A stretch of DNA of 64,000 nt, taken from assembly GCF_000485795.1 (NCBI RefSeq), contig NZ_AXZL01000076.1, positions 831,895 to 895,894 on the forward strand, read 5' to 3'. Each line of letters starts with the position of its first letter. Position 1 is the stretch's first letter. The stretch is from Shewanella decolorationis S12 (GTDB lineage: Bacteria; Pseudomonadota; Gammaproteobacteria; Enterobacterales; Shewanellaceae). This document shows, in pieces, positions 1-64,000 of the stretch. Made by a program: the position numbers and the translations under genes. Under the pieces are notes generated by a model. It did no database searches and had not been told where the DNA came from. It worked only from the letters and a program-made list of their open reading frames with translations.

Positions 1-3
1 GTT

Positions 4-1188
4 TTGGTACCGCCAGTGGAAAATATCGCGTTAACGCCATCGACTCAAAAGCCAGGGCTGTTTGTTCCTGTTGCAGGCTTAAGCCTATTTGCCCTCGCCT
101 CGGGCTATTTGATGAGTTTGATCCCGCTCTCCCTCAGTTACTTTGAGCTCAGCCTCGATCTCGCGCCATGGCTCGCGAGTATTTTCTACCTCGGCTTATT
201 ACTGGGCGCACCTTGTATCGCACCAATCGTGACTCGCATCGGCCACAGTAAAGCCTTTATTCTGTTTCTGAATATCTTACTGTGCAGCGTTGTGGTGATG
301 GTTTTGCTGCCACAGAGCAGCGTTTGGTTAGCCGCCCGTTTGGTCGCAGGCCTCGCCGTGGCGGGGATTTTTGTGGTTGTCGAATCTTGGTTGCTAATGG
401 CCGATACCCAAAAACAGCGGGCCAAACGCTTAGGACTTTATATGACCGCCCTCTACGGCGGCACGGCGATAGGACAACTCGCGGTCGATTATTTAGGTAC
501 CACGGGCAACCTCCCCTATTTAGTGGTGATAGGTTTACTGGCCGCCGCCAGTTTGCCAGCGTTATTAGTCAAACGGGGTCAGCCGCAGTCGAACGAGCAA
601 CACTCGATTGCTCTGTCAGATCTTAAAAACCTAAGTAAACCCGCCGTGGTCGGTTGTTTAGTCTCGGGATTATTACTTGGCCCTATTTATGGCCTATTGC
701 CTGTGTATGTGTCGCAGGACATGGGATTTGCCGAGCAGACGGGGCAATTTATGGCGTTAATCATTATGGGCGGCATGATAGTTCAGCCCTTGGTGAGCTA
801 TTTATCTCCACGCTTCCAGAAGAGTGCCTTAATGGCCGCCTTCTGCTTAATTGGCGCGGCAGCACTCTTTTTACTGACGCAAAAGTCACTTGTTGGACTC
901 TGGTTAGGTTTTGTGTTGCTGGGCGCCTGCGCTTTTGCCCTCTACCCCATCGCCATCAGCCTAGCCTGCGATCATCTGCCCAGCAGCCAAATAGTCTCTG
1001 CAACCCAGGTTATGTTGCTCAGTTATTCCGTGGGTTCGGTTATCGGCCCTGTCGCCGCCAGTCGCTTTAATCATATCGAACATGGCTTGCTACTCTACTT
1101 AGCCGCAAGCTTTGTGCTGACTTTTGGTTATCTTGGTGCACACTTACTGCTACGGAGCAAACCACGCTTACCGACAGCAAAAGCATAG
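4..1188 (+). CDS. MFS transporter, YcaD-like
   Basis: This is a major facilitator superfamily permease of the inner membrane with about 12 hydrophobic segments and no large soluble domain. The first half resembles E. coli YcaD: the cytoplasmic loop carries RIGHSK after the second helix, and the VAGIFVVVESWL stretch in the fourth helix is typical of that subgroup. The substrate is unknown. The only start visible is a TTG at the very edge of the window and the frame is open to base 1, so the true start may lie upstream and the gene should be treated as possibly 5' partial. It converges on the PepSY operon and shares a bidirectional terminator with it. Confidence 0.85.
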   Translation: MVPPVENIALTPSTQKPGLFVPVAGLSLFALASGYLMSLIPLSLSYFELSLDLAPWLASIFYLGLLLGAPCIAPIVTRIGHSKAFILFLNILLCSVVVMVLLPQSSVWLAARLVAGLAVAGIFVVVESWLLMADTQKQRAKRLGLYMTALYGGTAIGQLAVDYLGTTGNLPYLVVIGLLAAASLPALLVKRGQPQSNEQHSIALSDLKNLSKPAVVGCLVSGLLLGPIYGLLPVYVSQDMGFAEQTGQFMALIIMGGMIVQPLVSYLSPRFQKSALMAAFCLIGAAALFLLTQKSLVGLWLGFVLLGACAFALYPIAISLACDHLPSSQIVSATQVMLLSYSVGSVIGPVAASRFNHIEHGLLLYLAASFVLTFGYLGAHLLLRSKPRLPTAKA

Positions 1189-1209
1189 TGCTGGTTGACC
1201 GAGTGAAAA

Positions 1210-1239
1210 AAAATGGGCGCCGATAAGAGCGCCCATTTT
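1210..1239. terminator. Bidirectional intrinsic terminator
   Basis: A perfect 11-bp stem (AAAATGGGCGC, loop CGATAAGA, GCGCCCATTTT) lies between two convergent genes. An A-run on the left side and a T-run on the right allow termination from both directions. Confidence 0.85.
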
Positions 1240-1240
1240 G

Positions 1241-2860
1241 TTAGGAAGTTTGTTGCGTTAACGCTGCTACAGGCGCTGCACTGGGGATAGCCCAGACACT
1301 GTCCTGCGGGCCGTTGAACACCCGCTGACGCGTGAGTCGATATCCATAATAGAACACACAGCTAAAGCCGAGTGCCACCAAGTCGACTCCAAGCGTTGCC
1401 GCAGAATGGGGCGCCCATAAACCTAAACTCGGCACTAACAGCCCAATCACAGAAGTAATAGGCATGGCAAAAGTAACCAAGGCGCACAGGGGTAAAATCA
1501 GCAGTGCAGCCCGAGCTGCGCCGCGCCAGAAGGCGTAGGCCACTAAAACGGTAAACACCAGATAATACAGCCACAGGTAAATGTGATTAATATTACTCAC
1601 ATGGGCGTATAACCACTTGCCCAGCAGCATACTCACCGCCAGGGCGGCAACCGAACCTAAGCAAATCCCTACTGTGGCGCTCGCCATTAAACGGCAGGCA
1701 CGGGTTTGTTCAGTCGCTTGTTTTTTACGGCGCTTTTCCAGCCACAGCAAATTACCACTATAAAATAAAAAGGCGCCGCTCAAACCTAAGAAGAAATACA
1801 CCCAGCGCCCAAGATCGCCCCCGTAACTGCCAAAGTGCAACCCAAAGAATACCGCGACCGTTCTGCCCCAAATCCCCTTGTCACTTTGGTCAATAGTGCT
1901 ATTGGATACCTTAAGGCTGTAGGGATGCAGATATAAGTAATCAGTGACAGGCCCGCGCATAAAACCATTGGGGTTATATAAGCCTAGGCGCAAGGTCGCA
2001 CGGGGATTATCCAAGTTCATAAAGGTCATTTCATGCACTTGATACTCGGGCGCCAACTCCTGCACTTTAGCCAGTACCGTTGTGATCTGAGGTAAATCGG
2101 CGAGTGTATAAGGCGTTCTGTCGGGCGCTGGCTGGGCAAACAATGGCTTTTCACCATAAACCACCTGTTTAAGCCCATCATAAAGCTGGTCATGGAAGGC
2201 GAACACAATCACGGTCAGGCTGATCACTATATGAAATGGCAAACTAGTAATGCCGACTAAGTTGTGGGCATCGAGCCAGAAACGGCTCTCGCCCTTATCT
2301 TTACGCAGGGCAAAAAAGCTTTTGGTTAAAGTGGGCAATAAAAAAATCACCCCAGAAACAAGTGCTAAGAAGTATAGAAAGGCTGCAACACCCAGCACAT
2401 AGACACCCGCTTGATCGTGGCCGACCTCACCGGCAATCCCCGCAGTACGGTGTAATTGGTCAATCAGCTCAGCCAACTCGCTTGGCGTACTGAGTTGGGT
2501 GACTAATTGCCCCTGCTCGTCGAGGCTAGCATGCCAAAGCTGATTACTCATGCTGAGTTCACGCTCAGAGCCCTGCTGATACCAAGTCATCGGCGACTGA
2601 TGCTCATCATTCAAATGCAAACTAAAGCCGTTTTTCGCTTTACCATCCTGCGCTAACGCCTGCGACACTAACTCATCGAGCCTATCGCTTGAGACTTGCG
2701 GTAAAGTCACAGAGGGCGGCATTGACCAAGCGTCAATCGCCCCCTTAAACATAGTGAGCGAACCAGCATAAAAGCCGATAAACAATACGATTCCGGCGAT
2801 GATCCCAGTCCAAATATGGATTGACTGATACACCCGTAACACATCACTGCGAACTTTCAT
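1241..2860 (-). CDS. PepSY-associated TM protein (putative iron-related membrane reductase)
   Basis: The 539-residue inner-membrane protein has the PepSY_TM layout. A first helix lies at about residues 13-37, followed by a periplasmic region, then helices at about 155-178, 200-225 and 350-372, and four more C-terminal helices. His residues flank the helices (IHIWTG, PFHIVI, GLHFG), which in this family suggest haem or flavin electron transfer. Such proteins are commonly co-expressed with siderophore receptors and are thought to reduce ferric siderophores, but that role is inferred here. It is the last gene of a three-gene operon, 6 bp after the 96-residue membrane protein gene. The C-terminal four-helix extension makes it longer than the core family. 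Confidence 0.8.
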   Translation of the reverse strand: MKVRSDVLRVYQSIHIWTGIIAGIVLFIGFYAGSLTMFKGAIDAWSMPPSVTLPQVSSDRLDELVSQALAQDGKAKNGFSLHLNDEHQSPMTWYQQGSERELSMSNQLWHASLDEQGQLVTQLSTPSELAELIDQLHRTAGIAGEVGHDQAGVYVLGVAAFLYFLALVSGVIFLLPTLTKSFFALRKDKGESRFWLDAHNLVGITSLPFHIVISLTVIVFAFHDQLYDGLKQVVYGEKPLFAQPAPDRTPYTLADLPQITTVLAKVQELAPEYQVHEMTFMNLDNPRATLRLGLYNPNGFMRGPVTDYLYLHPYSLKVSNSTIDQSDKGIWGRTVAVFFGLHFGSYGGDLGRWVYFFLGLSGAFLFYSGNLLWLEKRRKKQATEQTRACRLMASATVGICLGSVAALAVSMLLGKWLYAHVSNINHIYLWLYYLVFTVLVAYAFWRGAARAALLILPLCALVTFAMPITSVIGLLVPSLGLWAPHSAATLGVDLVALGFSCVFYYGYRLTRQRVFNGPQDSVWAIPSAAPVAALTQQTS

Positions 2861-2866
2861 CCCTTA

Positions 2867-3157
2867 TCACCTAAAGGTATATAAAACTATATAAGTCAAA
2901 ATATTAAACAGGCCCAAATAGCCGATTGCTCTAAGTCCGGTTTTAAACAGAAAGCTAAAACTTAATATCAGCAACCAAATGGGTGTAATCATCCACATGT
3001 TGAATTGCACCTTAGTGTCGGCATCGATTCCACCCGGGCCAAACCAAGCAAATAATCCCACTAGGCCCAAGGCTAAGGTGAAGCCTAAAATCAATCCCGC
3101 CAGTGACTTAGTCCACCAGTCTGGCTGTAATTTGTCGTTTTCCGCTAAACGCGCCAT
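2867..3157 (-). CDS. Small membrane protein of the PepSY operon
   Basis: This 96-residue protein has about three hydrophobic segments (from about residues 18-40, 53-71 and 76-94) with a FGPGG turn after the first. I do not recognise the family with certainty. Small membrane proteins of this kind often sit beside PepSY_TM genes in iron-uptake loci. It is 3 bp downstream of the preceding gene and 6 bp upstream of the PepSY gene, so the three are almost certainly one transcript and possibly one membrane complex. Confidence 0.75.
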   Translation of the reverse strand: MARLAENDKLQPDWWTKSLAGLILGFTLALGLVGLFAWFGPGGIDADTKVQFNMWMITPIWLLILSFSFLFKTGLRAIGYLGLFNILTYIVLYTFR

Positions 3158-3160
3158 GGC

Positions 3161-3415
3161 TTATTTCCGCCCGATAAGTGAGATAAAAGGCACTAAACCC
3201 GAGAGCAGCATCAAAAGAGCTATCCAGATAAAAATTGCCGCGCCTAGGGTAAATAGACTGAGCCAGCCGATAAGGCTAGCGACAGTCATGCCGTAGGCGA
3301 GTAAACGCCAAGGCCGCTTAGGAAGGGAGCTTGCCAATAGTTTTTGCTGCTTGTTGGTCAAATAAAATAATAAGCAGGCTACAAGCGTCGACAACAAAAA
3401 GACGAGTTTCAACAC
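3161..3415 (-). CDS. Small membrane protein, DUF3325-like
   Basis: This is the first gene of the PepSY operon and has three predicted helices. A basic loop after the first helix (KQQKLLASSLPKRPW) resembles DUF3325 proteins that accompany iron-related PepSY proteins. The frame is open to a GTG at 3436 with no ribosome binding site. The GTG at 3415 has AGAGGA nine bases upstream and gives an N-terminus that begins directly with the first helix, as in the family, so I chose 3415 (84 residues). The TTG immediately after is another option. The family assignment is from pattern memory only. Confidence 0.65.
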   Translation of the reverse strand: MLKLVFLLSTLVACLLFYLTNKQQKLLASSLPKRPWRLLAYGMTVASLIGWLSLFTLGAAIFIWIALLMLLSGLVPFISLIGRK

Positions 3416-3537
3416 GGGATCGTATCCTCTCACCACAAAGTGTTAACTGTCATATTCTTGGGCATCTATCACAACGACTCAATAACGCAATGAAAGCCAT
3501 AGAAAAACTCAGTAAATTTATGGGACTCTATCCATGA

Positions 3538-3552
3538 TGAGAATAATTCGCA
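3538..3552. promoter_or_regulatory. Candidate Fur box
   Basis: TGAGAAT-A-ATTCGCA is a near-perfect 7-1-7 inverted repeat and matches the 7-1-7 Fur consensus TGATAAT-N-ATTATCA at 11 of 14 positions. It lies about 120 bp upstream of the PepSY operon and about 190 bp upstream of the SPFH gene. Iron regulation of the PepSY operon would fit, but the distance is on the long side. Confidence 0.35.
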
Positions 3553-3743
3553 ATAAGATTTACACTGTAAGCATAGGTTATGGCAGTTCAGTCACAGTTC
3601 TACAACTCAGACACCTACTTGTTGCCTGCCGTTAACCATTAATATACATTTTGCAACAACCGTTTCGTCTCGATATAAATAGTCATCAACACGATCCGCG
3701 CTTACTCCAAGCCCATCACAATGTCACCAGCAAAGGAAGCTAC

Positions 3744-4631
3744 ATGATTAAAAATGAACTCAACCTGCCAAGTTCCTTTGGCCTGTCTAAAATCATTCCT
3801 TTAGTGATTTTACTCATCCTATTTATCTCACTCTTTGGCAGTTGGTACACGGTTGACCAAGGTGAACGCGGGGTTATTCTGCGTAACGGTAAAATCATTG
3901 GCACCGCCGAGCCAGGGTTAGGTTTTAAAATGCCTCTGTTTGATACAGTCGTAAAAATCTCAACCCAAACCCACACCACCAGCTACAGCTCATTGCAGGC
4001 CTATAGCCGCGATCAGCAACCTGCAACACTCAATGCCTCGGTAACCTTTAACGTACCGCCGGATCGTGTCGAAGAGGTCTATGCCAACTTTAAGAGTATC
4101 GATGCCATGGTGGCTCGCCTACTCGACCGCCAAGTACCAACGCAAGTTGAGAACATTTTTGGTAAATACACTGCAATTTCGGTTGTGCAGGAGCGGATCA
4201 AATTCGGTATCGATGTGACAAATGCCATCACCCAATCTGTGAAAGGGCCAATCGAGATCACCTCTGTACAAATTGAAAACATCGACTTCTCTAACGCCTA
4301 TGAAAAGTCTGTTGAAGACAGAATGCGCGCCGAGGTTGAAGTACAGACCCAACTGCAAAACCTAGAGAAAGAAAGAGTCAGTGCCCAAATCGCCGTGACT
4401 CAAGCGCAGGCGGAAGCCGACTCGCAACTGGCGCGCGCTAAGGCTGAAGCTGAAAGTATCCGCATCAAAGGGGATGCTGAAGCCTCTGCCATTAAGAGCC
4501 GCGCCGAGGCGCTGGCACAAAATCAAAACCTTGTCGAACTGACTAAGGCAGAGAAATGGGACGGCAAGCTGCCAACTACCGTCTTACCAACAGGCACCCT
4601 GCCGTTTATCGATGCGAAAAAAGGCAACTAA
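3744..4631 (+). CDS. SPFH/band-7 (prohibitin-like) membrane protein
   Basis: The 295-residue protein has one N-terminal helix (about residues 14-34) followed directly by an SPFH domain (VDQGERGVILRNGK, GLGFKMPLF). An Ala/Glu-rich coiled coil (about residues 195-265) then leads to a short hydrophilic tail. Members form large oligomeric rings in detergent-resistant membrane patches and often modulate membrane proteases such as FtsH. The frame is open from 3651, but I chose ATG 3744 because AAAGGA precedes it by six bases and the upstream residues are not membrane-like. It stands alone as a gene with its own terminator. Confidence 0.88.
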   Translation: MIKNELNLPSSFGLSKIIPLVILLILFISLFGSWYTVDQGERGVILRNGKIIGTAEPGLGFKMPLFDTVVKISTQTHTTSYSSLQAYSRDQQPATLNASVTFNVPPDRVEEVYANFKSIDAMVARLLDRQVPTQVENIFGKYTAISVVQERIKFGIDVTNAITQSVKGPIEITSVQIENIDFSNAYEKSVEDRMRAEVEVQTQLQNLEKERVSAQIAVTQAQAEADSQLARAKAEAESIRIKGDAEASAIKSRAEALAQNQNLVELTKAEKWDGKLPTTVLPTGTLPFIDAKKGN

Positions 4632-4653
4632 CCTTAGGTTTAACCCGACAATA

Positions 4654-4689
4654 AAAAATCCCAGTGTTAACCCTAACACTGGGATTTTT
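4654..4689. terminator. Bidirectional intrinsic terminator
   Basis: A perfect 16-bp stem has arms AAAAATCCCAGTGTTA and TAACACTGGGATTTTT and an ACCC loop. It separates the convergent SPFH gene and the Cu/Zn permease gene. Confidence 0.92.
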
Positions 4690-4718
4690 CGTTATTCGAT
4701 GACTTAGGGTGAGATAAA

Positions 4719-6188
4719 TTAAGAACAGCAATCGCTGCGGCGTAACCAACTACGAGGGATTTTCTCAAACACCACTTTCGCCATCAACAACGCCAGTACG
4801 ATACCAGAGGTGGCGACTAACCACTCGGGTAACATTTGGTGCTGCTCGCCAATCTGCGGCATGACCTCAAAACCAAAGGAGGCGACCAGATAATTCACCA
4901 AAGCGCCGGCAACTAAGGCCACCCCTAGCACACCGCCAAGATAGCCATAGAGCGCACGCTTACCTAACTCCTTAGTCACTACGCCTAAGGTGGCGATATT
5001 AGTCGCAGGGCCTGCCATCATAAACACCAACACAGCGCCGGGTGACACGCCTGCGAGTAACAAGCCCGCCGCAATCGGTGTCGAAGCCGTGGCGCAAATG
5101 TACATAGGCACAGACACAAGCACCATCACCAGCATGGCCAGCAATCCATCGCCCCACTTAGCTAAAAAGTCAGCAGGAACATAGGTTTGTACTAATGCTG
5201 CGAAGAATAAGCCCACCAGCAGCCAGAGGGTCGTATCGCGCACCAGATCCGTCGCCGCATATTTAAGCCCAAGTCCGATACGCGTAATCACAGACTCTGA
5301 CTTAAGCTCGGTCGCCATATCCTGCGTAGACGCGCAGCAGCTGTCACCTTGAGGCTTGTCAGCAACCTGCGAGCTTGTGCTGCAGCAGGCGCCTTTCTTC
5401 ACCACCACGATTTTTTCGGGCGCGGCGGTTTGAGTACCACTACATGAACCCGCGCTTTCACTCTTAACAGGATTCACCTTTGCCACAGCCCCAAACGTTT
5501 GACCAGCCATCACACTAGAAGAAGCCGCCATTAAGCTCGGCTTAGCCATCGGCGTCATTTTGATTTTCGACTCAGTTGATGGCGCTTTCGCGTTATCACT
5601 ACAACAGGAAGACTTAACCGGCGTCATCATGGGCGCCTTGGTAGATGAGCAGCAGCTTTGCACCGCTTCGGCTTTTACCATCGCAGGTTGCGCCGAAGAT
5701 TTAGAAGCGCAGCATGCAGCAACAGGAGCACTGCTATCTAACGCCTTATCTGATTGAGATAGAGTTTCAGCCTTACCCATAGGTTTGCCATCGTCATCAT
5801 CACGTCCCACTAAAAGGCCCGCGACAATAGCGCTAGTGATCGCCGCAATCGGCCGCACTATCGCCATAAACGGGCCGAGTAAGACATAGGAAACGGTCAC
5901 AGAGTCGACCCCAGTCTCAGGGGTTGAAACCAAAAAAGAGGTGGTTGCCGCTTTCGATGCGCCTGAGCGGCGTAGCCCAACGGCGGCAGGGATCACGCCG
6001 CAGGAACACAGCGGTAAAGGCGCGCCTAATAATGCCGCTTTAACCACGGTTTTAAAGCCATGTCCGCCGAGCTGTTTTTGCATCCACGCCATAGGCACAA
6101 ACACTTTAAGTAAGCCCGCCAGAATCAAGCCGAGCAATAGCCAAGGGGCGGAATCTAAAAACAGATCGATAAAATTCTTCAATAACAT
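4719..6188 (-). CDS. Cu/Zn efflux permease, SO_0444 family
   Basis: This inner-membrane permease of the YraQ/ArsP-like superfamily has two hydrophobic halves. The N-terminal half (residues 1-135) carries PLPLCSCGVIP and STPETGVDS. The C-terminal half (about 300-480) carries MYICATASTPIA and MMAGPATNIAT. Between them lies a low-complexity cytoplasmic-type insert of about 140 residues with six-fold repetition of Cys motifs, mostly CC pairs (AACCAS, QSCCSS, SSCCSD, GACCST, DSCCAS). A further CC pair is at the C-terminus (SDCCS). These are likely metal-binding. It begins two bases after the zntR stop, with its ribosome binding site inside zntR, so it is translationally coupled and under zinc control. 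The family name comes from Shewanella. Confidence 0.9.
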   Translation of the reverse strand: MLLKNFIDLFLDSAPWLLLGLILAGLLKVFVPMAWMQKQLGGHGFKTVVKAALLGAPLPLCSCGVIPAAVGLRRSGASKAATTSFLVSTPETGVDSVTVSYVLLGPFMAIVRPIAAITSAIVAGLLVGRDDDDGKPMGKAETLSQSDKALDSSAPVAACCASKSSAQPAMVKAEAVQSCCSSTKAPMMTPVKSSCCSDNAKAPSTESKIKMTPMAKPSLMAASSSVMAGQTFGAVAKVNPVKSESAGSCSGTQTAAPEKIVVVKKGACCSTSSQVADKPQGDSCCASTQDMATELKSESVITRIGLGLKYAATDLVRDTTLWLLVGLFFAALVQTYVPADFLAKWGDGLLAMLVMVLVSVPMYICATASTPIAAGLLLAGVSPGAVLVFMMAGPATNIATLGVVTKELGKRALYGYLGGVLGVALVAGALVNYLVASFGFEVMPQIGEQHQMLPEWLVATSGIVLALLMAKVVFEKIPRSWLRRSDCCS

Positions 6189-6190
6189 AA

Positions 6191-6664
6191 TTAATTCCCT
6201 GACTTATCTAGGGTTGTGGTGCAATCTGTGGCGCCATGGTCATGCTCAACGCGTACTCTTTCGGTACTCGACTCCAACGCCTCTAAAATCGAGCAATGTT
6301 CGGCGCTACGCGGTCCGCCGCAGCAGGCATCCGACAGACTCTGTAAGCTGGTTTGAAAATGCAATAACTCGGCAATTTTAGCTTGCACCTGCGCCAGCTT
6401 GAGATCGACCATGCCCTTAACATCGGCACAGGCCCAGTTGGATTTGTCGAGGTCGATAGACAACAACTCACTGATTTCACTCAAGGTAAAACCCACCGCC
6501 TTCGCCCGCAGAATAAAACGCAGCCGCGCCGCGTCGGCATCGGTATAGACCCGATAGCCAGAGTCGGTACGGCTCGAAGGCGAAAGCAGGCCGTGTTTCT
6601 CATAGAATCTGAGGGTGTCGGCCTTAACCTCGCATAAATCGGCTAACTCACCAATTCGGTACAT
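6191..6664 (-). CDS. zntR: Zn(II)-responsive MerR-family regulator ZntR
   Basis: The protein has a MerR winged helix-turn-helix at residues 1-70 (YRIGELADLCEVKADTLRFY, then GYRVY) and a dimerisation coiled coil at about 80-118. Cys79, Cys114, Cys115 and Cys124 sit at exactly the positions of the zinc ligands of E. coli ZntR, in the CCGGPRSAEHCSILEAL metal loop. The C-terminal tail adds HDHG and another Cys, possibly extra metal contacts. It twists a long-spacer promoter to activate transcription when zinc binds. Here the matching promoter lies in front of zntR itself, so it should control its own operon with the efflux permease. Confidence 0.93.
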   Translation of the reverse strand: MYRIGELADLCEVKADTLRFYEKHGLLSPSSRTDSGYRVYTDADAARLRFILRAKAVGFTLSEISELLSIDLDKSNWACADVKGMVDLKLAQVQAKIAELLHFQTSLQSLSDACCGGPRSAEHCSILEALESSTERVRVEHDHGATDCTTTLDKSGN

Positions 6665-6729
6665 AGTTAATCCTTTGCAGTTTTACTCGAACCATCTCAA
6701 GCAACACTGACAATCAATATGATGAAGCG

Positions 6730-6761
6730 AGTATAAACCTTAGAGCCTACTCCAAGGTCAA
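6730..6761 (-). promoter_or_regulatory. ZntR-type promoter with 20-bp spacer
   Basis: On the minus strand the -35 TTGACC (6756-6761) and -10 TATACT (6730-6735) are separated by 20 bp, the long spacer typical of MerR-family activation. The spacer is occupied by the dyad CCTTGGAG-TAGG-CTCTAAGG (6738-6757), with 7 of 8 arm pairs matched. The predicted transcript starts about 59 nt before zntR. Confidence 0.88.
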
Positions 6762-7000
6762 GGGCTATTTTGAAATTTACACCTCGCCCAAAAATCATTC
6801 CACTTTGTTCTGATATCAATATTGTGAAATCGCGCAGAAAAAACACCCGTAAATCCAGTTTTACGGTAGAATACGCGCGCCTGACGCTGGGACAAAAAAT
6901 ATAAGTAGGACCAAGGGGCTTTTGGAAAGCAGAATCCGATAGAAGTTGTTCTGTTTTCCGAAAGATCCTTGAAACTAAAATAACTGGACCCTGTACCCAA
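6762..7000 (+). promoter_or_regulatory. purH promoter/leader region
   Basis: No gene is seen here. TAGAAT at 6867-6872, followed by a GC-rich run, is the best -10 for purH, but no good -35 pairs with it. A small inverted repeat CCGTAAA/TTTACGG (6847-6866) overlaps it. The leader of about 125 nt holds a possible hairpin (6923-6960; GGAAAgCAGAA against TTCTGttTTCC). No ACGCAAACGTTTGCGT-type PurR box was found, and no strong ribosome binding site precedes the ATG. Confidence 0.35.
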
Positions 7001-8599
7001 ATGACTGTTGCAAATAATGCCAGACCCATTCGTCGCGCGCTGTTAAGCGTTTCAGATAAAACCGGAATTCTCGAATTCGCCAAAGCATTACACGCCCAAG
7101 GCGTTGAACTGCTGTCAACGGGCGGCACCGCTCGCTTGTTAGCGGATAACGGCGTGCCTGTTATCGAAGTATCTGACTATACAGGACACCCTGAGATCAT
7201 GGATGGTCGCGTTAAGACCCTGCACCCTAAAGTGCATGGTGGCATTTTGGCGCGTCGCGGTCTTGATGAAAATGTCATGGCTGCCAACAACATCAATGCA
7301 ATCGATCTGGTTGCGGTTAACCTCTACCCCTTTGCCGATACCGTTGCTAAAGCAGGTTGCACCCTAGAAGATGCGATTGAAAACATCGACATCGGTGGCC
7401 CGACTATGGTGCGCGCTGCGGCGAAAAACCATAAAGACGTGACTATCGTGGTAAATGCGGCCGACTATAACCGCGTATTAGCCGAAATGGCCGCCAACAA
7501 TGGCAGCACGACTCACGCGACCCGTTTCGATTTAGCGATTGCCGCCTTCGAACACACTGCCGGTTACGATGGCATGATCGCCAACTACTTCGGCACTATG
7601 GTGCCTGCACACAGCACTGACGAGTGCTTCGAAGACTCTAAGTTTCCACGCACCTTCAACACTCAATTAGTGAAGAAACAAGATCTGCGTTACGGTGAAA
7701 ACAGCCACCAAACTGCGGCCTTCTATGTCGACACTAAAATCGATGAAGCCTCAGTCGCAACAGCAGTTCAACTGCAAGGTAAGGCACTGTCTTACAACAA
7801 CATCGCCGATACCGATGCCGCCCTTGAGTGCGTAAAAGAGTTCAGCGAGCCAGCCTGCGTTATCGTTAAACACGCTAACCCATGTGGTGTTGCACTGGGT
7901 AAAGACTTACTCGATGCCTATAACCGCGCCTACCAAACTGACCCAACTTCAGCCTTCGGCGGCATTATCGCCTTCAACGGCGAGTTAGATGCAGCAACGG
8001 CTAGCGCTATCGTTGAGCGCCAATTCGTTGAAGTGATTATTGCACCTGTCGTCAGCCAAGGCGCCCGCGATGTAGTGGCCAAGAAAACCAACGTGCGTCT
8101 GTTAGAGTGTGGTCAATGGGATACTAAGACTAAGACCTTAGACTATAAACGCGTGAACGGTGGCCTGCTGGTGCAAGACCGCGACCAAGGCATGGTTGGC
8201 TTAGATGACATTAAAGTTGTGACTAAACGTCAACCGACCGAGAGCGAGCTGAAGGACTTAATGTTCTGCTGGAAAGTGGCTAAGTTCGTTAAATCTAACG
8301 CGATTGTTTACGCTAAAGACGGCATGACCATCGGTGTTGGCGCAGGCCAAATGAGCCGTGTCTACAGCGCGAAGATAGCGGGTATCAAGGCCGCCGATGA
8401 AGGCCTAGAAGTGGTTAACTCTGTGATGGCGTCCGATGCCTTCTTCCCATTCCGCGACGGTATCGATGCCGCAGCGGCGGCGGGCATCAGCTGCATCATC
8501 CAGCCAGGTGGCTCAATGCGCGATGCTGAAATCATCGCCGCGGCCGATGAGCACGGCATGGCCATGGTGATGACTGGCATGCGCCACTTCCGTCACTAA
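7001..8599 (+). CDS. purH: Bifunctional AICAR transformylase/IMP cyclohydrolase
   Basis: PurH catalyses the last two steps of de novo IMP synthesis in the cytoplasm: formylation of AICAR with 10-formyl-THF, then ring closure. The N-terminal MGS-like cyclohydrolase domain (about residues 1-150) shows [23 protein letters not shown] and [10 protein letters not shown]. The transformylase domain shows [19 protein letters not shown] and KSNAIVYA. The length of 532 residues matches the family. The start gives the usual hydrophilic N-terminus and [12 protein letters not shown]. It is followed by a terminator and then purD. Confidence 0.97.
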
Positions 8600-8608
8600 T
8601 GCCGCCTA

Positions 8609-8640
8609 CAGCCAGCACGCCATGTGCTGGCTGTTTCGTT
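8609..8640 (+). terminator. Intrinsic terminator after purH
   Basis: A perfect 10-bp stem CAGCCAGCAC / GTGCTGGCTG with a five-base loop is followed by TTTCGTTT. It lies between purH and purD and may partly uncouple them. Confidence 0.75.
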
Positions 8641-8704
8641 TATCACACTCAGTGAACATAAGTATCTAACCACAAGAATTTAAAACTCAAAGGGATGACT
8701 TAAC

Positions 8705-10003
8705 ATGAAAGTATTAGTTATTGGTGGCGGCGGCCGCGAACATGCCCTAGCTTGGAAAGCGGCACAATCACCTCAGGTCGAACTGGTTTATGTTGCACCG
8801 GGTAACGCGGGCACGGCTCTCGAACCAAAGCTTGAAAACTTAAATATCAGTGCAACTGACATTCCTGCCCTGCTCGATTTTGCTAAAACCAATCAGATCG
8901 AACTCACCATCGTTGGCCCGGAAGCGCCGCTGGTATTAGGTGTGGTCGATGCCTTTAACGCTGCGGGTCTACCTATTTTTGGCCCAACCAAAGCGGCTGC
9001 ACAGTTAGAAGGTTCTAAGGCGTTCACTAAGGACTTTTTAGCGCGCCACAATATTCCTACCGCGGGTTATAAAAACTGTACCGAAATCCAAGACGCTAAA
9101 GCCTTCGTGCGTGAACTGACGGGCAAGACGGGTTACCCAGTGGTGATCAAGGCCGACGGTTTAGCCGCAGGTAAAGGCGTGATCATCGCCCAAGATCAAG
9201 CCGAAGCGGATGCAGCCATCGAAGATATGCTCGCGGGCAATAAGTTTGGTGATGCCGGTTCTCGCGTGGTTATCGAGGAATTCTTAAAAGGCGAAGAAGC
9301 CAGCTTTATCGTTATGGTCGATGGTAAAAATATCCTCGCGATGGCGACCAGCCAAGACCATAAAGCCCGTGATAACGCCGACCACGGCCCAAACACTGGC
9401 GGAATGGGTGCTTACTCTCCTGCTCCTGTGGTCACTCAAAGCGTTCATGATTGGACAATCGCTAATGTTATTCGCCCAACGGTGGATGGCATGGCGGCTG
9501 AAGGCAATGTATACACTGGCTTCCTGTATGCGGGTCTGATGATTGCACCAGACGGCAGCGCCAAAGTGCTGGAATACAACTGCCGCTTTGGCGATCCAGA
9601 AACCCAACCTATTATGATGCGCTTAAAGTCTGATCTGGTTGAGCTGTGTCTAGCCGCAACCCGTGGCGAGCTGGATAAAGTTACTGCCGAGTACGATGCT
9701 CGCGCCGCAGTCGGTGTCGTGTTAGCCGCTGGCGGTTACCCAGATGAGTATCGCAAAGGCGATGTGATTGATGGCCTAAGCCTAGGTAATCACGATGCCA
9801 AAGTCTTCCACGCGGGTACTGAGATGAAAGACGGCCATGTGGTCACCAACGGTGGCCGCGTGTTATGCGCCACAGCATTAGGTAACACAGTCACCGCAGC
9901 ACAAAAAGCCGCGTATCAACTGGTTGATGAAATCCACTGGGATGATGTGTACTTCCGTACCGATATTGGCTATCGCGCCATCGCCCGTGAACAACAGTGC
10001 TAA
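8705..10003 (+). CDS. purD: Phosphoribosylamine--glycine ligase
   Basis: PurD joins glycine to phosphoribosylamine, the second step of purine synthesis, using ATP. The N-terminal domain begins VLVIGGGGREHALAWK, the ATP-grasp region has VIKADGLAAGKGV, TGGMGAYSPAP is present, and the metal-binding EYNCRFGDPETQ lies at about residues 290-301. The length of 432 residues is normal. AAGGGA precedes the ATG. The order purH-purD is the usual enterobacterial and Shewanella arrangement. Confidence 0.97.
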   Translation: MKVLVIGGGGREHALAWKAAQSPQVELVYVAPGNAGTALEPKLENLNISATDIPALLDFAKTNQIELTIVGPEAPLVLGVVDAFNAAGLPIFGPTKAAAQLEGSKAFTKDFLARHNIPTAGYKNCTEIQDAKAFVRELTGKTGYPVVIKADGLAAGKGVIIAQDQAEADAAIEDMLAGNKFGDAGSRVVIEEFLKGEEASFIVMVDGKNILAMATSQDHKARDNADHGPNTGGMGAYSPAPVVTQSVHDWTIANVIRPTVDGMAAEGNVYTGFLYAGLMIAPDGSAKVLEYNCRFGDPETQPIMMRLKSDLVELCLAATRGELDKVTAEYDARAAVGVVLAAGGYPDEYRKGDVIDGLSLGNHDAKVFHAGTEMKDGHVVTNGGRVLCATALGNTVTAAQKAAYQLVDEIHWDDVYFRTDIGYRAIAREQQC

Positions 10004-10022
10004 AGGTTAAATCATTCAAAAG

Positions 10023-10046
10023 AACCGGCTACCTGCCGGTTTTTTT
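10023..10046 (+). terminator. Intrinsic terminator after purD
   Basis: The stem AACCGGC / GCCGGTT with a TACCT loop runs into a T-tract. Confidence 0.88.
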
Positions 10047-10051
10047 ATGCC

Positions 10052-10077
10052 TTAAAATTGACGATCGTCAATTTTAA
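10052..10077. repeat. Perfect 26-bp palindrome, candidate operator
   Basis: The arm TTAAAATTGACGA is followed directly by its exact reverse complement, with a GATC at the centre. It follows the purD terminator and lies about 110 bp upstream of the ImpA-like gene. The gapless TTGACGATCGTCAA core looks like a dimeric repressor site rather than a terminator, since it has no loop. Confidence 0.6.
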
Positions 10078-10184
10078 ATTTATGATTTTTATAGTTTTTA
10101 TTTAAAAAAACTTCTACTGTAGTCCACATTATTCCTATACAATGCTACATAAATGTTAATTATCAATAATGCTAAGGACTCGCT

Positions 10185-13100
10185 ATGGAGATTAGACTCA
10201 TTTCTGCCGCCATCGCTTTGATACTCACAGGTTGCGGCGGTGGCTCAGAGGATGCTGGCGGTACAACGCCTCCACCAGTCCAACCTCCCTCGGTCAGTCA
10301 ATATACCGCCAGCACAAGCTCGGTCATTGGCGGAAAGCTCAGTCCCACTAGCCAAAAGGTCGATTCGGGTAAAAGCGCCAGTTTTATTGTTCAAGCCGAT
10401 AATGGCTTTGTACTAGATAGTATTAGCGGCTGTGGCGGCACGCTAACAGAACTGACTTACACTACGGCGGCGATAAGTGCCGATTGCACTATCACCCCAA
10501 GCTTTATCAGCAATGCTGAAAATGCCATTCGCCATCAAGACCATACCCTTGCCAGCGCCAATGAGCTGATTGATTTCAGCACTGCCGAACTTGCGAAGGT
10601 GGACGCTGCACGTAAGACGCAAATCACCCAGCTCTATCAAGGTGTAGGTAGCAGCATTAGCTGGCATCCGACCCACGACTCCATTACCTTTTCGAGCTTT
10701 ATGCCGGAAAACACATTTACCTTACTGCCATCGAATGTGGATGGCAGCGGCGCTAGTGCCGTACGTGGTTTAGTGATGGCGGGCGAACAACAAGGCCAGC
10801 GTTATGCCGCCATGGGTGGCAACCTGTTTGCGGTTAATAATTCAGATGAGAGTGATAAGCTACTGAAAAACCTTATCGGATGGCTAACCAAAGGCGGCGA
10901 TCAGCAGGATGGCCTCAACATAGTCACGGCACAAATGCCGAGCCGTACCGACAGCTGGTATTTCCCCCATAACGAAGGGATCCGCACTTGGCTAAGCAAG
11001 TACTATCCCAATACTCACAGCATCAATGCCGCCAATAGCTGTGATTACAGCGCCCTCGCCAGCTGTATCGATACCTTAAAGCCCGATTTAATTGTTATCA
11101 GTGATATTGACCGAGATGGCCTAGGGTATGCGGGCATTCAAGCGGCCATCGCTAAAGCCAAAGCCGCAGGAATTCCGCTGCTGGTCTCAAACTACTGGCG
11201 TAATCAAAGCCCTATGCTCTCGCCACTCTATCTTGAGATGGGGCTCTCTACCGCTGGTAACTATTGGTCCAAACTCAACGCTGATAATCTGAGTGTGAGC
11301 ACTATTCTGGCGGAAGATAAAGCACTAACAGATGTAGAAAAACTACTTGCCAACCTGCGGGAACAACGCTTCGATACGCAAGTACTCAATGACTGCGGCG
11401 GCAACTATTTAAGCTGTAACAGTAGCGCCTTTGTCGAGGCCTTTAAGGCGGGTGCAGATTGGTATCGTGGCAATGCCGAAACCTTAGATAATAATGGTAT
11501 AAATGCTTTTAATAGCCCTAATTTCAGCTTGATGAAAGCGGGGTTACTGCTCGCTGACAAGTATCGCAGTGAAATCGATTACCCCATCGCCTACACCGAA
11601 TCCGCCCAGTGGCAACAAGCCCTATTTGCCGATTGGACTGTCAGCTACGCCCGCGCCCACAACCTCGCCCAACTAGACTTAGGCGAGTATGTCACCGACA
11701 GGGCTAATCTGAGCAAGGGCAGCAATGCCCATTACGCCTACCCTGCCACAGTGACGGAACGTAAGACCATCACAGTGCCTTACTCTGGCCAGTGGACAAC
11801 CACCGGCTGGTACGCCTTACCCGGGCAAACCATCACCCTCAGCCGCTTAGATAACACGAATGCGAATGTCGAAATTAAGCTGAATTATCATAGACGTAAT
11901 ACTAACCGCGCCTATGAGCAAAAGGTTTATCGCGCACCACTAGAGCTCGCTCAGCAACGCCTCAAGCTCGCCAAAGGGCAAAGCATTGAGTTTTCAACCC
12001 CCTATGGTGGCCCCATTTACCTCTATATCAGTGGTGGTGAAGGTGCGCTCAGTGTTGATGTACAAGCAAAAAATGTGGCTAAGCACCCCAGTATTATGGA
12101 TTTTTCCAATCCTGCTGAAATCACGGCCTTTAACGATAAGATCCAAAATACCGAGTTGCCCCATGTGGATCTTCGTACCGATGGCGCCGAGCAGCATTTG
12201 CGCCGCGACCGTTTTATGAATGCGATTGGCGGTAAGGTCCCGGATGTCAATGCGTTGCTCAAGAGCATTGTCGAAGATCATATCAACAGTGTGTATACCC
12301 TCGCTGGGCTGAAAATCCAAGGTAAGAGCTTAAGTGAGTCTTTACCTGCGGATGTGCTTGCGAGCTGTCAAGCACTGTTTGGCACCGATTGCACCGATGC
12401 CAGTTTGCATACCCGCAGCATCATCCAACACGCTAACTATGATCAAAACGCCCACTGCGGCTCGGGTTGTAGCGGTAATCCATGGGATGCGGCTTGGAAT
12501 ATTTCACCCACGGGTTGGGGAGATAACCACGAGCTCGGCCACAATCTGCAAACTAACCGTCTAAACGTGCAATATGCCACTGCCGCCAATAGCGACAATT
12601 GGACTGGCTATGGCAGCCGCGCGGGGGAAAACTCCAACAATATCTTCCCCTATGTGGTGCTATGGAAGACCCATTATTTGCGTGATGGTAATACCAACAC
12701 CATCAATGATGGCCATATGAATCACAAAGATCTCTTCTATGTGTTTATGTCCGATACTGTGGGCACCACGGATACCAGTGGCAAACGCGTGGTCTTCGGC
12801 GCCAACTGCAAAGTGCTCGATGCAGGTGAAGACAGATACACAGCCCCTTGGGCCAGCAATGCCTACGCGGTACACAACGGCTATCGCATGGCGTTTTACA
12901 TCCAAATGGCACTCAAGGCCCATGGCATGACCTTGAGTGACGGCACCACCTTAGCTAATGGTTTTAATATCTTCACCTTGCTGTACCAGCACAGCCGTAT
13001 TTTCGGTAAATACGCTAATAACGCCAGCGACTGGGAGGCTAACCGTAGCAAACTGGGCTTTGAACTATTCCCATACGAGGGCCATAGCATTTACGGTGGC

Positions 13101-13397
13101 AAAACGGTGAGAGATATTCCAGGCAATGACTTTATGCTGGTATCACTGAGTAAACTCACAGGCAAAGATTGGCGCAGCCATTTTGATATATTGGGTCTAC
13201 GTTACTCTAGCCTCGCCGCGGCGCAGGTGACGGCAAACGCCAGCCAAGGTATGGTGCCTATGGGCATGTATGAGCTCGAAACCGATTTACCACCAGCCAA
13301 CATGAGCCAAGGTTTAAACTTTATCCCGCTGTCACTTAGCGATGGCAGCACATTGTGGAAGGGCACAGGCTCACCTAGCCAATGTGCTAAACCTTAA
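10185..13397 (+). CDS. ImpA-like zinc metalloprotease lipoprotein (HExGH)
   Basis: The 1070-residue protein begins with a lipoprotein signal ending LTGC and a Gly/Pro-rich linker. A divergent InlB-type repeat domain follows (about residues 45-105, GKLSPTS...DCTITPSF). The catalytic motif HELGH is at residues 782-786 (DNHELGHNLQTN), the HExGH signature of the ImpA family whose Pseudomonas member cleaves O-glycosylated mucin-like proteins. A downstream SRAGENSNN segment may supply the third zinc ligand. It is probably exported and anchored in the outer membrane or released. AAGGA precedes the ATG. The gene is monocistronic, with a strong terminator after it and a 26-bp palindrome before it. The natural substrate here is unknown. 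Confidence 0.85.
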   Translation: MEIRLISAAIALILTGCGGGSEDAGGTTPPPVQPPSVSQYTASTSSVIGGKLSPTSQKVDSGKSASFIVQADNGFVLDSISGCGGTLTELTYTTAAISADCTITPSFISNAENAIRHQDHTLASANELIDFSTAELAKVDAARKTQITQLYQGVGSSISWHPTHDSITFSSFMPENTFTLLPSNVDGSGASAVRGLVMAGEQQGQRYAAMGGNLFAVNNSDESDKLLKNLIGWLTKGGDQQDGLNIVTAQMPSRTDSWYFPHNEGIRTWLSKYYPNTHSINAANSCDYSALASCIDTLKPDLIVISDIDRDGLGYAGIQAAIAKAKAAGIPLLVSNYWRNQSPMLSPLYLEMGLSTAGNYWSKLNADNLSVSTILAEDKALTDVEKLLANLREQRFDTQVLNDCGGNYLSCNSSAFVEAFKAGADWYRGNAETLDNNGINAFNSPNFSLMKAGLLLADKYRSEIDYPIAYTESAQWQQALFADWTVSYARAHNLAQLDLGEYVTDRANLSKGSNAHYAYPATVTERKTITVPYSGQWTTTGWYALPGQTITLSRLDNTNANVEIKLNYHRRNTNRAYEQKVYRAPLELAQQRLKLAKGQSIEFSTPYGGPIYLYISGGEGALSVDVQAKNVAKHPSIMDFSNPAEITAFNDKIQNTELPHVDLRTDGAEQHLRRDRFMNAIGGKVPDVNALLKSIVEDHINSVYTLAGLKIQGKSLSESLPADVLASCQALFGTDCTDASLHTRSIIQHANYDQNAHCGSGCSGNPWDAAWNISPTGWGDNHELGHNLQTNRLNVQYATAANSDNWTGYGSRAGENSNNIFPYVVLWKTHYLRDGNTNTINDGHMNHKDLFYVFMSDTVGTTDTSGKRVVFGANCKVLDAGEDRYTAPWASNAYAVHNGYRMAFYIQMALKAHGMTLSDGTTLANGFNIFTLLYQHSRIFGKYANNASDWEANRSKLGFELFPYEGHSIYGGKTVRDIPGNDFMLVSLSKLTGKDWRSHFDILGLRYSSLAAAQVTANASQGMVPMGMYELETDLPPANMSQGLNFIPLSLSDGSTLWKGTGSPSQCAKP

Positions 13398-13449
13398 AAC
13401 TATAGAGGCTAAGGCATTAGTCTTTAAGAGACTGAAAATTAAGTATAAT

Positions 13450-13483
13450 AAAAATAAACCTCGCCCATGCGAGGTTTATTTTT
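13450..13483. terminator. Intrinsic terminator
   Basis: A 15-bp stem (AAAAATAAACCTCGC, CCAT loop, exact complement) ends the ImpA-like gene. T-runs exist on both strands. Confidence 0.9.
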
Positions 13484-13564
13484 ACCTTAAATCGTGACCT
13501 GAATCACAAAAGCTACCAAGTGGATAGCGCACTATTTAACCTCAATAATAAATCAGGGGTTTCT

Positions 13565-13789
13565 ATGGGTTATTCAATCAAAGATATTATTTATCAAGGC
13601 GAAAAGTCTGGCGTGCACAATTGGCAAACCCTATCGGGACAGGATTTTTACTGGCATCCAGATTGGTTACACATTGCCGAGGATCTGACTGGCCATAAGG
13701 CAACGGCTCACATCCAAGCTGATGGTGATAAAGCAACTCAAACTGAAGCAGAACAAGCCATTGTGAAACATCTTAACAGCGGAAAATAA
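13565..13789 (+). CDS. Small hypothetical protein
   Basis: This 74-residue soluble, acidic protein (MGYSIKDIIYQGEKSGVHNW...) has no signal peptide or recognisable motif. Trp and His residues cluster in its centre (FYWHPDWLHIAED). The frame is open from 13520, but ATG 13565 is preceded by AGGGG at a suitable distance and starts the compact domain, so I chose it. It converges on the SDR gene with only 3 bp between stop codons. It is probably a real lineage-specific gene. The function is unknown. Confidence 0.65.
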   Translation: MGYSIKDIIYQGEKSGVHNWQTLSGQDFYWHPDWLHIAEDLTGHKATAHIQADGDKATQTEAEQAIVKHLNSGK

Positions 13790-13792
13790 CGC

Positions 13793-14596
13793 TCAATGTC
13801 CTGAAGCTATCGCCTTGCGGGCAATTTTATCGATTAAACCCGGCGTAATTAGCTTTAGCCAGCGCCCGAGTCGGCCACGTAGCGAAGTAATAAGCAGCCG
13901 TCCTCGGGTCGCTATCACCGGAAGCATCATGTTGGCGCATTGCTCGGCGGTGATAATTTTAGCTTCCTGCATTGGGGATTTACCAAGGGGCTTACCCTCA
14001 CCATCGAGGGCTCGCTTATGAATTTGCGAGACAACAAAGTCAGGACAAATCACAGTCACGGCGACATTATCATCCGCCAGCTCAATCCGCAGTGAATCAA
14101 AAAAGCCAATAACAGCATGTTTAGAGGCGGCATAGCCACTACGAGTCGGCACCCCTGTTAACCCAGCAACCGACGCGACTACCACAACCTGACCTTGGCT
14201 CGACTTTAAATAGGGTAAGGCGGCGTGAGTTAAATACGCTGGGCCTAAATAGTTGACGCGCATGATATCTTCGAGCACAGACAATTGATTGAGCTCGTCG
14301 AAACGTGACCACATGGTCATACCCGCGTTATTTACGAGAATATCGAGGCGACCATAGTGCTCAATCGTCGCCTGAATTAAGGCTTCGCATTGGGAGGCGC
14401 TACTGACATCGGCGGCAAACACAAAGGGAGTCGGGCCATAGTTTGCAATTTCGAGGGCAAGGGACGCTAAACGTGTTTCATTTCGAGCGCTGAGCACCAG
14501 TTGGCAGCCGACCCGCGCCATAGCAACGGCTAGGGCGCGGCCAATACCTTCTGAAGCACCCGTAATAATGACTACTTTCCCCGTCAGTCCATCCAT
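13793..14596 (-). CDS. SDR-family oxidoreductase
   Basis: This is a classical short-chain dehydrogenase of 267 residues. The Rossmann motif TGASEGIG lies near the N-terminus, NNAG at about residues 90-93, and a catalytic Ser (VVASVAG) precedes YAASK. NADP(H) preference is suggested by the Arg after the second strand (LSARNE). The C-terminal tail (GRLGRWLKLITPGLIDKIAR) is amphipathic and may touch the membrane, as in some lipid-acting SDRs. The substrate is not identifiable from sequence. Confidence 0.88.
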   Translation of the reverse strand: MDGLTGKVVIITGASEGIGRALAVAMARVGCQLVLSARNETRLASLALEIANYGPTPFVFAADVSSASQCEALIQATIEHYGRLDILVNNAGMTMWSRFDELNQLSVLEDIMRVNYLGPAYLTHAALPYLKSSQGQVVVVASVAGLTGVPTRSGYAASKHAVIGFFDSLRIELADDNVAVTVICPDFVVSQIHKRALDGEGKPLGKSPMQEAKIITAEQCANMMLPVIATRGRLLITSLRGRLGRWLKLITPGLIDKIARKAIASGH

Positions 14597-14671
14597 AACG
14601 ATTCCCTTGTTACCAATATGTTAATTGTGCTCCGAGGTAAATTGGCATAATCATCTTAAAAGCGCAATCCC

Positions 14672-17242
14672 CTAGGCGCGTTGTGCCACTTGCATATCAA
14701 ACTGCTGGCAATAACTGGCTAAAGGTTGCGGTCGTCCTATCGCATAACCTTGGGCATAGTTAATACCAATCACTTGTAATCTATCGATAATCTCTTGGTT
14801 TTCGACAAATTCGGCAACCGTTTCAATCCCCATCACTCGGCAAACGTCTTGAATAGATTTAACGATGGCATAATCCTTGGCGTTGACCGCGAGATTCTTC
14901 ACGAAGCAGCCATCAATTTTGACATAATCCACCGGCAGTTCACGCAGATAACCGTAGGACGCAAAGCCACTGCCAAAATCATCCAAAGCAAAGGAAAATC
15001 CGAGTTTACGCAATTGCCTTAACATTTCCATGCCGCGCTGACGGTTTTGAATCGCCGTCGTTTCAGTAATTTCAAAGCAAACACATTGGCTCGGGATATC
15101 AAAAATATGTTGCTGCTGGGCAATATATTCCACCATGCCTTCGGCGCCGAGACTATTGCCCGAAAGGTTGATTGAAATACAGTGATCCGGCCACAGCTGT
15201 GGATTTAACGACAACCATAAAAAGGCTTTACGTATCACCTCTTTATCGATTTCAGGCATCAACTTAAAGCGCTCCGCCGCCGCAATAAACTGCGCTGGCG
15301 CTAAAATACGGCCACAGGGCTCTTGGATCCTAAGCAAAATTTCCATCCGTTGCCGCTTCGAACTCGCCCCTAAGCCCCGAATCGGTTGGTAGTAAAGTAA
15401 GAGTTCGTTTTCCTCAATCGCTTGCGCGATACGCACCGCCCATTTGGGCGCGTTGCGCTGATAGGTCAGCTCTTTATCCCTATCGTCGTAAAGATGGATT
15501 TGGTTTGTTCCCTTAGCCTTAGCGGCAATACAGGCGATATCCGCATCCTTTAATAGCTCCTGCGCATTGATATAAGGCGCTCGCCCAAAGGCGACCCCTA
15601 TGCTCAACCCCACTTTATAGTGACAATTTTTATCGTGTAGTACTTGCAGCGATACCAGAGCACTTATCTGCTTTAGCAGCTGCACCACAGCTAATGCGGA
15701 GCGATCGCAAATCACTAAGCCAAACTCGTCGCCACCTAAGCGCGCTAGTAGCTCTTCAGGCCCAAGACATGACTGAATCGCCCTTGCAACCATGGCCAAC
15801 ATGCGATCTCCCGCTGCATGACCACAGCTATCGTTGATCAACTTAAACTGCTCTAAATCCAGATAACATAAAGCGATTGTCTTAGCTCGACTGGCGAACT
15901 GCGGCAACTGCTCTTCAAACGCCTGACGATTTAACAGTCCGGTAATGCCATCAAAATTCGCACGTTGTTGCAGCTGGCGCTTAAGCACTTCTTCTTCAGT
16001 AATATCCCGCAGTACCACGACAGTACCTACGATCTCTTTATCATGATTCAACACATTGCTGATGCTACGCTCAATGATCCGCGGTGTAGCCGTTAGTAGT
16101 TTGATTTTAGCGACTTGAGGTGTGGTTTCACCAAGGCGAATACAGTGAAAAACGGCTTGATTTAATTGCTCTCCCGCCTTCAACAAAGAGGCGAGACTCT
16201 CACCAACAGCATCACTACTTGCAACATCTAGTAAAGACTCTGCCTTGGGATTCATATAAATCACTTTGGCATCGACATCGGTCAGGATCACCGCCTCAGC
16301 AATTGACTCAAGGGTAATTTTGCCGCGCTCTTTTTGCTGATAAATGCGTGCGAGCAAACTATTGACTCGATTTGCCAGCACAGATAACTCCTCATTGCCC
16401 TCGCTGGTAACAGGCCGATAGACACTTGCCATAGGATCAACAAGTGCCAACTGCTGCATCAAGCTTTTAAAGGGCTGTAACAGGCACGCACGCAACCAAA
16501 CATAGCCTAAGGCAACAATCACTATCCCCAACAAAATCACCGCAAGTGACACCCAGTCGAGGCTAAGTTTTACATCACGGAAAGGATCATCAGAAAAATC
16601 AACTTGAAGATAAATCGGTTGTTGACCAATCAAACTCGGCAGCGCAACCGAACTTGAGTGTGAGGTACTATTGGTTGTTTCAGCATTAGACATACTGACC
16701 CGATCCACGAGGGAGGTTTGAGCATATTCGAGCAGATCACGCTCGGTAAGTTGTCGTACTAACAACACATACTCGCCTGGATGTGATGCGACAGCCGTTA
16801 CCACATATCCTTTATCGCCAATTAAATAGGCGCTTGCAAACTCTGGCTTAGCCTGTGTTGTTATCGCCTTAGCGATTTCCTGCCGATTAGCTTCTGCAAT
16901 GGGTTGCTCGTTTTGAAAAACATTTTGCAAATGCCCATCTCGCAGAATAAACCAGCTTAAATTGCCAGACATTGAACTTTCAAGCCACGAGGATTCGAGA
17001 GATTTTAACTGCTCGCTATCGAGATGGGATAATGGTGAGGCGTAGATATTTGTGAGAAAACCTAGACGATCAACATCGATTCGAAACTGCTGCTGGATAT
17101 TCGCCAGCTCACGCTGCACATTATCTTGACGTAATAATTCGACCCTATGGTCAAACCAAACACCGAGGCAATAGGAGACAAGCACAACCGCGGGCAGACA
17201 AAACCCCGCAATAAAAACCAATATTTTGTTGCCTATGCGCAT
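14672..17242 (-). CDS. Membrane sensor with PAS, GGDEF and EAL-type (EIL) domains
   Basis: The 856-residue signalling protein turns over c-di-GMP. A helix at about residues 7-27, a periplasmic sensor region and a second helix near 230-250 (VILLGIVIVALGYVW) are followed by a HAMP-like linker. A PAS domain follows (ILTDVDAKVIYMNP), then a GGDEF domain with intact GGDEF at 503-507, then an EAL-type domain whose signature reads EIL at 634-636. Other EAL residues are kept: DDFGSG, YVKIDG, the conserved FEITE, and QGYAIGRP. No RxxD inhibitory site precedes GGDEF. It is therefore probably bifunctional or biased to one activity. It is a single gene. Confidence 0.9.
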   Translation of the reverse strand: MRIGNKILVFIAGFCLPAVVLVSYCLGVWFDHRVELLRQDNVQRELANIQQQFRIDVDRLGFLTNIYASPLSHLDSEQLKSLESSWLESSMSGNLSWFILRDGHLQNVFQNEQPIAEANRQEIAKAITTQAKPEFASAYLIGDKGYVVTAVASHPGEYVLLVRQLTERDLLEYAQTSLVDRVSMSNAETTNSTSHSSSVALPSLIGQQPIYLQVDFSDDPFRDVKLSLDWVSLAVILLGIVIVALGYVWLRACLLQPFKSLMQQLALVDPMASVYRPVTSEGNEELSVLANRVNSLLARIYQQKERGKITLESIAEAVILTDVDAKVIYMNPKAESLLDVASSDAVGESLASLLKAGEQLNQAVFHCIRLGETTPQVAKIKLLTATPRIIERSISNVLNHDKEIVGTVVVLRDITEEEVLKRQLQQRANFDGITGLLNRQAFEEQLPQFASRAKTIALCYLDLEQFKLINDSCGHAAGDRMLAMVARAIQSCLGPEELLARLGGDEFGLVICDRSALAVVQLLKQISALVSLQVLHDKNCHYKVGLSIGVAFGRAPYINAQELLKDADIACIAAKAKGTNQIHLYDDRDKELTYQRNAPKWAVRIAQAIEENELLLYYQPIRGLGASSKRQRMEILLRIQEPCGRILAPAQFIAAAERFKLMPEIDKEVIRKAFLWLSLNPQLWPDHCISINLSGNSLGAEGMVEYIAQQQHIFDIPSQCVCFEITETTAIQNRQRGMEMLRQLRKLGFSFALDDFGSGFASYGYLRELPVDYVKIDGCFVKNLAVNAKDYAIVKSIQDVCRVMGIETVAEFVENQEIIDRLQVIGINYAQGYAIGRPQPLASYCQQFDMQVAQRA

Positions 17243-17583
17243 CTTATACCACGGCTTACGTAATTAAATTATCAAATGGCTTTATGTAATCCCTTATAGC
17301 GCCATGCAACATATCTCATTTGCAAATAGTATTAAATATCACTTTGCTTTATCCGTTGCTAAAGTAAGCAATAGCATGCATTTATTTGTTTAAAACACCT
17401 TTGATTTAGCGCAGCTATTCGATAAAAAAGTTTTAAAAAGTTAGATGTTAATCAATATCCTATGCTTTAAACCTGCTGGTGAATGTCTTGTTATTCCACA
17501 TATGCTGATTAGCCTTTGCGATATAAGGCTGTGTGACCTTGACCTTAATCAATGACGATCAGCTAAGGAGACACTGCAATAAA
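17243..17583. other. Intergenic region, no gene seen
   Basis: This AT-rich stretch between the hemE terminator and the start of the PAS-GGDEF-EIL gene presumably contains that gene's promoter. I see no credible ORF, RNA gene or strong operator in it. Confidence 0.5.
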
Positions 17584-17605
17584 AAACGGACCCTAAGGTC
17601 CGTTT
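17584..17605 (-). terminator. Intrinsic terminator of hemE
   Basis: The 9-bp stem AAACGGACC / GGTCCGTTT with a CTAA loop gives a T-run when read on the minus strand, 16 bp after the hemE stop. Confidence 0.88.
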
Positions 17606-17620
17606 CTGCTTCAATATCGA

Positions 17621-18685
17621 TTACTTATGGTACTGCTTAGATTGAGCATGAACCGCCTTGATAAAGGCACCTGCATGCTCTGGGTCAACGTGCTGATGGA
17701 TACCATGGCCTAAGTTAAACACATGGCCAGAGCCTTCACCGTATCCCGCCAGAATTTGGCTCACTTCTTCTTCAATGCGCGGAATTGGCGCGTACAGCAT
17801 AGAAGGATCCATATTACCTTGTAGTGCCACTTTATGGCCTACACGGCGACGGGCGTCGGCAATATCGACTGTCCAGTCTAAACCTAAAGCGTCACAACCC
17901 GTTTCAGCCATAGCTTCTAACCATAAACCACCCCCCTTGGTGAATAAGGTCACAGGCACTTGGCGACCATCGGCAAAACGAGTCAAACCATCAACAATCT
18001 TCTGCATATAACGCAGTGAGAATTCACGGTAAGCCGTGTGCGATAATGCACCACCCCATGAGTCGAAGATCATCAGTGATTGAGCGCCGTTAGCAACCTG
18101 CGCATTCAGGTATAAAGTCACTGAATCCGCTAATTTGTCGAGTAGCATATGCAGTGCTGCTGGCTCTGCGTAGGCCATCTTCTTAATTTTTTCGAAGGTT
18201 TTGCTTGAGCCACCTTCAACCATGTAAGTCGCAAGTGTCCAAGGCGAGCCAGAGAAACCAATCAATGGCACCTGGCCGTTTAATTCGCGGCGAATGGTGC
18301 TAACCGCTTTCATCACATAACCCAGCTCATCTTCTGGATCGGGAACCGCTAATTTTTTGATGGCATCGATAGTGTCTGTTGGGCGTTCAAAACGTGGGCC
18401 TTCGCCCGCCTCAAAATACAGACCTAACCCCATGGCATCGGGAACAGTCAGAATATCGGAAAACAGAATCGCCGCATCCAGCTCGTAACGACGCAGTGGC
18501 TGTAGCGTCACTTCACAGGCCAATTCATGGTTTTTGCATAAAGACATGAAGTCACCCGCTTGAGCGCGAGTCGCTTTGTATTCAGGAAGATAACGGCCAG
18601 CTTGACGCATCATCCATACCGGAGTCATATCAACAGGCTGTTTTAGTAGGGCGCGTAAATAACGATCATTCTTTAATTCTGCCAT
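17621..18685 (-). CDS. hemE: Uroporphyrinogen decarboxylase
   Basis: HemE converts uroporphyrinogen III to coproporphyrinogen III in haem synthesis and is a cytosolic dimer without cofactor. The signature [15 protein letters not shown] is at residues 21-35, with the substrate-binding Arg residues and the [12 protein letters not shown] loop (catalytic Asp). [26 protein letters not shown] and [15 protein letters not shown] follow. The length of 354 residues is typical. The neighbour rsd is divergent, as in E. coli, where rsd and hemE lie close together. Confidence 0.97.
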
Positions 18686-18883
18686 TTGGCTTGATTCCTA
18701 GACTTATTGAGATCCGCTGGGGCGGTAGTTTAGCATTTACGCGAATAATGTAACCAATATGAGCTAATTAATGTGAGCTAATCCCCATCATTGCTGTCCA
18801 TTTAAGCACTTATCCTTAAAATGCTACCCAGATAACATACTGTTTACTAATCAAACTCGAAGTCACACTAAGACAGAAAAAAG

Positions 18884-18912
18884 TTGCGCTGGTTTCCTGC
18901 CTTTGGTATAAA
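18884..18912 (+). promoter_or_regulatory. Predicted sigma-70 promoter of an intergenic RNA
   Basis: TTGCGC (18884-18889) and TATAAA (18907-18912) are separated by exactly 17 bp. The hemE gene runs the other way and rsd has its own promoter further on, so this one appears to serve the short unit that ends at the terminator near 19008. Confidence 0.6.
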
Positions 18913-18918
18913 AAGTTT

Positions 18919-19008
18919 GCGCTAGCAAGAACAATCAAGAAGCTCGTCGCATCGAGCCTGCCATATACATTACTCGCCCAACGATAGGTTTCTATCGTTG
19001 GGCTTTTT
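18919..19008 (+). ncRNA. Candidate small RNA (about 90 nt)
   Basis: Downstream of the promoter at 18884-18912 lies a short unit with a 5-bp hairpin GCTCG-TCGCAT-CGAGC (18942-18957), a single-stranded A/U-rich linker and a perfect 12-bp terminator stem. The stem is GCCCAACGATAG, loop GTTT, CTATCGTTGGGC (18976-19003), followed by five T. No ORF or ribosome binding site fits inside. The layout is that of an Hfq-type small RNA with a 3' intrinsic terminator. I do not recognise it as a named RNA. An rsd leader is less likely because the terminator would block readthrough. Confidence 0.55.
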
Positions 19009-19080
19009 ATTTCCGCATTTTTTTATACAAAACAGCTGGTTTGTCCATCTATCTATTCTCGCAAATCCCGATAAAAAGGG

Positions 19081-19110
19081 TTGATCGAATAGCTATTTCT
19101 CCCCTACATT
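19081..19110 (+). promoter_or_regulatory. Predicted rsd promoter
   Basis: TTGATC (19081-19086) and TACATT (19105-19110) have an 18-bp spacer and would start transcription about 30 nt before the rsd ATG. It lies after the orphan terminator, which supports rsd being transcribed separately. Confidence 0.45.
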
Positions 19111-19144
19111 AGAGTCATGTCCTAGCACTAAAATGGAATGCATC

Positions 19145-19633
19145 ATGCTGAGAGAACTCGAAAAAGCAGAACAAAAGTGGGGCGGTTCAAATAAGCTTAT
19201 AGATCAATGGCTAGAAAATCGTCGTAAACTTCTTGTGCATTACTGCCAAATTGCAGGGCTTCCTCCTTACACGAATGCTGAAAAATCTCTTCCTTCATTT
19301 GACCACGTAAAATCCTTCTGCGACCTATTAGTGGATTACGTCTCCGAAGGCCATTTTGAGGTTTACGATCAAGTGATTAATGCCTGTGAAAAATTTGGAG
19401 CATCTTGTAAAGCGACAATTCAACAGGTATTACCTCAAATTACCCCGACAACCCATGCGGCATTAGACTTTAATGATAAGTACGCCGAAGCGCTGGATGA
19501 CCAAGTGTTATACCAGCTCGATAAGGATCTCTCCGAACTGGCCCACACCATGGAAACCCGTTTCGAGTTAGAAGATAAACTGCTTGAGGTATTACATAGC
19601 AAATATTCTGAGCATGCAGCCCAACAAGCGTAA
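19145..19633 (+). CDS. rsd: Anti-sigma-70 factor Rsd
   Basis: This 162-residue helical protein of the Rsd/AlgQ family binds sigma-70 region 4 and, in E. coli, helps shift RNA polymerase toward stress sigma factors in stationary phase. Family hallmarks seen are GSNKLIDQWLENRRKLLVHY near the N-terminus, LVDYVSEGHFEVYD in the middle and ETRFELEDKLLEVL near the end. The frame is open from 19133, but ATG 19145 has GGAA six bases upstream and aligns with the E. coli MLNQL start, so I chose it. It lies divergently from hemE, with a candidate small RNA between them. Confidence 0.92.
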   Translation: MLRELEKAEQKWGGSNKLIDQWLENRRKLLVHYCQIAGLPPYTNAEKSLPSFDHVKSFCDLLVDYVSEGHFEVYDQVINACEKFGASCKATIQQVLPQITPTTHAALDFNDKYAEALDDQVLYQLDKDLSELAHTMETRFELEDKLLEVLHSKYSEHAAQQA

Positions 19634-19774
19634 TTCATGCGAACAGTTATCCGCAGCGATTCGCGCCATTGCTAGTCGAAGACAAACTGGGAGATAAGCC
19701 GCAATCCATGTAATGGCGTTTTAAGATTGGTAGCGACCTCTTAACCAAACGCTTAGCTTAGCAATAGCATCCAC

Positions 19775-19804
19775 AAAAAAAGCCAGCTTTCGCTGGCTTT
19801 TTCA
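19775..19804. terminator. Bidirectional terminator between rsd and acnB
   Basis: The stem AAAAAGCCAGC / GCTGGCTTTTT with a TTTC loop lies between the convergent rsd and acnB genes and has T-runs on both strands. Confidence 0.9.
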
Positions 19805-19820
19805 TTATCATATCAATCGA

Positions 19821-22418
19821 TTATACAGCTGATTGAAAGATCACTTGTGATGCTTTCTTAGTGTAAGAATCGATTTGATCGAAGTTCAAGTAACGGTAAG
19901 TGTCAGCTGCAGTTGCATCTAACTCTTTCGCGTATTCTTGGTATTCTTCAACCGTAGGCAGACGACCTAACAGTGCTGCCACTGCCGCTAATTCCGCAGA
20001 CGCTAAGTATACGTTTGCACCTGTACCTAAACGGTTCGGGAAGTTACGGGTAGAAGTCGATACTACAGTTGCACCTTCAGCCACACGTGCTTGGTTACCC
20101 ATACACAGTGAACAGCCTGGGATCTCGATACGCGCACCAACGCGACCAAAAATACCGTAGTAGCCTTCCTCGGTCAGTTGGTCTTTGTCCATCTTAGTCG
20201 GTGGTGCAATCCAAAGACGTGTTGGCAGCGTCTTAGCGAACTTGTCTAACATCTTACCGGTCGCACGGAAGTGACCGATGTTAGTCATACAAGAACCCAC
20301 GAACACTTCGTCAATCTTAGTTTGCGCAACAGATGACAGTAATACAGCATCATCAGGATCGTTAGGCGCACACAGGATTGGCTCTTTGATCTCGTTCAGA
20401 TCGATTTCGATCACTGCTGCGTACTCAGCATCCTTGTCAGCACTCATCAGCTCAGGATTCGCTAACCACTCTTCCATGCCTTTGATACGACGCTCTATCG
20501 TGCGACGGTCACCGTAACCTTCAGCGATCATCCACTTCAGCATAGTGATGTTAGAGTTCAGGTACTCGATGATTGGCTCTTTGTCTAACTTGATAGTACA
20601 ACCCGCTGCAGAGCGTTCTGCTGAGGCGTCAGACAGTTCAAATGCCTGTTCTACTTTCAGGGTTTCTAAGCCTTCGATTTCCAGTACGCGACCAGAGAAG
20701 ATGTTGATCTTACCTTTCTTCTCAACAGTCAGCAGACCCATTTCAATCGCTTTTAATGGGATAGCATGTACTAGATCACGTAGGGTGATACCAGGTTGCA
20801 TCTTGCCCTTGAAGCGCACTAATACAGATTCTGGCATGTCCAGAGGCATCACACCGGTCGCAGCAGCGAAGGCAACAAGACCAGAACCCGCAGGGAATGA
20901 AATACCGATTGGGAAACGCGTATGTGAGTCACCACCAGTACCTACTGTGTCTGGTAATAACATACGGTTTAACCAAGAGTGGATAACGCCGTCACCTGGG
21001 CGCAGAGACACACCGCCACGGTTCATGATGAAATCTGGCAGCGTGTGGTGAGTGTTAACGTCAACTGGTTTTGGATAAGCGGCAGTGTGGCAGAATGACT
21101 GCATAGTCAAATCGGCACTGAAGCCTAAACAGGCTAAGTCTTTCAGCTCGTCACGGGTCATAGGACCGGTAGTGTCCTGTGAACCTACAGAAGTCATCTT
21201 AGGCTCACAGTATTGACCTGGACGTACGCCAGCAACACCACAGGCTTTACCGACCATCTTCTGTGCAAGGGTATAACCTTTGCCATTATCAGCGATGTCC
21301 TGTGGACGTACGAATACGTCAGACGCTGGTAAACCTAATACCGCACGTGCTTTGTCAGTTAAACCACGACCGATGATCAGTGGAATACGACCACCTGCAC
21401 GCACTTCGTCTAACAGTACGTCGGTTTTCAGGCTGAACTCAGAAATCACTTCATCTGAGCCATGACGCTTTACAACACCAGCGTATGGGTAAATGTCGAT
21501 CACATCGCCCATTTCCATTTTGCTGACGTCGAGTTCGATTGGTAGTGCGCCCGCATCTTCCATAGTGTTGAAGAAAATCGGCGCAATTTTGCCACCTAAG
21601 CAGAAACCACCAGCACGTTTGTTAGGTACGAATGGGATATCATCGCCCATGAACCACAGTACTGAGTTAGTCGCAGATTTACGTGATGAACCAGTACCTA
21701 CAACGTCACCCACGTAAACTAATGGGAAACCTTTGGTTTTCAGTTCTTCTAATTTCTTGATTGGACCTACGCTGCCAGGTACATCTGGCTCGATACCATC
21801 ACGTGCGTTTTTCAGCATAGCTAAGGCGTGCAATGGGATATCTGGACGTGACCAAGCATCGGGTGCTGGTGACAGGTCGTCGGTGTTGGTTTCACCAGAG
21901 ACTTTGAATACGGTCAGGGTGACTTTGTCCGCTAATTTTGGACGGCTTAAGTACCAGTCTGCATTTGCCCACGCTTCAACCACTTGTTTAGCATAGACGT
22001 TACCGGCTTCCATTTTCTCAACCACATCGTGGAAAGAGTCAAACATCAGCAAAGTGTGAGATAAGGCTTTAGCAGCTAAAGGCGCCAGAGCGGGGTTATC
22101 TAACTGAGCGATCAGCGGCTCGATGTTATAGCCACCTTGCATAGTGCCTAATAACTCAGTCGCACGTTCGGCAGATAGTATGGGTGAAGTTGCAGTGCCT
22201 TTAGCAACCGCATCTAAGAACGCGGCTTTTACATAGGCGGCTTCGTCAACACCGGGGGGAATTCGATTTTCGAGCAGGTCAAGAATAACAGCTTCTTCAC
22301 CAGCGGGGGGATTTTGAACCAATTTAACCAGTTCAGCCACTTGATGTGCATCTAATGGCTTAGGGACTACGCCCTCTGCAGCACGTTCTGCGACGTGTTT
22401 ACGATATGCTTCTAGCAC
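19821..22418 (-). CDS. acnB: Aconitate hydratase B
   Basis: AcnB interconverts citrate and isocitrate and, in its 2-methylisocitrate dehydratase role, serves propionate metabolism. An N-terminal HEAT-like region is followed by the swivel domain and the catalytic domains. The [4Fe-4S] Cys ligands are visible in [13 protein letters not shown] and in [12 protein letters not shown]. The frame is open 25 codons further upstream, but GTG 22418 has AGAGGA upstream, begins the conserved [16 protein letters not shown] start and yields 865 residues, the E. coli length. A candidate CRP site overlaps its promoter. Confidence 0.96.
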
Positions 22419-22517
22419 GGCAACATTCCTCTTTGTTTGGCGCTCTAACAACGAAACTGCACGTCTTCTCAATTGAAGCTGACAGTCCGACATGATCGAC
22501 CCGTATTTCCGGCCAGC

Positions 22518-22556
22518 AGTATACTACAGCTTTGCAAAAGTATGAATCAGGTCACA
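22518..22556 (-). promoter_or_regulatory. acnB promoter with candidate CRP site
   Basis: On the minus strand TTCATA (22541-22546) and TATACT (22518-22523) are 17 bp apart, about 90 nt before the GTG start. TGTGA-CCTGAT-TCATA (22541-22556) matches the CRP consensus TGTGA-N6-TCACA at 9 of 10 positions and covers the -35. The E. coli acnB promoter is CRP-activated, which makes this plausible. Confidence 0.45.
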
Positions 22557-22839
22557 CTCGGCAAAAGACGAAATAAGGGCTAAATCCGGAGGTGCAACTC
22601 AACTTACGGCAACAATAAAACAATGGAAATTAGACAATAGTTTGAAAACAGATAAAAAACCATAATTGACAAATAGTTAACATACGTTCATCAATTTAAA
22701 ATCGAACGATTATTTTTTTGGACATCAATTCCTTTCCACCAAAAATATTTCTCAACTTTGTGTGTTTAGGCTTTGAAGATGACGGGCTTAAACTTACACT
22801 CAAGCTCGAATGACCCATTTCCCATCCCTTGGAGTAGTA
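22557..22839. other. Intergenic region, no gene seen
   Basis: This is the divergent region between acnB and the HAD phosphatase gene. It is AT-rich with a TTGACA at 22666-22671, for which I could not find a well-placed -10. No ORF or RNA gene is evident. Confidence 0.45.
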
Positions 22840-23496
22840 ATGACATCCCTTAGTATTCAAGCTGTTATCTTTGATATGGATGGTGTGTTAATCGATTCAG
22901 AACCCCTTTGGCAACGGGTTGAGTATGAAGTCTTATCGGCACTTGGCGTGCCCGTCACTATCGAAACGATTCAACAAACCACAGGTTTACGTATCGACCA
23001 ATGTGTCGACTATTGGTATCACAAAGCACCTTGGGCCGATTACGACAATGCCAAGGTCAGCACCGCCATCGTCGATAAAGTCGCAGAGGAAATCCTGCGA
23101 ACGGGCGAAGCCATGCAAGGCGTTCAACAAGCCATTGATTACTGCCAAGCTAAAGGCTTAAAGATAGGCCTAGCCACCTCTTCTTTTTACACCATTATCG
23201 AAGCCGTACTCAGTAAACTCGGCCTAAGCGATAAGTTTATGGCGGTACAATCCGCCGAAGGTCTCACCTATGGCAAACCCCATCCCGAGGTGTACTTAAA
23301 TTGCGCCGCCGCGTTAGGAGTCGACCCGCGTTATTGCCTCGCGATTGAAGACTCTTTCAATGGTCTTATCGCCGCCCGCGCTGCCAATATGCAGACCGTC
23401 GCCATTCCCGCACCGGAGCAACGCGGGCAGGCCAAATGGGTTGTCGCCCATCACCAAGCCGACAGCTTGTTAGATTTACCGGCTATCTTGGGCTAA
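22840..23496 (+). CDS. hxpB: HAD hexitol/sugar phosphatase, HxpB (YniC)-like
   Basis: This 218-residue HAD phosphatase has motif I FDMDGVLIDSEPLW (nucleophile and acid Asp), motif II LATSS, motif III Lys in YGKPHPEVY and motif IV IEDSFNG. The cap region GLRIDQCVDYWY and the whole layout match E. coli YniC/HxpB, which dephosphorylates hexitol and 2-deoxyglucose phosphates. The frame is open from 22810, but ATG 22840 is preceded by TTGGAG at five bases and is the better start. It is a single gene closed by a terminator. Confidence 0.85.
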   Translation: MTSLSIQAVIFDMDGVLIDSEPLWQRVEYEVLSALGVPVTIETIQQTTGLRIDQCVDYWYHKAPWADYDNAKVSTAIVDKVAEEILRTGEAMQGVQQAIDYCQAKGLKIGLATSSFYTIIEAVLSKLGLSDKFMAVQSAEGLTYGKPHPEVYLNCAAALGVDPRYCLAIEDSFNGLIAARAANMQTVAIPAPEQRGQAKWVVAHHQADSLLDLPAILG

Positions 23497-23520
23497 TCAC
23501 AGCAACAATTGACGCAAATA

Positions 23521-23548
23521 AAAAAGCCAGACATCCGTCTGGCTTTTT
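23521..23548. terminator. Bidirectional intrinsic terminator
   Basis: A perfect 12-bp stem AAAAAGCCAGAC / GTCTGGCTTTTT with an ATCC loop lies between convergent genes. Confidence 0.92.
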
Positions 23549-23565
23549 CATTTTCATCCTATGGA

Positions 23566-25608
23566 TTACCAGATTTTTACGCGCTCTTCTGGTTTTAAGT
23601 ACATCTTATCGCTCTCTTTCAGCTCAAAAGCTTTGTAGAAAGCTTCAATATTGCGCGGTGTCCCCATCGCGCGGTAATGGCTGGGTGAATGAGGGTCAGT
23701 CAACAGACGACGACCTAACTCTTCATCACGGTAATTACGACGCCATACCTGTGACCAACCGACGAAGAAACGCTGCTCGCCCGTTAAGCCATCGAGCACG
23801 GGAGCAGGTTTACCGTTTAAGCTCATCATATAGGCGCGAGCAGCTACTGTTAACCCACCTAAGTCACCGATGTTTTCGCCTAAGGTTAAATCACCGTTCA
23901 CAAACTTACCGGGCAACGCTTCATAGCCAGAATACTGCGCCGACAGTTGCTTACCGCGTTTTTGGAACTCTTCACGGTCTTTATCAGACCACCAATCACG
24001 CAGGTTGCCGTCGCCATCGTACTTAGCACCTTGGTCGTCGAAACCATGGCTGATTTCGTGGCCAATTACCGCACCGATACCACCGTAGTTAACCGCATCA
24101 TCGGCTTCCATATTGAAGAATGGCGGTTGCAGAATCGCCGCAGGGAATACGATTTCATTGCCAACAGGGCTGTAATAAGCGTTCACCGTTTGTGGTGTCA
24201 TATGCCACTCGGTACGATCGATTGGCTTACCTAACTTGTTGATCATGTCTTGATATTCGAAGTTGGCATAACGCATATAGTTACCCACCAGCTCATCAGG
24301 CTTGATCTCTAACGCTGTGTAGTCTTTCCACTTGTCTGGATAACCAATCTTGTAGGTAAACTTAGACAGTTTTTCTTGAGCCGCGACTTTCGTTTCAGGC
24401 GTCATCCACTCGAGTTCGTTGATGCTGACTTCAAAAGCTTTGATCAAGTTTTTGATCATGGTTTCCATGCGGGCTTTTGCTTCTGGTTTGAAATATTGCT
24501 TAACGTACTCCTCACCGACTAACTCACCAATCACTTGGTCGGCGCCATCTACCGCCTTTTTCCAACGTGGTTGTTGTTCTTCAATACCCATTAAGGTTTT
24601 GCCTTTAAAGGCAAAGTTAAGGTCAACGAAGTTTTTGCTTAACAGCTCAGCATAGCTATCCACTAAGTGGAACGTTAAGTAATCCTGCCAAGCTGAAACG
24701 GGGAAGGCATCAAAATTAGCGCCTAACTTTTCTAAGTATGATGGCTGACGCACGATGACTTCAGTCACTTTATCGCCAAGGCCCGCACTGGTCGCAAAGG
24801 CATTGATATCAAACTTGCCAGTGAGTTTTTGCAGCTCGGCACGGCTCAGTTTGTTGTAAGACTTGTTAGCATCGCGAGATTCAACGCGGCTCCACTGGCT
24901 CTTAGCGATCATCATCTCGATGTCGGCTACGTTTTTCGCGGCACGTTTTGCATTTTTATAGCCTGCTTCAGTCAGAATATCAGTCACATATTTCGCCATT
25001 GCTTGGCGATTAGCGACAAACTTAGCGTCATCTTTTAAGTAGTAATCGCGGTCTGGCAAGGTTAAGCCCGACTGGCTTAAATACACTGCATATTGGGTAG
25101 AATTTTTCGCGTCGTTATTGACGTAAAAACCAAAGGGAATGCCTGAGCCGCTGGTCAGTAATTTACCCATCACAGCGGGTAATTCGCCGTGGGTTTTCAC
25201 CGCCGCGATATCCGCCATCAAAGGATTGAGCGGCGTCACACCTAAGGTTTCGAGCAAATCGGTATTCATAAAGCTGGCGTTAAAGTCACCGATTTTTTGA
25301 TTATTAGAGCCAGGAGCAGCATCTTTTTGCGCTGCGGCGGCATCGATGATTTTTTTCAACGCATCTTGGCTTTGATCGTACAGCACAGAGAATGCACCGT
25401 AGTTAGACTTGTCGGCAGGGATAGGCGTATTCGCTAACCATTTACCGTTCACGCTGTAATAAAAATCGTCTTGATGGCGAACTGAGGCATCAAAGTTTTG
25501 TAATTCAATGCCAGAAACCGCGGCGACTTCAGTTTTAGGCTCGCTGCTGCAAGCGGCTAAACCTAGGCTCAGGGCAATCCCCAGCGCCAGTGTGCTAATC
25601 TTCTTCAT
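23566..25608 (-). CDS. M13-family (neprilysin/PepO-like) metallopeptidase lipoprotein
   Basis: The 680-residue protein has a lipoprotein signal with LAAC at the lipobox, then the large helical N-terminal region of M13 enzymes. The zinc site is HEISH at residues 517-521, with the third ligand Glu578 in GENIGDLGGL. The C-terminus KPEERVKIW resembles the conserved CRVW end of the family but without the Cys. M13 enzymes are oligopeptidases that cut small peptides, so a periplasmic or surface peptide-processing role is likely. It is a single gene convergent with hxpB. Confidence 0.92.
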   Translation of the reverse strand: MKKISTLALGIALSLGLAACSSEPKTEVAAVSGIELQNFDASVRHQDDFYYSVNGKWLANTPIPADKSNYGAFSVLYDQSQDALKKIIDAAAAQKDAAPGSNNQKIGDFNASFMNTDLLETLGVTPLNPLMADIAAVKTHGELPAVMGKLLTSGSGIPFGFYVNNDAKNSTQYAVYLSQSGLTLPDRDYYLKDDAKFVANRQAMAKYVTDILTEAGYKNAKRAAKNVADIEMMIAKSQWSRVESRDANKSYNKLSRAELQKLTGKFDINAFATSAGLGDKVTEVIVRQPSYLEKLGANFDAFPVSAWQDYLTFHLVDSYAELLSKNFVDLNFAFKGKTLMGIEEQQPRWKKAVDGADQVIGELVGEEYVKQYFKPEAKARMETMIKNLIKAFEVSINELEWMTPETKVAAQEKLSKFTYKIGYPDKWKDYTALEIKPDELVGNYMRYANFEYQDMINKLGKPIDRTEWHMTPQTVNAYYSPVGNEIVFPAAILQPPFFNMEADDAVNYGGIGAVIGHEISHGFDDQGAKYDGDGNLRDWWSDKDREEFQKRGKQLSAQYSGYEALPGKFVNGDLTLGENIGDLGGLTVAARAYMMSLNGKPAPVLDGLTGEQRFFVGWSQVWRRNYRDEELGRRLLTDPHSPSHYRAMGTPRNIEAFYKAFELKESDKMYLKPEERVKIW

Positions 25609-25783
25609 TGTTTTCCCCAGCTTCCGTTGAGAGTGTTGTTATTTTTTCCTGCAAAACCTTAGCATTTTGCCTAGTTTGGCTGTAGCAAGATTTTGTAAAA
25701 GGTTATGACACTTAGTGATATTTGCGCAAACCAGTATAAACGCGATTTTTAGATTATGCGGGAATAGTGTTCAGCAGGAAAAA

Positions 25784-25813
25784 CGAAGGGCATAACCTTA
25801 GTTATGCCCTTCG
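25784..25813 (-). terminator. Intrinsic terminator of the patatin gene
   Basis: A 13-bp perfect stem (CGAAGGGCATAAC, loop CTTA, exact complement) is followed by a T-run on the minus strand. Confidence 0.9.
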
Positions 25814-25819
25814 ATCGAT

Positions 25820-28039
25820 TTAGAAGGCTTTACCGACAAATAAATACAAGGATTTATCACCCATATCTGTAATACCAAAGCCCAGTGCTGCCGGCCCCAT
25901 AGAAGTATCTGTACCTATGTAAAGGCTAGAAGCATAGATAAGGTCTGAGAGGGATACCTCTGAGCGTTCATACCATACATTTCCCGCCTCTAAACTTAGC
26001 CCTAAATAGAGTGGGTAATCTCTCATACCTAATAAGGCATCTCGGCCCAGATCATACTGATAGACAAAGGCGCCAAAGAGCTTATGCGCCCCTGTGAGCG
26101 AGTCCTTGTGATAACCAGAAAGGTTTAAGAAACCGCCCAAATCGGACAAGTGTAACGTATTAAGTCCGTCATTATTATTTGTCGCAAGCGACGCTTTACC
26201 CACAAAGGCATGATTGCCAACGCTGAGCGCGCCTTTCCAATCGGCTTCAACCTGAACACTAAATTCGTTTTTATTGTTATCAACGACATCGTCAAAATCT
26301 TCATTACGCACATACACATTTAAGGTGATGCGGTTACCCGAAGTCGGGAAACTAATACTGTCTAAGCTGTCATAACCAACCCTCAAGTAAGCACCGTAGG
26401 AGTTAAAATCAAAATCCTTCAGCAACCAGGCATCATTGACGATAACGCCTTTCTCCCCCACTAAACCAAATTCAATAAACCCTTGCAAGACATAGTTATA
26501 ACCAATTCCTAATTCAATAGTGTGGGTTTTCTTGTCAAAGACAAAAACACGGTTATTGTTATCGTAGAGATCCCAATTATGAACATCGAATTGATATCGG
26601 GCTCGACTATAAAACTCTTGATCTCTATCTAGCGGTTGATAAAACTCGGTTGCAAATAGCTTTTCGAACCCTAGCTTGACCTCATTACGCCACTCTCCAC
26701 CGTTAAAAGTTAGGTCAGTCATGGTGTAAGCCATATCAAAACTAATCGCCGAGTCGGAACTAAAATCATCTTCCCAATTAAACCCGAGTTGGAAATAATT
26801 CGGCCCCCAAGATTTAGCACGGGTGGTCACAGTAAGTACTCGACCTTCCTCACCTTCCACAAACTCAGCATCCACACGCTCAAATTTGTTTAAGGCATAA
26901 ATCCGTTTTAACGCATCGTTTAACTCATCCTTAGTCACGGCTTGGCCTGCCTCAAGGTTCAAGGTTTCCTTCAATAGGTTAAGGCTAACCTTAGACTGGT
27001 TATCGAATACGATTTCTTTAATGGGATGGGCCACATTTGCAATTAAAAGCTTACCCTTGGCCTTCTTAGCCTCGACATAGGCGGCATATTCTTCGGCACT
27101 GACACTCATGTTTTGCAATTTATCTAACTGCCCATTCGCAGCTTCTTTTCCTAGCGTTAGCGCCAAAGGCATGATGGTAAAATCTGTGGTACTTAAAGCA
27201 TCAATGGCGGGACGAATTAGTACGTCTTTATCGGTTAGTAATTGTTTTTGCTTTTCGGTACTGGCATTGGTCAAAAAATTTGATAACTGGTCGAGCACCG
27301 CTATCGTGCTATCGAGCTTATCTTTTTTTACCAAGGGTGAACCGATATCCACAGCAATGATGATATCCGCGCCCATGGCCTTAACCACATCCACGGGCAT
27401 GTTGTTGGCAATACCACCATCGACTAACAACTTGCCATCAATCTGAGTGGGTTGTAGTGCGCCGGGTACTGTTGCAGAGGCCTGCATGGCTTTGACTAAA
27501 CTGCCATGGTTAATCACAACGGGTAAACTAGTTTCTAAATCCGTCGCAACCGCACGATAGGGTATAGCTAAAGTATCAAAATCACCAAATTGTTGAACTA
27601 AATCAGTTGACTGGCGCAATAACTGCGACATAGTTTGCCCGCGTAACAAACCGCTCGGCGCCCTAACCTCACCCTCGGTATAACCGATATTAAGGGGAAT
27701 ATTGTAGCGATCACGTAACTGCTTATCTCGATAACTCAATACATTACGCGGGATGGTATCCGAATAGCCACTATCCCAATCGACCCCCATCATAATGGCT
27801 TCGACTTCACTAGCGCTGTAGCCCAAAGAATACATGCCAGCAACATAGGCACCTATGCTGGTGCCTGCGATGTAGTCCACGGGAATATGATGTTCCTCTA
27901 GAATTTTAAGCACGCCCACATGGGCAGCACCTTTAGCACCGCCACCGCTTAACACTAGCCCCACTTTTGGCCGTTCGGCCGCATACAAAGGAGTTAGCAA
28001 CACACATAAAATTAGAGTAGCTAGTATTTGGCGCATCAT
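25820..28039 (-). CDS. Patatin-like phospholipase with POTRA and outer-membrane barrel (type Vd)
   Basis: The 739-residue protein has a signal peptide (about residues 1-20) followed by a patatin domain. The oxyanion stretch SGGGAKGAAH is present, the nucleophile is Ser61 in GTSIG and the catalytic Asp207 lies in DGGIANN. A POTRA-like domain (about 325-410) precedes a C-terminal BamA-like beta-barrel ending in FVGKAF. This is the architecture of PlpD-type (type Vd) autotransporters, in which the barrel exports the lipase. It probably hydrolyses phospholipids. It is a single gene. Confidence 0.9.
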   Translation of the reverse strand: MMRQILATLILCVLLTPLYAAERPKVGLVLSGGGAKGAAHVGVLKILEEHHIPVDYIAGTSIGAYVAGMYSLGYSASEVEAIMMGVDWDSGYSDTIPRNVLSYRDKQLRDRYNIPLNIGYTEGEVRAPSGLLRGQTMSQLLRQSTDLVQQFGDFDTLAIPYRAVATDLETSLPVVINHGSLVKAMQASATVPGALQPTQIDGKLLVDGGIANNMPVDVVKAMGADIIIAVDIGSPLVKKDKLDSTIAVLDQLSNFLTNASTEKQKQLLTDKDVLIRPAIDALSTTDFTIMPLALTLGKEAANGQLDKLQNMSVSAEEYAAYVEAKKAKGKLLIANVAHPIKEIVFDNQSKVSLNLLKETLNLEAGQAVTKDELNDALKRIYALNKFERVDAEFVEGEEGRVLTVTTRAKSWGPNYFQLGFNWEDDFSSDSAISFDMAYTMTDLTFNGGEWRNEVKLGFEKLFATEFYQPLDRDQEFYSRARYQFDVHNWDLYDNNNRVFVFDKKTHTIELGIGYNYVLQGFIEFGLVGEKGVIVNDAWLLKDFDFNSYGAYLRVGYDSLDSISFPTSGNRITLNVYVRNEDFDDVVDNNKNEFSVQVEADWKGALSVGNHAFVGKASLATNNNDGLNTLHLSDLGGFLNLSGYHKDSLTGAHKLFGAFVYQYDLGRDALLGMRDYPLYLGLSLEAGNVWYERSEVSLSDLIYASSLYIGTDTSMGPAALGFGITDMGDKSLYLFVGKAF

Positions 28040-28249
28040 AATGAGTACTTTTTATGGGATCAAAATTTCGAGTTAATATTAACAAATTTATCTATTTAAC
28101 CGTCAGTCATATTTTATCTGAACCGATGAGTTAAGAATTAAACAACGCATTAATACTTAATTCGATATCAGGTAAATGCAACAAACCAAAAATGGCTGCG
28201 CAAACTTGCTTGCAAAATTATTGCGCTATTGAGGTGTTAGCATTCAGTA

Positions 28250-31200
28250 TCAAGATTGCAATGAAGCCTGCGGGCACTGTTGCTGCAAATATTTCTCAAA
28301 ATCGCTGACAGGCATAGGCTTAGCAAAATAATAGCCTTGGATAATATAACAACCACGGCTAAAGATTTGCTCAAGTTGCTCAACCGTTTCTACGCCTTCA
28401 GCCACAACGGTTAGTTTCAAGTTACGCGCTAACTCAATAATACTGCTCACAATCGCCTGATCAGCAGCATTTGAAGCGATATCAATTAAAAATGAACGGT
28501 CAATTTTAAGCGTATCCACTTCAAAATTTCGTAAATAAGCCAAAGAAGAGTAACCCGTACCAAAGTCATCAATCGCGACTTCAATCCCTAGGTCATCAAG
28601 TTGTTTTAAATGGGTCTTAGCCACTTGCAACTCTTTCATTAATACCCCTTCAGTGATTTCCAAGCACAAAGAGGCAGCAGGCATCCCAGTATCGCTGAGT
28701 ATCTTCTTTACACCGTCAATAAAATCAGGTTGACGGAAATGCACAGCCGAAATATTAACCGACAACTTAAAGGGCTGAGTCATTGCTTTAGCCCATCTTG
28801 CCCCATCCAAACATGCCGTTCGCAAAACCCAACGGTCAATATCCACAACCAAACCACAAGCCTCAGCAACTTTAATAAAAATATCGGGGCGCACAAATCC
28901 ATCGACAGGATGCCGCCAGCGAATGAGTGCTTCCATTCCGATAAATTTATCTCCACGCAAAATATCAATTTGTGGTTGATAATGGAGCTCGAACTCTTCT
29001 CGCTCGATAGCTTTACGCAAATCAGCTTCTAAACGTAGGTGATATAAGGCTTGGGCATTACGTTCTGAAGAATAATATTTAAAGTTTCCTCGCCCTTCTT
29101 CTTTGGCGTGATACATGGCTAAATCGGCATTTTTGATAAAGGCTTCTGGCTGTATTGCATCATCGGGCCATATGCTAATCCCAATACTGGTAGAAATATA
29201 AAACTCCCTACCAAACAATCTAAAAGGCGCCACAATTTGCGCTAAGAGTTGTTCTGCTAAGTGATTGATATCATCTAACTCTTTCACATTTTTTAATAAA
29301 ATAACAAACTCATCACCACCAAAGCGACAAAGCAAATGCTCACTGCCGATACAGGATTGCAATCGATTTGAAGCCTCGACCAGAAGCGCATCCCCCATAC
29401 TATGACCATAGGAGTCATTCACATGCTTAAACCGGTCAAGATCGAGAAACAGTAACGCTAACTTTTGACCATGCTGTTGTGCAGTCTGTATCGCCTGCGT
29501 TAACCGATTTGAGAATAAAGATCGATTAGGTAGCCCAGTTAATACATCATAATTGGCTAGTCGACGAAGGTCAGCCTCAGTACGTTTTCTGTCTGTAATA
29601 TCTGAGAATACAACAACATAATGAAGTGCATTTTCATTCACTGACTGCATCACTGACACGTTAAGCCATACAGGACACACCAATCCATTTTGCCCAACAA
29701 GTTCACGCTCTCCAGTCCATGAGCTATCTTGGCCAAGTAAGTGCGCCACTTCCGTTGACAGTCCGTCCTTCATTTGCACAAATTGCGAAAACGATAAGCC
29801 TACTAGGCTCTTTTGTTCAGAACCTAAGATGTGCTGCGCAGCATGATTTGCGACACGGATGTTTTCATTCACATCTAAAATCAATACACCTTCCGATGTG
29901 TTTTCAAATGCTTGAGCTAATAGACTGACCTCATCCTCAAGCTGACGCTGCAAAGTAATATCGCTGTAAATACCGGCTACTCGCTCAATTACCTTGGTTT
30001 GCTTATTCCGCTGTACGGGACGACCACGGACCCTCAACCAACCCCAATTACCATCACGACGCTGGTAGCGATATTCGGCCTCAAACCGATCAATCTCACC
30101 TGCCAGCATACTGTTCCACTGTGCCAGCGCCTTATCCCTATCCTCAGAATGAACGGGGAGCTCCTCAAGGGAAACGACTATCTCATTGGCATGGCTACCC
30201 AGCACTGAGCCGCGATTATCAAGGTAAAAACTCTGGGTATCTCTATGCCATTCCCACAGGTCGGAGTCGCTACCACGAAGCGATTGGCGTAAACGGTCAT
30301 CACTCTCGGTTAATGCCTGATTCATTGTCATGAAAGTGCGTACTTGACGCTGACGATACCAAGCTAAACTCAGCGCAATAATCGAAAACACTAATAATAA
30401 TAGACCTTTAAACCCTTGAGTCAGCCACCAGTGCTGCTCAACATAGAAAGGAAAAGTAAAGGGCTTATCTGACCAGATTCCATTGACTTGGCTTAACACC
30501 TCAAGTACATATTCTCCCGCTGCTAAGCCTGCGAGGTTTACCTGCGACTCACCTTGGAGCAACACGTAGTTATCTTCCTCCCCTTGATATCTGAGTCGAT
30601 ATTTAAATTGTATTGGCGAATCATCAAGGTAATCGAGGTTAGTGATCTGCAGGCTTACCATATTGGCACCGGGCTTAATCACCATCAACGGTTTAGGTAG
30701 CAACGAGACTTGGGTATTGTTGTCGTAATAAACCGATACCGACTCCAACATCACATGATCATCGGCAATACGGTTGACCATCTTGTCCACATCAAGGTTC
30801 ATCACCCCTTCAGGAGTACCAATATACAGACCTGAAACGGCAGAATAGAAATAGGCGCCTTCATTCATTTCATTAGAAATCAGGCCATCAAGTTGGTTAA
30901 ACATTGAGATTTGCCCAGTCGCTCTATCTTGACGGATTAGCGAATCGGCACAGGCAACGACATTGGCATTGGTTGTTTTTTGGATAAAAAATACTGAACT
31001 ACAATTTACTTGCCATTGTGAACTTAACGAAACCAGTTTGCCGCCGTGGAGATTTAATTCGAATAAGCCCCTTTCATAGGAGCCAAACCACATCACTCCA
31101 GGAGATATTTCTTCAATATGACTAATCGGTGGCTCAGAGCTCAAGCCGCTGAAAAATCCCCTCTTATCGTGGAATAGGTTTTGCTCATCAATAAAACCAA

Positions 31201-32722
31201 ACACTCGTCTTCCGCCTAACCATAACTTGCCATCGGAAGCTCGATACAAAGTACGAATAGTAGGTCGCTTGGGTTCTGGTGAGTCCCCCGTCGATCCATC
31301 AATATTAAAAGGCTGTGGCTCAAACAGCCCTTGCTCCCAAAAATAGAGACCCGTTCCTGTCGCGATCCAAAATCGTCCCTTTAATTTGGGATCAACATAG
31401 GTGCTATAAATGAGCTTATTTTTAAACTCTTCACTCCCATGGGCCCACTGTGAAAAACTCATTCCTTTTAGGGTTAATTTATCGACAACAAATAACCCAC
31501 TGGTGGTCGAAACTAATAAATAATGCTCGATAAACTGACTGATCCCATAAATACTCTCATGGGCTTTCAACCCGTCTATCTCAACGGTCACCGCTTTCTG
31601 GTTATTTTTCCCCACAAAACTAAGATTTGAAGCACCAAACCATAACCCTTCATCACTTGCAAACACAGACCACACCATAGGATCGGGTAGCCCATAGGGG
31701 GGTTCGCTTGTGTAGGTATCGAGAATAAAATCCGGCTGCGAAGCCAGCAATGCCAAGCCATCACCAGAGCCGCCCACCCACATTAAGCCAGCATTATCAA
31801 ATAAGATGGCCTTCAATGTTTCCATATTGGCTTGCGTCTTAAGCTCTTGTTGATAATTTTCAATCTGATGGGTATCTGGAGACCACTTTAATAAACCTGC
31901 CCGACTCGAAAACCAAATCTCACCATTATGGCCCTCAACCATAGCGGTACTCCAATCGGGTAATTCAGGAACAGGAAAAATCTGTAAGGTTTTTGGTTCT
32001 AATCGGTAAATCCCTCGACTGGTTGCAATCCAAATACGCTGTTTTGAATCCTCAAGCATATCCAGAATACTTCCCATAGGTTCAGTCCATTGGTAATCAA
32101 CGACTTTTTCCCCGGCACTGTTGAGGAGTAACAATTGAAATTGACCCGCAACAAGAAACTGACCATCAGGCATGCTCAATAACTTGCGCCAGGGTAGATC
32201 GCGATTAACGGGTAACTGACTCACTAAAGTTAAGGTTAAGGTTGAGGGGGATAAGTCGTAAATCTGGCCGTTATCAATCAACAAGCGCCATTCTTGGGCA
32301 TTTTTACGAGCAGCAGAAATTAACACTCCACCAGGGAAATGAGGGAATAAATTAGGTGACCCCATCTGGGTAAATTGATTTTTTGCGATGTCATAAAGAT
32401 AGGTTGCGGCATTGGTACTGACTAACAGCATATCGCGATCGATATTGACAACTGTTGTCAAAAACTCATCTGCAAGGCGTAACTCAGAACCCGTTTTATC
32501 AATTCGCCTCACTTTAGAATTACTAACCCGATATAAACCTTGCTCGGTTGCTGCCCATATAAAACCATGGTCATCGAGTGTGAGCGCGCGAATACTGGTC
32601 GCTTCAAGTCCGTCCCTGTCGGAAAAAACCCGTTGTACAAAACTACCCGCCCAAGCCGAATGAAGACCTGAACAAAAAACCAATATTGATGCCAAAAGGA
32701 AGTGGATTATTATTTTTTTCAT
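28250..32722 (-). CDS. Periplasmic beta-propeller sensor with PAS, GGDEF and EAL domains
   Basis: The 1490-residue protein has an N-terminal signal (about 1-25) and a long periplasmic region of Reg_prop beta-propeller repeats (WAATEQGLYR, WIATSRGIYR, WFGSYERGLF and others). A Y_Y_Y-type domain follows at about residues 690-765, then one membrane helix at about 770-795. The cytoplasmic part has PAS-like domains, a GGDEF domain with intact GGDEF at 1135-1139 and an EAL domain with Glu1264 in MEALIRW plus DDFGTGYSS, KIDRSF and AEGVE. Both active sites look competent, though no RxxD inhibitory site is seen. It likely senses a periplasmic ligand and alters c-di-GMP. Confidence 0.9.
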   Translation of the reverse strand: MKKIIIHFLLASILVFCSGLHSAWAGSFVQRVFSDRDGLEATSIRALTLDDHGFIWAATEQGLYRVSNSKVRRIDKTGSELRLADEFLTTVVNIDRDMLLVSTNAATYLYDIAKNQFTQMGSPNLFPHFPGGVLISAARKNAQEWRLLIDNGQIYDLSPSTLTLTLVSQLPVNRDLPWRKLLSMPDGQFLVAGQFQLLLLNSAGEKVVDYQWTEPMGSILDMLEDSKQRIWIATSRGIYRLEPKTLQIFPVPELPDWSTAMVEGHNGEIWFSSRAGLLKWSPDTHQIENYQQELKTQANMETLKAILFDNAGLMWVGGSGDGLALLASQPDFILDTYTSEPPYGLPDPMVWSVFASDEGLWFGASNLSFVGKNNQKAVTVEIDGLKAHESIYGISQFIEHYLLVSTTSGLFVVDKLTLKGMSFSQWAHGSEEFKNKLIYSTYVDPKLKGRFWIATGTGLYFWEQGLFEPQPFNIDGSTGDSPEPKRPTIRTLYRASDGKLWLGGRRVFGFIDEQNLFHDKRGFFSGLSSEPPISHIEEISPGVMWFGSYERGLFELNLHGGKLVSLSSQWQVNCSSVFFIQKTTNANVVACADSLIRQDRATGQISMFNQLDGLISNEMNEGAYFYSAVSGLYIGTPEGVMNLDVDKMVNRIADDHVMLESVSVYYDNNTQVSLLPKPLMVIKPGANMVSLQITNLDYLDDSPIQFKYRLRYQGEEDNYVLLQGESQVNLAGLAAGEYVLEVLSQVNGIWSDKPFTFPFYVEQHWWLTQGFKGLLLLVFSIIALSLAWYRQRQVRTFMTMNQALTESDDRLRQSLRGSDSDLWEWHRDTQSFYLDNRGSVLGSHANEIVVSLEELPVHSEDRDKALAQWNSMLAGEIDRFEAEYRYQRRDGNWGWLRVRGRPVQRNKQTKVIERVAGIYSDITLQRQLEDEVSLLAQAFENTSEGVLILDVNENIRVANHAAQHILGSEQKSLVGLSFSQFVQMKDGLSTEVAHLLGQDSSWTGERELVGQNGLVCPVWLNVSVMQSVNENALHYVVVFSDITDRKRTEADLRRLANYDVLTGLPNRSLFSNRLTQAIQTAQQHGQKLALLFLDLDRFKHVNDSYGHSMGDALLVEASNRLQSCIGSEHLLCRFGGDEFVILLKNVKELDDINHLAEQLLAQIVAPFRLFGREFYISTSIGISIWPDDAIQPEAFIKNADLAMYHAKEEGRGNFKYYSSERNAQALYHLRLEADLRKAIEREEFELHYQPQIDILRGDKFIGMEALIRWRHPVDGFVRPDIFIKVAEACGLVVDIDRWVLRTACLDGARWAKAMTQPFKLSVNISAVHFRQPDFIDGVKKILSDTGMPAASLCLEITEGVLMKELQVAKTHLKQLDDLGIEVAIDDFGTGYSSLAYLRNFEVDTLKIDRSFLIDIASNAADQAIVSSIIELARNLKLTVVAEGVETVEQLEQIFSRGCYIIQGYYFAKPMPVSDFEKYLQQQCPQASLQS

Positions 32723-32821
32723 TTGACGACTTACTTAACACCATAGTTTTACTGTAGCAGTTCAACAGTCTGAATACACCCGCACATTCACATTAACTTT
32801 ACATTTTTACTTAGGCAATAA

Positions 32822-32844
32822 AAAAGCGCCCTAAAGGCGCTTTT
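32822..32844 (-). terminator. Intrinsic terminator of lpdA
   Basis: The stem AAAAGCGCC / GGCGCTTTT with a CTAAA loop gives a T-run on the minus strand, about 45 bp after the lpdA stop. Confidence 0.85.
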
Positions 32845-32889
32845 ACGAATATAAGTCTCAACTTATTTCAGGACGAGACAAAGGTTAAA

Positions 32890-34317
32890 TTACTTTTTCT
32901 TTGCCTTTGGGTTTGGCAGATCAGTAATAGAACCTTCGTAGATTTCAGCCGCTAGACCTACTGACTCGTGCAGCGTTGGGTGAGCGTGAATGGTTAATGC
33001 TAAATCTTCAGCATCACAACCCATTTCGATTGCTAGGCCGATTTCGCCTAACAGTTCGCCACCGTTCACACCCACGATAGCACCACCGATTACGCGGTGA
33101 GTGTCTTTATCGAAAATCAGCTTAGTCATACCTTCGCTGCAATCAGAAGCGATAGCACGGCCAGAGGCAGCCCATGGGAAAGTCGCGGTTTCGTAAGCAA
33201 TACCTTGCTCTTTCGCTTCTTTCTCAGTCAGACCAACCCAGGCCACTTCAGGGTCTGTGTAAGCGATTGATGGGATGACTTTTGGATCGAAGTAGTGCTT
33301 CATGCCAGCGATCACTTCGGCCGCTACGTGGCCTTCGTGCACGCCTTTGTGAGCCAACATTGGTTGACCAACGATGTCACCGATAGCGTAGATGTGCGGT
33401 ACGTTTGTACGTAATTGCTTGTCTACGTTGATGAAACCACGCTCGTCGATCTTAACGCCTGCTTTTTCAGCGTCGATCAGCTTGCCATTTGGCGTACGAC
33501 CGATAGCCACTAACACTGCATCGTAACGTACTGGCTCAGTTGGTGCGCTCTTACCTTCCATCGAAACGTAGATACCGTCTTCACGGGCTTCAACCGCAGT
33601 GACTTTGGTTTCGAGGATCAGGTTGAATTTCTTCTTGATTTGCTTAGTGAATACGCGAACAACGTCTTTGTCAGCCGCAGGGATCACTTGGTCGAACATT
33701 TCAACCACGTCGATTTCACTGCCTAAAGATGAATACACAGTACCCATTTCTAAACCGATGATACCGCCGCCCATAACCAGCAGTTTGCCAGGAACTTCTT
33801 TCAGTTCTAATGCGTCAGTCGAATCCCAAATACGTGGGTCTTCATGGGGAATGAATGGCAGTTTGATTGGGCGAGAACCCGCAGCGATAATCGCTTGGTC
33901 AAACTTAACAACGGTCACAGTACCGTCTTCAGCAGTCACTTCTAAGCTGTTAGGGCCAGTAAATTTACCGAAGCCATTAACAACGTTTACTTTACGCATT
34001 TTAGACATGCCGCCTAAGCCACCAGTCAACTGGCTGATCACTTTTTGCTTGAAGCTGCGTAACTTGTCTAAATCGATTGTTGGCTCGCCGAACACAACAC
34101 CGTGTGCAGCAACGGCTTTGGCTTCTTCGATAACTTTAGCAACGTGTAACAGGGCTTTAGATGGGATACAACCCACGTTCAGACACACGCCACCTAAAGT
34201 GCTAAAACGTTCAACGATAACGGTTTCCAGACCTAAGTCAGCCGCACGGAAGGCAGCAGAATATCCAGCAGGACCTGCACCTAATACCACTACCTGAGTT
34301 TTGATTTCGTTACTCAT
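32890..34317 (-). CDS. lpdA: Dihydrolipoyl dehydrogenase (E3)
   Basis: This flavoprotein reoxidises the lipoamide of pyruvate and 2-oxoglutarate dehydrogenases with NAD+. FAD-binding GAGPAGYSAA is near the N-terminus, the redox disulfide is Cys45 and Cys50 in GGVCLNVGCIPSKAL, and the NAD motif is GGGIIGLEMG. The second FAD motif is YAIGDIVGQPMLAHKG, and the catalytic His-Glu pair is in HAHPTLHE. The 475-residue length matches E. coli Lpd. It lies downstream of aceF, from which it is separated by two hairpins and a probable promoter of its own. Confidence 0.97.
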   Translation of the reverse strand: MSNEIKTQVVVLGAGPAGYSAAFRAADLGLETVIVERFSTLGGVCLNVGCIPSKALLHVAKVIEEAKAVAAHGVVFGEPTIDLDKLRSFKQKVISQLTGGLGGMSKMRKVNVVNGFGKFTGPNSLEVTAEDGTVTVVKFDQAIIAAGSRPIKLPFIPHEDPRIWDSTDALELKEVPGKLLVMGGGIIGLEMGTVYSSLGSEIDVVEMFDQVIPAADKDVVRVFTKQIKKKFNLILETKVTAVEAREDGIYVSMEGKSAPTEPVRYDAVLVAIGRTPNGKLIDAEKAGVKIDERGFINVDKQLRTNVPHIYAIGDIVGQPMLAHKGVHEGHVAAEVIAGMKHYFDPKVIPSIAYTDPEVAWVGLTEKEAKEQGIAYETATFPWAASGRAIASDCSEGMTKLIFDKDTHRVIGGAIVGVNGGELLGEIGLAIEMGCDAEDLALTIHAHPTLHESVGLAAEIYEGSITDLPNPKAKKK

Positions 34318-34370
34318 GTTTTCCTCTAATTCTCATTCAATCCGTTGGAGGAGAGTAATCCTGCCAACCG

Positions 34371-34403
34371 AAAATGCGCCAGCGCGTAAGGTGGGCGCAT
34401 TTT
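34371..34403 (-). terminator. Hairpin upstream of lpdA
   Basis: AAAATGCGCC (34371-34380) pairs with GGCGCATTTT (34394-34403) across a 13-base loop. Read on the minus strand it ends in TTTTCGG, a weak intrinsic terminator or attenuator in the aceF-lpdA gap. Transcripts from the lpdA promoter would start inside it and so avoid it. Confidence 0.4.
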
Positions 34404-34428
34404 AACCTGTGTTTGATACTGATCACAA
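34399..34428 (-). promoter_or_regulatory. Predicted lpdA promoter with CRP-like half sites
   Basis: Minus-strand TTGTGA (34423-34428) and TAAAAT (34399-34404) have an 18-bp spacer. TGTGA-TCAGTA-TCAAA (34412-34427) resembles a CRP site at 9 of 10 positions but sits between -35 and -10, where it would repress rather than activate. E. coli lpd also has its own promoter. Confidence 0.4.
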
Positions 34429-34436
34429 TAAACAAA

Positions 34437-34461
34437 AGGCCACTCAAGTTGAGCAGCCTTA
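34437..34461 (-). terminator. Probable terminator of aceF
   Basis: AGGC-CA-CTC pairs with GAG-CA-GCCT across a five-base loop, leaving one 2x2 internal loop. A TTTTGTTT tract follows on the minus strand just after aceF. Confidence 0.5.
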
Positions 34462-34466
34462 TTTGT

Positions 34467-36509
34467 TTACAGAATCAAAGTACGAATATCGGACAGAATT
34501 CCTGACAGGGTCACACTAAAGCGTGCAGCCATAGCACCATCGATCACTCGGTGATCGTATGATAACGACAGTGGCAACATCAATTTAGGCTCGAATTCTT
34601 TACCATTCCACTTAGGCTTAATTTCAGATTTAGACACACCTAAAATCGCCACGTCTGGGTAGTTAACGATTGGGGTAAATGCAGTACCACCAATGCCACC
34701 TAGGCTTGAAATAGTGAAGCAGCTACCCTGCATATCGGCAGATTTGAGCTTACCATCGCGGGCGCGGATAGAAATATCGGCCAGCTCACGAGATAACTCG
34801 ATGATGCCTTTCTTATCCACATCACGTACCACAGGTACCACTAGACCGTTTGGCGTATCCACCGCCACACCGATGTGGTAGTACTTCTTCTGGATCAGTG
34901 ATTCACCGTCGCTGCTTAAGCTTGAGTTGAACACTGGGAACTGTTGCAGCGTTTTCGCCACAGCTTTCATCATAAAGACCAGCGGAGTGATCTTATAATC
35001 GGCTTTCTTCTTCGCCGCCGCGTCGTTCTGCTGCTTACGGAACTCTTCCATTTCGGTGATATCAGCTTCATCGAACTGAGTCACGTGAGGAATAGTTACC
35101 CAGTTACGGTGTAGGTTTGGACCAGAGATCTTCTGGATACGGCTTAATGGAATTTCTTCCACTTCACCAAACTTGCTGAAATCCACTTTCGGTGCAGCAA
35201 TCACTTGCAGACCACCACCGTTACCCGCTGCAACTGAAGTTGCTGCTGTCGCCTTAGGACGAGACAGTTCGTACTTCACATACGCCTGCACGTCTTCCTT
35301 CATGATGCGACCTTTACGGCCAGAACCTGTCACTTGAGTGAGGTCCACACCAAATTCACGGGCCAAACGACGAACCGCTGGAGACGCATGAACCACACCG
35401 GTTGCCACTGGCGCACCCGCACTTGGGTGATGTGGAACCGGTGGACGGCTCGGCGCGGCTGCAACAGGTGCTGGTGCCGCTTCTTGGGCGACAGGTGCAG
35501 AAACTGGCGCTGCGGCTTGAGCTACTGACGCTGGCGCACTGCCAGCACTTGCTGTTGCAACGGAAGTAGTCTCAATCGTCGCAATCACGCTACCTTGAGA
35601 AACCTTGTCACCCACTTTAACGGTTAACGACAACAGTTTACCGGCGAATGGCGCAGGCACTTCCATGGTCGCTTTATCGGTTTCTAACGTGATCAAACCT
35701 TGGTCAGCAGTGATCATATCACCCACAGACACTAGCACTTCGATCACATCGACATTGCTGGCATCACCAATATCTGGCACTTGGATTTCTTTAACGGCAA
35801 CCACTGGTGCAGCAGCTACTGGAGCAACAGCCGCCGCAGGTGCCGCTTGAGCGACAGGAGCTGATGCTGCTGGCGCGCTTGCTTGTGGAGCAGCGGCAGC
35901 AGGAGCTGCGCCACCCACTTCGAGCATGATCACTAATGAGCCTTGGGAAACCTTGTCACCCACAGCCACTTTCACTTCTTTTACCACACCCGCGAATGGC
36001 GATGGTACGTCCATAGTCGCTTTGTCGGTTTCAAGCGTGATAAGGCCAGCGTCAACCTCAATCTTATCGCCAGCGGCAACTAAGACTTCGATAACAGACA
36101 CATCGGTGTCACCACCGATATCCGGCACAGTGACTTCAACCACTTGGGTTGCGCCCGTCGCTGTCGCGGCAGCCACAGGGGCTGGAGCCGCTTGTACTGG
36201 AGCAGGTGCTGCTGGGGCTGGCGCAGGAGCGGCAGCTTGAGCAACTGGCGCAGCAGCTTGAGCAGAAGCACCCGTTGCTTGTATCAACGCAATTAAGGTG
36301 CCTTCACTGACTTTGTCACCAACAGCCACTTTCAACTCGGCTAACACACCCGCGAAAGGCGCAGGAATGTCCATGGTCGCCTTATCGCTTTCAACGGTCA
36401 GAATCGACTCTTCAGCCGCTAAGGTATCGCCCACAGCAGCACAAATCTCAATGACTTGCACTTCATCGCCGCCGATATCAGGAACAAAAACTTCTTTTAA
36501 TTCAGCCAT
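34467..36509 (-). CDS. aceF: Pyruvate dehydrogenase E2, dihydrolipoyllysine acetyltransferase
   Basis: AceF is the core of the pyruvate dehydrogenase complex and passes acetyl groups to CoA. Three lipoyl domains are visible with lipoylated Lys43, Lys163 and Lys279 in near-identical (E)SDKATM/ETDKATM motifs, joined by long Ala/Pro linkers. A peripheral subunit-binding domain follows ([15 protein letters not shown]...GSGRKGRI), then the acetyltransferase domain with the DHRVIDG active site near the C-terminus. At 680 residues it is longer than E. coli AceF (630), mainly through its linkers. It lies 12 bp after aceE. Confidence 0.97.
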
Positions 36510-36521
36510 TTTTATTGCCTC

Positions 36522-39188
36522 TTACGCGTACTGTGGATTGATCTTGTCTGCGTCGATGCCGTATTCCTTGATGGCATTCGCTAACACATCAACAGGCAGC
36601 TCTTTACGATCAACCAGAGATTTCAGTGCCGCGATAACGATGAACTTAGCGTCCACTTCGAAGTGGTGACGCAGGTTGTCACGGCTGTCTGAACGACCGA
36701 AACCGTCAGTACCTAACACTTTGTAATCAGTTGGCATAAATGCACGTAACTGCTCGCCATAGATCTTCATGTAGTCAGTCGCTGCGATTGCCGGAGCATC
36801 ACTGGAGATCACTTGGCTGATATACGCTTGTTTTGGCGTTTCAGTTGGGTGCAGCATGTTCCAACGCTCAACCGCTTGACCATCGCGAGTCAGTTCGTTG
36901 AAGCTGGTGACGCTGAATACGTCGGCAGTGATGCCGAAGTCTTTTGCCAGTGCTTGAGCCGCTTTGCGGGTTTGCTCAAGAATGGTGCCACAGCTCATTA
37001 ACTGAACTTTGCCTTTACCCGAACCGCTAACCGTTTCCAACTTGTAGATACCTTTAACGATACCTTCCTCGGCACCTTCTGGCATTTCAGGCTGAATATA
37101 GTTTTCGTTCATTGTGGTCAGGTAGTAGAAGATATCTTCTTGGCTCTCGCCGTACATACGACGGATACCATCTTGAACGATAACCGCAATTTCATAACCG
37201 TAAGTTGGATCGTAGGTAATACAGTTAGGAATAGTGTTCGCCAGTACGTGGCTGTGACCATCCTGATGCTGTAGACCTTCACCGTTCAGCGTTGTACGGC
37301 CTGAAGTACCACCGACTAAGAAGCCGCGTGCACGCATATCACCCGCTGCCCAAGCCATGTCACCAATACGTTGGAAACCGAACATTGAGTAGTAGATGTA
37401 GAATGGGATCATTGGCACATCGTTCACTGAGTAGCTGGTCGCAGCCGCAACCCAAGATGACATAGCACCTAATTCGTTAATACCTTCCTGCAGCACTTGA
37501 CCGGTTTTATCTTCACGATAGTAAGCCACTTGGTCAGAGTCTTGCGGGACGTATTTTTGGCCTTCGTGAGCATAAATACCCACTTGACGGAACAGACCTT
37601 CCATACCGAAGGTACGCGCTTCGTCAGGAATAATTGGCACGATGTTTTTGCCAATCTTTTTGTCTTTTAACAGTGCAGTCAGTACGCGAACAAACGCCAT
37701 GGTCGATGAAATTTCACGGCCGTTAGAACCCTGCAGAATCGAGTCGAAAATCTTCAGTGAAGGAATTTCCAGCTCTTCGCTGAACTTCTGACGACGTTGT
37801 GGCACGCTGCCATGCAGCTCGGCACGACGGCTCATCATGTACTTCACTTCTTCCGAATCTGGACCTGGGTGGTAGAACGGCAGATCTTCTAATTGATCGT
37901 CAGGGATCGGGATATTGAAACGATCGCGGAAGTAACGGATAGACTCGATACCCATTTTCTTCACGTTGTGGGCGATGTTCTTACCTTCACCCGCATCACC
38001 GAGGCCGTAACCTTTAACGGTTTTCGCTAGGATCACCGTTGGGCGACCTTTAGTCTTACGCGCATGGTCTAATGCCGCGTACACTTTAACTGGGTCATGA
38101 CCACCACGGTTTAAGCGCCAAATGTCATCATCTGACATGTTCGCTACCATTTCGGCGGTTTCTGGGTATTTGCCGAAGAAGTGTTCGCGAGTATAAGCGC
38201 CACCTTTGGCTTTACAGTTTTGGTATTCACCGTCAACGGTTTCTTCCATTAACTGCAATAACTTACCGCTGGTATCACGGGCCAATAATGGATCCCAGTA
38301 ACGACCCCAAATCACTTTCACGACTTCCCAGCCAGCGCCGCGGAATTCACCTTCCAGTTCTTGGATGATCTTACCGTTACCGCGTACTGGGCCGTCCAGA
38401 CGTTGCAGGTTACAGTTGATGATAAAGACTAAGTTATCTAATTCTTCACGGGCAGCTAAACCAATCGCACCTAAGGCTTCTGGCTCGTCACACTCACCGT
38501 CACCTAAGAAGCAGTAAACGGTTTGCTCAGAACAATCTTTCAGACCACGGTCAGTCAGATATTTCAGGAAGCGGGCCTGATAAATCGCTTGGATAGGACC
38601 TAAGCCCATAGAAACCGTTGGGAATTGCCAGTAGTCAGGCATCAACTTAGGGTGCGGATAAGAAGACAGGCCTTTGCCATCCACTTCTTGACGGAAGTTC
38701 GCCAGTTGATCTTCCGTTAAACGACCTTCCAAGAATGAACGCGCATAGATACCTGGGGCAATATGACCTTGGAAATACACTAAGTCGCCGCCGTCTTTCT
38801 CGTTTGGCGCACGGAAGAAGTGGTTGAAGCATACGTCATAAATGGTTGCGCTCGACGCGAAACTCGAAATATGGCCGCCTAACTCTAAATCTTTCTTAGA
38901 ACCACGTAGCACCATAGCTAAGGCGTTCCAACGGATGATAGCGCGAATGCGACGTTCCATCTCTTGGTTGCCTGGCATGTGCGGCTCTTGACCCGCAGGA
39001 ATGGTGTTCAAATAGGCCGTGGTCGCAGTGTAAGGCAAGTGCGTGCCATTGCGACGGGCTTTATCGATCAGTTTCTCTAATAAGAAATGGGCGCGTTCAG
39101 GGCCTTCCTGTTCTAATACAGCTTGCAGGGCGTCAACCCATTCCTGAGTCTCTAACGGATCTAAGTCTTGTAGCATATCTTCAGACAT
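36522..39188 (-). CDS. aceE: Pyruvate dehydrogenase E1 component (homodimeric)
   Basis: AceE decarboxylates pyruvate with thiamine diphosphate and acetylates the E2 lipoyl groups. The TPP motif runs from GDGECDEPEALGA to IINCNLQRLDG, and the family block YHPGPDSEEVKYM is present. The frame opens 16 codons earlier, but ATG 39188 is preceded by GAAGGA and gives MSEDMLQDLDPLETQEW, which aligns with the E. coli start and yields 888 residues (E. coli 887). It follows pdhR by 80 bp and is presumably repressed by it in the absence of pyruvate. Confidence 0.97.
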   Translation of the reverse strand: MSEDMLQDLDPLETQEWVDALQAVLEQEGPERAHFLLEKLIDKARRNGTHLPYTATTAYLNTIPAGQEPHMPGNQEMERRIRAIIRWNALAMVLRGSKKDLELGGHISSFASSATIYDVCFNHFFRAPNEKDGGDLVYFQGHIAPGIYARSFLEGRLTEDQLANFRQEVDGKGLSSYPHPKLMPDYWQFPTVSMGLGPIQAIYQARFLKYLTDRGLKDCSEQTVYCFLGDGECDEPEALGAIGLAAREELDNLVFIINCNLQRLDGPVRGNGKIIQELEGEFRGAGWEVVKVIWGRYWDPLLARDTSGKLLQLMEETVDGEYQNCKAKGGAYTREHFFGKYPETAEMVANMSDDDIWRLNRGGHDPVKVYAALDHARKTKGRPTVILAKTVKGYGLGDAGEGKNIAHNVKKMGIESIRYFRDRFNIPIPDDQLEDLPFYHPGPDSEEVKYMMSRRAELHGSVPQRRQKFSEELEIPSLKIFDSILQGSNGREISSTMAFVRVLTALLKDKKIGKNIVPIIPDEARTFGMEGLFRQVGIYAHEGQKYVPQDSDQVAYYREDKTGQVLQEGINELGAMSSWVAAATSYSVNDVPMIPFYIYYSMFGFQRIGDMAWAAGDMRARGFLVGGTSGRTTLNGEGLQHQDGHSHVLANTIPNCITYDPTYGYEIAVIVQDGIRRMYGESQEDIFYYLTTMNENYIQPEMPEGAEEGIVKGIYKLETVSGSGKGKVQLMSCGTILEQTRKAAQALAKDFGITADVFSVTSFNELTRDGQAVERWNMLHPTETPKQAYISQVISSDAPAIAATDYMKIYGEQLRAFMPTDYKVLGTDGFGRSDSRDNLRHHFEVDAKFIVIAALKSLVDRKELPVDVLANAIKEYGIDADKINPQYA

Positions 39189-39268
39189 GACACTGTCCTT
39201 CTCTATATACATGATGATGAATGGTGTTTGCGGCATATTCCGCTTTAGCGAGTGCTAAAGTCGGGAAC

Positions 39269-40021
39269 TTAAGCGCCACTCTTTAAACGGCGCAAACTTC
39301 GCTGCAACCGGCTATCTTCTTCCCGCACAGATAACATCACCTCTTCGATGTAACTTAAGTGTTCATTCGAGGCTTCTCTGGCGGCTTCAGGATCACGACG
39401 AACGATAGCAGCGAGCAGAGCACGTCTGTGATCGTTGGCCATAGTGGAGGCTTCTTCGCGGCGGCTTAAAAGCTCCAAGTTTTGCGCCACATTCTTATGC
39501 AGCACAGGGGTTAAACTGAGTACGAGATGCAACATAGCCACATTGTGTGACGCTTCAGCTACTGCGCGGTAAAAACGCACAATGGCAGCGGCTTGTTGTT
39601 CGATATTGGTGGCGGCTTCCACCTCAAGGATCATACGCTTGATATTTTGCATATCGGCGTCTGTGCCACGCAACGCGGCAAAATAGGCCATCATGCCTTC
39701 GGTCGCATGACGGAACTCCAGCAAGTCGTATTGGCTTTCTGGATCGGCAGTCATTAATTCAACGATAGGATCGGCAAGACTCTGCCAGAGTTGTTCTTTG
39801 ACATAAGTGCCACCGCCTTGACGGCGCATTAATAGCCCTTTCGCCTCAAGCTTTTGAATGGCTTCACGCAAGGAAGGGCGAGACACTTCAAACTGGATGG
39901 CCAGTTCGCGCTCCGGCGGTAATTTCTGACCCGGCTGTAAACTGCCTTCGAGGATCATCTGCTCGAGTTGCGCCATGATCACATCAGAAATTTTTGGCTG
40001 ATTAATTTTACTATAGGCCAT
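39269..40021 (-). CDS. pdhR: Pyruvate dehydrogenase complex repressor PdhR
   Basis: This GntR/FadR-family regulator has an N-terminal winged helix (KLPPERELAIQFEVSRPSLR) and a helical FCD ligand domain. PdhR binds its box when pyruvate is absent and releases it when pyruvate is present. I chose ATG 40021 because MAYSKINQPKISDVI matches the E. coli protein start. The 12 upstream residues lie over the operator and are not conserved. It heads the pdhR-aceE-aceF transcript. A perfect PdhR box lies 21 bp before the start, indicating autoregulation. Confidence 0.96.
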   Translation of the reverse strand: MAYSKINQPKISDVIMAQLEQMILEGSLQPGQKLPPERELAIQFEVSRPSLREAIQKLEAKGLLMRRQGGGTYVKEQLWQSLADPIVELMTADPESQYDLLEFRHATEGMMAYFAALRGTDADMQNIKRMILEVEAATNIEQQAAAIVRFYRAVAEASHNVAMLHLVLSLTPVLHKNVAQNLELLSRREEASTMANDHRRALLAAIVRRDPEAAREASNEHLSYIEEVMLSVREEDSRLQRSLRRLKSGA

Positions 40022-40041
40022 TTGGCGCTCAGCTCCGTTGT

Positions 40042-40060
40042 AAATTGGTCTTACCAATTT
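40042..40060 (-). promoter_or_regulatory. PdhR box (operator)
   Basis: AATTGGT-CTT-ACCAATT at 40043-40059 is a perfect inverted repeat extended by one more A/T pair on each side. It equals the E. coli PdhR consensus AATTGGTNNNACCAATT. A possible -35 TTGATA lies at 40079-40084 on the minus strand, so the operator would cover the region around the transcription start. Confidence 0.9.
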
Positions 40061-40216
40061 TTATGAGTGAGCGCACTTTATCAAATCATACTTTTGATGT
40101 CTAGATTGAAAATCGACCTTAAAAGGTGATCCCATCCAAAACCGCTCACGATGAGAGAGCATAGCCTAAAAAACTCATCATGGGGTCAGACCATTAAACC
40201 ACAGCAAGTGCAGGTG

Positions 40217-40242
40217 CTAGATTCTAGAAGCCGCGCAGTGTC
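40217..40242. repeat. CTAG-rich intergenic repeat, copy 1
   Basis: GCTAGATTCTAGAAG followed by CCGCGCAGTGTCC lies 8 bp beyond the ampE stop codon. It resembles the 3' part of copy 2 (CTAGATACTAAAAG followed by TCGCGCAGCG). Confidence 0.55.
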
Positions 40243-40249
40243 CTTTTTA

Positions 40250-41101
40250 TTAACTCACCAACCCAAAAATGGTCAACAGCGATAGCACAGCAACCATCAG
40301 CGTAAAGTTGCGTTTACTTAAGACTAATAATGCTAAGGTCGATTGTACACAAACTGGTGCACTAGACTCCTCTGGCAGCGGCTGCGCCGCTAAAGCGGTT
40401 TCTGTCACCACTCGTCTGGCACTCGCATGGATATTTAAGGCATGGTCACGCCAAGCCGAGAGCCCTTCGCTAAACTGACCGCTGAGCGCATAGCCAAAGG
40501 AAAATATCCGACTCGGGATCCAATCCATAACAAACATAATATCTTCAATCAGCGGTAAATTAAGCGACTTACGCACATTCTCTTCGGCATAAAAGCGGGC
40601 GGTGCAATATAAGACCGCGCCGACTGGGCCTAGGAAGATAAAACATAATGCCACTGCGCCGTAATAACGATAGTTAATCCAAGCAACACTCTGCCCGACC
40701 TTAGCGCCTAAGTCTTTTTCAGACACCGCATCCAAACACTCACTGCAATCTAGTTCGGCGGCATAGTGGTAACAGGCTTGCACATCGGAGCGACACGCCG
40801 CCTGCATATACTTTTTGAAGCTATCGCGCTGTTTTTGATGATTAAAGCAAATAATTGCCACTACCACCCACAGGGCAAGGGTTAATAAACCCCAAAACAT
40901 GCCAGACGCAACCCACCCCAAAACATGCACGACCAAAGCCGGTAACAAGAGTGCGAGCAACATGTTAGTACTAGTAAGAGAAGCTTTATCACCAAAAAAG
41001 GTCGATTGATAGGATTGCAGCACGCGATCGCATTGCCAAGAGGCAGGAAGAAACTTCAATCGTTCTACGAGAATGGCGACCAATAATGAAAATAATGCCA
41101 T
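40250..41101 (-). CDS. ampE: AmpE-like inner membrane protein
   Basis: This 283-residue integral membrane protein has about four helices and is linked to beta-lactamase induction signalling and peptidoglycan recycling by its co-occurrence with AmpD. The N-terminus LFSLLVAILVERLKFLP and the segments YYGAVALCFIFLGPVGAVLY and MDWIPSRIFSFGYALSG are characteristic of AmpE. Its biochemical activity is not established. It is in the same direction as ampD, with a CTAG-rich repeat between them. Confidence 0.92.
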   Translation of the reverse strand: MALFSLLVAILVERLKFLPASWQCDRVLQSYQSTFFGDKASLTSTNMLLALLLPALVVHVLGWVASGMFWGLLTLALWVVVAIICFNHQKQRDSFKKYMQAACRSDVQACYHYAAELDCSECLDAVSEKDLGAKVGQSVAWINYRYYGAVALCFIFLGPVGAVLYCTARFYAEENVRKSLNLPLIEDIMFVMDWIPSRIFSFGYALSGQFSEGLSAWRDHALNIHASARRVVTETALAAQPLPEESSAPVCVQSTLALLVLSKRNFTLMVAVLSLLTIFGLVS

Positions 41102-41133
41102 CGGTAATACTCCTTGTAAAAAAGCTGGACGGA

Positions 41134-41277
41134 CTAGAAAAAGCAGCGCGGGCTTCGCCCTTCTAGGCCCTAGGTCCTAGGTTCTAGGTTATAGAGCCAC
41201 GAAGTGGCGTCCTAGAGCTGTGATTTTGCTGCGTCCTAGCAGTTGCGCAGCGACCTCCTAGATACTAAAAGTCGCGC
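41134..41277. repeat. CTAG-rich intergenic repeat, copy 2
   Basis: This region fills the ampE-ampD gap and contains CTAG eight times, including CCCTAGGTCCTAGGTTCTAG. Mini-hairpins GGGC-TTC-GCCC and GCCAC-GAA-GTGGC alternate with GCGTCCTAG (41207 and 41231). The block 41231-41262 is 27/32 identical to 43011-43042 in copy 3. Its end overlaps the ampD stop codon. Confidence 0.8.
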
Positions 41278-41810
41278 AGCGCCGCTAAATATCTTTGCCA
41301 GTCAAAGCTTGGGCCTGGGTCAGTCTTCCGCATTGGCGCAATATCGCAATGTCCCACAATCCGCTCTGCGGTTAACGCAGGATATTGTGCCAATAAAGCT
41401 TGGGTCAATGCGGTAAGTTGCTGATATTGGGCGGCAGTATAGGGCTCAGTATCCGTACCTTCAAGTTCAATACCAATAGAGAAATCATTACAATTTTCCC
41501 TTTCGCCATAACGGGATACACCCGCGTGCCAAGCTCTATCTTCACAACTCACATACTGCACACATTCGCCATCGCGGCGAATTAAAAAATGTGCTGACAC
41601 CTGCAGCCCAGCTAAATCGGCGAAACTTTCATCGGCACTGGTATCTAAACACCCTTGAAATAATTGATCAATATAAGGCAGCCCAAAGCATCCCGCGGGC
41701 AAACTAATATTGTGGATCACCAACAGGCTGATCTCTCCAAAGGGCCGACGGTTAAAATGTGGTGATTCACAGCGCCGCGCCGAGGTAAACCATCCGGCAT
41801 CAAAGTCCAT
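41265..41810 (-). CDS. ampD: 1,6-anhydro-N-acetylmuramyl-L-alanine amidase AmpD
   Basis: AmpD is the cytoplasmic zinc amidase that removes the stem peptide from anhydromuropeptides in cell-wall recycling. Loss of it induces AmpC in other bacteria. The zinc ligands fit the family: His33 in VIHNISLP, His154 in GHCDIAP and Asp164 in KTDPGPSFDW. At 181 residues it is typical. Its last codons lie inside the CTAG-rich repeat. nadC is divergent, as in E. coli. Confidence 0.95.
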   Translation of the reverse strand: MDFDAGWFTSARRCESPHFNRRPFGEISLLVIHNISLPAGCFGLPYIDQLFQGCLDTSADESFADLAGLQVSAHFLIRRDGECVQYVSCEDRAWHAGVSRYGERENCNDFSIGIELEGTDTEPYTAAQYQQLTALTQALLAQYPALTAERIVGHCDIAPMRKTDPGPSFDWQRYLAALRDF

Positions 41811-41999
41811 ATTTCCCCCTTAAATACCGCAATAACTGCACTACTCTAACAGTATTAAGTGACTGAATATATGCAATTCAATGACAAGCCAGAAATAACC
41901 TGCCACAAACAAAAACGCCATTTTTCGGCACGATAATATTACTCGGCCAAATCCGTGTGACTTTTTATCACCCGCACGAGGTGGTAATCTTAGCCCTAA

Positions 42000-42941
<942 letters not shown>

Positions 42942-42948
42942 AAAGAAG

Positions 42949-43049
42949 ATTCTAGGCTCTAGGGAATAGTTCCTAGGGCCTAGAATCTAGAATCTAGAAT
43001 GAGCTTGCCAGCGTCCTAGCCATTGCGCAGCAACGCCCTAGAATCTAGC
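42949..43049. repeat. CTAG-rich intergenic repeat, copy 3
   Basis: It starts seven bases after the nadC stop and holds nine CTAG in about 100 bp (ATTCTAGGCTCTAGGG, CCTAGAATCTAGAATCTAG and others). It contains the GCGTCCTAGC core (43011) followed by TTGCGCAGC, closely matching copy 2. Confidence 0.82.
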
Positions 43050-43433
43050 TCCTCGCCCTTTACAGCATAACCCCACTAAATACGCAGATTAAAAACAGGT
43101 ATAACTTGCGTCGATGTTTTGACTCTGTGTTAATTGCGTCAACTTAACTAACATTGTCAATACTTTGTTAGAACGCAATACGTTTTAGCATCAAGTTTTT
43201 AGACAAAATAATCATTTAATTAATACTTTATGCGTAAAAGTAGTTTCAATTTACTTAACTTTGTACTAACTTTTACCACAGGCGAGATGGCCGTTTCGGC
43301 CTTCCTTATCAAAATGAGCTCAAAGTGAATTGTCGCTAGCCAAAAAACCAGCAATTCATTCAAGGCAATTAAGATAAGCAGCCGAAACGAACACAATCGA
43401 TAAATGACACTTTGCACTGTATTGGAGTTAAAA
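43050..43433 (+). promoter_or_regulatory. pilA upstream/leader region
   Basis: No gene is seen. A compact hairpin GGCCG-TTT-CGGCC (43289-43301) and a longer inverted repeat TGAATTG / CAATTCA (43326-43358) lie in the probable pilA leader. TTGACT near 43115 is a candidate -35 without a convincing -10. No proper sigma-54 -24/-12 element was found. Confidence 0.35.
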
Positions 43434-43844
43434 ATGAAAGGTATCAAAATGAATAAGAATGCTCAGGGTTTTACCTTGATCGAATTAATGATTGTAGTAG
43501 CCATTATCGGTATTTTGGCTGCTGTGGCATTGCCAGCATACAAAGACTACGTCACGTCAGCCCAGGGCGGAGCTGCAATGAAAGGTATTAGTGCTTTTGC
43601 CCAAAAAATTCAAACTTGTAATACAACTGGAGTTGGCTGTACGGGTATACAAGCTGAAGTAGCAAAAAACAAAAAAATGACTGCTTTGGATGAGGAGCCA
43701 TCACAAGGTACAGGCGTTACCTTGGTCTGGACAGAACCCAAGTGCACCCTTACTGCGACATTTGATGGAAATGGTGGTGTATCATACGCAATGACAGGTT
43801 CCGAGGAATCAATCTGTAAAAAAGGCGCAGGTATCGGCAGTTAA
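43434..43844 (+). CDS. pilA: Type IVa major pilin PilA
   Basis: This prepilin has a short basic leader ending in Gly, followed by [20 protein letters not shown] with Phe+1 and Glu+5, the PilD cleavage and methylation signature. The mature pilin is about 124 residues, with Cys pairs in CNTTGVGC and in KC...ICKKG that can form disulfide loops. The very C-terminus is Ser after a Gly-rich tail (KKGAGIGS). I chose ATG 43434 because TGGAG precedes it by six bases. ATG 43449 would give a shorter seven-residue leader and is also possible. A terminator follows. Confidence 0.93.
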
Positions 43845-43860
43845 TATCACAAATCTTTCT

Positions 43861-43886
43861 AAAGCCCCTTTCTGGGGCTTTTTTAT
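43861..43886 (+). terminator. Intrinsic terminator of pilA
   Basis: The 8-bp stem AAAGCCCC / GGGGCTTT with a TTTCT loop is followed by TTTATTTTT. It lies in the gap to the convergent ligase gene. Confidence 0.85.
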
Positions 43887-43888
43887 TT

Positions 43889-45340
43889 TTATCCATTTAT
43901 TATCCCGGTTAACCATAATCGTGGATAGAGTTGCTGATTTAGCACGGTATCACCAAGGCTCACGATTAATAGTGCAGCACAGGTTATCACTGCTGCCATT
44001 AATACCACTTTCCAAGGTAACGCTATCACTCGCGGTTCATATTGGCGGCAATTAAGTGCCAATAATGCCACCAATAATGCTTGGGATAATGGCATTACAA
44101 TTACCCCATCAAACATGGCATAAATCCATAGTGCGAACAGGGCAAATGCCAACACTATATCAGTAGTGTCCTTCTCTATGCCTATATGTGAGCCTGTTTC
44201 GAGGCTACTTTGTGAGTTTTTAGCCAAATGCTCACTCAGGTTTTCCCCTACTTTTTCCCCTAATAAGGTAAGCCGCTTTAATTTTGACCATAATGTTATT
44301 AGCGACCAACTCGTAGCCAAGATAAACGCAACCACACCAAACTCATATAAAAACTGCATGAGGGCATTATGCGGGTGAGCATTAGGTAAAGGTCTTGCAT
44401 CTGCCCAAGCAAAACTCATTGGCCCGTAACCTAAGCCAATACGTTCAGGGATCGCCTGCAAAATATAAATCCACATATCAATACGGCCTGAGCTATTGGT
44501 TCTTAGTTGCCAGATTTGGCTATCAAAAATAAACAGTGGAATAATAATGATAAGCACCAGCCATAAAAGCGTGCCGAAAGCCACCGCCTTTAAAATAGGG
44601 CGAATAAACCCTTTACGCAGATCGGTAGATAAAAAGCGATATACCACAACAGCCGCCACTACCAGCGCTAATACTGCGCCGCGAGCCTCCGATTGCAGCA
44701 GGATTAACCACAACATACCAAAAACCAACATGGCTGCCCGTTTATATTTTTTAAGTGGTTCGATATAAAAAGACAAACACAACAGCGGCAGCAGCATAAC
44801 TTGCAACTGGTTGAAAAACCTTACATTCATAAAGCCAGCCACTAAAGAATGCACATCGGGCCGATTGTTATCAAGAGCATGAAATAGCAGCAGCAAAAAA
44901 AACTTAACTGCAATACAAATCGAGAAAAATAATGCAAATCCAAAAAAATATTGCAGCGCAGCAGTTCTGCCTATATCCGCAATCAATACACCAATGACGT
45001 AAAACAAACAGAGCAATAATAAAAAATTGGCTAATTCAACGAATGACCAAAATGGATGTAGGCTAAAAAGAGTTGATAACAAACCGAGTATAAATAGGCT
45101 TGCCACCACCCACAGTGTAAAAGACGATGGGACGATTATTAGAATACTCGGTCGCCACAAAAGGCCAACCGCTGAACACACGATAAATAGGACAACCAGT
45201 ATTCGCTTAAGATCATAAGCATTATCCACCCCCAGATAACCAGTGATATAACCAGATAATACCGACCCAAGAAAAAATAGCGTGAAGAAAGTGAGCAGGA
45301 TAATCCGGCTAACAATCGGGATTGATTTCAATATTTGCAT
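43889..45340 (-). CDS. O-antigen-ligase-like / pilin O-oligosaccharyltransferase candidate
   Basis: The 483-residue integral membrane protein has about 12 helices and one large periplasmic loop (about residues 270-320). That loop precedes HPHNALMQFLYEFG with HPHN at 322-325, the Wzy_C/WaaL/PglL-type signature whose His is essential in characterised ligases. The loop also carries ERIGLGYGPMSFAW. Such enzymes move lipid-linked glycans to lipid A-core or to proteins such as pilin. Placement convergent to pilA suggests pilin glycosylation, but an LPS ligase role cannot be excluded. TTG/ATG alternatives exist, and I kept the ATG at 45340. Confidence 0.82.
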   Translation of the reverse strand: MQILKSIPIVSRIILLTFFTLFFLGSVLSGYITGYLGVDNAYDLKRILVVLFIVCSAVGLLWRPSILIIVPSSFTLWVVASLFILGLLSTLFSLHPFWSFVELANFLLLLCLFYVIGVLIADIGRTAALQYFFGFALFFSICIAVKFFLLLLFHALDNNRPDVHSLVAGFMNVRFFNQLQVMLLPLLCLSFYIEPLKKYKRAAMLVFGMLWLILLQSEARGAVLALVVAAVVVYRFLSTDLRKGFIRPILKAVAFGTLLWLVLIIIIPLFIFDSQIWQLRTNSSGRIDMWIYILQAIPERIGLGYGPMSFAWADARPLPNAHPHNALMQFLYEFGVVAFILATSWSLITLWSKLKRLTLLGEKVGENLSEHLAKNSQSSLETGSHIGIEKDTTDIVLAFALFALWIYAMFDGVIVMPLSQALLVALLALNCRQYEPRVIALPWKVVLMAAVITCAALLIVSLGDTVLNQQLYPRLWLTGIING

Positions 45341-45589
45341 CCTTAATTGAGCATACCATCATGCATTTATCCCCGATGGTGAGCGTTAGATTTTATCGCC
45401 AAATGACCGATTATTTGCGCGTTCTAGTCAAGTAAATCGAAGCGACTTGAAGATAAGGCATTGTTATTTATCGACCATTAATCCACAGTACAGTTTATGG
45501 TAAAACATTGCTACTTTTGAAAGCGGTATATAAATTCGCATCCTTATGATGATACTCATTTTTTTGTGATTATTTGAGCTTTTTTATAT

Positions 45590-45618
45590 ATGACAAATAA
45601 CCTTTTTGCCGCTATGAT
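45590..45618 (+). promoter_or_regulatory. Predicted pilB promoter
   Basis: ATGACA (45590-45595) and TATGAT (45613-45618) have a 17-bp spacer. The transcript would start about 25 nt before pilB, whose TAGGAG ribosome binding site precedes the ATG. The rest of the divergent 307-bp region shows nothing further. Confidence 0.55.
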
Positions 45619-45647
45619 GGAAAAACTAATGGAGATAGGAGTTTTTC

Positions 45648-47360
45648 ATGCCATCCGCTGGCCTTCACCTGGGATTATCCACCCTTTTCATCCGTAAAGG
45701 TCTGCTTAATGAAGAGCAGATGGCAAGTGCCATCACTAAATCCCGCCAAAACAAACAAACCTTAGTCACTACCTTAGTGCAGACCAAGCTAGTGTCGGCC
45801 CGCAGCATTGCCGAGCTTTGCTATGAGGAATATGGCACCCCGCTGCTGGATTTAGCCGAATTTGATATTAGTGCCATTCCCGAAGAGTTTCTTAACAAAA
45901 AACTGATTGAAAAACATCGCTGTTTACCACTATTTAAGCGCGGCAATCGCCTATATATCGCCACCTCCGATCCCACCAATATTGCCGCCCTTGAGGAATT
46001 CCAATTTAGTGCTGGGTTGCATGCCGAAGCGATTTTGGTGGAAGAAGATAAGCTCGCTAAAGCCCTTGAAAAGGTACTCGAAGAAGATATTACTGGCCTT
46101 GATTTAAGTGGCATGGATGAAGCAGCACTTGCCGGTATCGAGGTTACCGACACCGATAAACGCCAAGAAGAAAACGCTGGCGAAGCCAGTGATGATGCGC
46201 CTATTGTTATTTATATCAACAAGATATTAACTGACGCCATTCGTAAGGGTGCTTCAGACTTACATTTTGAGCCCTATGAAAAACGCTACCGTATCCGTTT
46301 TCGTATCGATGGTATTTTGCATGAGGTCTCAGAACCGCCCATTAGCTTGGCTGGGCGACTCTCGGCACGCTTAAAGGTAATGTCGAAGCTGGATATTGCC
46401 GAGCGCCGCGTTCCCCAAGATGGCCGGATTAAAATGAAGCTATCCCGCACTAAGTCGATTGACTTTCGGGTAAGTACATTGCCGACCCTGTGGGGCGAGA
46501 AGATTGTAATGCGGATATTAGATTCTTCTTCCGCCCAGCTTGGTATCGAAAAACTCGGTTACGAACCCGATCAAGAAAAGCTTTACCTTGAGATGCTAGC
46601 CAAACCCCAGGGCATGATATTAGTGACAGGCCCAACGGGGTCGGGTAAAACCGTTTCGCTCTACACAGGCTTAAATATCCTCAATACCGCCGAGCGTAAT
46701 ATTTCCACCGCCGAAGATCCGGTGGAAATTAACCTTGAGGGGGTAAACCAAGTCCATATTAATTTAAAAGCGGGTTTAACCTTCGCCTCAGCACTACGTT
46801 CGTTTTTGCGTCAAGACCCCGATGTGGTGATGGTCGGGGAAATCCGTGACCTTGAAACCGCCGAAATTGCCATTAAAGCCGCGCAAACTGGTCACTTAGT
46901 ATTATCGACCCTGCATACTAACTCAGCGGCAGAAACGCTCACCCGTTTAATTAATATGGGCGTACCCGGCTATAATATTGCCAGCTCAGTTAATTTAATT
47001 ATTGCTCAGCGCCTTGCACGGCGGCTTTGCCCAGAATGCAAACAACCCGAACAGATACCCGAACATGAACTACAACGCTTAGGCTTTACCGATGAGCAAA
47101 TCGCTCAAGGGTTTACCACCTATAAGCCTGTGGGTTGTGAACATTGTTCTGGTGGCTATAAAGGACGGGTAGGTATTTACGAAGTGATGAAGATGTCAGA
47201 TGAAATTGCCCGTACTATTATGGAAGGGGGCAATTCATTGCAGATAGCAGATCAAGCCAAGGCTCAAGGCATGCGCGACCTGCGACAGTCAGGGCTGCTA
47301 AAGGTCGTCCAAGGTGTTACCAGTATTGCCGAAGTCAATCGGGTTACGAGCTTTGGTTAA
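45648..47360 (+). CDS. pilB: Type IV pilus extension ATPase PilB
   Basis: PilB powers pilus extension at the cytoplasmic face of the inner membrane. An N-terminal T2SSE_N domain (about residues 1-150) precedes the secretion ATPase core. The Walker A motif GPTGSGKT is at 328-335, followed by the Asp box EDPVE and the Walker B region [17 protein letters not shown] with its His box [11 protein letters not shown] tetracysteine zinc site starts with Cys461 and Cys464 (CPECK) and is completed by CEHCSGG. It is the first gene of pilB-pilC-pilD-coaE-zapD. Confidence 0.97.
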
Positions 47361-47442
47361 TAGGCAATTTGAGAACACTTAACAGCGATAAAAAGTAGCG
47401 TGAACGGCACGCGGCGCGCTCTAAAACCAACAGGGATAATTT

Positions 47443-48714
47443 ATGGCTACGGCAACCACAGTAAAAAAGCCTCGCCCAAAAAAGATTGAGCAAAAAAGCC
47501 AACCTAAAATTTATACCTTTGAATGGAAAGGTGTTAACCGCGACGGCCAAAAAACCAGTGGCGAACTGAGGGGGGCCTCTGCTGCTGAGGTTCGTAGCAA
47601 GTTAAAATCTCAAGGGGTAAATCCTAAAACCGTTCGCAAACAATCGGCCGCCTTATTTAAATTAGGAGATGCCAAAATTACCCCTATGGATATTGCTATG
47701 GTGACTCGGCAAATTGCCACCATGCTTGCCGCTGGGGTGCCATTAGTGACTACCATTGAATTACTGGGTCGCGGCCATGAAAAAGCAAAAATGCGTGAGC
47801 TGTTAGCGACAATTCTATCGGAGATCCAGTCAGGTATTCCGTTATCTGATGCTTTGCGTCCCCACCGACGTTATTTTGATGATCTTTATGTCGATTTAGT
47901 GGCGGCGGGTGAACATTCAGGCTCACTCGATGTAGTGTTTGATCGTATTGCGACCTACCGTGAAAAATCTGAAGCATTAAAATCCAAGATTAAAAAAGCC
48001 ATGTTTTATCCGGCAGCAGTAGTAATAGTCGCTATTTTAGTAACGGCACTATTATTACTGTTTGTGGTACCACAATTTGAAGATATTTTTAAGGGCTTTG
48101 GTGCCGAGCTACCAGCATTTACCCAATTGGTGTTGCATATCTCCCGCGGTTTACAATCCTCTTGGTATATCTTTTTGGGCGCGATTGTGGCTGGTGTGTT
48201 TTTATTTGTGAGGGCTCATAGGAACTCGCAAATCGTGAGAGACAGAGTCGACGAAGCCATCTTAAAAATTCCTGCTATCGGGCCAATTTTACATAAAGGC
48301 GCTATGGCACGTTTTGCCCGCACTTTAGCGACCACCTTTGCAGCGGGTGTACCCTTAATTGACGGCTTAGAATCCGCCGCTGGGGCATCGGGCAATGCGG
48401 TATACCGTAAGGCTATCTTAAAAATCCGCCAGGAAGTAATGGCCGGGATGCAAATGAACGTGGCTATGCGTACGACCGGATTATTCCCCGATATGTTGAT
48501 CCAAATGGTGATGATTGGCGAAGAATCTGGCTCGCTCGATAATATGCTCAATAAGGTTTCAACCATCTATGAAATGCAAGTAGACGACGCTGTCGATGGT
48601 TTATCCAGCTTAATTGAACCTATTATGATGGTGGTGATTGGTACTGTTGTTGGTGGCCTTATTGTCGCTATGTATTTACCTATCTTCCAAATGGGTAAAG
48701 TGGTTGGCGGTTAG
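47443..48714 (+). CDS. pilC: Type IV pilus inner-membrane platform protein PilC
   Basis: PilC is the platform that couples the PilB motor to pilin assembly. Two T2SSF repeats are visible (from MVTRQIATMLAAGVPL and from FARTLATTFAAGVPL) with three helices (about 180-205, 225-250 and 385-410). An N-terminal basic soluble part is seen (YTFEWKGVNRDGQKTSGELRG). At 423 residues it is of normal size. It follows pilB by about 80 bp and ends in a terminator-like hairpin. Confidence 0.96.
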   Translation: MATATTVKKPRPKKIEQKSQPKIYTFEWKGVNRDGQKTSGELRGASAAEVRSKLKSQGVNPKTVRKQSAALFKLGDAKITPMDIAMVTRQIATMLAAGVPLVTTIELLGRGHEKAKMRELLATILSEIQSGIPLSDALRPHRRYFDDLYVDLVAAGEHSGSLDVVFDRIATYREKSEALKSKIKKAMFYPAAVVIVAILVTALLLLFVVPQFEDIFKGFGAELPAFTQLVLHISRGLQSSWYIFLGAIVAGVFLFVRAHRNSQIVRDRVDEAILKIPAIGPILHKGAMARFARTLATTFAAGVPLIDGLESAAGASGNAVYRKAILKIRQEVMAGMQMNVAMRTTGLFPDMLIQMVMIGEESGSLDNMLNKVSTIYEMQVDDAVDGLSSLIEPIMMVVIGTVVGGLIVAMYLPIFQMGKVVGG

Positions 48715-48763
48715 AAGGCTGCAATAAGCGCAGCCGCTAGCAAAAGCGGGCTGCAGCCTTTTA
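48715..48763 (+). terminator. Hairpin between pilC and pilD
   Basis: AAGGCTGCA (48715-48723) pairs with TGCAGCCTT (48752-48760), with an inner stem CCGCT/AGCGG. It starts directly after the pilC stop and ends in a short T-run, so it is probably a partial terminator or mRNA 3' stabiliser before pilD. Confidence 0.55.
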
Positions 48764-48796
48764 GATTCTAGAGCAGCGAAGCGTCCTCGACGCCTA
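48762..48796. repeat. CTAG-rich intergenic repeat, copy 4 (partial)
   Basis: AGATTCTAGAGCAGCGAAGC followed by GTCCTCGACGCC resembles the GCGTCCTAG units of copies 2 and 3. It lies between the pilC hairpin and pilD. Confidence 0.5.
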
Positions 48797-48836
48797 AAAT
48801 CCGTTTTACATTGAACAATATAATTAAGTAAAAATA

Positions 48837-49763
48837 ATGACTGAATTTTTCACTTTATTGGGTCACACCTTTGACCAAGCACCATGGCTTTTTATCTTAT
48901 TAAGTTTTGTGTTTGCAGCCACTATTGGTAGCTTTTTAAATGTGGTTATTCACCGTTTTCCGGTGATGATGAAGCGCGAATGGCAACAGGATTGTAATCA
49001 GTATCTGCAGGAATATCATGCAGATGTCATCAAACAAGTGGGTTTAGAAAAGCTTAACAAGCCTATAGATAACTATCCTGAAAAATACAATCTAGTGGTA
49101 CCTGGCTCTGCCTGCCCTAAATGTAAAACCGCCATCAAGCCTTGGCATAATTTACCCATCTTAGGTTGGTTAATGTTGAGGGGAAAATGCGCTGCCTGTA
49201 ATGCGCCAATCTCCTCACGCTACCCGATTGTTGAGCTAATAACAGGGTTACTCGTTGCAACACTTGCTTGGCATTTTGGGCCAAGCTGGCAATTTATTTT
49301 TGCTGCAATATTAACCTTTGTATTAATTGCATTAACGGGTATCGATCTGGATGAAATGCTACTTCCAGACCAAATGACCCTTCCACTGTTATGGCTAGGA
49401 TTACTGATTAACCTCAACCATACCTTTACCAATCCAACCGATGCCATTATCGGTGCTGCTGTTGGCTATTTAAGTTTATGGTCGATTTTTTGGTTGTTTA
49501 AGCTGTTAACGGGTAAAGAAGGCATGGGTTATGGCGATTTTAAACTGCTTGCCGTATTTGGTGCTTGGCTCGGTTGGCAAATGCTGCCGCTGGTGATTTT
49601 ACTCTCTTCTTTAGTCGGCGCGGTTGTCGGTATCAGTCTAATAATTAGCAAGCGTAATCAGCTTGCTAATCCAATCCCCTTTGGGCCTTATATTGCCGCA
49701 GCAGGTTGGATCGCCCTAATATGGGGACAACCTATAGTGGATTGGTATCTAAGCACGTTATAG
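48837..49763 (+). CDS. pilD: Prepilin peptidase/N-methyltransferase PilD
   Basis: PilD is the inner-membrane aspartyl enzyme that cleaves prepilin leaders and methylates the new N-terminus, serving PilA and often type II secretion pseudopilins. A cytoplasmic zinc domain has Cys93, Cys96, Cys118 and Cys121 (CPKCK, CAACN). The catalytic Asp170 (GIDLDEMLLPDQ) and Asp234 in GMGYGDFKLL match the A24A family. About seven further helices follow. The ATG has only a weak ribosome binding site. It lies between CTAG-rich repeat copies 4 and 5. Confidence 0.96.
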   Translation: MTEFFTLLGHTFDQAPWLFILLSFVFAATIGSFLNVVIHRFPVMMKREWQQDCNQYLQEYHADVIKQVGLEKLNKPIDNYPEKYNLVVPGSACPKCKTAIKPWHNLPILGWLMLRGKCAACNAPISSRYPIVELITGLLVATLAWHFGPSWQFIFAAILTFVLIALTGIDLDEMLLPDQMTLPLLWLGLLINLNHTFTNPTDAIIGAAVGYLSLWSIFWLFKLLTGKEGMGYGDFKLLAVFGAWLGWQMLPLVILLSSLVGAVVGISLIISKRNQLANPIPFGPYIAAAGWIALIWGQPIVDWYLSTL

Positions 49764-49766
49764 AAC

Positions 49767-49803
49767 AGGCTTCGGCCTTATAGGTCCTAGCAGAACGTCC
49801 TTC
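49767..49803. repeat. CTAG-containing intergenic repeat, copy 5 (partial)
   Basis: AGGC-TTCG-GCCT (49767-49778), a UUCG-capped mini-hairpin, is followed by TAGGTCCTAGCAGAACGTCC, four bases after the pilD stop. It shares GTCCTAGCAG with copy 2. Confidence 0.5.
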
Positions 49804-49823
49804 TTCGCTTTTAAGAGAGTTTT

Positions 49824-50441
49824 ATGTCCAAGTTTGTCGTAGGTCTAACGGGTGGCATTGGTAGCGGTAAAACTACCGTTGCTAATCTATTTGCCGAAGA
49901 AGGTGTCGATTTAGTCGATGCCGATGTTGTTGCTCGCGAAGTGGTAGCGCCTAACTCCCAAGGATTAAAAGCAATCATTGATCACTTTGGCGCAGAAATA
50001 TTAACCGCAACTGGTGAGCTTGACCGAGCACAATTGCGGCAACGGGTATTTAGCGATGAACAACAGCGTCAATGGTTGAACCAATTACTTCACCCAATGA
50101 TCCGCCAAGAAATGCTTTCTCAAGTCAAAAATGCGACCTCTGACTATGTAATTATGGTTGTCCCCTTGCTATTTGAGAACGGGTTAGATAGGTTAGTCAA
50201 TCGGACTTTAGTGGTGGATATTTCGCCGGAGTTGCAAATCAGCCGTACCGTAAAGCGGGATAATGTCGATGCAACTCAAGTAAATAACATCATTAATAGT
50301 CAATGTAGTCGCAGTGAAAAGCTCGCCAGAGCCGACGACGTAATTGATAATCAGGGAGAGATATCAACACTAAAACAAGAGGTGCAAGCATTGCACCAGC
50401 GCTATTTACAATTATCCGGTAATCACGACGCCCATGACTGA
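49824..50441 (+). CDS. coaE: Dephospho-CoA kinase
   Basis: CoaE phosphorylates dephospho-CoA in the last step of coenzyme A synthesis. The P-loop GLTGGIGSGKTT is at residues 8-19, with DADVVAREV and the lid NVDATQV. At 205 residues it is normal. It overlaps zapD by 8 bp, so translation is coupled. Confidence 0.96.
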   Translation: MSKFVVGLTGGIGSGKTTVANLFAEEGVDLVDADVVAREVVAPNSQGLKAIIDHFGAEILTATGELDRAQLRQRVFSDEQQRQWLNQLLHPMIRQEMLSQVKNATSDYVIMVVPLLFENGLDRLVNRTLVVDISPELQISRTVKRDNVDATQVNNIINSQCSRSEKLARADDVIDNQGEISTLKQEVQALHQRYLQLSGNHDAHD

Positions 50442-51168
50442 CTTAGTTTATGAACAGCCTTTAAATGAGAAAATCCGTAGCTACTTGCGGCTCGAATATC
50501 TCAATAAACAGCTCAGTAATAATCTAAATCACGACCACCAGCATAGATGTTTCTACCCTCTTTTTTCCCTGTGCGAATTATCGGAGCGTTGCGACTATCG
50601 CAGTGAAGTCCTTAAAGATATCGAGCGCAATCTACTGCAACTAAGCAAATGGCAAGAGCTCGACCATGTCGATAGCGAACAGATTGAGTTTTACATTCAA
50701 GCATTAATGCAAGCCAGAGAGCCGCTACAACGTCCCGAGCGCTGTGGTAGCCAACTCAAACAAGACCGCTTTCTTTCTGCCCTGCGACAGCGTTTTGGTA
50801 TGCCGGGCGCCTGTTGCAACTTCGACCTTCCCCAGCTGCATTTTTGGCTCGCCAAACCTTGGGAAGAAAGGCAGCAAGACTATAAAGCGTGGATCAGCCA
50901 TTTTGATCCTTTACTCAATCCCATCACGCTTTTGCTTCAGTTAACTCGCAGTACCGCCCATTTCGATAACGCCACCGCCCATGCCGGTTTTTACCAAGGT
51001 GATAGCGCTCAAGCACTCTCGCTAGTACGAGTCAAAGTCGATGCCGCGCACGGCTGCTACCCCACCATCAGTGGTCATCGCAATCGCTACGCCATCCACT
51101 TTGTGCAATTCGACCAACAGCGCCACTCTGACCGCAGCATCGAATTCCTACTAGCGACCTGTGCTTGA
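50434..51168 (+). CDS. zapD: Cell division protein ZapD
   Basis: ZapD is a dimeric helical protein that crosslinks FtsZ filaments in the Z-ring. Family marks are YEQPLNEKIRSYLRLEYL at the N-terminus, ERCGSQLKQDRFLSALRQR in the middle and GCYPTISGHRNRYAIHF in the C-terminal beta domain. At 244 residues it is normal. It starts inside coaE. Confidence 0.96.
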   Translation: MTDLVYEQPLNEKIRSYLRLEYLNKQLSNNLNHDHQHRCFYPLFSLCELSERCDYRSEVLKDIERNLLQLSKWQELDHVDSEQIEFYIQALMQAREPLQRPERCGSQLKQDRFLSALRQRFGMPGACCNFDLPQLHFWLAKPWEERQQDYKAWISHFDPLLNPITLLLQLTRSTAHFDNATAHAGFYQGDSAQALSLVRVKVDAAHGCYPTISGHRNRYAIHFVQFDQQRHSDRSIEFLLATCA

Positions 51169-51275
51169 AGCCTTTACACTAACGACCTCTAAGCTGCTGC
51201 CGAGTTAAAGCCGCATAATTGCGATACTCAGCGATTCCCTTGTTATTTCAGTCGACTGCTAAGGAGAAGTCTATT

Positions 51276-51485
51276 ATGCCGTTAACCGTCAACTGTCCAA
51301 TTTGTAAAACCCCAGTAGAATGGGTCCCTCAATCGGAATTCAAACCCTTTTGTAGCGAGCGCTGCAAGATGATTGACCTCGGTGATTGGGCCTCCGAAAA
51401 ACACGCTATTCCGGTCAAATCTGAGTTTGACCTCGATGCGTTAGATGAACTCGGTTACGACGAAGAAAGCTTTTTCAAAGAGTAA
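51276..51485 (+). CDS. yacG: DNA gyrase inhibitor YacG
   Basis: This 69-residue zinc-ribbon protein has Cys7 and Cys10 (CPICK) and Cys26 and Cys30 (CSERC), the family four-Cys zinc site, and an acidic tail. E. coli YacG binds GyrB and inhibits gyrase. The frame is open from 51219, but ATG 51276 has a strong AAGGAG upstream and starts the conserved domain. Confidence 0.95.
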
Positions 51486-51519
51486 TACTCAATAATCAGT
51501 CTTTTATAAGCAGAATTTT

Positions 51520-51912
51520 ATGACAAAACGCATTCATGTTGCCGTCGGCATCATCCTCAACCCTAATGGGCAAATCCTACTCGCTAAGCGCCCCGAACAT
51601 TTACATCAAGGCGGTAAGTGGGAATTTCCAGGAGGCAAGGTCGAACAGGGCGAAACCGTCACCCAAGCCTTAATTCGTGAGTTAAAAGAGGAAGTAGCGC
51701 TCATCGTCAGCGCAAGCGAGCCTTTTATGGCGCTAAGCTACGATTATCCAGATAAACAAGTATTACTCGATATTCATACTGTTACTGAGTTTACAGGAGA
51801 GGCGCAAGGGCTTGAAGGGCAACAGATTGCTTGGGTCGATAAGCATGAGCTAAGTCGTTACGACTTCCCCGACGCCAATAAACCTATCCTCGCCAAGTTA
51901 TTGGAGCAATAG
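51520..51912 (+). CDS. mutT: 8-oxo-dGTP diphosphatase MutT
   Basis: MutT hydrolyses 8-oxo-dGTP to prevent A:T to C:G mutations. The Nudix box is GGKVEQGETVTQALIRELKE followed by EVAL. All catalytic Glu residues and the Arg are kept, but the usual Gly near its end (EEVG) is Ala. At 130 residues it is E. coli-like. It follows yacG by 34 bp, as in E. coli. Confidence 0.94.
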   Translation: MTKRIHVAVGIILNPNGQILLAKRPEHLHQGGKWEFPGGKVEQGETVTQALIRELKEEVALIVSASEPFMALSYDYPDKQVLLDIHTVTEFTGEAQGLEGQQIAWVDKHELSRYDFPDANKPILAKLLEQ

Positions 51913-52053
51913 CTAACTTTTTGCGGGCAGAAGCAAGTTTTACATTAGCGATACGTGATCTGGCTTGCAGCAAACTCATTGGCAACTTTTAGAAAACGAA
52001 AATTAGTGTTTGAATGCAAACTCATTATTCTTCTTCGATTTCGAGGGCATATC

Positions 52054-52590
52054 ATGCACAATAACGTTAAAGCATTACTCGCCACGACCGCGTTATTTTT
52101 TAGTTGTCAGACACTAGCAAATGGCGGCTGTGGCTTTGAAGAGCAACAACAGGGCTTGATTGCCACCTGCAGCGAGGAGAAACAAGAAGTGATTTTAACC
52201 GGTGTCGTTGAAGCGCAACATTTAGTAAAAGATCTTAATGAGTTTGCAGAGGGTTACAAGAGCTATCAGGTAGATACCGCGTCCTTAGCACCTCTGAAAA
52301 AGATCACTGAGCCAACCGAAATCGTCGTCATCATCGGCACTTGGTGCCCAGACTGCCACCGCGAAACGCCACGTTTTATTCGCATTATAGAAGAAGTGGC
52401 TAACCCTAATATCAAAGTGACTTATATCGGGGTTGATCGCAGCAAGCAAGATCCAGAAGGACTGGCGGCAAAATACGACTTCAAACGTATTCCCACCTTT
52501 ATCGTACTACAACAGGGTAAAGAAATTGGCCGCATCGTTGAGCGTCCAACCGTTTCGCTCGAAAAAGATTTAGTCGAAATCTTAAAGTAA
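52054..52590 (+). CDS. Secreted thioredoxin-like protein
   Basis: This 178-residue protein has a signal peptide (about residues 1-22, ALLATTALFFSCQTLA) and a thioredoxin fold with the redox motif CPDC in IGTWCPDCHRETPRF. The cis-Pro appears in FKRIPTFIV. The acidic two-residue core PD resembles reducing rather than oxidising variants, but the activity is unknown. Two further Cys in the mature N-terminus (CGFEEQQQGLIATC) could form a second disulfide. ATG 52054 was chosen because it begins the signal peptide and follows CGAGGG. The 51955 extension is not signal-like. Confidence 0.85.
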   Translation: MHNNVKALLATTALFFSCQTLANGGCGFEEQQQGLIATCSEEKQEVILTGVVEAQHLVKDLNEFAEGYKSYQVDTASLAPLKKITEPTEIVVIIGTWCPDCHRETPRFIRIIEEVANPNIKVTYIGVDRSKQDPEGLAAKYDFKRIPTFIVLQQGKEIGRIVERPTVSLEKDLVEILK

Positions 52591-52608
52591 CCCAATCCAT
52601 TAAAAGTT

Positions 52609-52648
52609 AAAGGCCGTCAAGTGTGCACTTGACGGCCTTTATCTTTTT
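52609..52648. terminator. Bidirectional intrinsic terminator
   Basis: The 14-bp stem AAAGGCCGTCAAGT / ACTTGACGGCCTTT with a GTGC loop is followed by ATCTTTTT. It lies between convergent genes. Confidence 0.92.
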
Positions 52649-52664
52649 AAAATGGGTTTGAGAG

Positions 52665-53591
52665 TTAAATCGCTTCTTCTAAAATCCGCTGCGCCAGCAT
52701 CACTAACACTCCCTCACGCAGTGCACCGCCCGATAGTGCCAACTGCTCAATTCCTAAGAGTTCAAAGAGTGCGAGTAAAATCGCAACTCCAGCGGCAAAT
52801 GTCGGTGCACGTTCGGTACTTAAGCCGATAATCCCAACAAGACTCGCATCTTCCTCGGCAAGGATTTCTGCTTTAAGCTGTGTCAGAACAGCTAAGGTAA
52901 TGATTTCAGACTGCTTACGGTGCATTAACACTTCAACCACAGATTGCACCGCACCAGAAGCCCCCACCACACAGTGCCATCCTAAGTCTTTTAACCTTTG
53001 CCTATGTTCACCTAAGACTTCCAACACTTCTTGTTTGGCATCGTCAAAGTCGAGCTCTTGCAAAGGCGCATTGTTAAAGAAGCGGCGGTTAAAGGTCACG
53101 CTGCCCATAGGCAGACTGGTCTTAAACTGAACTTGGTGACCATCACCAATAATAAACTCGGTACTGGCGCCACCAATATCGATCACTAAGCGTCGCCCTT
53201 GGCCGCAAGTGGTCGCCACCATACCTTGATAAATCAGCTCGGCCTCACGCATGCCTGAGATAATCTCAATTGGATGACCTAAAATCGGAATCGCCTTCTG
53301 ATTAAATTCATCGGCATTATTGATGGTACGCAGCGTCGCAGTGGCAATCACAGCGACATGATTAGGATGGATTTTATGCAGCGCTAACATTTGAGCAAAC
53401 ATCGCGAGGCAATCTAAGCCTCGCTGCATCACTTCTGCGGTTAAATGGCCGTCTTCGCCAATGCCTTCGGCTAACCTTACTTTACGTTTGTATTTGGCAA
53501 TAATGTGTGGCTGACCGCCTTTTGTCTTAGCGATCAGCATATTAAAGCTATTAGAGCCTAAAGTAATGGCGGCATAAGCGGGTGTTGGCAT
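52665..53591 (-). CDS. Short Ppx/GppA-family phosphatase
   Basis: The 308-residue protein matches the N-terminal two ASKHA domains of E. coli GppA/Ppx: IATATLR, AELIYQG, VIDIGGASTEFIIG and GASGAVQSV. It lacks the C-terminal HD-like domains, so it is a short-form enzyme. The usual Asp of the first motif (AAIDLGSNSFHM) is Thr here (AAITLGSNSFNM). It may hydrolyse polyphosphate or pppGpp, but the Asp change makes activity uncertain. Its ATG directly follows the rhlB TAA, so it is translationally coupled to rhlB. Confidence 0.85.
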   Translation of the reverse strand: MPTPAYAAITLGSNSFNMLIAKTKGGQPHIIAKYKRKVRLAEGIGEDGHLTAEVMQRGLDCLAMFAQMLALHKIHPNHVAVIATATLRTINNADEFNQKAIPILGHPIEIISGMREAELIYQGMVATTCGQGRRLVIDIGGASTEFIIGDGHQVQFKTSLPMGSVTFNRRFFNNAPLQELDFDDAKQEVLEVLGEHRQRLKDLGWHCVVGASGAVQSVVEVLMHRKQSEIITLAVLTQLKAEILAEEDASLVGIIGLSTERAPTFAAGVAILLALFELLGIEQLALSGGALREGVLVMLAQRILEEAI

Positions 53592-54911
53592 TTAAGGCTG
53601 TCTACGCGTCCTGTCATGGCGAGGTGGACGTCCACCACTACGATGGGCACCTTGTGGGCGCCCAGCACCAGAGCGCTCACGTAAATTGCGTGCACCCGCG
53701 GGATGTTTGCGATGAATTTTAACCGGCGGCGGAATATCATCCAGCAGCGCATCACGGTCATAATTACTCACGGGAATGGAGTGATTGATATAGCTTTCAA
53801 TCGCAGGCAGATTCAGTGCGTATTCTTCACAGGCAAAACTGACAGAGACACCTTTGTTACCCGCACGCCCAGTACGACCAATACGGTGGACGTAATCTTC
53901 ACAATCATCAGGTAAATCATAATTGTAGACGTGGGAAACATCGGAAATATGCAGCCCGCGCGCGGCAACGTCGGTCGCGACCAGAATATCTAATTGGCCT
54001 TGGGTAAATTGCTCAAGAATACGAATACGTTTCTTCTGCGGCACATCACCCGTCAGCAAACCGACGCGATGACCATCCCCTTCAAGCCAAGACCATAGGT
54101 TTTCACAGCTATGCTTAGTGTTTGAAAAAACAATGGCTTTCTCTGGCCAATCTTCTTCAATCAGCGTCAGCAGCAAACGCATTTTGTCTTCTTGGGAAGG
54201 ATAGAAAATTTCTTCTTTGATGTTCTTGGAGGTTTTTTCTTCGGGGGCAATTTCGACTTTCACAGGATCATTCATATGATCGTAGGCGAGTTCTTGAACT
54301 TTCATCGAAAGTGTCGCCGAAAACAGCATATTCAGACGCTGATCGGCACTAGGCATACGTCGGAAGAGGAAACGGATATCCTTGATAAAACCGAGGTCAA
54401 ACATACGGTCGGCTTCATCTAACACCACGGCTTGAATCGCATTTAAGCTAATAATGCCCTGACGCACATAATCGATAATACGCCCAGTCGTTCCGATTAA
54501 GATATCAACACCTTGGTCGAGCACTTTACGTTGAATATCATAGCTTTCACCGCCATAGACAATACCGACTTTTAAGTGGCTGTGTTTGGCAAGGAGAATT
54601 GCGTCTTTGGCGATTTGAATCGCCAGCTCACGGGTTGGAGCCATAATGATGGCGCGCGGCTGATTTAACTGACGGTTCTCAGGGACTGGTGTCGACAATA
54701 AATGGTTAAATGTGGCAACCAAAAACGCCATAGTCTTACCTGTGCCCGTTTGGGCTTGGCCGGCGATATCTTTTGATTGAAGTAATACGGGTAATGATAA
54801 CGCCTGAATTGGCGTACAAAATTCGAAGCCGTTCTCGGCAAGTGCCTGTTTAACCTCTGGATGTAGAGGAAGGTCGGCAAATTTTTGATTAGATAAATGT
54901 GTTTGGCTCAT
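53592..54911 (-). CDS. rhlB: ATP-dependent RNA helicase RhlB
   Basis: This DEAD-box helicase of the RNA degradosome has [20 protein letters not shown] in [16 protein letters not shown], and [13 protein letters not shown]. The C-terminal tail (about 395-439) is rich in Arg, Gly, Pro and His and is expected to be disordered and RNA-binding. The frame opens 19 codons earlier, but ATG 54911 gives [14 protein letters not shown], which aligns with E. coli MSKTHL. It is divergent from trxA and followed without a gap by the gppA-like gene. Confidence 0.96.
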
Positions 54912-55063
54912 AGCGCAAGCATACCATTTGGGGTTGCAATAAGATACTCGATCGTTTGAAATAGCCACATTGTAAAAAGGTAACTTGAAAAGCTATTTTT
55001 CAGCCCCAATATACATGGTAAGCCATTAACAAACCAGCAATGGCAACCAAACTGGAGAACATC

Positions 55064-55390
55064 ATGAGCGATAAAATTATATACCTGAGCGACGACAGCT
55101 TCGAAAACGACGTATTAAAAGCCGATTTACCAGTATTGGTAGACTTTTGGGCTGAATGGTGTGGTCCATGTAAAATGATCGCGCCAATCCTTGACGACGT
55201 TGCCGAAGAGTACGCAGGTCGTGTGACTATCGCTAAATTAAACGTTGACCAAAACAATGTTTCTCCAGCGAAATATGGCGTTCGTGGTATCCCAACTCTA
55301 TTGCTGTTCAAGAACGGTGAATTAGCGGCGACTAAAGTTGGTGCACTGTCTAAAACTCAATTAAAAGAGTTCATCGACGCACAAATCTAA
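55064..55390 (+). CDS. trxA: Thioredoxin 1
   Basis: The 108-residue cytosolic thioredoxin has the active site WCGPC in [15 protein letters not shown] and cis-Pro in [15 protein letters not shown] 55064 has TGGAG before it and begins the conserved [12 protein letters not shown]. The frame opens earlier but that part is not conserved. It lies divergent from rhlB and upstream of rho, as in E. coli. Confidence 0.97.
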
Positions 55391-55413
55391 TTTGTTGTCG
55401 CTATGAGTGACCT

Positions 55414-55442
55414 CCGGCACACGCTTTAATTAATTGTGCCGG
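55414..55442 (+). other. Hairpin after trxA
   Basis: CCGGCACA pairs with TGTGCCGG across a 13-base loop. No T-run follows, so it is not a classical intrinsic terminator. It may protect the trxA mRNA 3' end or lie in the trxA-rho intercistronic RNA. Confidence 0.4.
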
Positions 55443-55601
55443 AATACCCCTAAATTTCTGGACGCCCCGCTTTGTTAGTGCTACTTTAATAACCAGATTC
55501 TTTCTAACTAAACCACTTCTCGCTCGTCAATCACTATCCTGAATCACAAACTTTACTGATTGATCGCGGTAAGCTTTGTCGCGTAACACAAGATCCCCAA
55601 C

Positions 55602-56867
55602 ATGAACTTAACTGAATTAAAAGACACGCCGATATCCGACCTAGTTTCGCTAGCCGAAAATATGAAACTCGAAAATATGGCCCGTGCTCGCAAGCAGGAC
55701 ATTATTTTCTCTATTCTTAAAGCCCACGCCAAAAGTGGTGAAGACATTTTCGGTGGCGGTGTATTAGAAATACTCCAAGATGGATTCGGTTTCTTACGTA
55801 GTGCAGATGGATCTTACTTAGCTGGCCCTGATGATATTTACGTATCACCAAGCCAAATTCGCCGCTTTAACATGCGAACGGGCGATACCATTTTTGGCAA
55901 GATTCGCCCACCAAAAGAAGGTGAACGTTATTTTGCCCTGCTAAAAGTTAACGAAGTTAACTTCGATAAGCCCGAAAACTCTCGCAACAAAATCCTCTTT
56001 GAAAACTTAACCCCACTCCACGCAGAAGAACGTATGCGTATGGAGCGTGGTAATGGCTCTACTGAAGACATCACTGCCCGTATTCTGGATTTATGCTCAC
56101 CTATCGGTAAGGGTCAACGTGGTCTGATCGTCGCGCCACCAAAAGCGGGTAAAACCTTATTGCTGCAAAACATTGCTCAGTCAATCACCTACAATAACCC
56201 TGAAGTGGTGTTGATGGTACTGCTGATCGATGAACGTCCAGAAGAAGTGACCGAGATGCAACGCTTAGTTCAAGGCGAAGTAATTGCATCGACCTTCGAC
56301 GAGCCTGCCAGCCGTCACGTACAAGTGGCAGAAATGGTTATTGAAAAAGCCAAACGTTTAGTTGAGCACAAGAAAGACGTTGTGATCCTACTCGACTCTA
56401 TCACTCGCTTAGCGCGTGCTTACAACACTGTTATCCCATCATCGGGCAAAGTGTTAACCGGTGGTGTGGACGCAAACGCCCTGCACCGTCCTAAGCGCTT
56501 CTTCGGTGCGGCTCGTAACATCGAAAACGGCGGCAGCTTAACCATTATTGCTACCGCCCTGGTTGATACTGGCTCGAAAATGGACGAAGTGATTTACGAA
56601 GAGTTCAAAGGTACTGGTAACCAAGAACTGCATCTATCACGCAAGGCCGCTGAAAAACGCGTGTTCCCAGCGATTGACTTCAACCGCAGTGGTACTCGTC
56701 GCGAAGAAAAACTGACGACACCTGATGAGCTGCAAAAGATGTGGATCCTGCGTAAGATCTTAAATCCAATGGATGAAGTCAGCGCAATGGAGTTCCTGAT
56801 CGATAAGCTAGCAATGACTAAGACCAACGAAGAATTCTTCACCGCGATGAAACGCGCTAAGTCTTAA
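55602..56867 (+). CDS. rho: Transcription termination factor Rho
   Basis: Rho is the hexameric RNA translocase that ends untranslated transcripts. The N-terminal domain is followed by the RNA-binding cold-shock fold ([20 protein letters not shown]). The P-loop is [14 protein letters not shown], the catalytic region includes [10 protein letters not shown] and [13 protein letters not shown], and the Q- and R-loops follow ([23 protein letters not shown]). At 421 residues (E. coli 419) it is complete. The 211-bp upstream leader may hold the usual rho autoattenuation signal, which is not identifiable by eye. Confidence 0.98.
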
Positions 56868-56891
56868 GCCATACAAGTTTATATGAATAAT

Positions 56892-56917
56892 AAGGCCGCT
56901 CAGTGAGCGGCCTTTCG
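56892..56917 (+). terminator. Intrinsic terminator of rho
   Basis: The 10-bp stem AAGGCCGCTC / GAGCGGCCTT with an AGT loop is followed by TCG and TTT. Confidence 0.85.
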
Positions 56918-56981
56918 TTTATGTATTGACCATGTTTATGCATTACAAAGCCGCGGCTGCGGCTCACTCGATTCAAGTGAC

Positions 56982-59900
56982 TTAGTCAAGCACAGGTAAA
57001 TAACTGAGCACCAACTGATCTCGACTTAGCTGTCTATCAATAATCTCACCTACGGTGCCATTATTTAACTTAATAGCAAGCGTAGCTTCCCCTACTTGTG
57101 CCTTAAAGGTTTCCATCTCTTTAATCCGGTTAATCAACGCCAGTGCTAAGGTGTTTTCGGCTGTTGCTGCGTACACTCGACCATTTACCGTCACTTCCGC
57201 TTGCGTGGCTAATGCAGGGCCTGCGAGATGAATACCAACATATTCACGCCATACCCTAGCTTTTTGCTCACCTTGATAATCGCTGTCTACGGATGCAAGC
57301 ACCACTTGGCGTAATATCATCTGCAATAAATTACTCTTACCTTTTGGTTGGCCGTTAACTGTATCAAATTGGAAGTAACGTGATACTGAACGGTCGTAAT
57401 TAGGCAATGGCTCAATACTTTGTTGCGCAAAATCAGTGTAATAAGGCAGATAGCTATCGAGCTTACCACTCACGCTACAGCTTTCGGTAAAGAGTGGCGT
57501 ATTACCACGAGTCAGCCCTGGACCCTCACCCATAGTCATCTTACATAGCATGTCTTGGAATAACGGACCCACATTAGGCAAATCAACCAAGGCTTTATAG
57601 CCGCGGCTTGACGTGCTACGAGGGGTAGTGCGTGATACTAAGGCTCTCACGGCTAATAATTTATCTGGCCACACACCCAATACATCGCGCTCATTCACAT
57701 AGGGATGGTTAGGTGAAGATGCTGGCGTTTTAATACCGTTGAGTAAGCGACCCGAAAAGCTGACATCCGCCGTTAATAAATCCTGATATTTAGGATTTAT
57801 TTGTGACTTAATGATCAACTCTTTTAAGGCTTCTGGAGAATCAGAGAACTGACTTATCACTTCACCTGGTTCAAACTTTGCCTTCATATCGCCGCTTTTA
57901 AAACGATATTGTTCAAGTACTTTGGCAAAATTGTACTGTTGTCTTAGGGCTACGCTGCCATCGGCTTGTTTGTATGTCACATCGAGGGTTGCATCATTTT
58001 CTCCCGCCAGCTTGAGGAAGAAATCGGCCGCCTGATTCATCGCCCGCTGATTCGCGCAATACCAAGCATCACTTCCTGTGGCCGCCAATCGTTCGCACTC
58101 ACCAGCAAAAAAGTTCTCTGATAAACCAAACAATTGTTCTAAAAAGCTCACATCTTCAATGAATTGACGTATTTCATCAAACTGCGCTTTACGATTGATG
58201 GTGTAACTTAGGCTATGATCTTCAAACAAAGATTGACGATTATGGCGTAGGTTCATGGTCTCGTAGCTATCGAAGTACTTTTCGATATAAAACTGACCAA
58301 TATCATCTAAGTTTTTACCCGCGTCACCGCGATTACAGTTGCTGTTCAGAGACACGTGCTCATCGGTACAGAACGAATACTGACGTAGGCTGTTGTTTTG
58401 CTCTATGTTATAAAGCGCGCCAAATCGGGTCTCACCGTTCACCACACCTTTAGCGAGTTCATCACGACGCTTAGCATCTTCCGCTTTGAGTGATACGAAT
58501 TCATTGGTTTTTGATTCTACTTCACGGGCATAGCCAAAACGTAACGCAGCTAAGTCATAGGGTTCAAACGTGGTCGCAAATCGGTTCACGTTGTAATCCA
58601 TTTGGCTCGAAAACTCGGCGTTAACAGTAATGTCAGGGTAACCTGCCTCACTGAAGGCTGCTTTTAATTCAGCCAGTTGTGCTTGGCTAAAGGTATTGTC
58701 GTGGTCGCGGCTCCCTGCAAAGTTATGCCTTAAACCAAAAGTATGCCCTAACTCATGGGTCAAGGTACCAGCAAATGCTTGTGCAGCAAGCGCTGTGGTT
58801 AATGAGTCTTGTAAACTTAGTGGCAAATCTTCAAATGCCGCTAACTTACCGCCCACTTTGCCATCAACCCACATTTCGGCTTTTTTCCAGTCAATTTCAT
58901 GACCTTTGATACCGCGAGGTAATTCACGAGCGCTGCCACCCGTAGCAAATACGGTATCGACATGCATCATTGAGTTTTCAGACCAAAATGCTTTTGTTTT
59001 TTCATCAAAATCCGCCAAGGCATCGAAGCTATTATCCTTGGGCGTTAATGGCATCGATTGAGGTGCTGCGATAAGTTGCTGAGTCGGTTGCTCAAATGCG
59101 GCCGCCTCAACAGGTACGGTACCTAGGCTTACATCAGGTTGAGCCAAACGAGCAGCATATGGCTCACCCGTTTGCGATGTCACTGAATTCGCGTCCAATT
59201 TGCCTCTGTTATAATCTAAACGCACTTGGCGATAGTAACGAACGGCGCCTTGTTTTAGATTCGAGCTGTATTGATTGACTCGCGCACTCACAATTTCGCC
59301 CGTGAGCGGGTTTGCCGCTGATGGGCCGTAACCCGCTAAACCATTATCCAGTGGTTCATCGAATAATGTGATGTTGCTATAACGTAGATCGCCATGGCGT
59401 TTATCATGGGCTTGTTCAAGTTTTATCTGTGGAAAACCGGTTTTATACAACTTGTTTTGAATGTTTATTGCCGTCACGGACTCAATGGCTGCATCCAAAA
59501 AGGGTTTATTTTTCGCATCGTAGAAATTATTACTCAGGTAATAAGTCAGTTCCGATTTGGCCGGATTAAAGCGATTCAAGTAAGTGCGCACATACCCATC
59601 AACGCCCTCTGAGTCCGTCTCATCGCGATAGGTATGGGAGGAGGTAAAGAAGCCAAATGTCCCCTTTTCGTTTTCAGCATAGGGTATTGCTTCATAGTCT
59701 TTACTGGCTAACTGATCCACCGCCACAATCGAAATAAACTCGGTGGTCGTAAAGGATAAGTTGTCGAGGTTGCCACCGTAAAATTGGTTAAAGCAACTTG
59801 GAGAAGCTTGATAAGTATGCTCAATTTCAAAGTTGACCACCCCTTTGGCTAAATCCATTTCATAGCCTTTTTGACCATTAGAGGTAACCAAACGGGGGGC

Positions 59901-60440
59901 TTCGGTTTCAGTCACACACTCACCGAAGGTAATAATGTCATTAATGTCCAACTCAGCAATTTTAGCTTTCGCAAAGTCAGGAACAAAGTAGCGCTTATCC
60001 TGCCATGTTAAATTAGCATCGGTGTTAACTTGCTCTACGTTAATGCACTCGCGCCATTTGTCTTCAGTACATTTAAAGTCGATATATTCACCAGGAATGG
60101 TTAACACTGGGGCTTGGTTATACTCATTAGGATAACGGCTGTCATGGCCTAATCCGATATTATCCCGGTCAATTTGACGCACTTGGATGCCATTCTCTGT
60201 TTTGTGCAAGGTCACCAGCTTAGGATCACCTTGGGTAAAACCTCGCACCTCGGCGGCATAACGCGGAGCCTTACCTACGCTGCGAATATAAAGATATTGC
60301 CGCTCAGTGGCTTTATCGATGTCGGCAGTGGTGACTTGCTTTTCATCTTTGGGGAGTTCTTTATAAGGCTCATCACCAGCACCACACCCTACAAGGGTTA
60401 GTGCGCTGGTGATCGCCAGACATACCATGGACTTCTTCAT
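56982..60440 (-). CDS. Large metzincin-type zinc metalloprotease lipoprotein
   Basis: The 1152-residue protein has a lipoprotein signal ending VGCG (Cys at about residue 20). The zinc motif HELGHTFGLRH (His562, Glu563, His566, His572) has the extended HExxHxxGxxH spacing of metzincins, within THELGHTFGLRHNFAGS. That fits the DUF4953/DUF5117-type zinc-dependent metalloprotease family. The upstream part contains repeated beta-rich segments and a hydrophilic linker. It is anchored in the outer membrane or periplasm. It lies 22 bp downstream of the outer-membrane barrel gene, so the two are probably one operon. The substrate is unknown. Confidence 0.85.
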   Translation of the reverse strand: MKKSMVCLAITSALTLVGCGAGDEPYKELPKDEKQVTTADIDKATERQYLYIRSVGKAPRYAAEVRGFTQGDPKLVTLHKTENGIQVRQIDRDNIGLGHDSRYPNEYNQAPVLTIPGEYIDFKCTEDKWRECINVEQVNTDANLTWQDKRYFVPDFAKAKIAELDINDIITFGECVTETEAPRLVTSNGQKGYEMDLAKGVVNFEIEHTYQASPSCFNQFYGGNLDNLSFTTTEFISIVAVDQLASKDYEAIPYAENEKGTFGFFTSSHTYRDETDSEGVDGYVRTYLNRFNPAKSELTYYLSNNFYDAKNKPFLDAAIESVTAINIQNKLYKTGFPQIKLEQAHDKRHGDLRYSNITLFDEPLDNGLAGYGPSAANPLTGEIVSARVNQYSSNLKQGAVRYYRQVRLDYNRGKLDANSVTSQTGEPYAARLAQPDVSLGTVPVEAAAFEQPTQQLIAAPQSMPLTPKDNSFDALADFDEKTKAFWSENSMMHVDTVFATGGSARELPRGIKGHEIDWKKAEMWVDGKVGGKLAAFEDLPLSLQDSLTTALAAQAFAGTLTHELGHTFGLRHNFAGSRDHDNTFSQAQLAELKAAFSEAGYPDITVNAEFSSQMDYNVNRFATTFEPYDLAALRFGYAREVESKTNEFVSLKAEDAKRRDELAKGVVNGETRFGALYNIEQNNSLRQYSFCTDEHVSLNSNCNRGDAGKNLDDIGQFYIEKYFDSYETMNLRHNRQSLFEDHSLSYTINRKAQFDEIRQFIEDVSFLEQLFGLSENFFAGECERLAATGSDAWYCANQRAMNQAADFFLKLAGENDATLDVTYKQADGSVALRQQYNFAKVLEQYRFKSGDMKAKFEPGEVISQFSDSPEALKELIIKSQINPKYQDLLTADVSFSGRLLNGIKTPASSPNHPYVNERDVLGVWPDKLLAVRALVSRTTPRSTSSRGYKALVDLPNVGPLFQDMLCKMTMGEGPGLTRGNTPLFTESCSVSGKLDSYLPYYTDFAQQSIEPLPNYDRSVSRYFQFDTVNGQPKGKSNLLQMILRQVVLASVDSDYQGEQKARVWREYVGIHLAGPALATQAEVTVNGRVYAATAENTLALALINRIKEMETFKAQVGEATLAIKLNNGTVGEIIDRQLSRDQLVLSYLPVLD

Positions 60441-60462
60441 AGATTCCTCTTAACGACTGTTT

Positions 60463-61332
60463 TTATAGATATTTAGTGATTGACAAATAAAAGGTTGAAC
60501 TCTTTTTGTCATAAATCTCAAATCCCTGAGATGTCCCCACTTCTGGGTTGTAAAAACGACCACTATTGTTATGACCAACAGCCAATACCCAGTCAGGCTT
60601 AAACGACCAACCGAGTTCTTGGGCGAAGGTAAATTGATCGTCGAGTCGGCGACCGTAATAGTTTTTGGAAATTCGATAACGACCACTCACGTCCAAATAC
60701 CAATTGGCCGTAATTTGCCAATAAGCATCGAGTAATCCATCGAGTTGCTGTTCAACCAACACACGCTCACCTGCGGTTTTGTATTGGTAAGCGTTGTAGC
60801 GATAGCGCGGTGAAAAATAAAAACTTAGGTTATCTAGCGGGCTCCAAAATAAGTACCCAGCAATACGCGGTGCATATTGCAACCTATCCAGTTTTGATTC
60901 GCGTTCTGCAGGCAAATACACACCTAAACTGCCTTTTAATGAGACGGTATCGCTCAAGGCATACAGTGGCGTGCGGTACTCCAGTAGAGGGTCATAAAAA
61001 CTGGACTCCTTGCCGTGCAAGGTTTGCTTTTCGCCCCCTAGGGTAAATAGCACATTGCCCCAATTTGCCTTGTAATCAATCCGGCTATCGATGTTGTAGG
61101 CTTGATAGGCGTAATAACTATCCGAGTCATAAATGTTTCGGGTAAACCCAACATTAACGTAGCCAGACCATTTTGCGGCTTGTGCATCCGTGGCTAACTC
61201 AAATTCATTGACGGCCAATACTTGACCGACAAATGAGAAACTGGCCAGCATCACCTGCAAGCAGAAAAGCACTGACCATTTATTTCGCCGACGAGAAATC
61301 GACGAATAATATTGATTATTCGTTGGTTGCAT
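60463..61332 (-). CDS. Predicted outer-membrane beta-barrel protein
   Basis: The 289-residue protein has a basic N-terminus, then a signal hydrophobic segment ending SFVGQVLA before VNEFEL. The mature part is rich in alternating Tyr/Phe/Trp and short polar turns (SGYVNVGFTRNIYDSDSYYAY, FYFSPRYRYNAYQY), typical of outer-membrane strands. The C-terminus is FYLSITKYL. I do not recognise the family. It is transcribed first in a pair with the metzincin lipoprotein gene, which suggests a shared surface role such as protease anchoring or peptide uptake. Confidence 0.7.
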   Translation of the reverse strand: MQPTNNQYYSSISRRRNKWSVLFCLQVMLASFSFVGQVLAVNEFELATDAQAAKWSGYVNVGFTRNIYDSDSYYAYQAYNIDSRIDYKANWGNVLFTLGGEKQTLHGKESSFYDPLLEYRTPLYALSDTVSLKGSLGVYLPAERESKLDRLQYAPRIAGYLFWSPLDNLSFYFSPRYRYNAYQYKTAGERVLVEQQLDGLLDAYWQITANWYLDVSGRYRISKNYYGRRLDDQFTFAQELGWSFKPDWVLAVGHNNSGRFYNPEVGTSQGFEIYDKKSSTFYLSITKYL

Positions 61333-61394
61333 AATAAAACCTTGATTTATATTTTGATAAAAATATTGATAATGAGCATTCGCTCTATTTAACG

Positions 61395-61874
61395 CTAGGA
61401 AGTACTTGCTTTAATAGACTTTATCCAATTAAGTAACACTGAATAACCGTTTTCTACTTTAGCAAAATAAATACGTATGAATATGGTTAATAATAAATAA
61501 GCAAAACAAAATAAAACAAAAAAAGACGCTCCCCCCAATATGTTCTCAATATCCGTTTGAGTTACCTCAGTCCAAAAGTGAGCGCCATATTCACTAACTC
61601 TGATAACAGATGGGAGGCCAAGAGGTTCACAGTCAAAAATCTTAGCCGAACTTATTGATAAGTAATTATTTTCAAAAGCACAAACATTAGACTTAGCGAC
61701 AAAACTTACAGGTAAAATCAGCCATAACATTCCGAATACGAGTAATGCAGCTACCGTGATACATAAACGTCTTGGTATTCTGGAATAATTATTTTCAGCC
61801 AAATTTGATAACATTTTCGTCAATACGTCATACTTTAAATAATCTCCACTGCGATATCGCAATAAAAGATACAA
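61395..61874 (-). CDS. Hypothetical membrane protein
   Basis: This roughly 159-residue protein has two strong helices (about residues 40-62 and 115-137). They are separated by a periplasmic loop with two Cys (NVCAFEN, FDCEPLG). I do not recognise it. The start is uncertain. Met21 (61814) is an alternative, and neither has a clear ribosome binding site. It precedes the barrel-metzincin pair in the same direction but is separated by about 60 bp, so operon membership is only possible. Low GC and codon use hint at a lineage-specific gene. Confidence 0.55.
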   Translation of the reverse strand: MYLLLRYRSGDYLKYDVLTKMLSNLAENNYSRIPRRLCITVAALLVFGMLWLILPVSFVAKSNVCAFENNYLSISSAKIFDCEPLGLPSVIRVSEYGAHFWTEVTQTDIENILGGASFFVLFCFAYLLLTIFIRIYFAKVENGYSVLLNWIKSIKASTS

Positions 61875-62125
61875 ACCGATACATTTATTGCATCATAGGC
61901 ACTAACAAAAAATCATTTCAACTGAAGCAAGAGCCAACTCATATTAAATTAAAATAAATATGATTTAGCTCAGAAAAATTTAGTGAAATTAAACATAAAA
62001 AACACAACAGGAAACAGCAAAAGCCACATTCAAAAACAATTTAAAAATATTTATTTAAAAATAAATAACAACATGCAGTACGATTATTTACATATACCAC
62101 CATAATGTAATCGTTTAACGGTACT
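61875..62125. other. AT-rich intergenic region
   Basis: This very AT-rich stretch has no credible ORF. An imperfect inverted repeat CGATTA...TAATCG (about 62079-62112) follows the LysR gene on the minus strand but lacks a clear T-run. It probably contains the promoter of the small membrane protein gene and the end of the LysR transcript. Confidence 0.45.
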
Positions 62126-63043
62126 TTAAGTGGATTGATGAGCGGCTAACTGCGTTTGCAGCTCTTTACAGCGCTGGCGTAACATTTCACGAAGCAACAG
62201 CACTACGGGCGTGACGTGCTCACGCCCAGGGCACACTAAGTACAAATTGACCACCTCACCGCGATATTCAGGCAGCAAAGGCACAAGACGCCCCGCCATA
62301 ATATCCTCAGCGAGATCTAAGCTCGACTTAAACACTAAGCCCTTACCAGCCACCGCCCAACGCCGAGCAATTTCCGCGTCGTTAGCGCTGCGATTCCCTG
62401 TAACGCGAATTTTAAACTCCTGACCATCACGCACAAATTGCCATTGGTCGTGCGTTCTCTCATCTAATTTATAAAATAAGCAATTATGTTGTGTTAGCTG
62501 CTCTAAGGTTTCGGGCTTGCCGTGCTTGGCAAGATATTCAGGCGAAGCACAAAGCACTCTATCTGCTGTAAAAATCGGGAAGGCGACCTGATTAGAATCC
62601 TGCGGCTTACCGTAACGCACCGCTACATCAATTTTATCGTGGTAAAAGCTGCTGATATTGTCGCCCAAATGCAAACGTACTTGCAGCTGCGGAAAATCTA
62701 GGAGGAAGTCATCGAGCCAAGGGACGAACAAGTTACGCCCGAAGTCAGATGAAACCGACAGACTTAAGGTGCCAGAGACTTTACCTTTATCGCTGGCGAT
62801 CGCCTGCTCTCCGAGGGCGAGATCACTTAAAGCGCGGCGACAATGGATAAGATAGCGCTCACCTTGAGCGGTTAATCTCAGGCTTCGGGTCGTGCGCACA
62901 AATAGGCTAGTATCAAGTTGTTTTTCGAGGCGTTTAATTGCAGCACTCGCAGATGCGGCTGAGAGTTCCATCTCGGCTGCCGCCGCAGAAATGCTGCCAC
63001 AATCGGCAACGCGAACAAATAATGCGAGATCATTGAGCAGCAT
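62126..63043 (-). CDS. LysR-family transcriptional regulator
   Basis: This LTTR has an N-terminal winged helix (FVRVADCGSISAAAAEMELS, then SAAIKRLEKQL) and a periplasmic-binding-like effector domain. At about 305 residues it is typical. The listed frame begins with TTG, but the next in-frame ATG (63043) gives MLLNDLALFVRVA, the usual start, so I chose it. It is divergent from an MDR oxidoreductase gene, which it likely controls. Confidence 0.9.
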   Translation of the reverse strand: MLLNDLALFVRVADCGSISAAAAEMELSAASASAAIKRLEKQLDTSLFVRTTRSLRLTAQGERYLIHCRRALSDLALGEQAIASDKGKVSGTLSLSVSSDFGRNLFVPWLDDFLLDFPQLQVRLHLGDNISSFYHDKIDVAVRYGKPQDSNQVAFPIFTADRVLCASPEYLAKHGKPETLEQLTQHNCLFYKLDERTHDQWQFVRDGQEFKIRVTGNRSANDAEIARRWAVAGKGLVFKSSLDLAEDIMAGRLVPLLPEYRGEVVNLYLVCPGREHVTPVVLLLREMLRQRCKELQTQLAAHQST

Positions 63044-63162
63044 AATTATCAAATTTCCTTTGAAAAAATTACAAACATTCCCCCGTTTATCTAAGAATTA
63101 ATATTTCACACAATGGCACTCAATGACAAGTGACTGACACGAATCGCCAGCGAGGAATAAAT

Positions 63163-64000
63163 ATGAGAGCCATAGGTTACCAAAGAGCAAGCGCGGTCAA
63201 TGCGCACAATGCATTAGAAAACATCACACTAACTGAACCTACACCCAAAGGATTTGATCTATTAGTCGAAGTTAAAGCCATATCGGTTAACCCGGTTGAC
63301 ACCAAGATCCGCGCATCCAGCTCTGCAACCGCAGGGGAATATAAAATCCTCGGTTGGGATGCAGTTGGAGTTGTTAAAGCCGTGGGTGACAAGGTGAGTC
63401 TGTTTAAAGTAGGTGATGAGGTCTGGTACGCCGGCGATATCAGCCGCAGCGGTAGCTATGCCGAATATCAGTTAGTTGATGAGCGCATTGTGGGCCATAA
63501 ACCGCAAACCTTAACTTATGCCCAGGCTGCGGCGCTCCCCCTAACCAGTATAACGGCTTGGGAATTGCTGTTTGACCGTTTAGGTCTACCGCAGGACAGC
63601 TCAGCCACGGATGCACGCATTCTGATTATCGGTGCCGCTGGCGGCGTAGGTTCTATCATCACTCAACTTGCGGTCAAGCTGACGGGTGCCGAGGTGATTG
63701 GCACTGCATCACGGCCAGAATCCGCAACTTGGGTTAAAAACTTGGGTGCAGATGCAGTCATAAATCACAACAAGCCACTCTCGGAAGAACTAGCGCAGTT
63801 GGATATTGCCGACGTTACCCATGTGATTAGCCTGACTCAAACCGATAAGCACTTTGACGAAATCGTAAAAGTGCTTAGACCGCAAGGAAAACTGGCGCTG
63901 ATTGACGATCCAGTCGGTCCTTTAGATGTGATGAAGCTTAAACGTAAAAGCCTGTCGCTGCATTGGGAGCTTATGTTTACCCGCAGCCTATATCAAACTG
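63163..64000 (+). CDS. Zinc-type/quinone-like MDR oxidoreductase, partial
   Basis: This medium-chain dehydrogenase is cut by the window end after about 279 codons. It begins MRAIGYQRASAVNAHN and shows SVNPVDTKIRAS, GWDAVGVVKAVGDKV, GDEVWYAGD and a Rossmann motif IGAAGGVGSIITQLAVKL. The proton-relay layout resembles the zinc-binding alcohol dehydrogenase family protein group. The catalytic-zinc Cys residues are absent, as in quinone-reductase-like members. GAGGA precedes the ATG. It is divergent from the LysR gene, 119 bp apart. The substrate is not known. Confidence 0.85.
   Translation, partial: MRAIGYQRASAVNAHNALENITLTEPTPKGFDLLVEVKAISVNPVDTKIRASSSATAGEYKILGWDAVGVVKAVGDKVSLFKVGDEVWYAGDISRSGSYAEYQLVDERIVGHKPQTLTYAQAAALPLTSITAWELLFDRLGLPQDSSATDARILIIGAAGGVGSIITQLAVKLTGAEVIGTASRPESATWVKNLGADAVINHNKPLSEELAQLDIADVTHVISLTQTDKHFDEIVKVLRPQGKLALIDDPVGPLDVMKLKRKSLSLHWELMFTRSLYQT

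Follow-up and report, generated by a model that had tools for sequence, protein, structure and literature searches.

The window analysed here, a 64-kb stretch (64,000 nucleotides) of the Shewanella decolorationis S12 genome, carries a compact plus-strand unit between hemE and rsd, in which a promoter, a hairpin and a terminator can be read directly from the sequence. The features of the locus are:

17621–18685, minus strand: hemE, an ORF and the divergent neighbour
18876–18882, plus strand: conserved A-rich tract GAAAAAA just 5′ of the −35 element, a possible UP element
18884–18889, plus strand: −35 element TTGCGC (genus consensus TTGCAC; 93% mean identity over 18883–18889)
18904–18912, plus strand: extended −10 element TG-G-TATAAA, 17 nt from the −35 element (98.6% mean identity over 18903–18912)
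18919–19008, plus strand: predicted small RNA (sRNA) of ~90 nt, drawn from matches in Shewanella genomes, a 51-sequence structural alignment and covariance models
18919–18941, plus strand: 5′ single-stranded segment GCGCUAGCAAGAACAAUCAAGAA, comprising a candidate seed, GCGCUAGC, and an A-rich linker that is a candidate Hfq distal-face site
18942–18957, plus strand: hairpin 1, with a 5-bp stem (GCUCG/CGAGC) and a 6-nt loop; double changes across families
18976–19003, plus strand: terminator hairpin, with a perfect 12-bp stem (GCCCAACGATAG/CTATCGTTGGGC) and the 4-nt loop GTTT; double changes across families
19004–19008, plus strand: terminator U-run (92% mean identity, dropping to 44% directly after)
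19081–19110, plus strand: rsd promoter-like site TTGATC-18-TACATT, separate from the sRNA and kept in 11 close relatives
19133–19633, plus strand: rsd, an ORF and the downstream neighbour; its start may be 19145

The first-pass annotation of this DNA had proposed an undescribed sRNA of about 90 nt, built from a promoter with 17-bp spacing, a 5-bp hairpin and a perfect 12-bp terminator followed by a T-run, and every one of these elements is present where it had been placed. The −10 hexamer TATAAA occupies 18907–18912, with the extending TG at 18904–18905, and the T-run after the terminator stem reads TTTTTATTT; the transcription start near 18919 was deduced from the position of the −10 element. 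The unit also points away from hemE as described, with hemE divergent on the minus strand and the sRNA on the plus strand, and rsd, which starts ~130–140 nt 3′ of the sRNA terminator on the same strand in this genome, is preceded beyond that terminator by the promoter-like site listed above, in keeping with the claim that it has a promoter of its own. A consensus promoter scan did not include the sRNA promoter among its listed sites because the −35 element is poor, and the reality of this promoter therefore rests on conservation.

Two further elements were seen around these genes. A conserved block, TAGTTTAGCATTTACGCG.ATAATGTAACC, at 18720–18756, upstream of hemE and >150 nt from the sRNA start, is probably the hemE promoter/operator, while a hairpin, AAAGCCAGC-TTTC-GCTGGCTTTTT, at 19775–19805, between the convergent rsd and acnB-like ORFs, is apparently a bidirectional terminator shared by the two.

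In a DNA search, all 97 of the 97 Shewanella genomes searched contained the unit, each giving a single significant match; hemE was divergent upstream and rsd lay downstream in 93 of the 93 Shewanella loci that were fetched. Among 90 distinct Shewanella sequences, mean majority identity reached 98.6% over the 5′ part of the RNA (18918–18946), compared with 44–56% in flanking DNA, and the single-stranded segment itself is near invariant. The promoter elements stand out in the same way, with 93% identity in the −35 element and 99% in the extended −10 element versus 48% in the spacer, as does the A-tract region (18875–18882; 85% versus 56% farther upstream). The terminator stem averaged 85% and the DNA just past it 44%. 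The blocks of high identity match the promoter, the 5′ segment and the terminator, and it is this comparison that establishes the gene and its borders. Candidate paralogs at other Shewanella loci (L094–L096) proved to be fragments without the full promoter–RNA–terminator unit and were dismissed.

The predicted RNA folds at −29.3 kcal/mol, against a mean of −16.9 for dinucleotide shuffles (z = −3.85), with 0 of 200 shuffles as low. We then examined covariation in an alignment of 38 diverse Shewanella sequences that had been aligned without structure information (A1), where double changes occurred in 12 of 18 pairs and the covariation score was 0.339, compared with 0.169 in shuffles and ≤0.131 in slid controls. 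Within the genus, hairpin 1 was weakly tested because its double changes stem from one divergent species. With homologs from other genera and families added, 18 of 18 pairs showed double changes (51 sequences), and the score rose to 0.559 (32 sequences) and 0.564 (51 sequences; 0.187 in shuffles, with 500 of 500 shuffles beaten), although fitting to the model biases these larger alignments (A4 and A5) in its favour; slid controls nevertheless stayed below 0.14. Across families, double changes were found in 6 of the 6 modelled pairs of hairpin 1 (87.5% of cells paired) and in all 12 pairs of the terminator (97.3% of cells paired; 51 sequences each). Comparison of the homologs thus shows that both stems are kept by compensatory changes, and the check proposed at first pass, which combined such changes with Shewanella-wide conservation of the promoter, was passed.

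To follow the sRNA beyond Shewanella, covariance model R1 and the wider model R2 were run on 394 genomes of the order, and R2 also on 369 genomes of the class. Matches to R2 were obtained in 71 of the 394 genomes of the order, while the 369 class-level genomes gave none outside the order. Most of the matches outside Shewanella were fetched and read. Homologs of like anatomy occur in six families of the order: f1 (including Ferrimonas), f4 (including a gammaproteobacterial MAG), f6, f7, f13 (including an Aeromonadales MAG) and f20. Common to the six are a GCUAG 5′ core, an A-rich linker of variable length, AAGAA, a hairpin, a spacer and a terminator, and the GCUAG core and the AAGAA preceding the hairpin are retained in nearly all homologs outside Shewanella. 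At 38 loci outside the genus, a TTG-type −35 element was present in 32 and a TG-extended −10 element likewise in 32. Model R3 matched 24 of 39 genomes in f6, 15 of 40 in f7 and 6 of 7 in f20; by this model, the sRNA is absent from one small-genome genus of f7.

The surroundings of the sRNA differ among these families, gene names outside Shewanella having been read by eye from protein sequences. In f1, f6 and f20 it lies beside hemE, and the next gene downstream is rsd, an opposite-strand nudC or others, while in f4, f7 and f13 it follows tex, usually with dsbB downstream. Because the neighbours change while promoter, RNA and terminator stay, comparative evidence shows the sRNA gene to be an independent transcription unit, not a leader of rsd or hemE.

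Several of the individual loci deserve mention. The sRNA follows tex, usually before a dsbB-like gene, at L134, L139, L141–L143, L152–L155, L157, L158, L161, L166 and L167, and most of these tex-linked loci have a further conserved sequence, GCAGACUGGAAAAC, after hairpin 1 and before the terminator, that Shewanella lacks. Some f6 members (L163, at about 2970–3083, L165 and L169) have a longer, repeat-like A-rich linker of the AAT/AAC type, and the models may be missing the true 5′ end there. Weak covariance matches at L145–L148 and L170 had no conserved 5′ motif and were dismissed as chance. Finally, in one record titled Marinobacter nauticus DP3N21-5 (NZ_JAHVJZ010000006.1; L228), the locus shares 85% identity with Ferrimonas balearica across 7 kb and contains an sRNA copy of the Ferrimonas type; on both grounds, the record is probably misnamed or contaminated.

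Searches against Rfam 15 gave no match in the 64-kb window at the gathering threshold, no match in the hemE–rsd intergenic region up to E = 5, and nothing beyond below-cut-off chance matches at 11 homologous loci. RF02837 (anti-hemB) matched weakly at two positions in the homologous loci, once over the sRNA, with 23–24 bits versus a cut-off of 49.5, and both matches were attributed to chance; the match over the sRNA lay on the opposite strand (fetched orientation) or overlapped the palindromic terminator. Few Shewanella sRNAs have been studied so far, to our knowledge, and we found no paper linking an sRNA to hemE/rsd in this genus. A computational list of 217 candidate sRNAs exists for S. oneidensis MR-1 (PMC5471319); neither hemE nor rsd appears in the main text of that study, although the locus may be among its candidates as a bare prediction. 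The sRNA is thus probably a new family matching no catalogued RNA family, and its description as previously undescribed is probable rather than proven.

An sRNA gene at 18919–19008 is almost certainly real. The reading that we favour, with a probability of roughly 0.7, is that a single-copy, independent gene here encodes an Hfq-type regulatory sRNA that acts in trans through an exposed 5′ seed. RNA polymerase with the housekeeping sigma factor would start near 18919 from the extended −10 promoter, and the intrinsic terminator would end transcription to yield the ~90-nt RNA. The exposed 5′ end, GCGCUAGC, would act as an mRNA-pairing seed held open by hairpin 1, while the A-rich linker would contact the distal face of Hfq and the 3′ U-run would bind its proximal face. 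We infer that the RNA is transcribed and bound by Hfq, and that it probably acts as an Hfq-type base-pairing regulator.

An open 5′ end, a hairpin and a U-tailed terminator make up the anatomy of Hfq sRNAs, and hfq is encoded in this genome (102 bits versus a cut-off of 27). The Hfq distal face accepts the trinucleotide A-R-N (PMC4104026). Adenine makes up 63% of the linker; the longest A-R-N runs are slightly above those of shuffles (18 of 1,000) and the triplet count is not above them (144 of 1,000). Because the runs exceed shuffles only modestly and the triplet count does not, distal-face contact is at most suggested, and the linker may simply be A-rich. Our search for targets covered exact seed matches and the hemE and rsd genes only. 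For the 5′ segment, the complementary 11-mer occurred nowhere in this genome apart from the sRNA itself, and 9-mer complement sites in three Shewanella species revealed no recurring start-region gene, as judged by eye. Pairing with the start regions of hemE and rsd was at chance, with 72% and 52% of shuffles, respectively, at least as good. It also counts against the favoured reading that the invariant segment, at 29 nt, exceeds the length of a usual seed and that AAGAA is not complementary to a Shine–Dalgarno sequence. The regulatory link to rsd, an anti-sigma factor gene, on which the first-pass annotation had speculated was not borne out: some homologs are followed by a gene other than rsd, or have no rsd within the stretch that was fetched, and the predicted pairing with its start region is no better than that of shuffled sequence.

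The position of the unit could also be explained by a cis-acting leader or attenuator of rsd, in which the terminator is conditional and read-through expresses rsd. That rsd lies on the same strand a short way past the terminator would fit, as would the start of dsbB ~30 nt past the terminator in another context (L134). However, the downstream gene varies among homologs (opposite-strand nudC, dsbB and various others), rsd has its own conserved promoter-like site and we saw no alternative pairing of the terminator arms that is conserved, making such a leader very unlikely. We give even less credence to a short-peptide mRNA, or to a DNA element misread as an RNA gene. Since conservation sets in at the promoter itself, a regulator site could extend over the +1, but compensatory change in both stems indicates an RNA. 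As for a peptide, no ATG or GTG occurs within 18919–19008, the TTG at the predicted start is followed by one more codon and then a stop (TAG), the sole other TTG sits inside the terminator, and linker length differences among homologs are not multiples of three. These comparisons show the gene to be non-coding and uphold its earlier description as free of ORFs.

Other readings accept an independent RNA and assign it a different partner. Binding and sequestration of a protein, as by CsrB-type RNAs or 6S, with the invariant 5′ segment and the AAGAA–hairpin region as the protein site, would account for the retention of AAGAA beside hairpin 1 by nearly all homologs against drift elsewhere, for a 5′ block exceeding the usual seed length and for the lack of a conserved target in our limited searches. 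We nonetheless regard it as unlikely, given that the RNA has neither the repeated GGA motif of CsrB-type RNAs nor a 6S-like long hairpin, and that its anatomy is the one generally associated with Hfq sRNAs. A little less likely again is an uncatalogued core RNA of the order whose 5′ module (GCGCUAGC, A-rich stretch, AAGAA and hairpin) binds either a protein or one essential RNA partner in a manner unlike CsrB, 6S and standard seed sRNAs. An RNA sponge, whose A/C-rich linker would pair with the G/U-rich seed of another sRNA (GcvB, for example), a mode reported for AgvB (PMC4104026), is highly improbable: several homologs do have ACAACAAC-like linkers, but one group of families is without such a motif, and a search of 12 Shewanella genomes yielded no GcvB above the Rfam cut-off.

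A trans-acting Hfq-type sRNA remains our preferred reading. The sRNA was present in all Shewanella genomes examined, its 5′ end hardly varies across the genus, and, since it is kept across six families despite changes of neighbourhood, it likely has a central regulatory role. With the alignments, covariance models and coordinates, a probe, a gene to delete and a seed to mutate are at hand, and a new Rfam entry could be built from them. Among known systems, ChiX and MgrR are Hfq-dependent trans-acting enterobacterial sRNAs with A-rich distal-face motifs. The hemE–rsd sRNA resembles this type in being short, intergenic and single copy, with its own promoter, an open 5′ region, an A-rich linker, a hairpin and a U-tailed terminator; it differs in matching no Rfam family by sequence or by covariance model, and its binding to Hfq is putative. 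Like the anti-sRNA sponge AgvB (PMC4104026), it is a small RNA whose A-rich 5′ region would contact the distal face of Hfq. The proposed partner in that system, GcvB, is not above cut-off in the 12 Shewanella genomes, and in contrast to the phage-borne AgvB, the hemE–rsd sRNA is chromosomal and order-wide.
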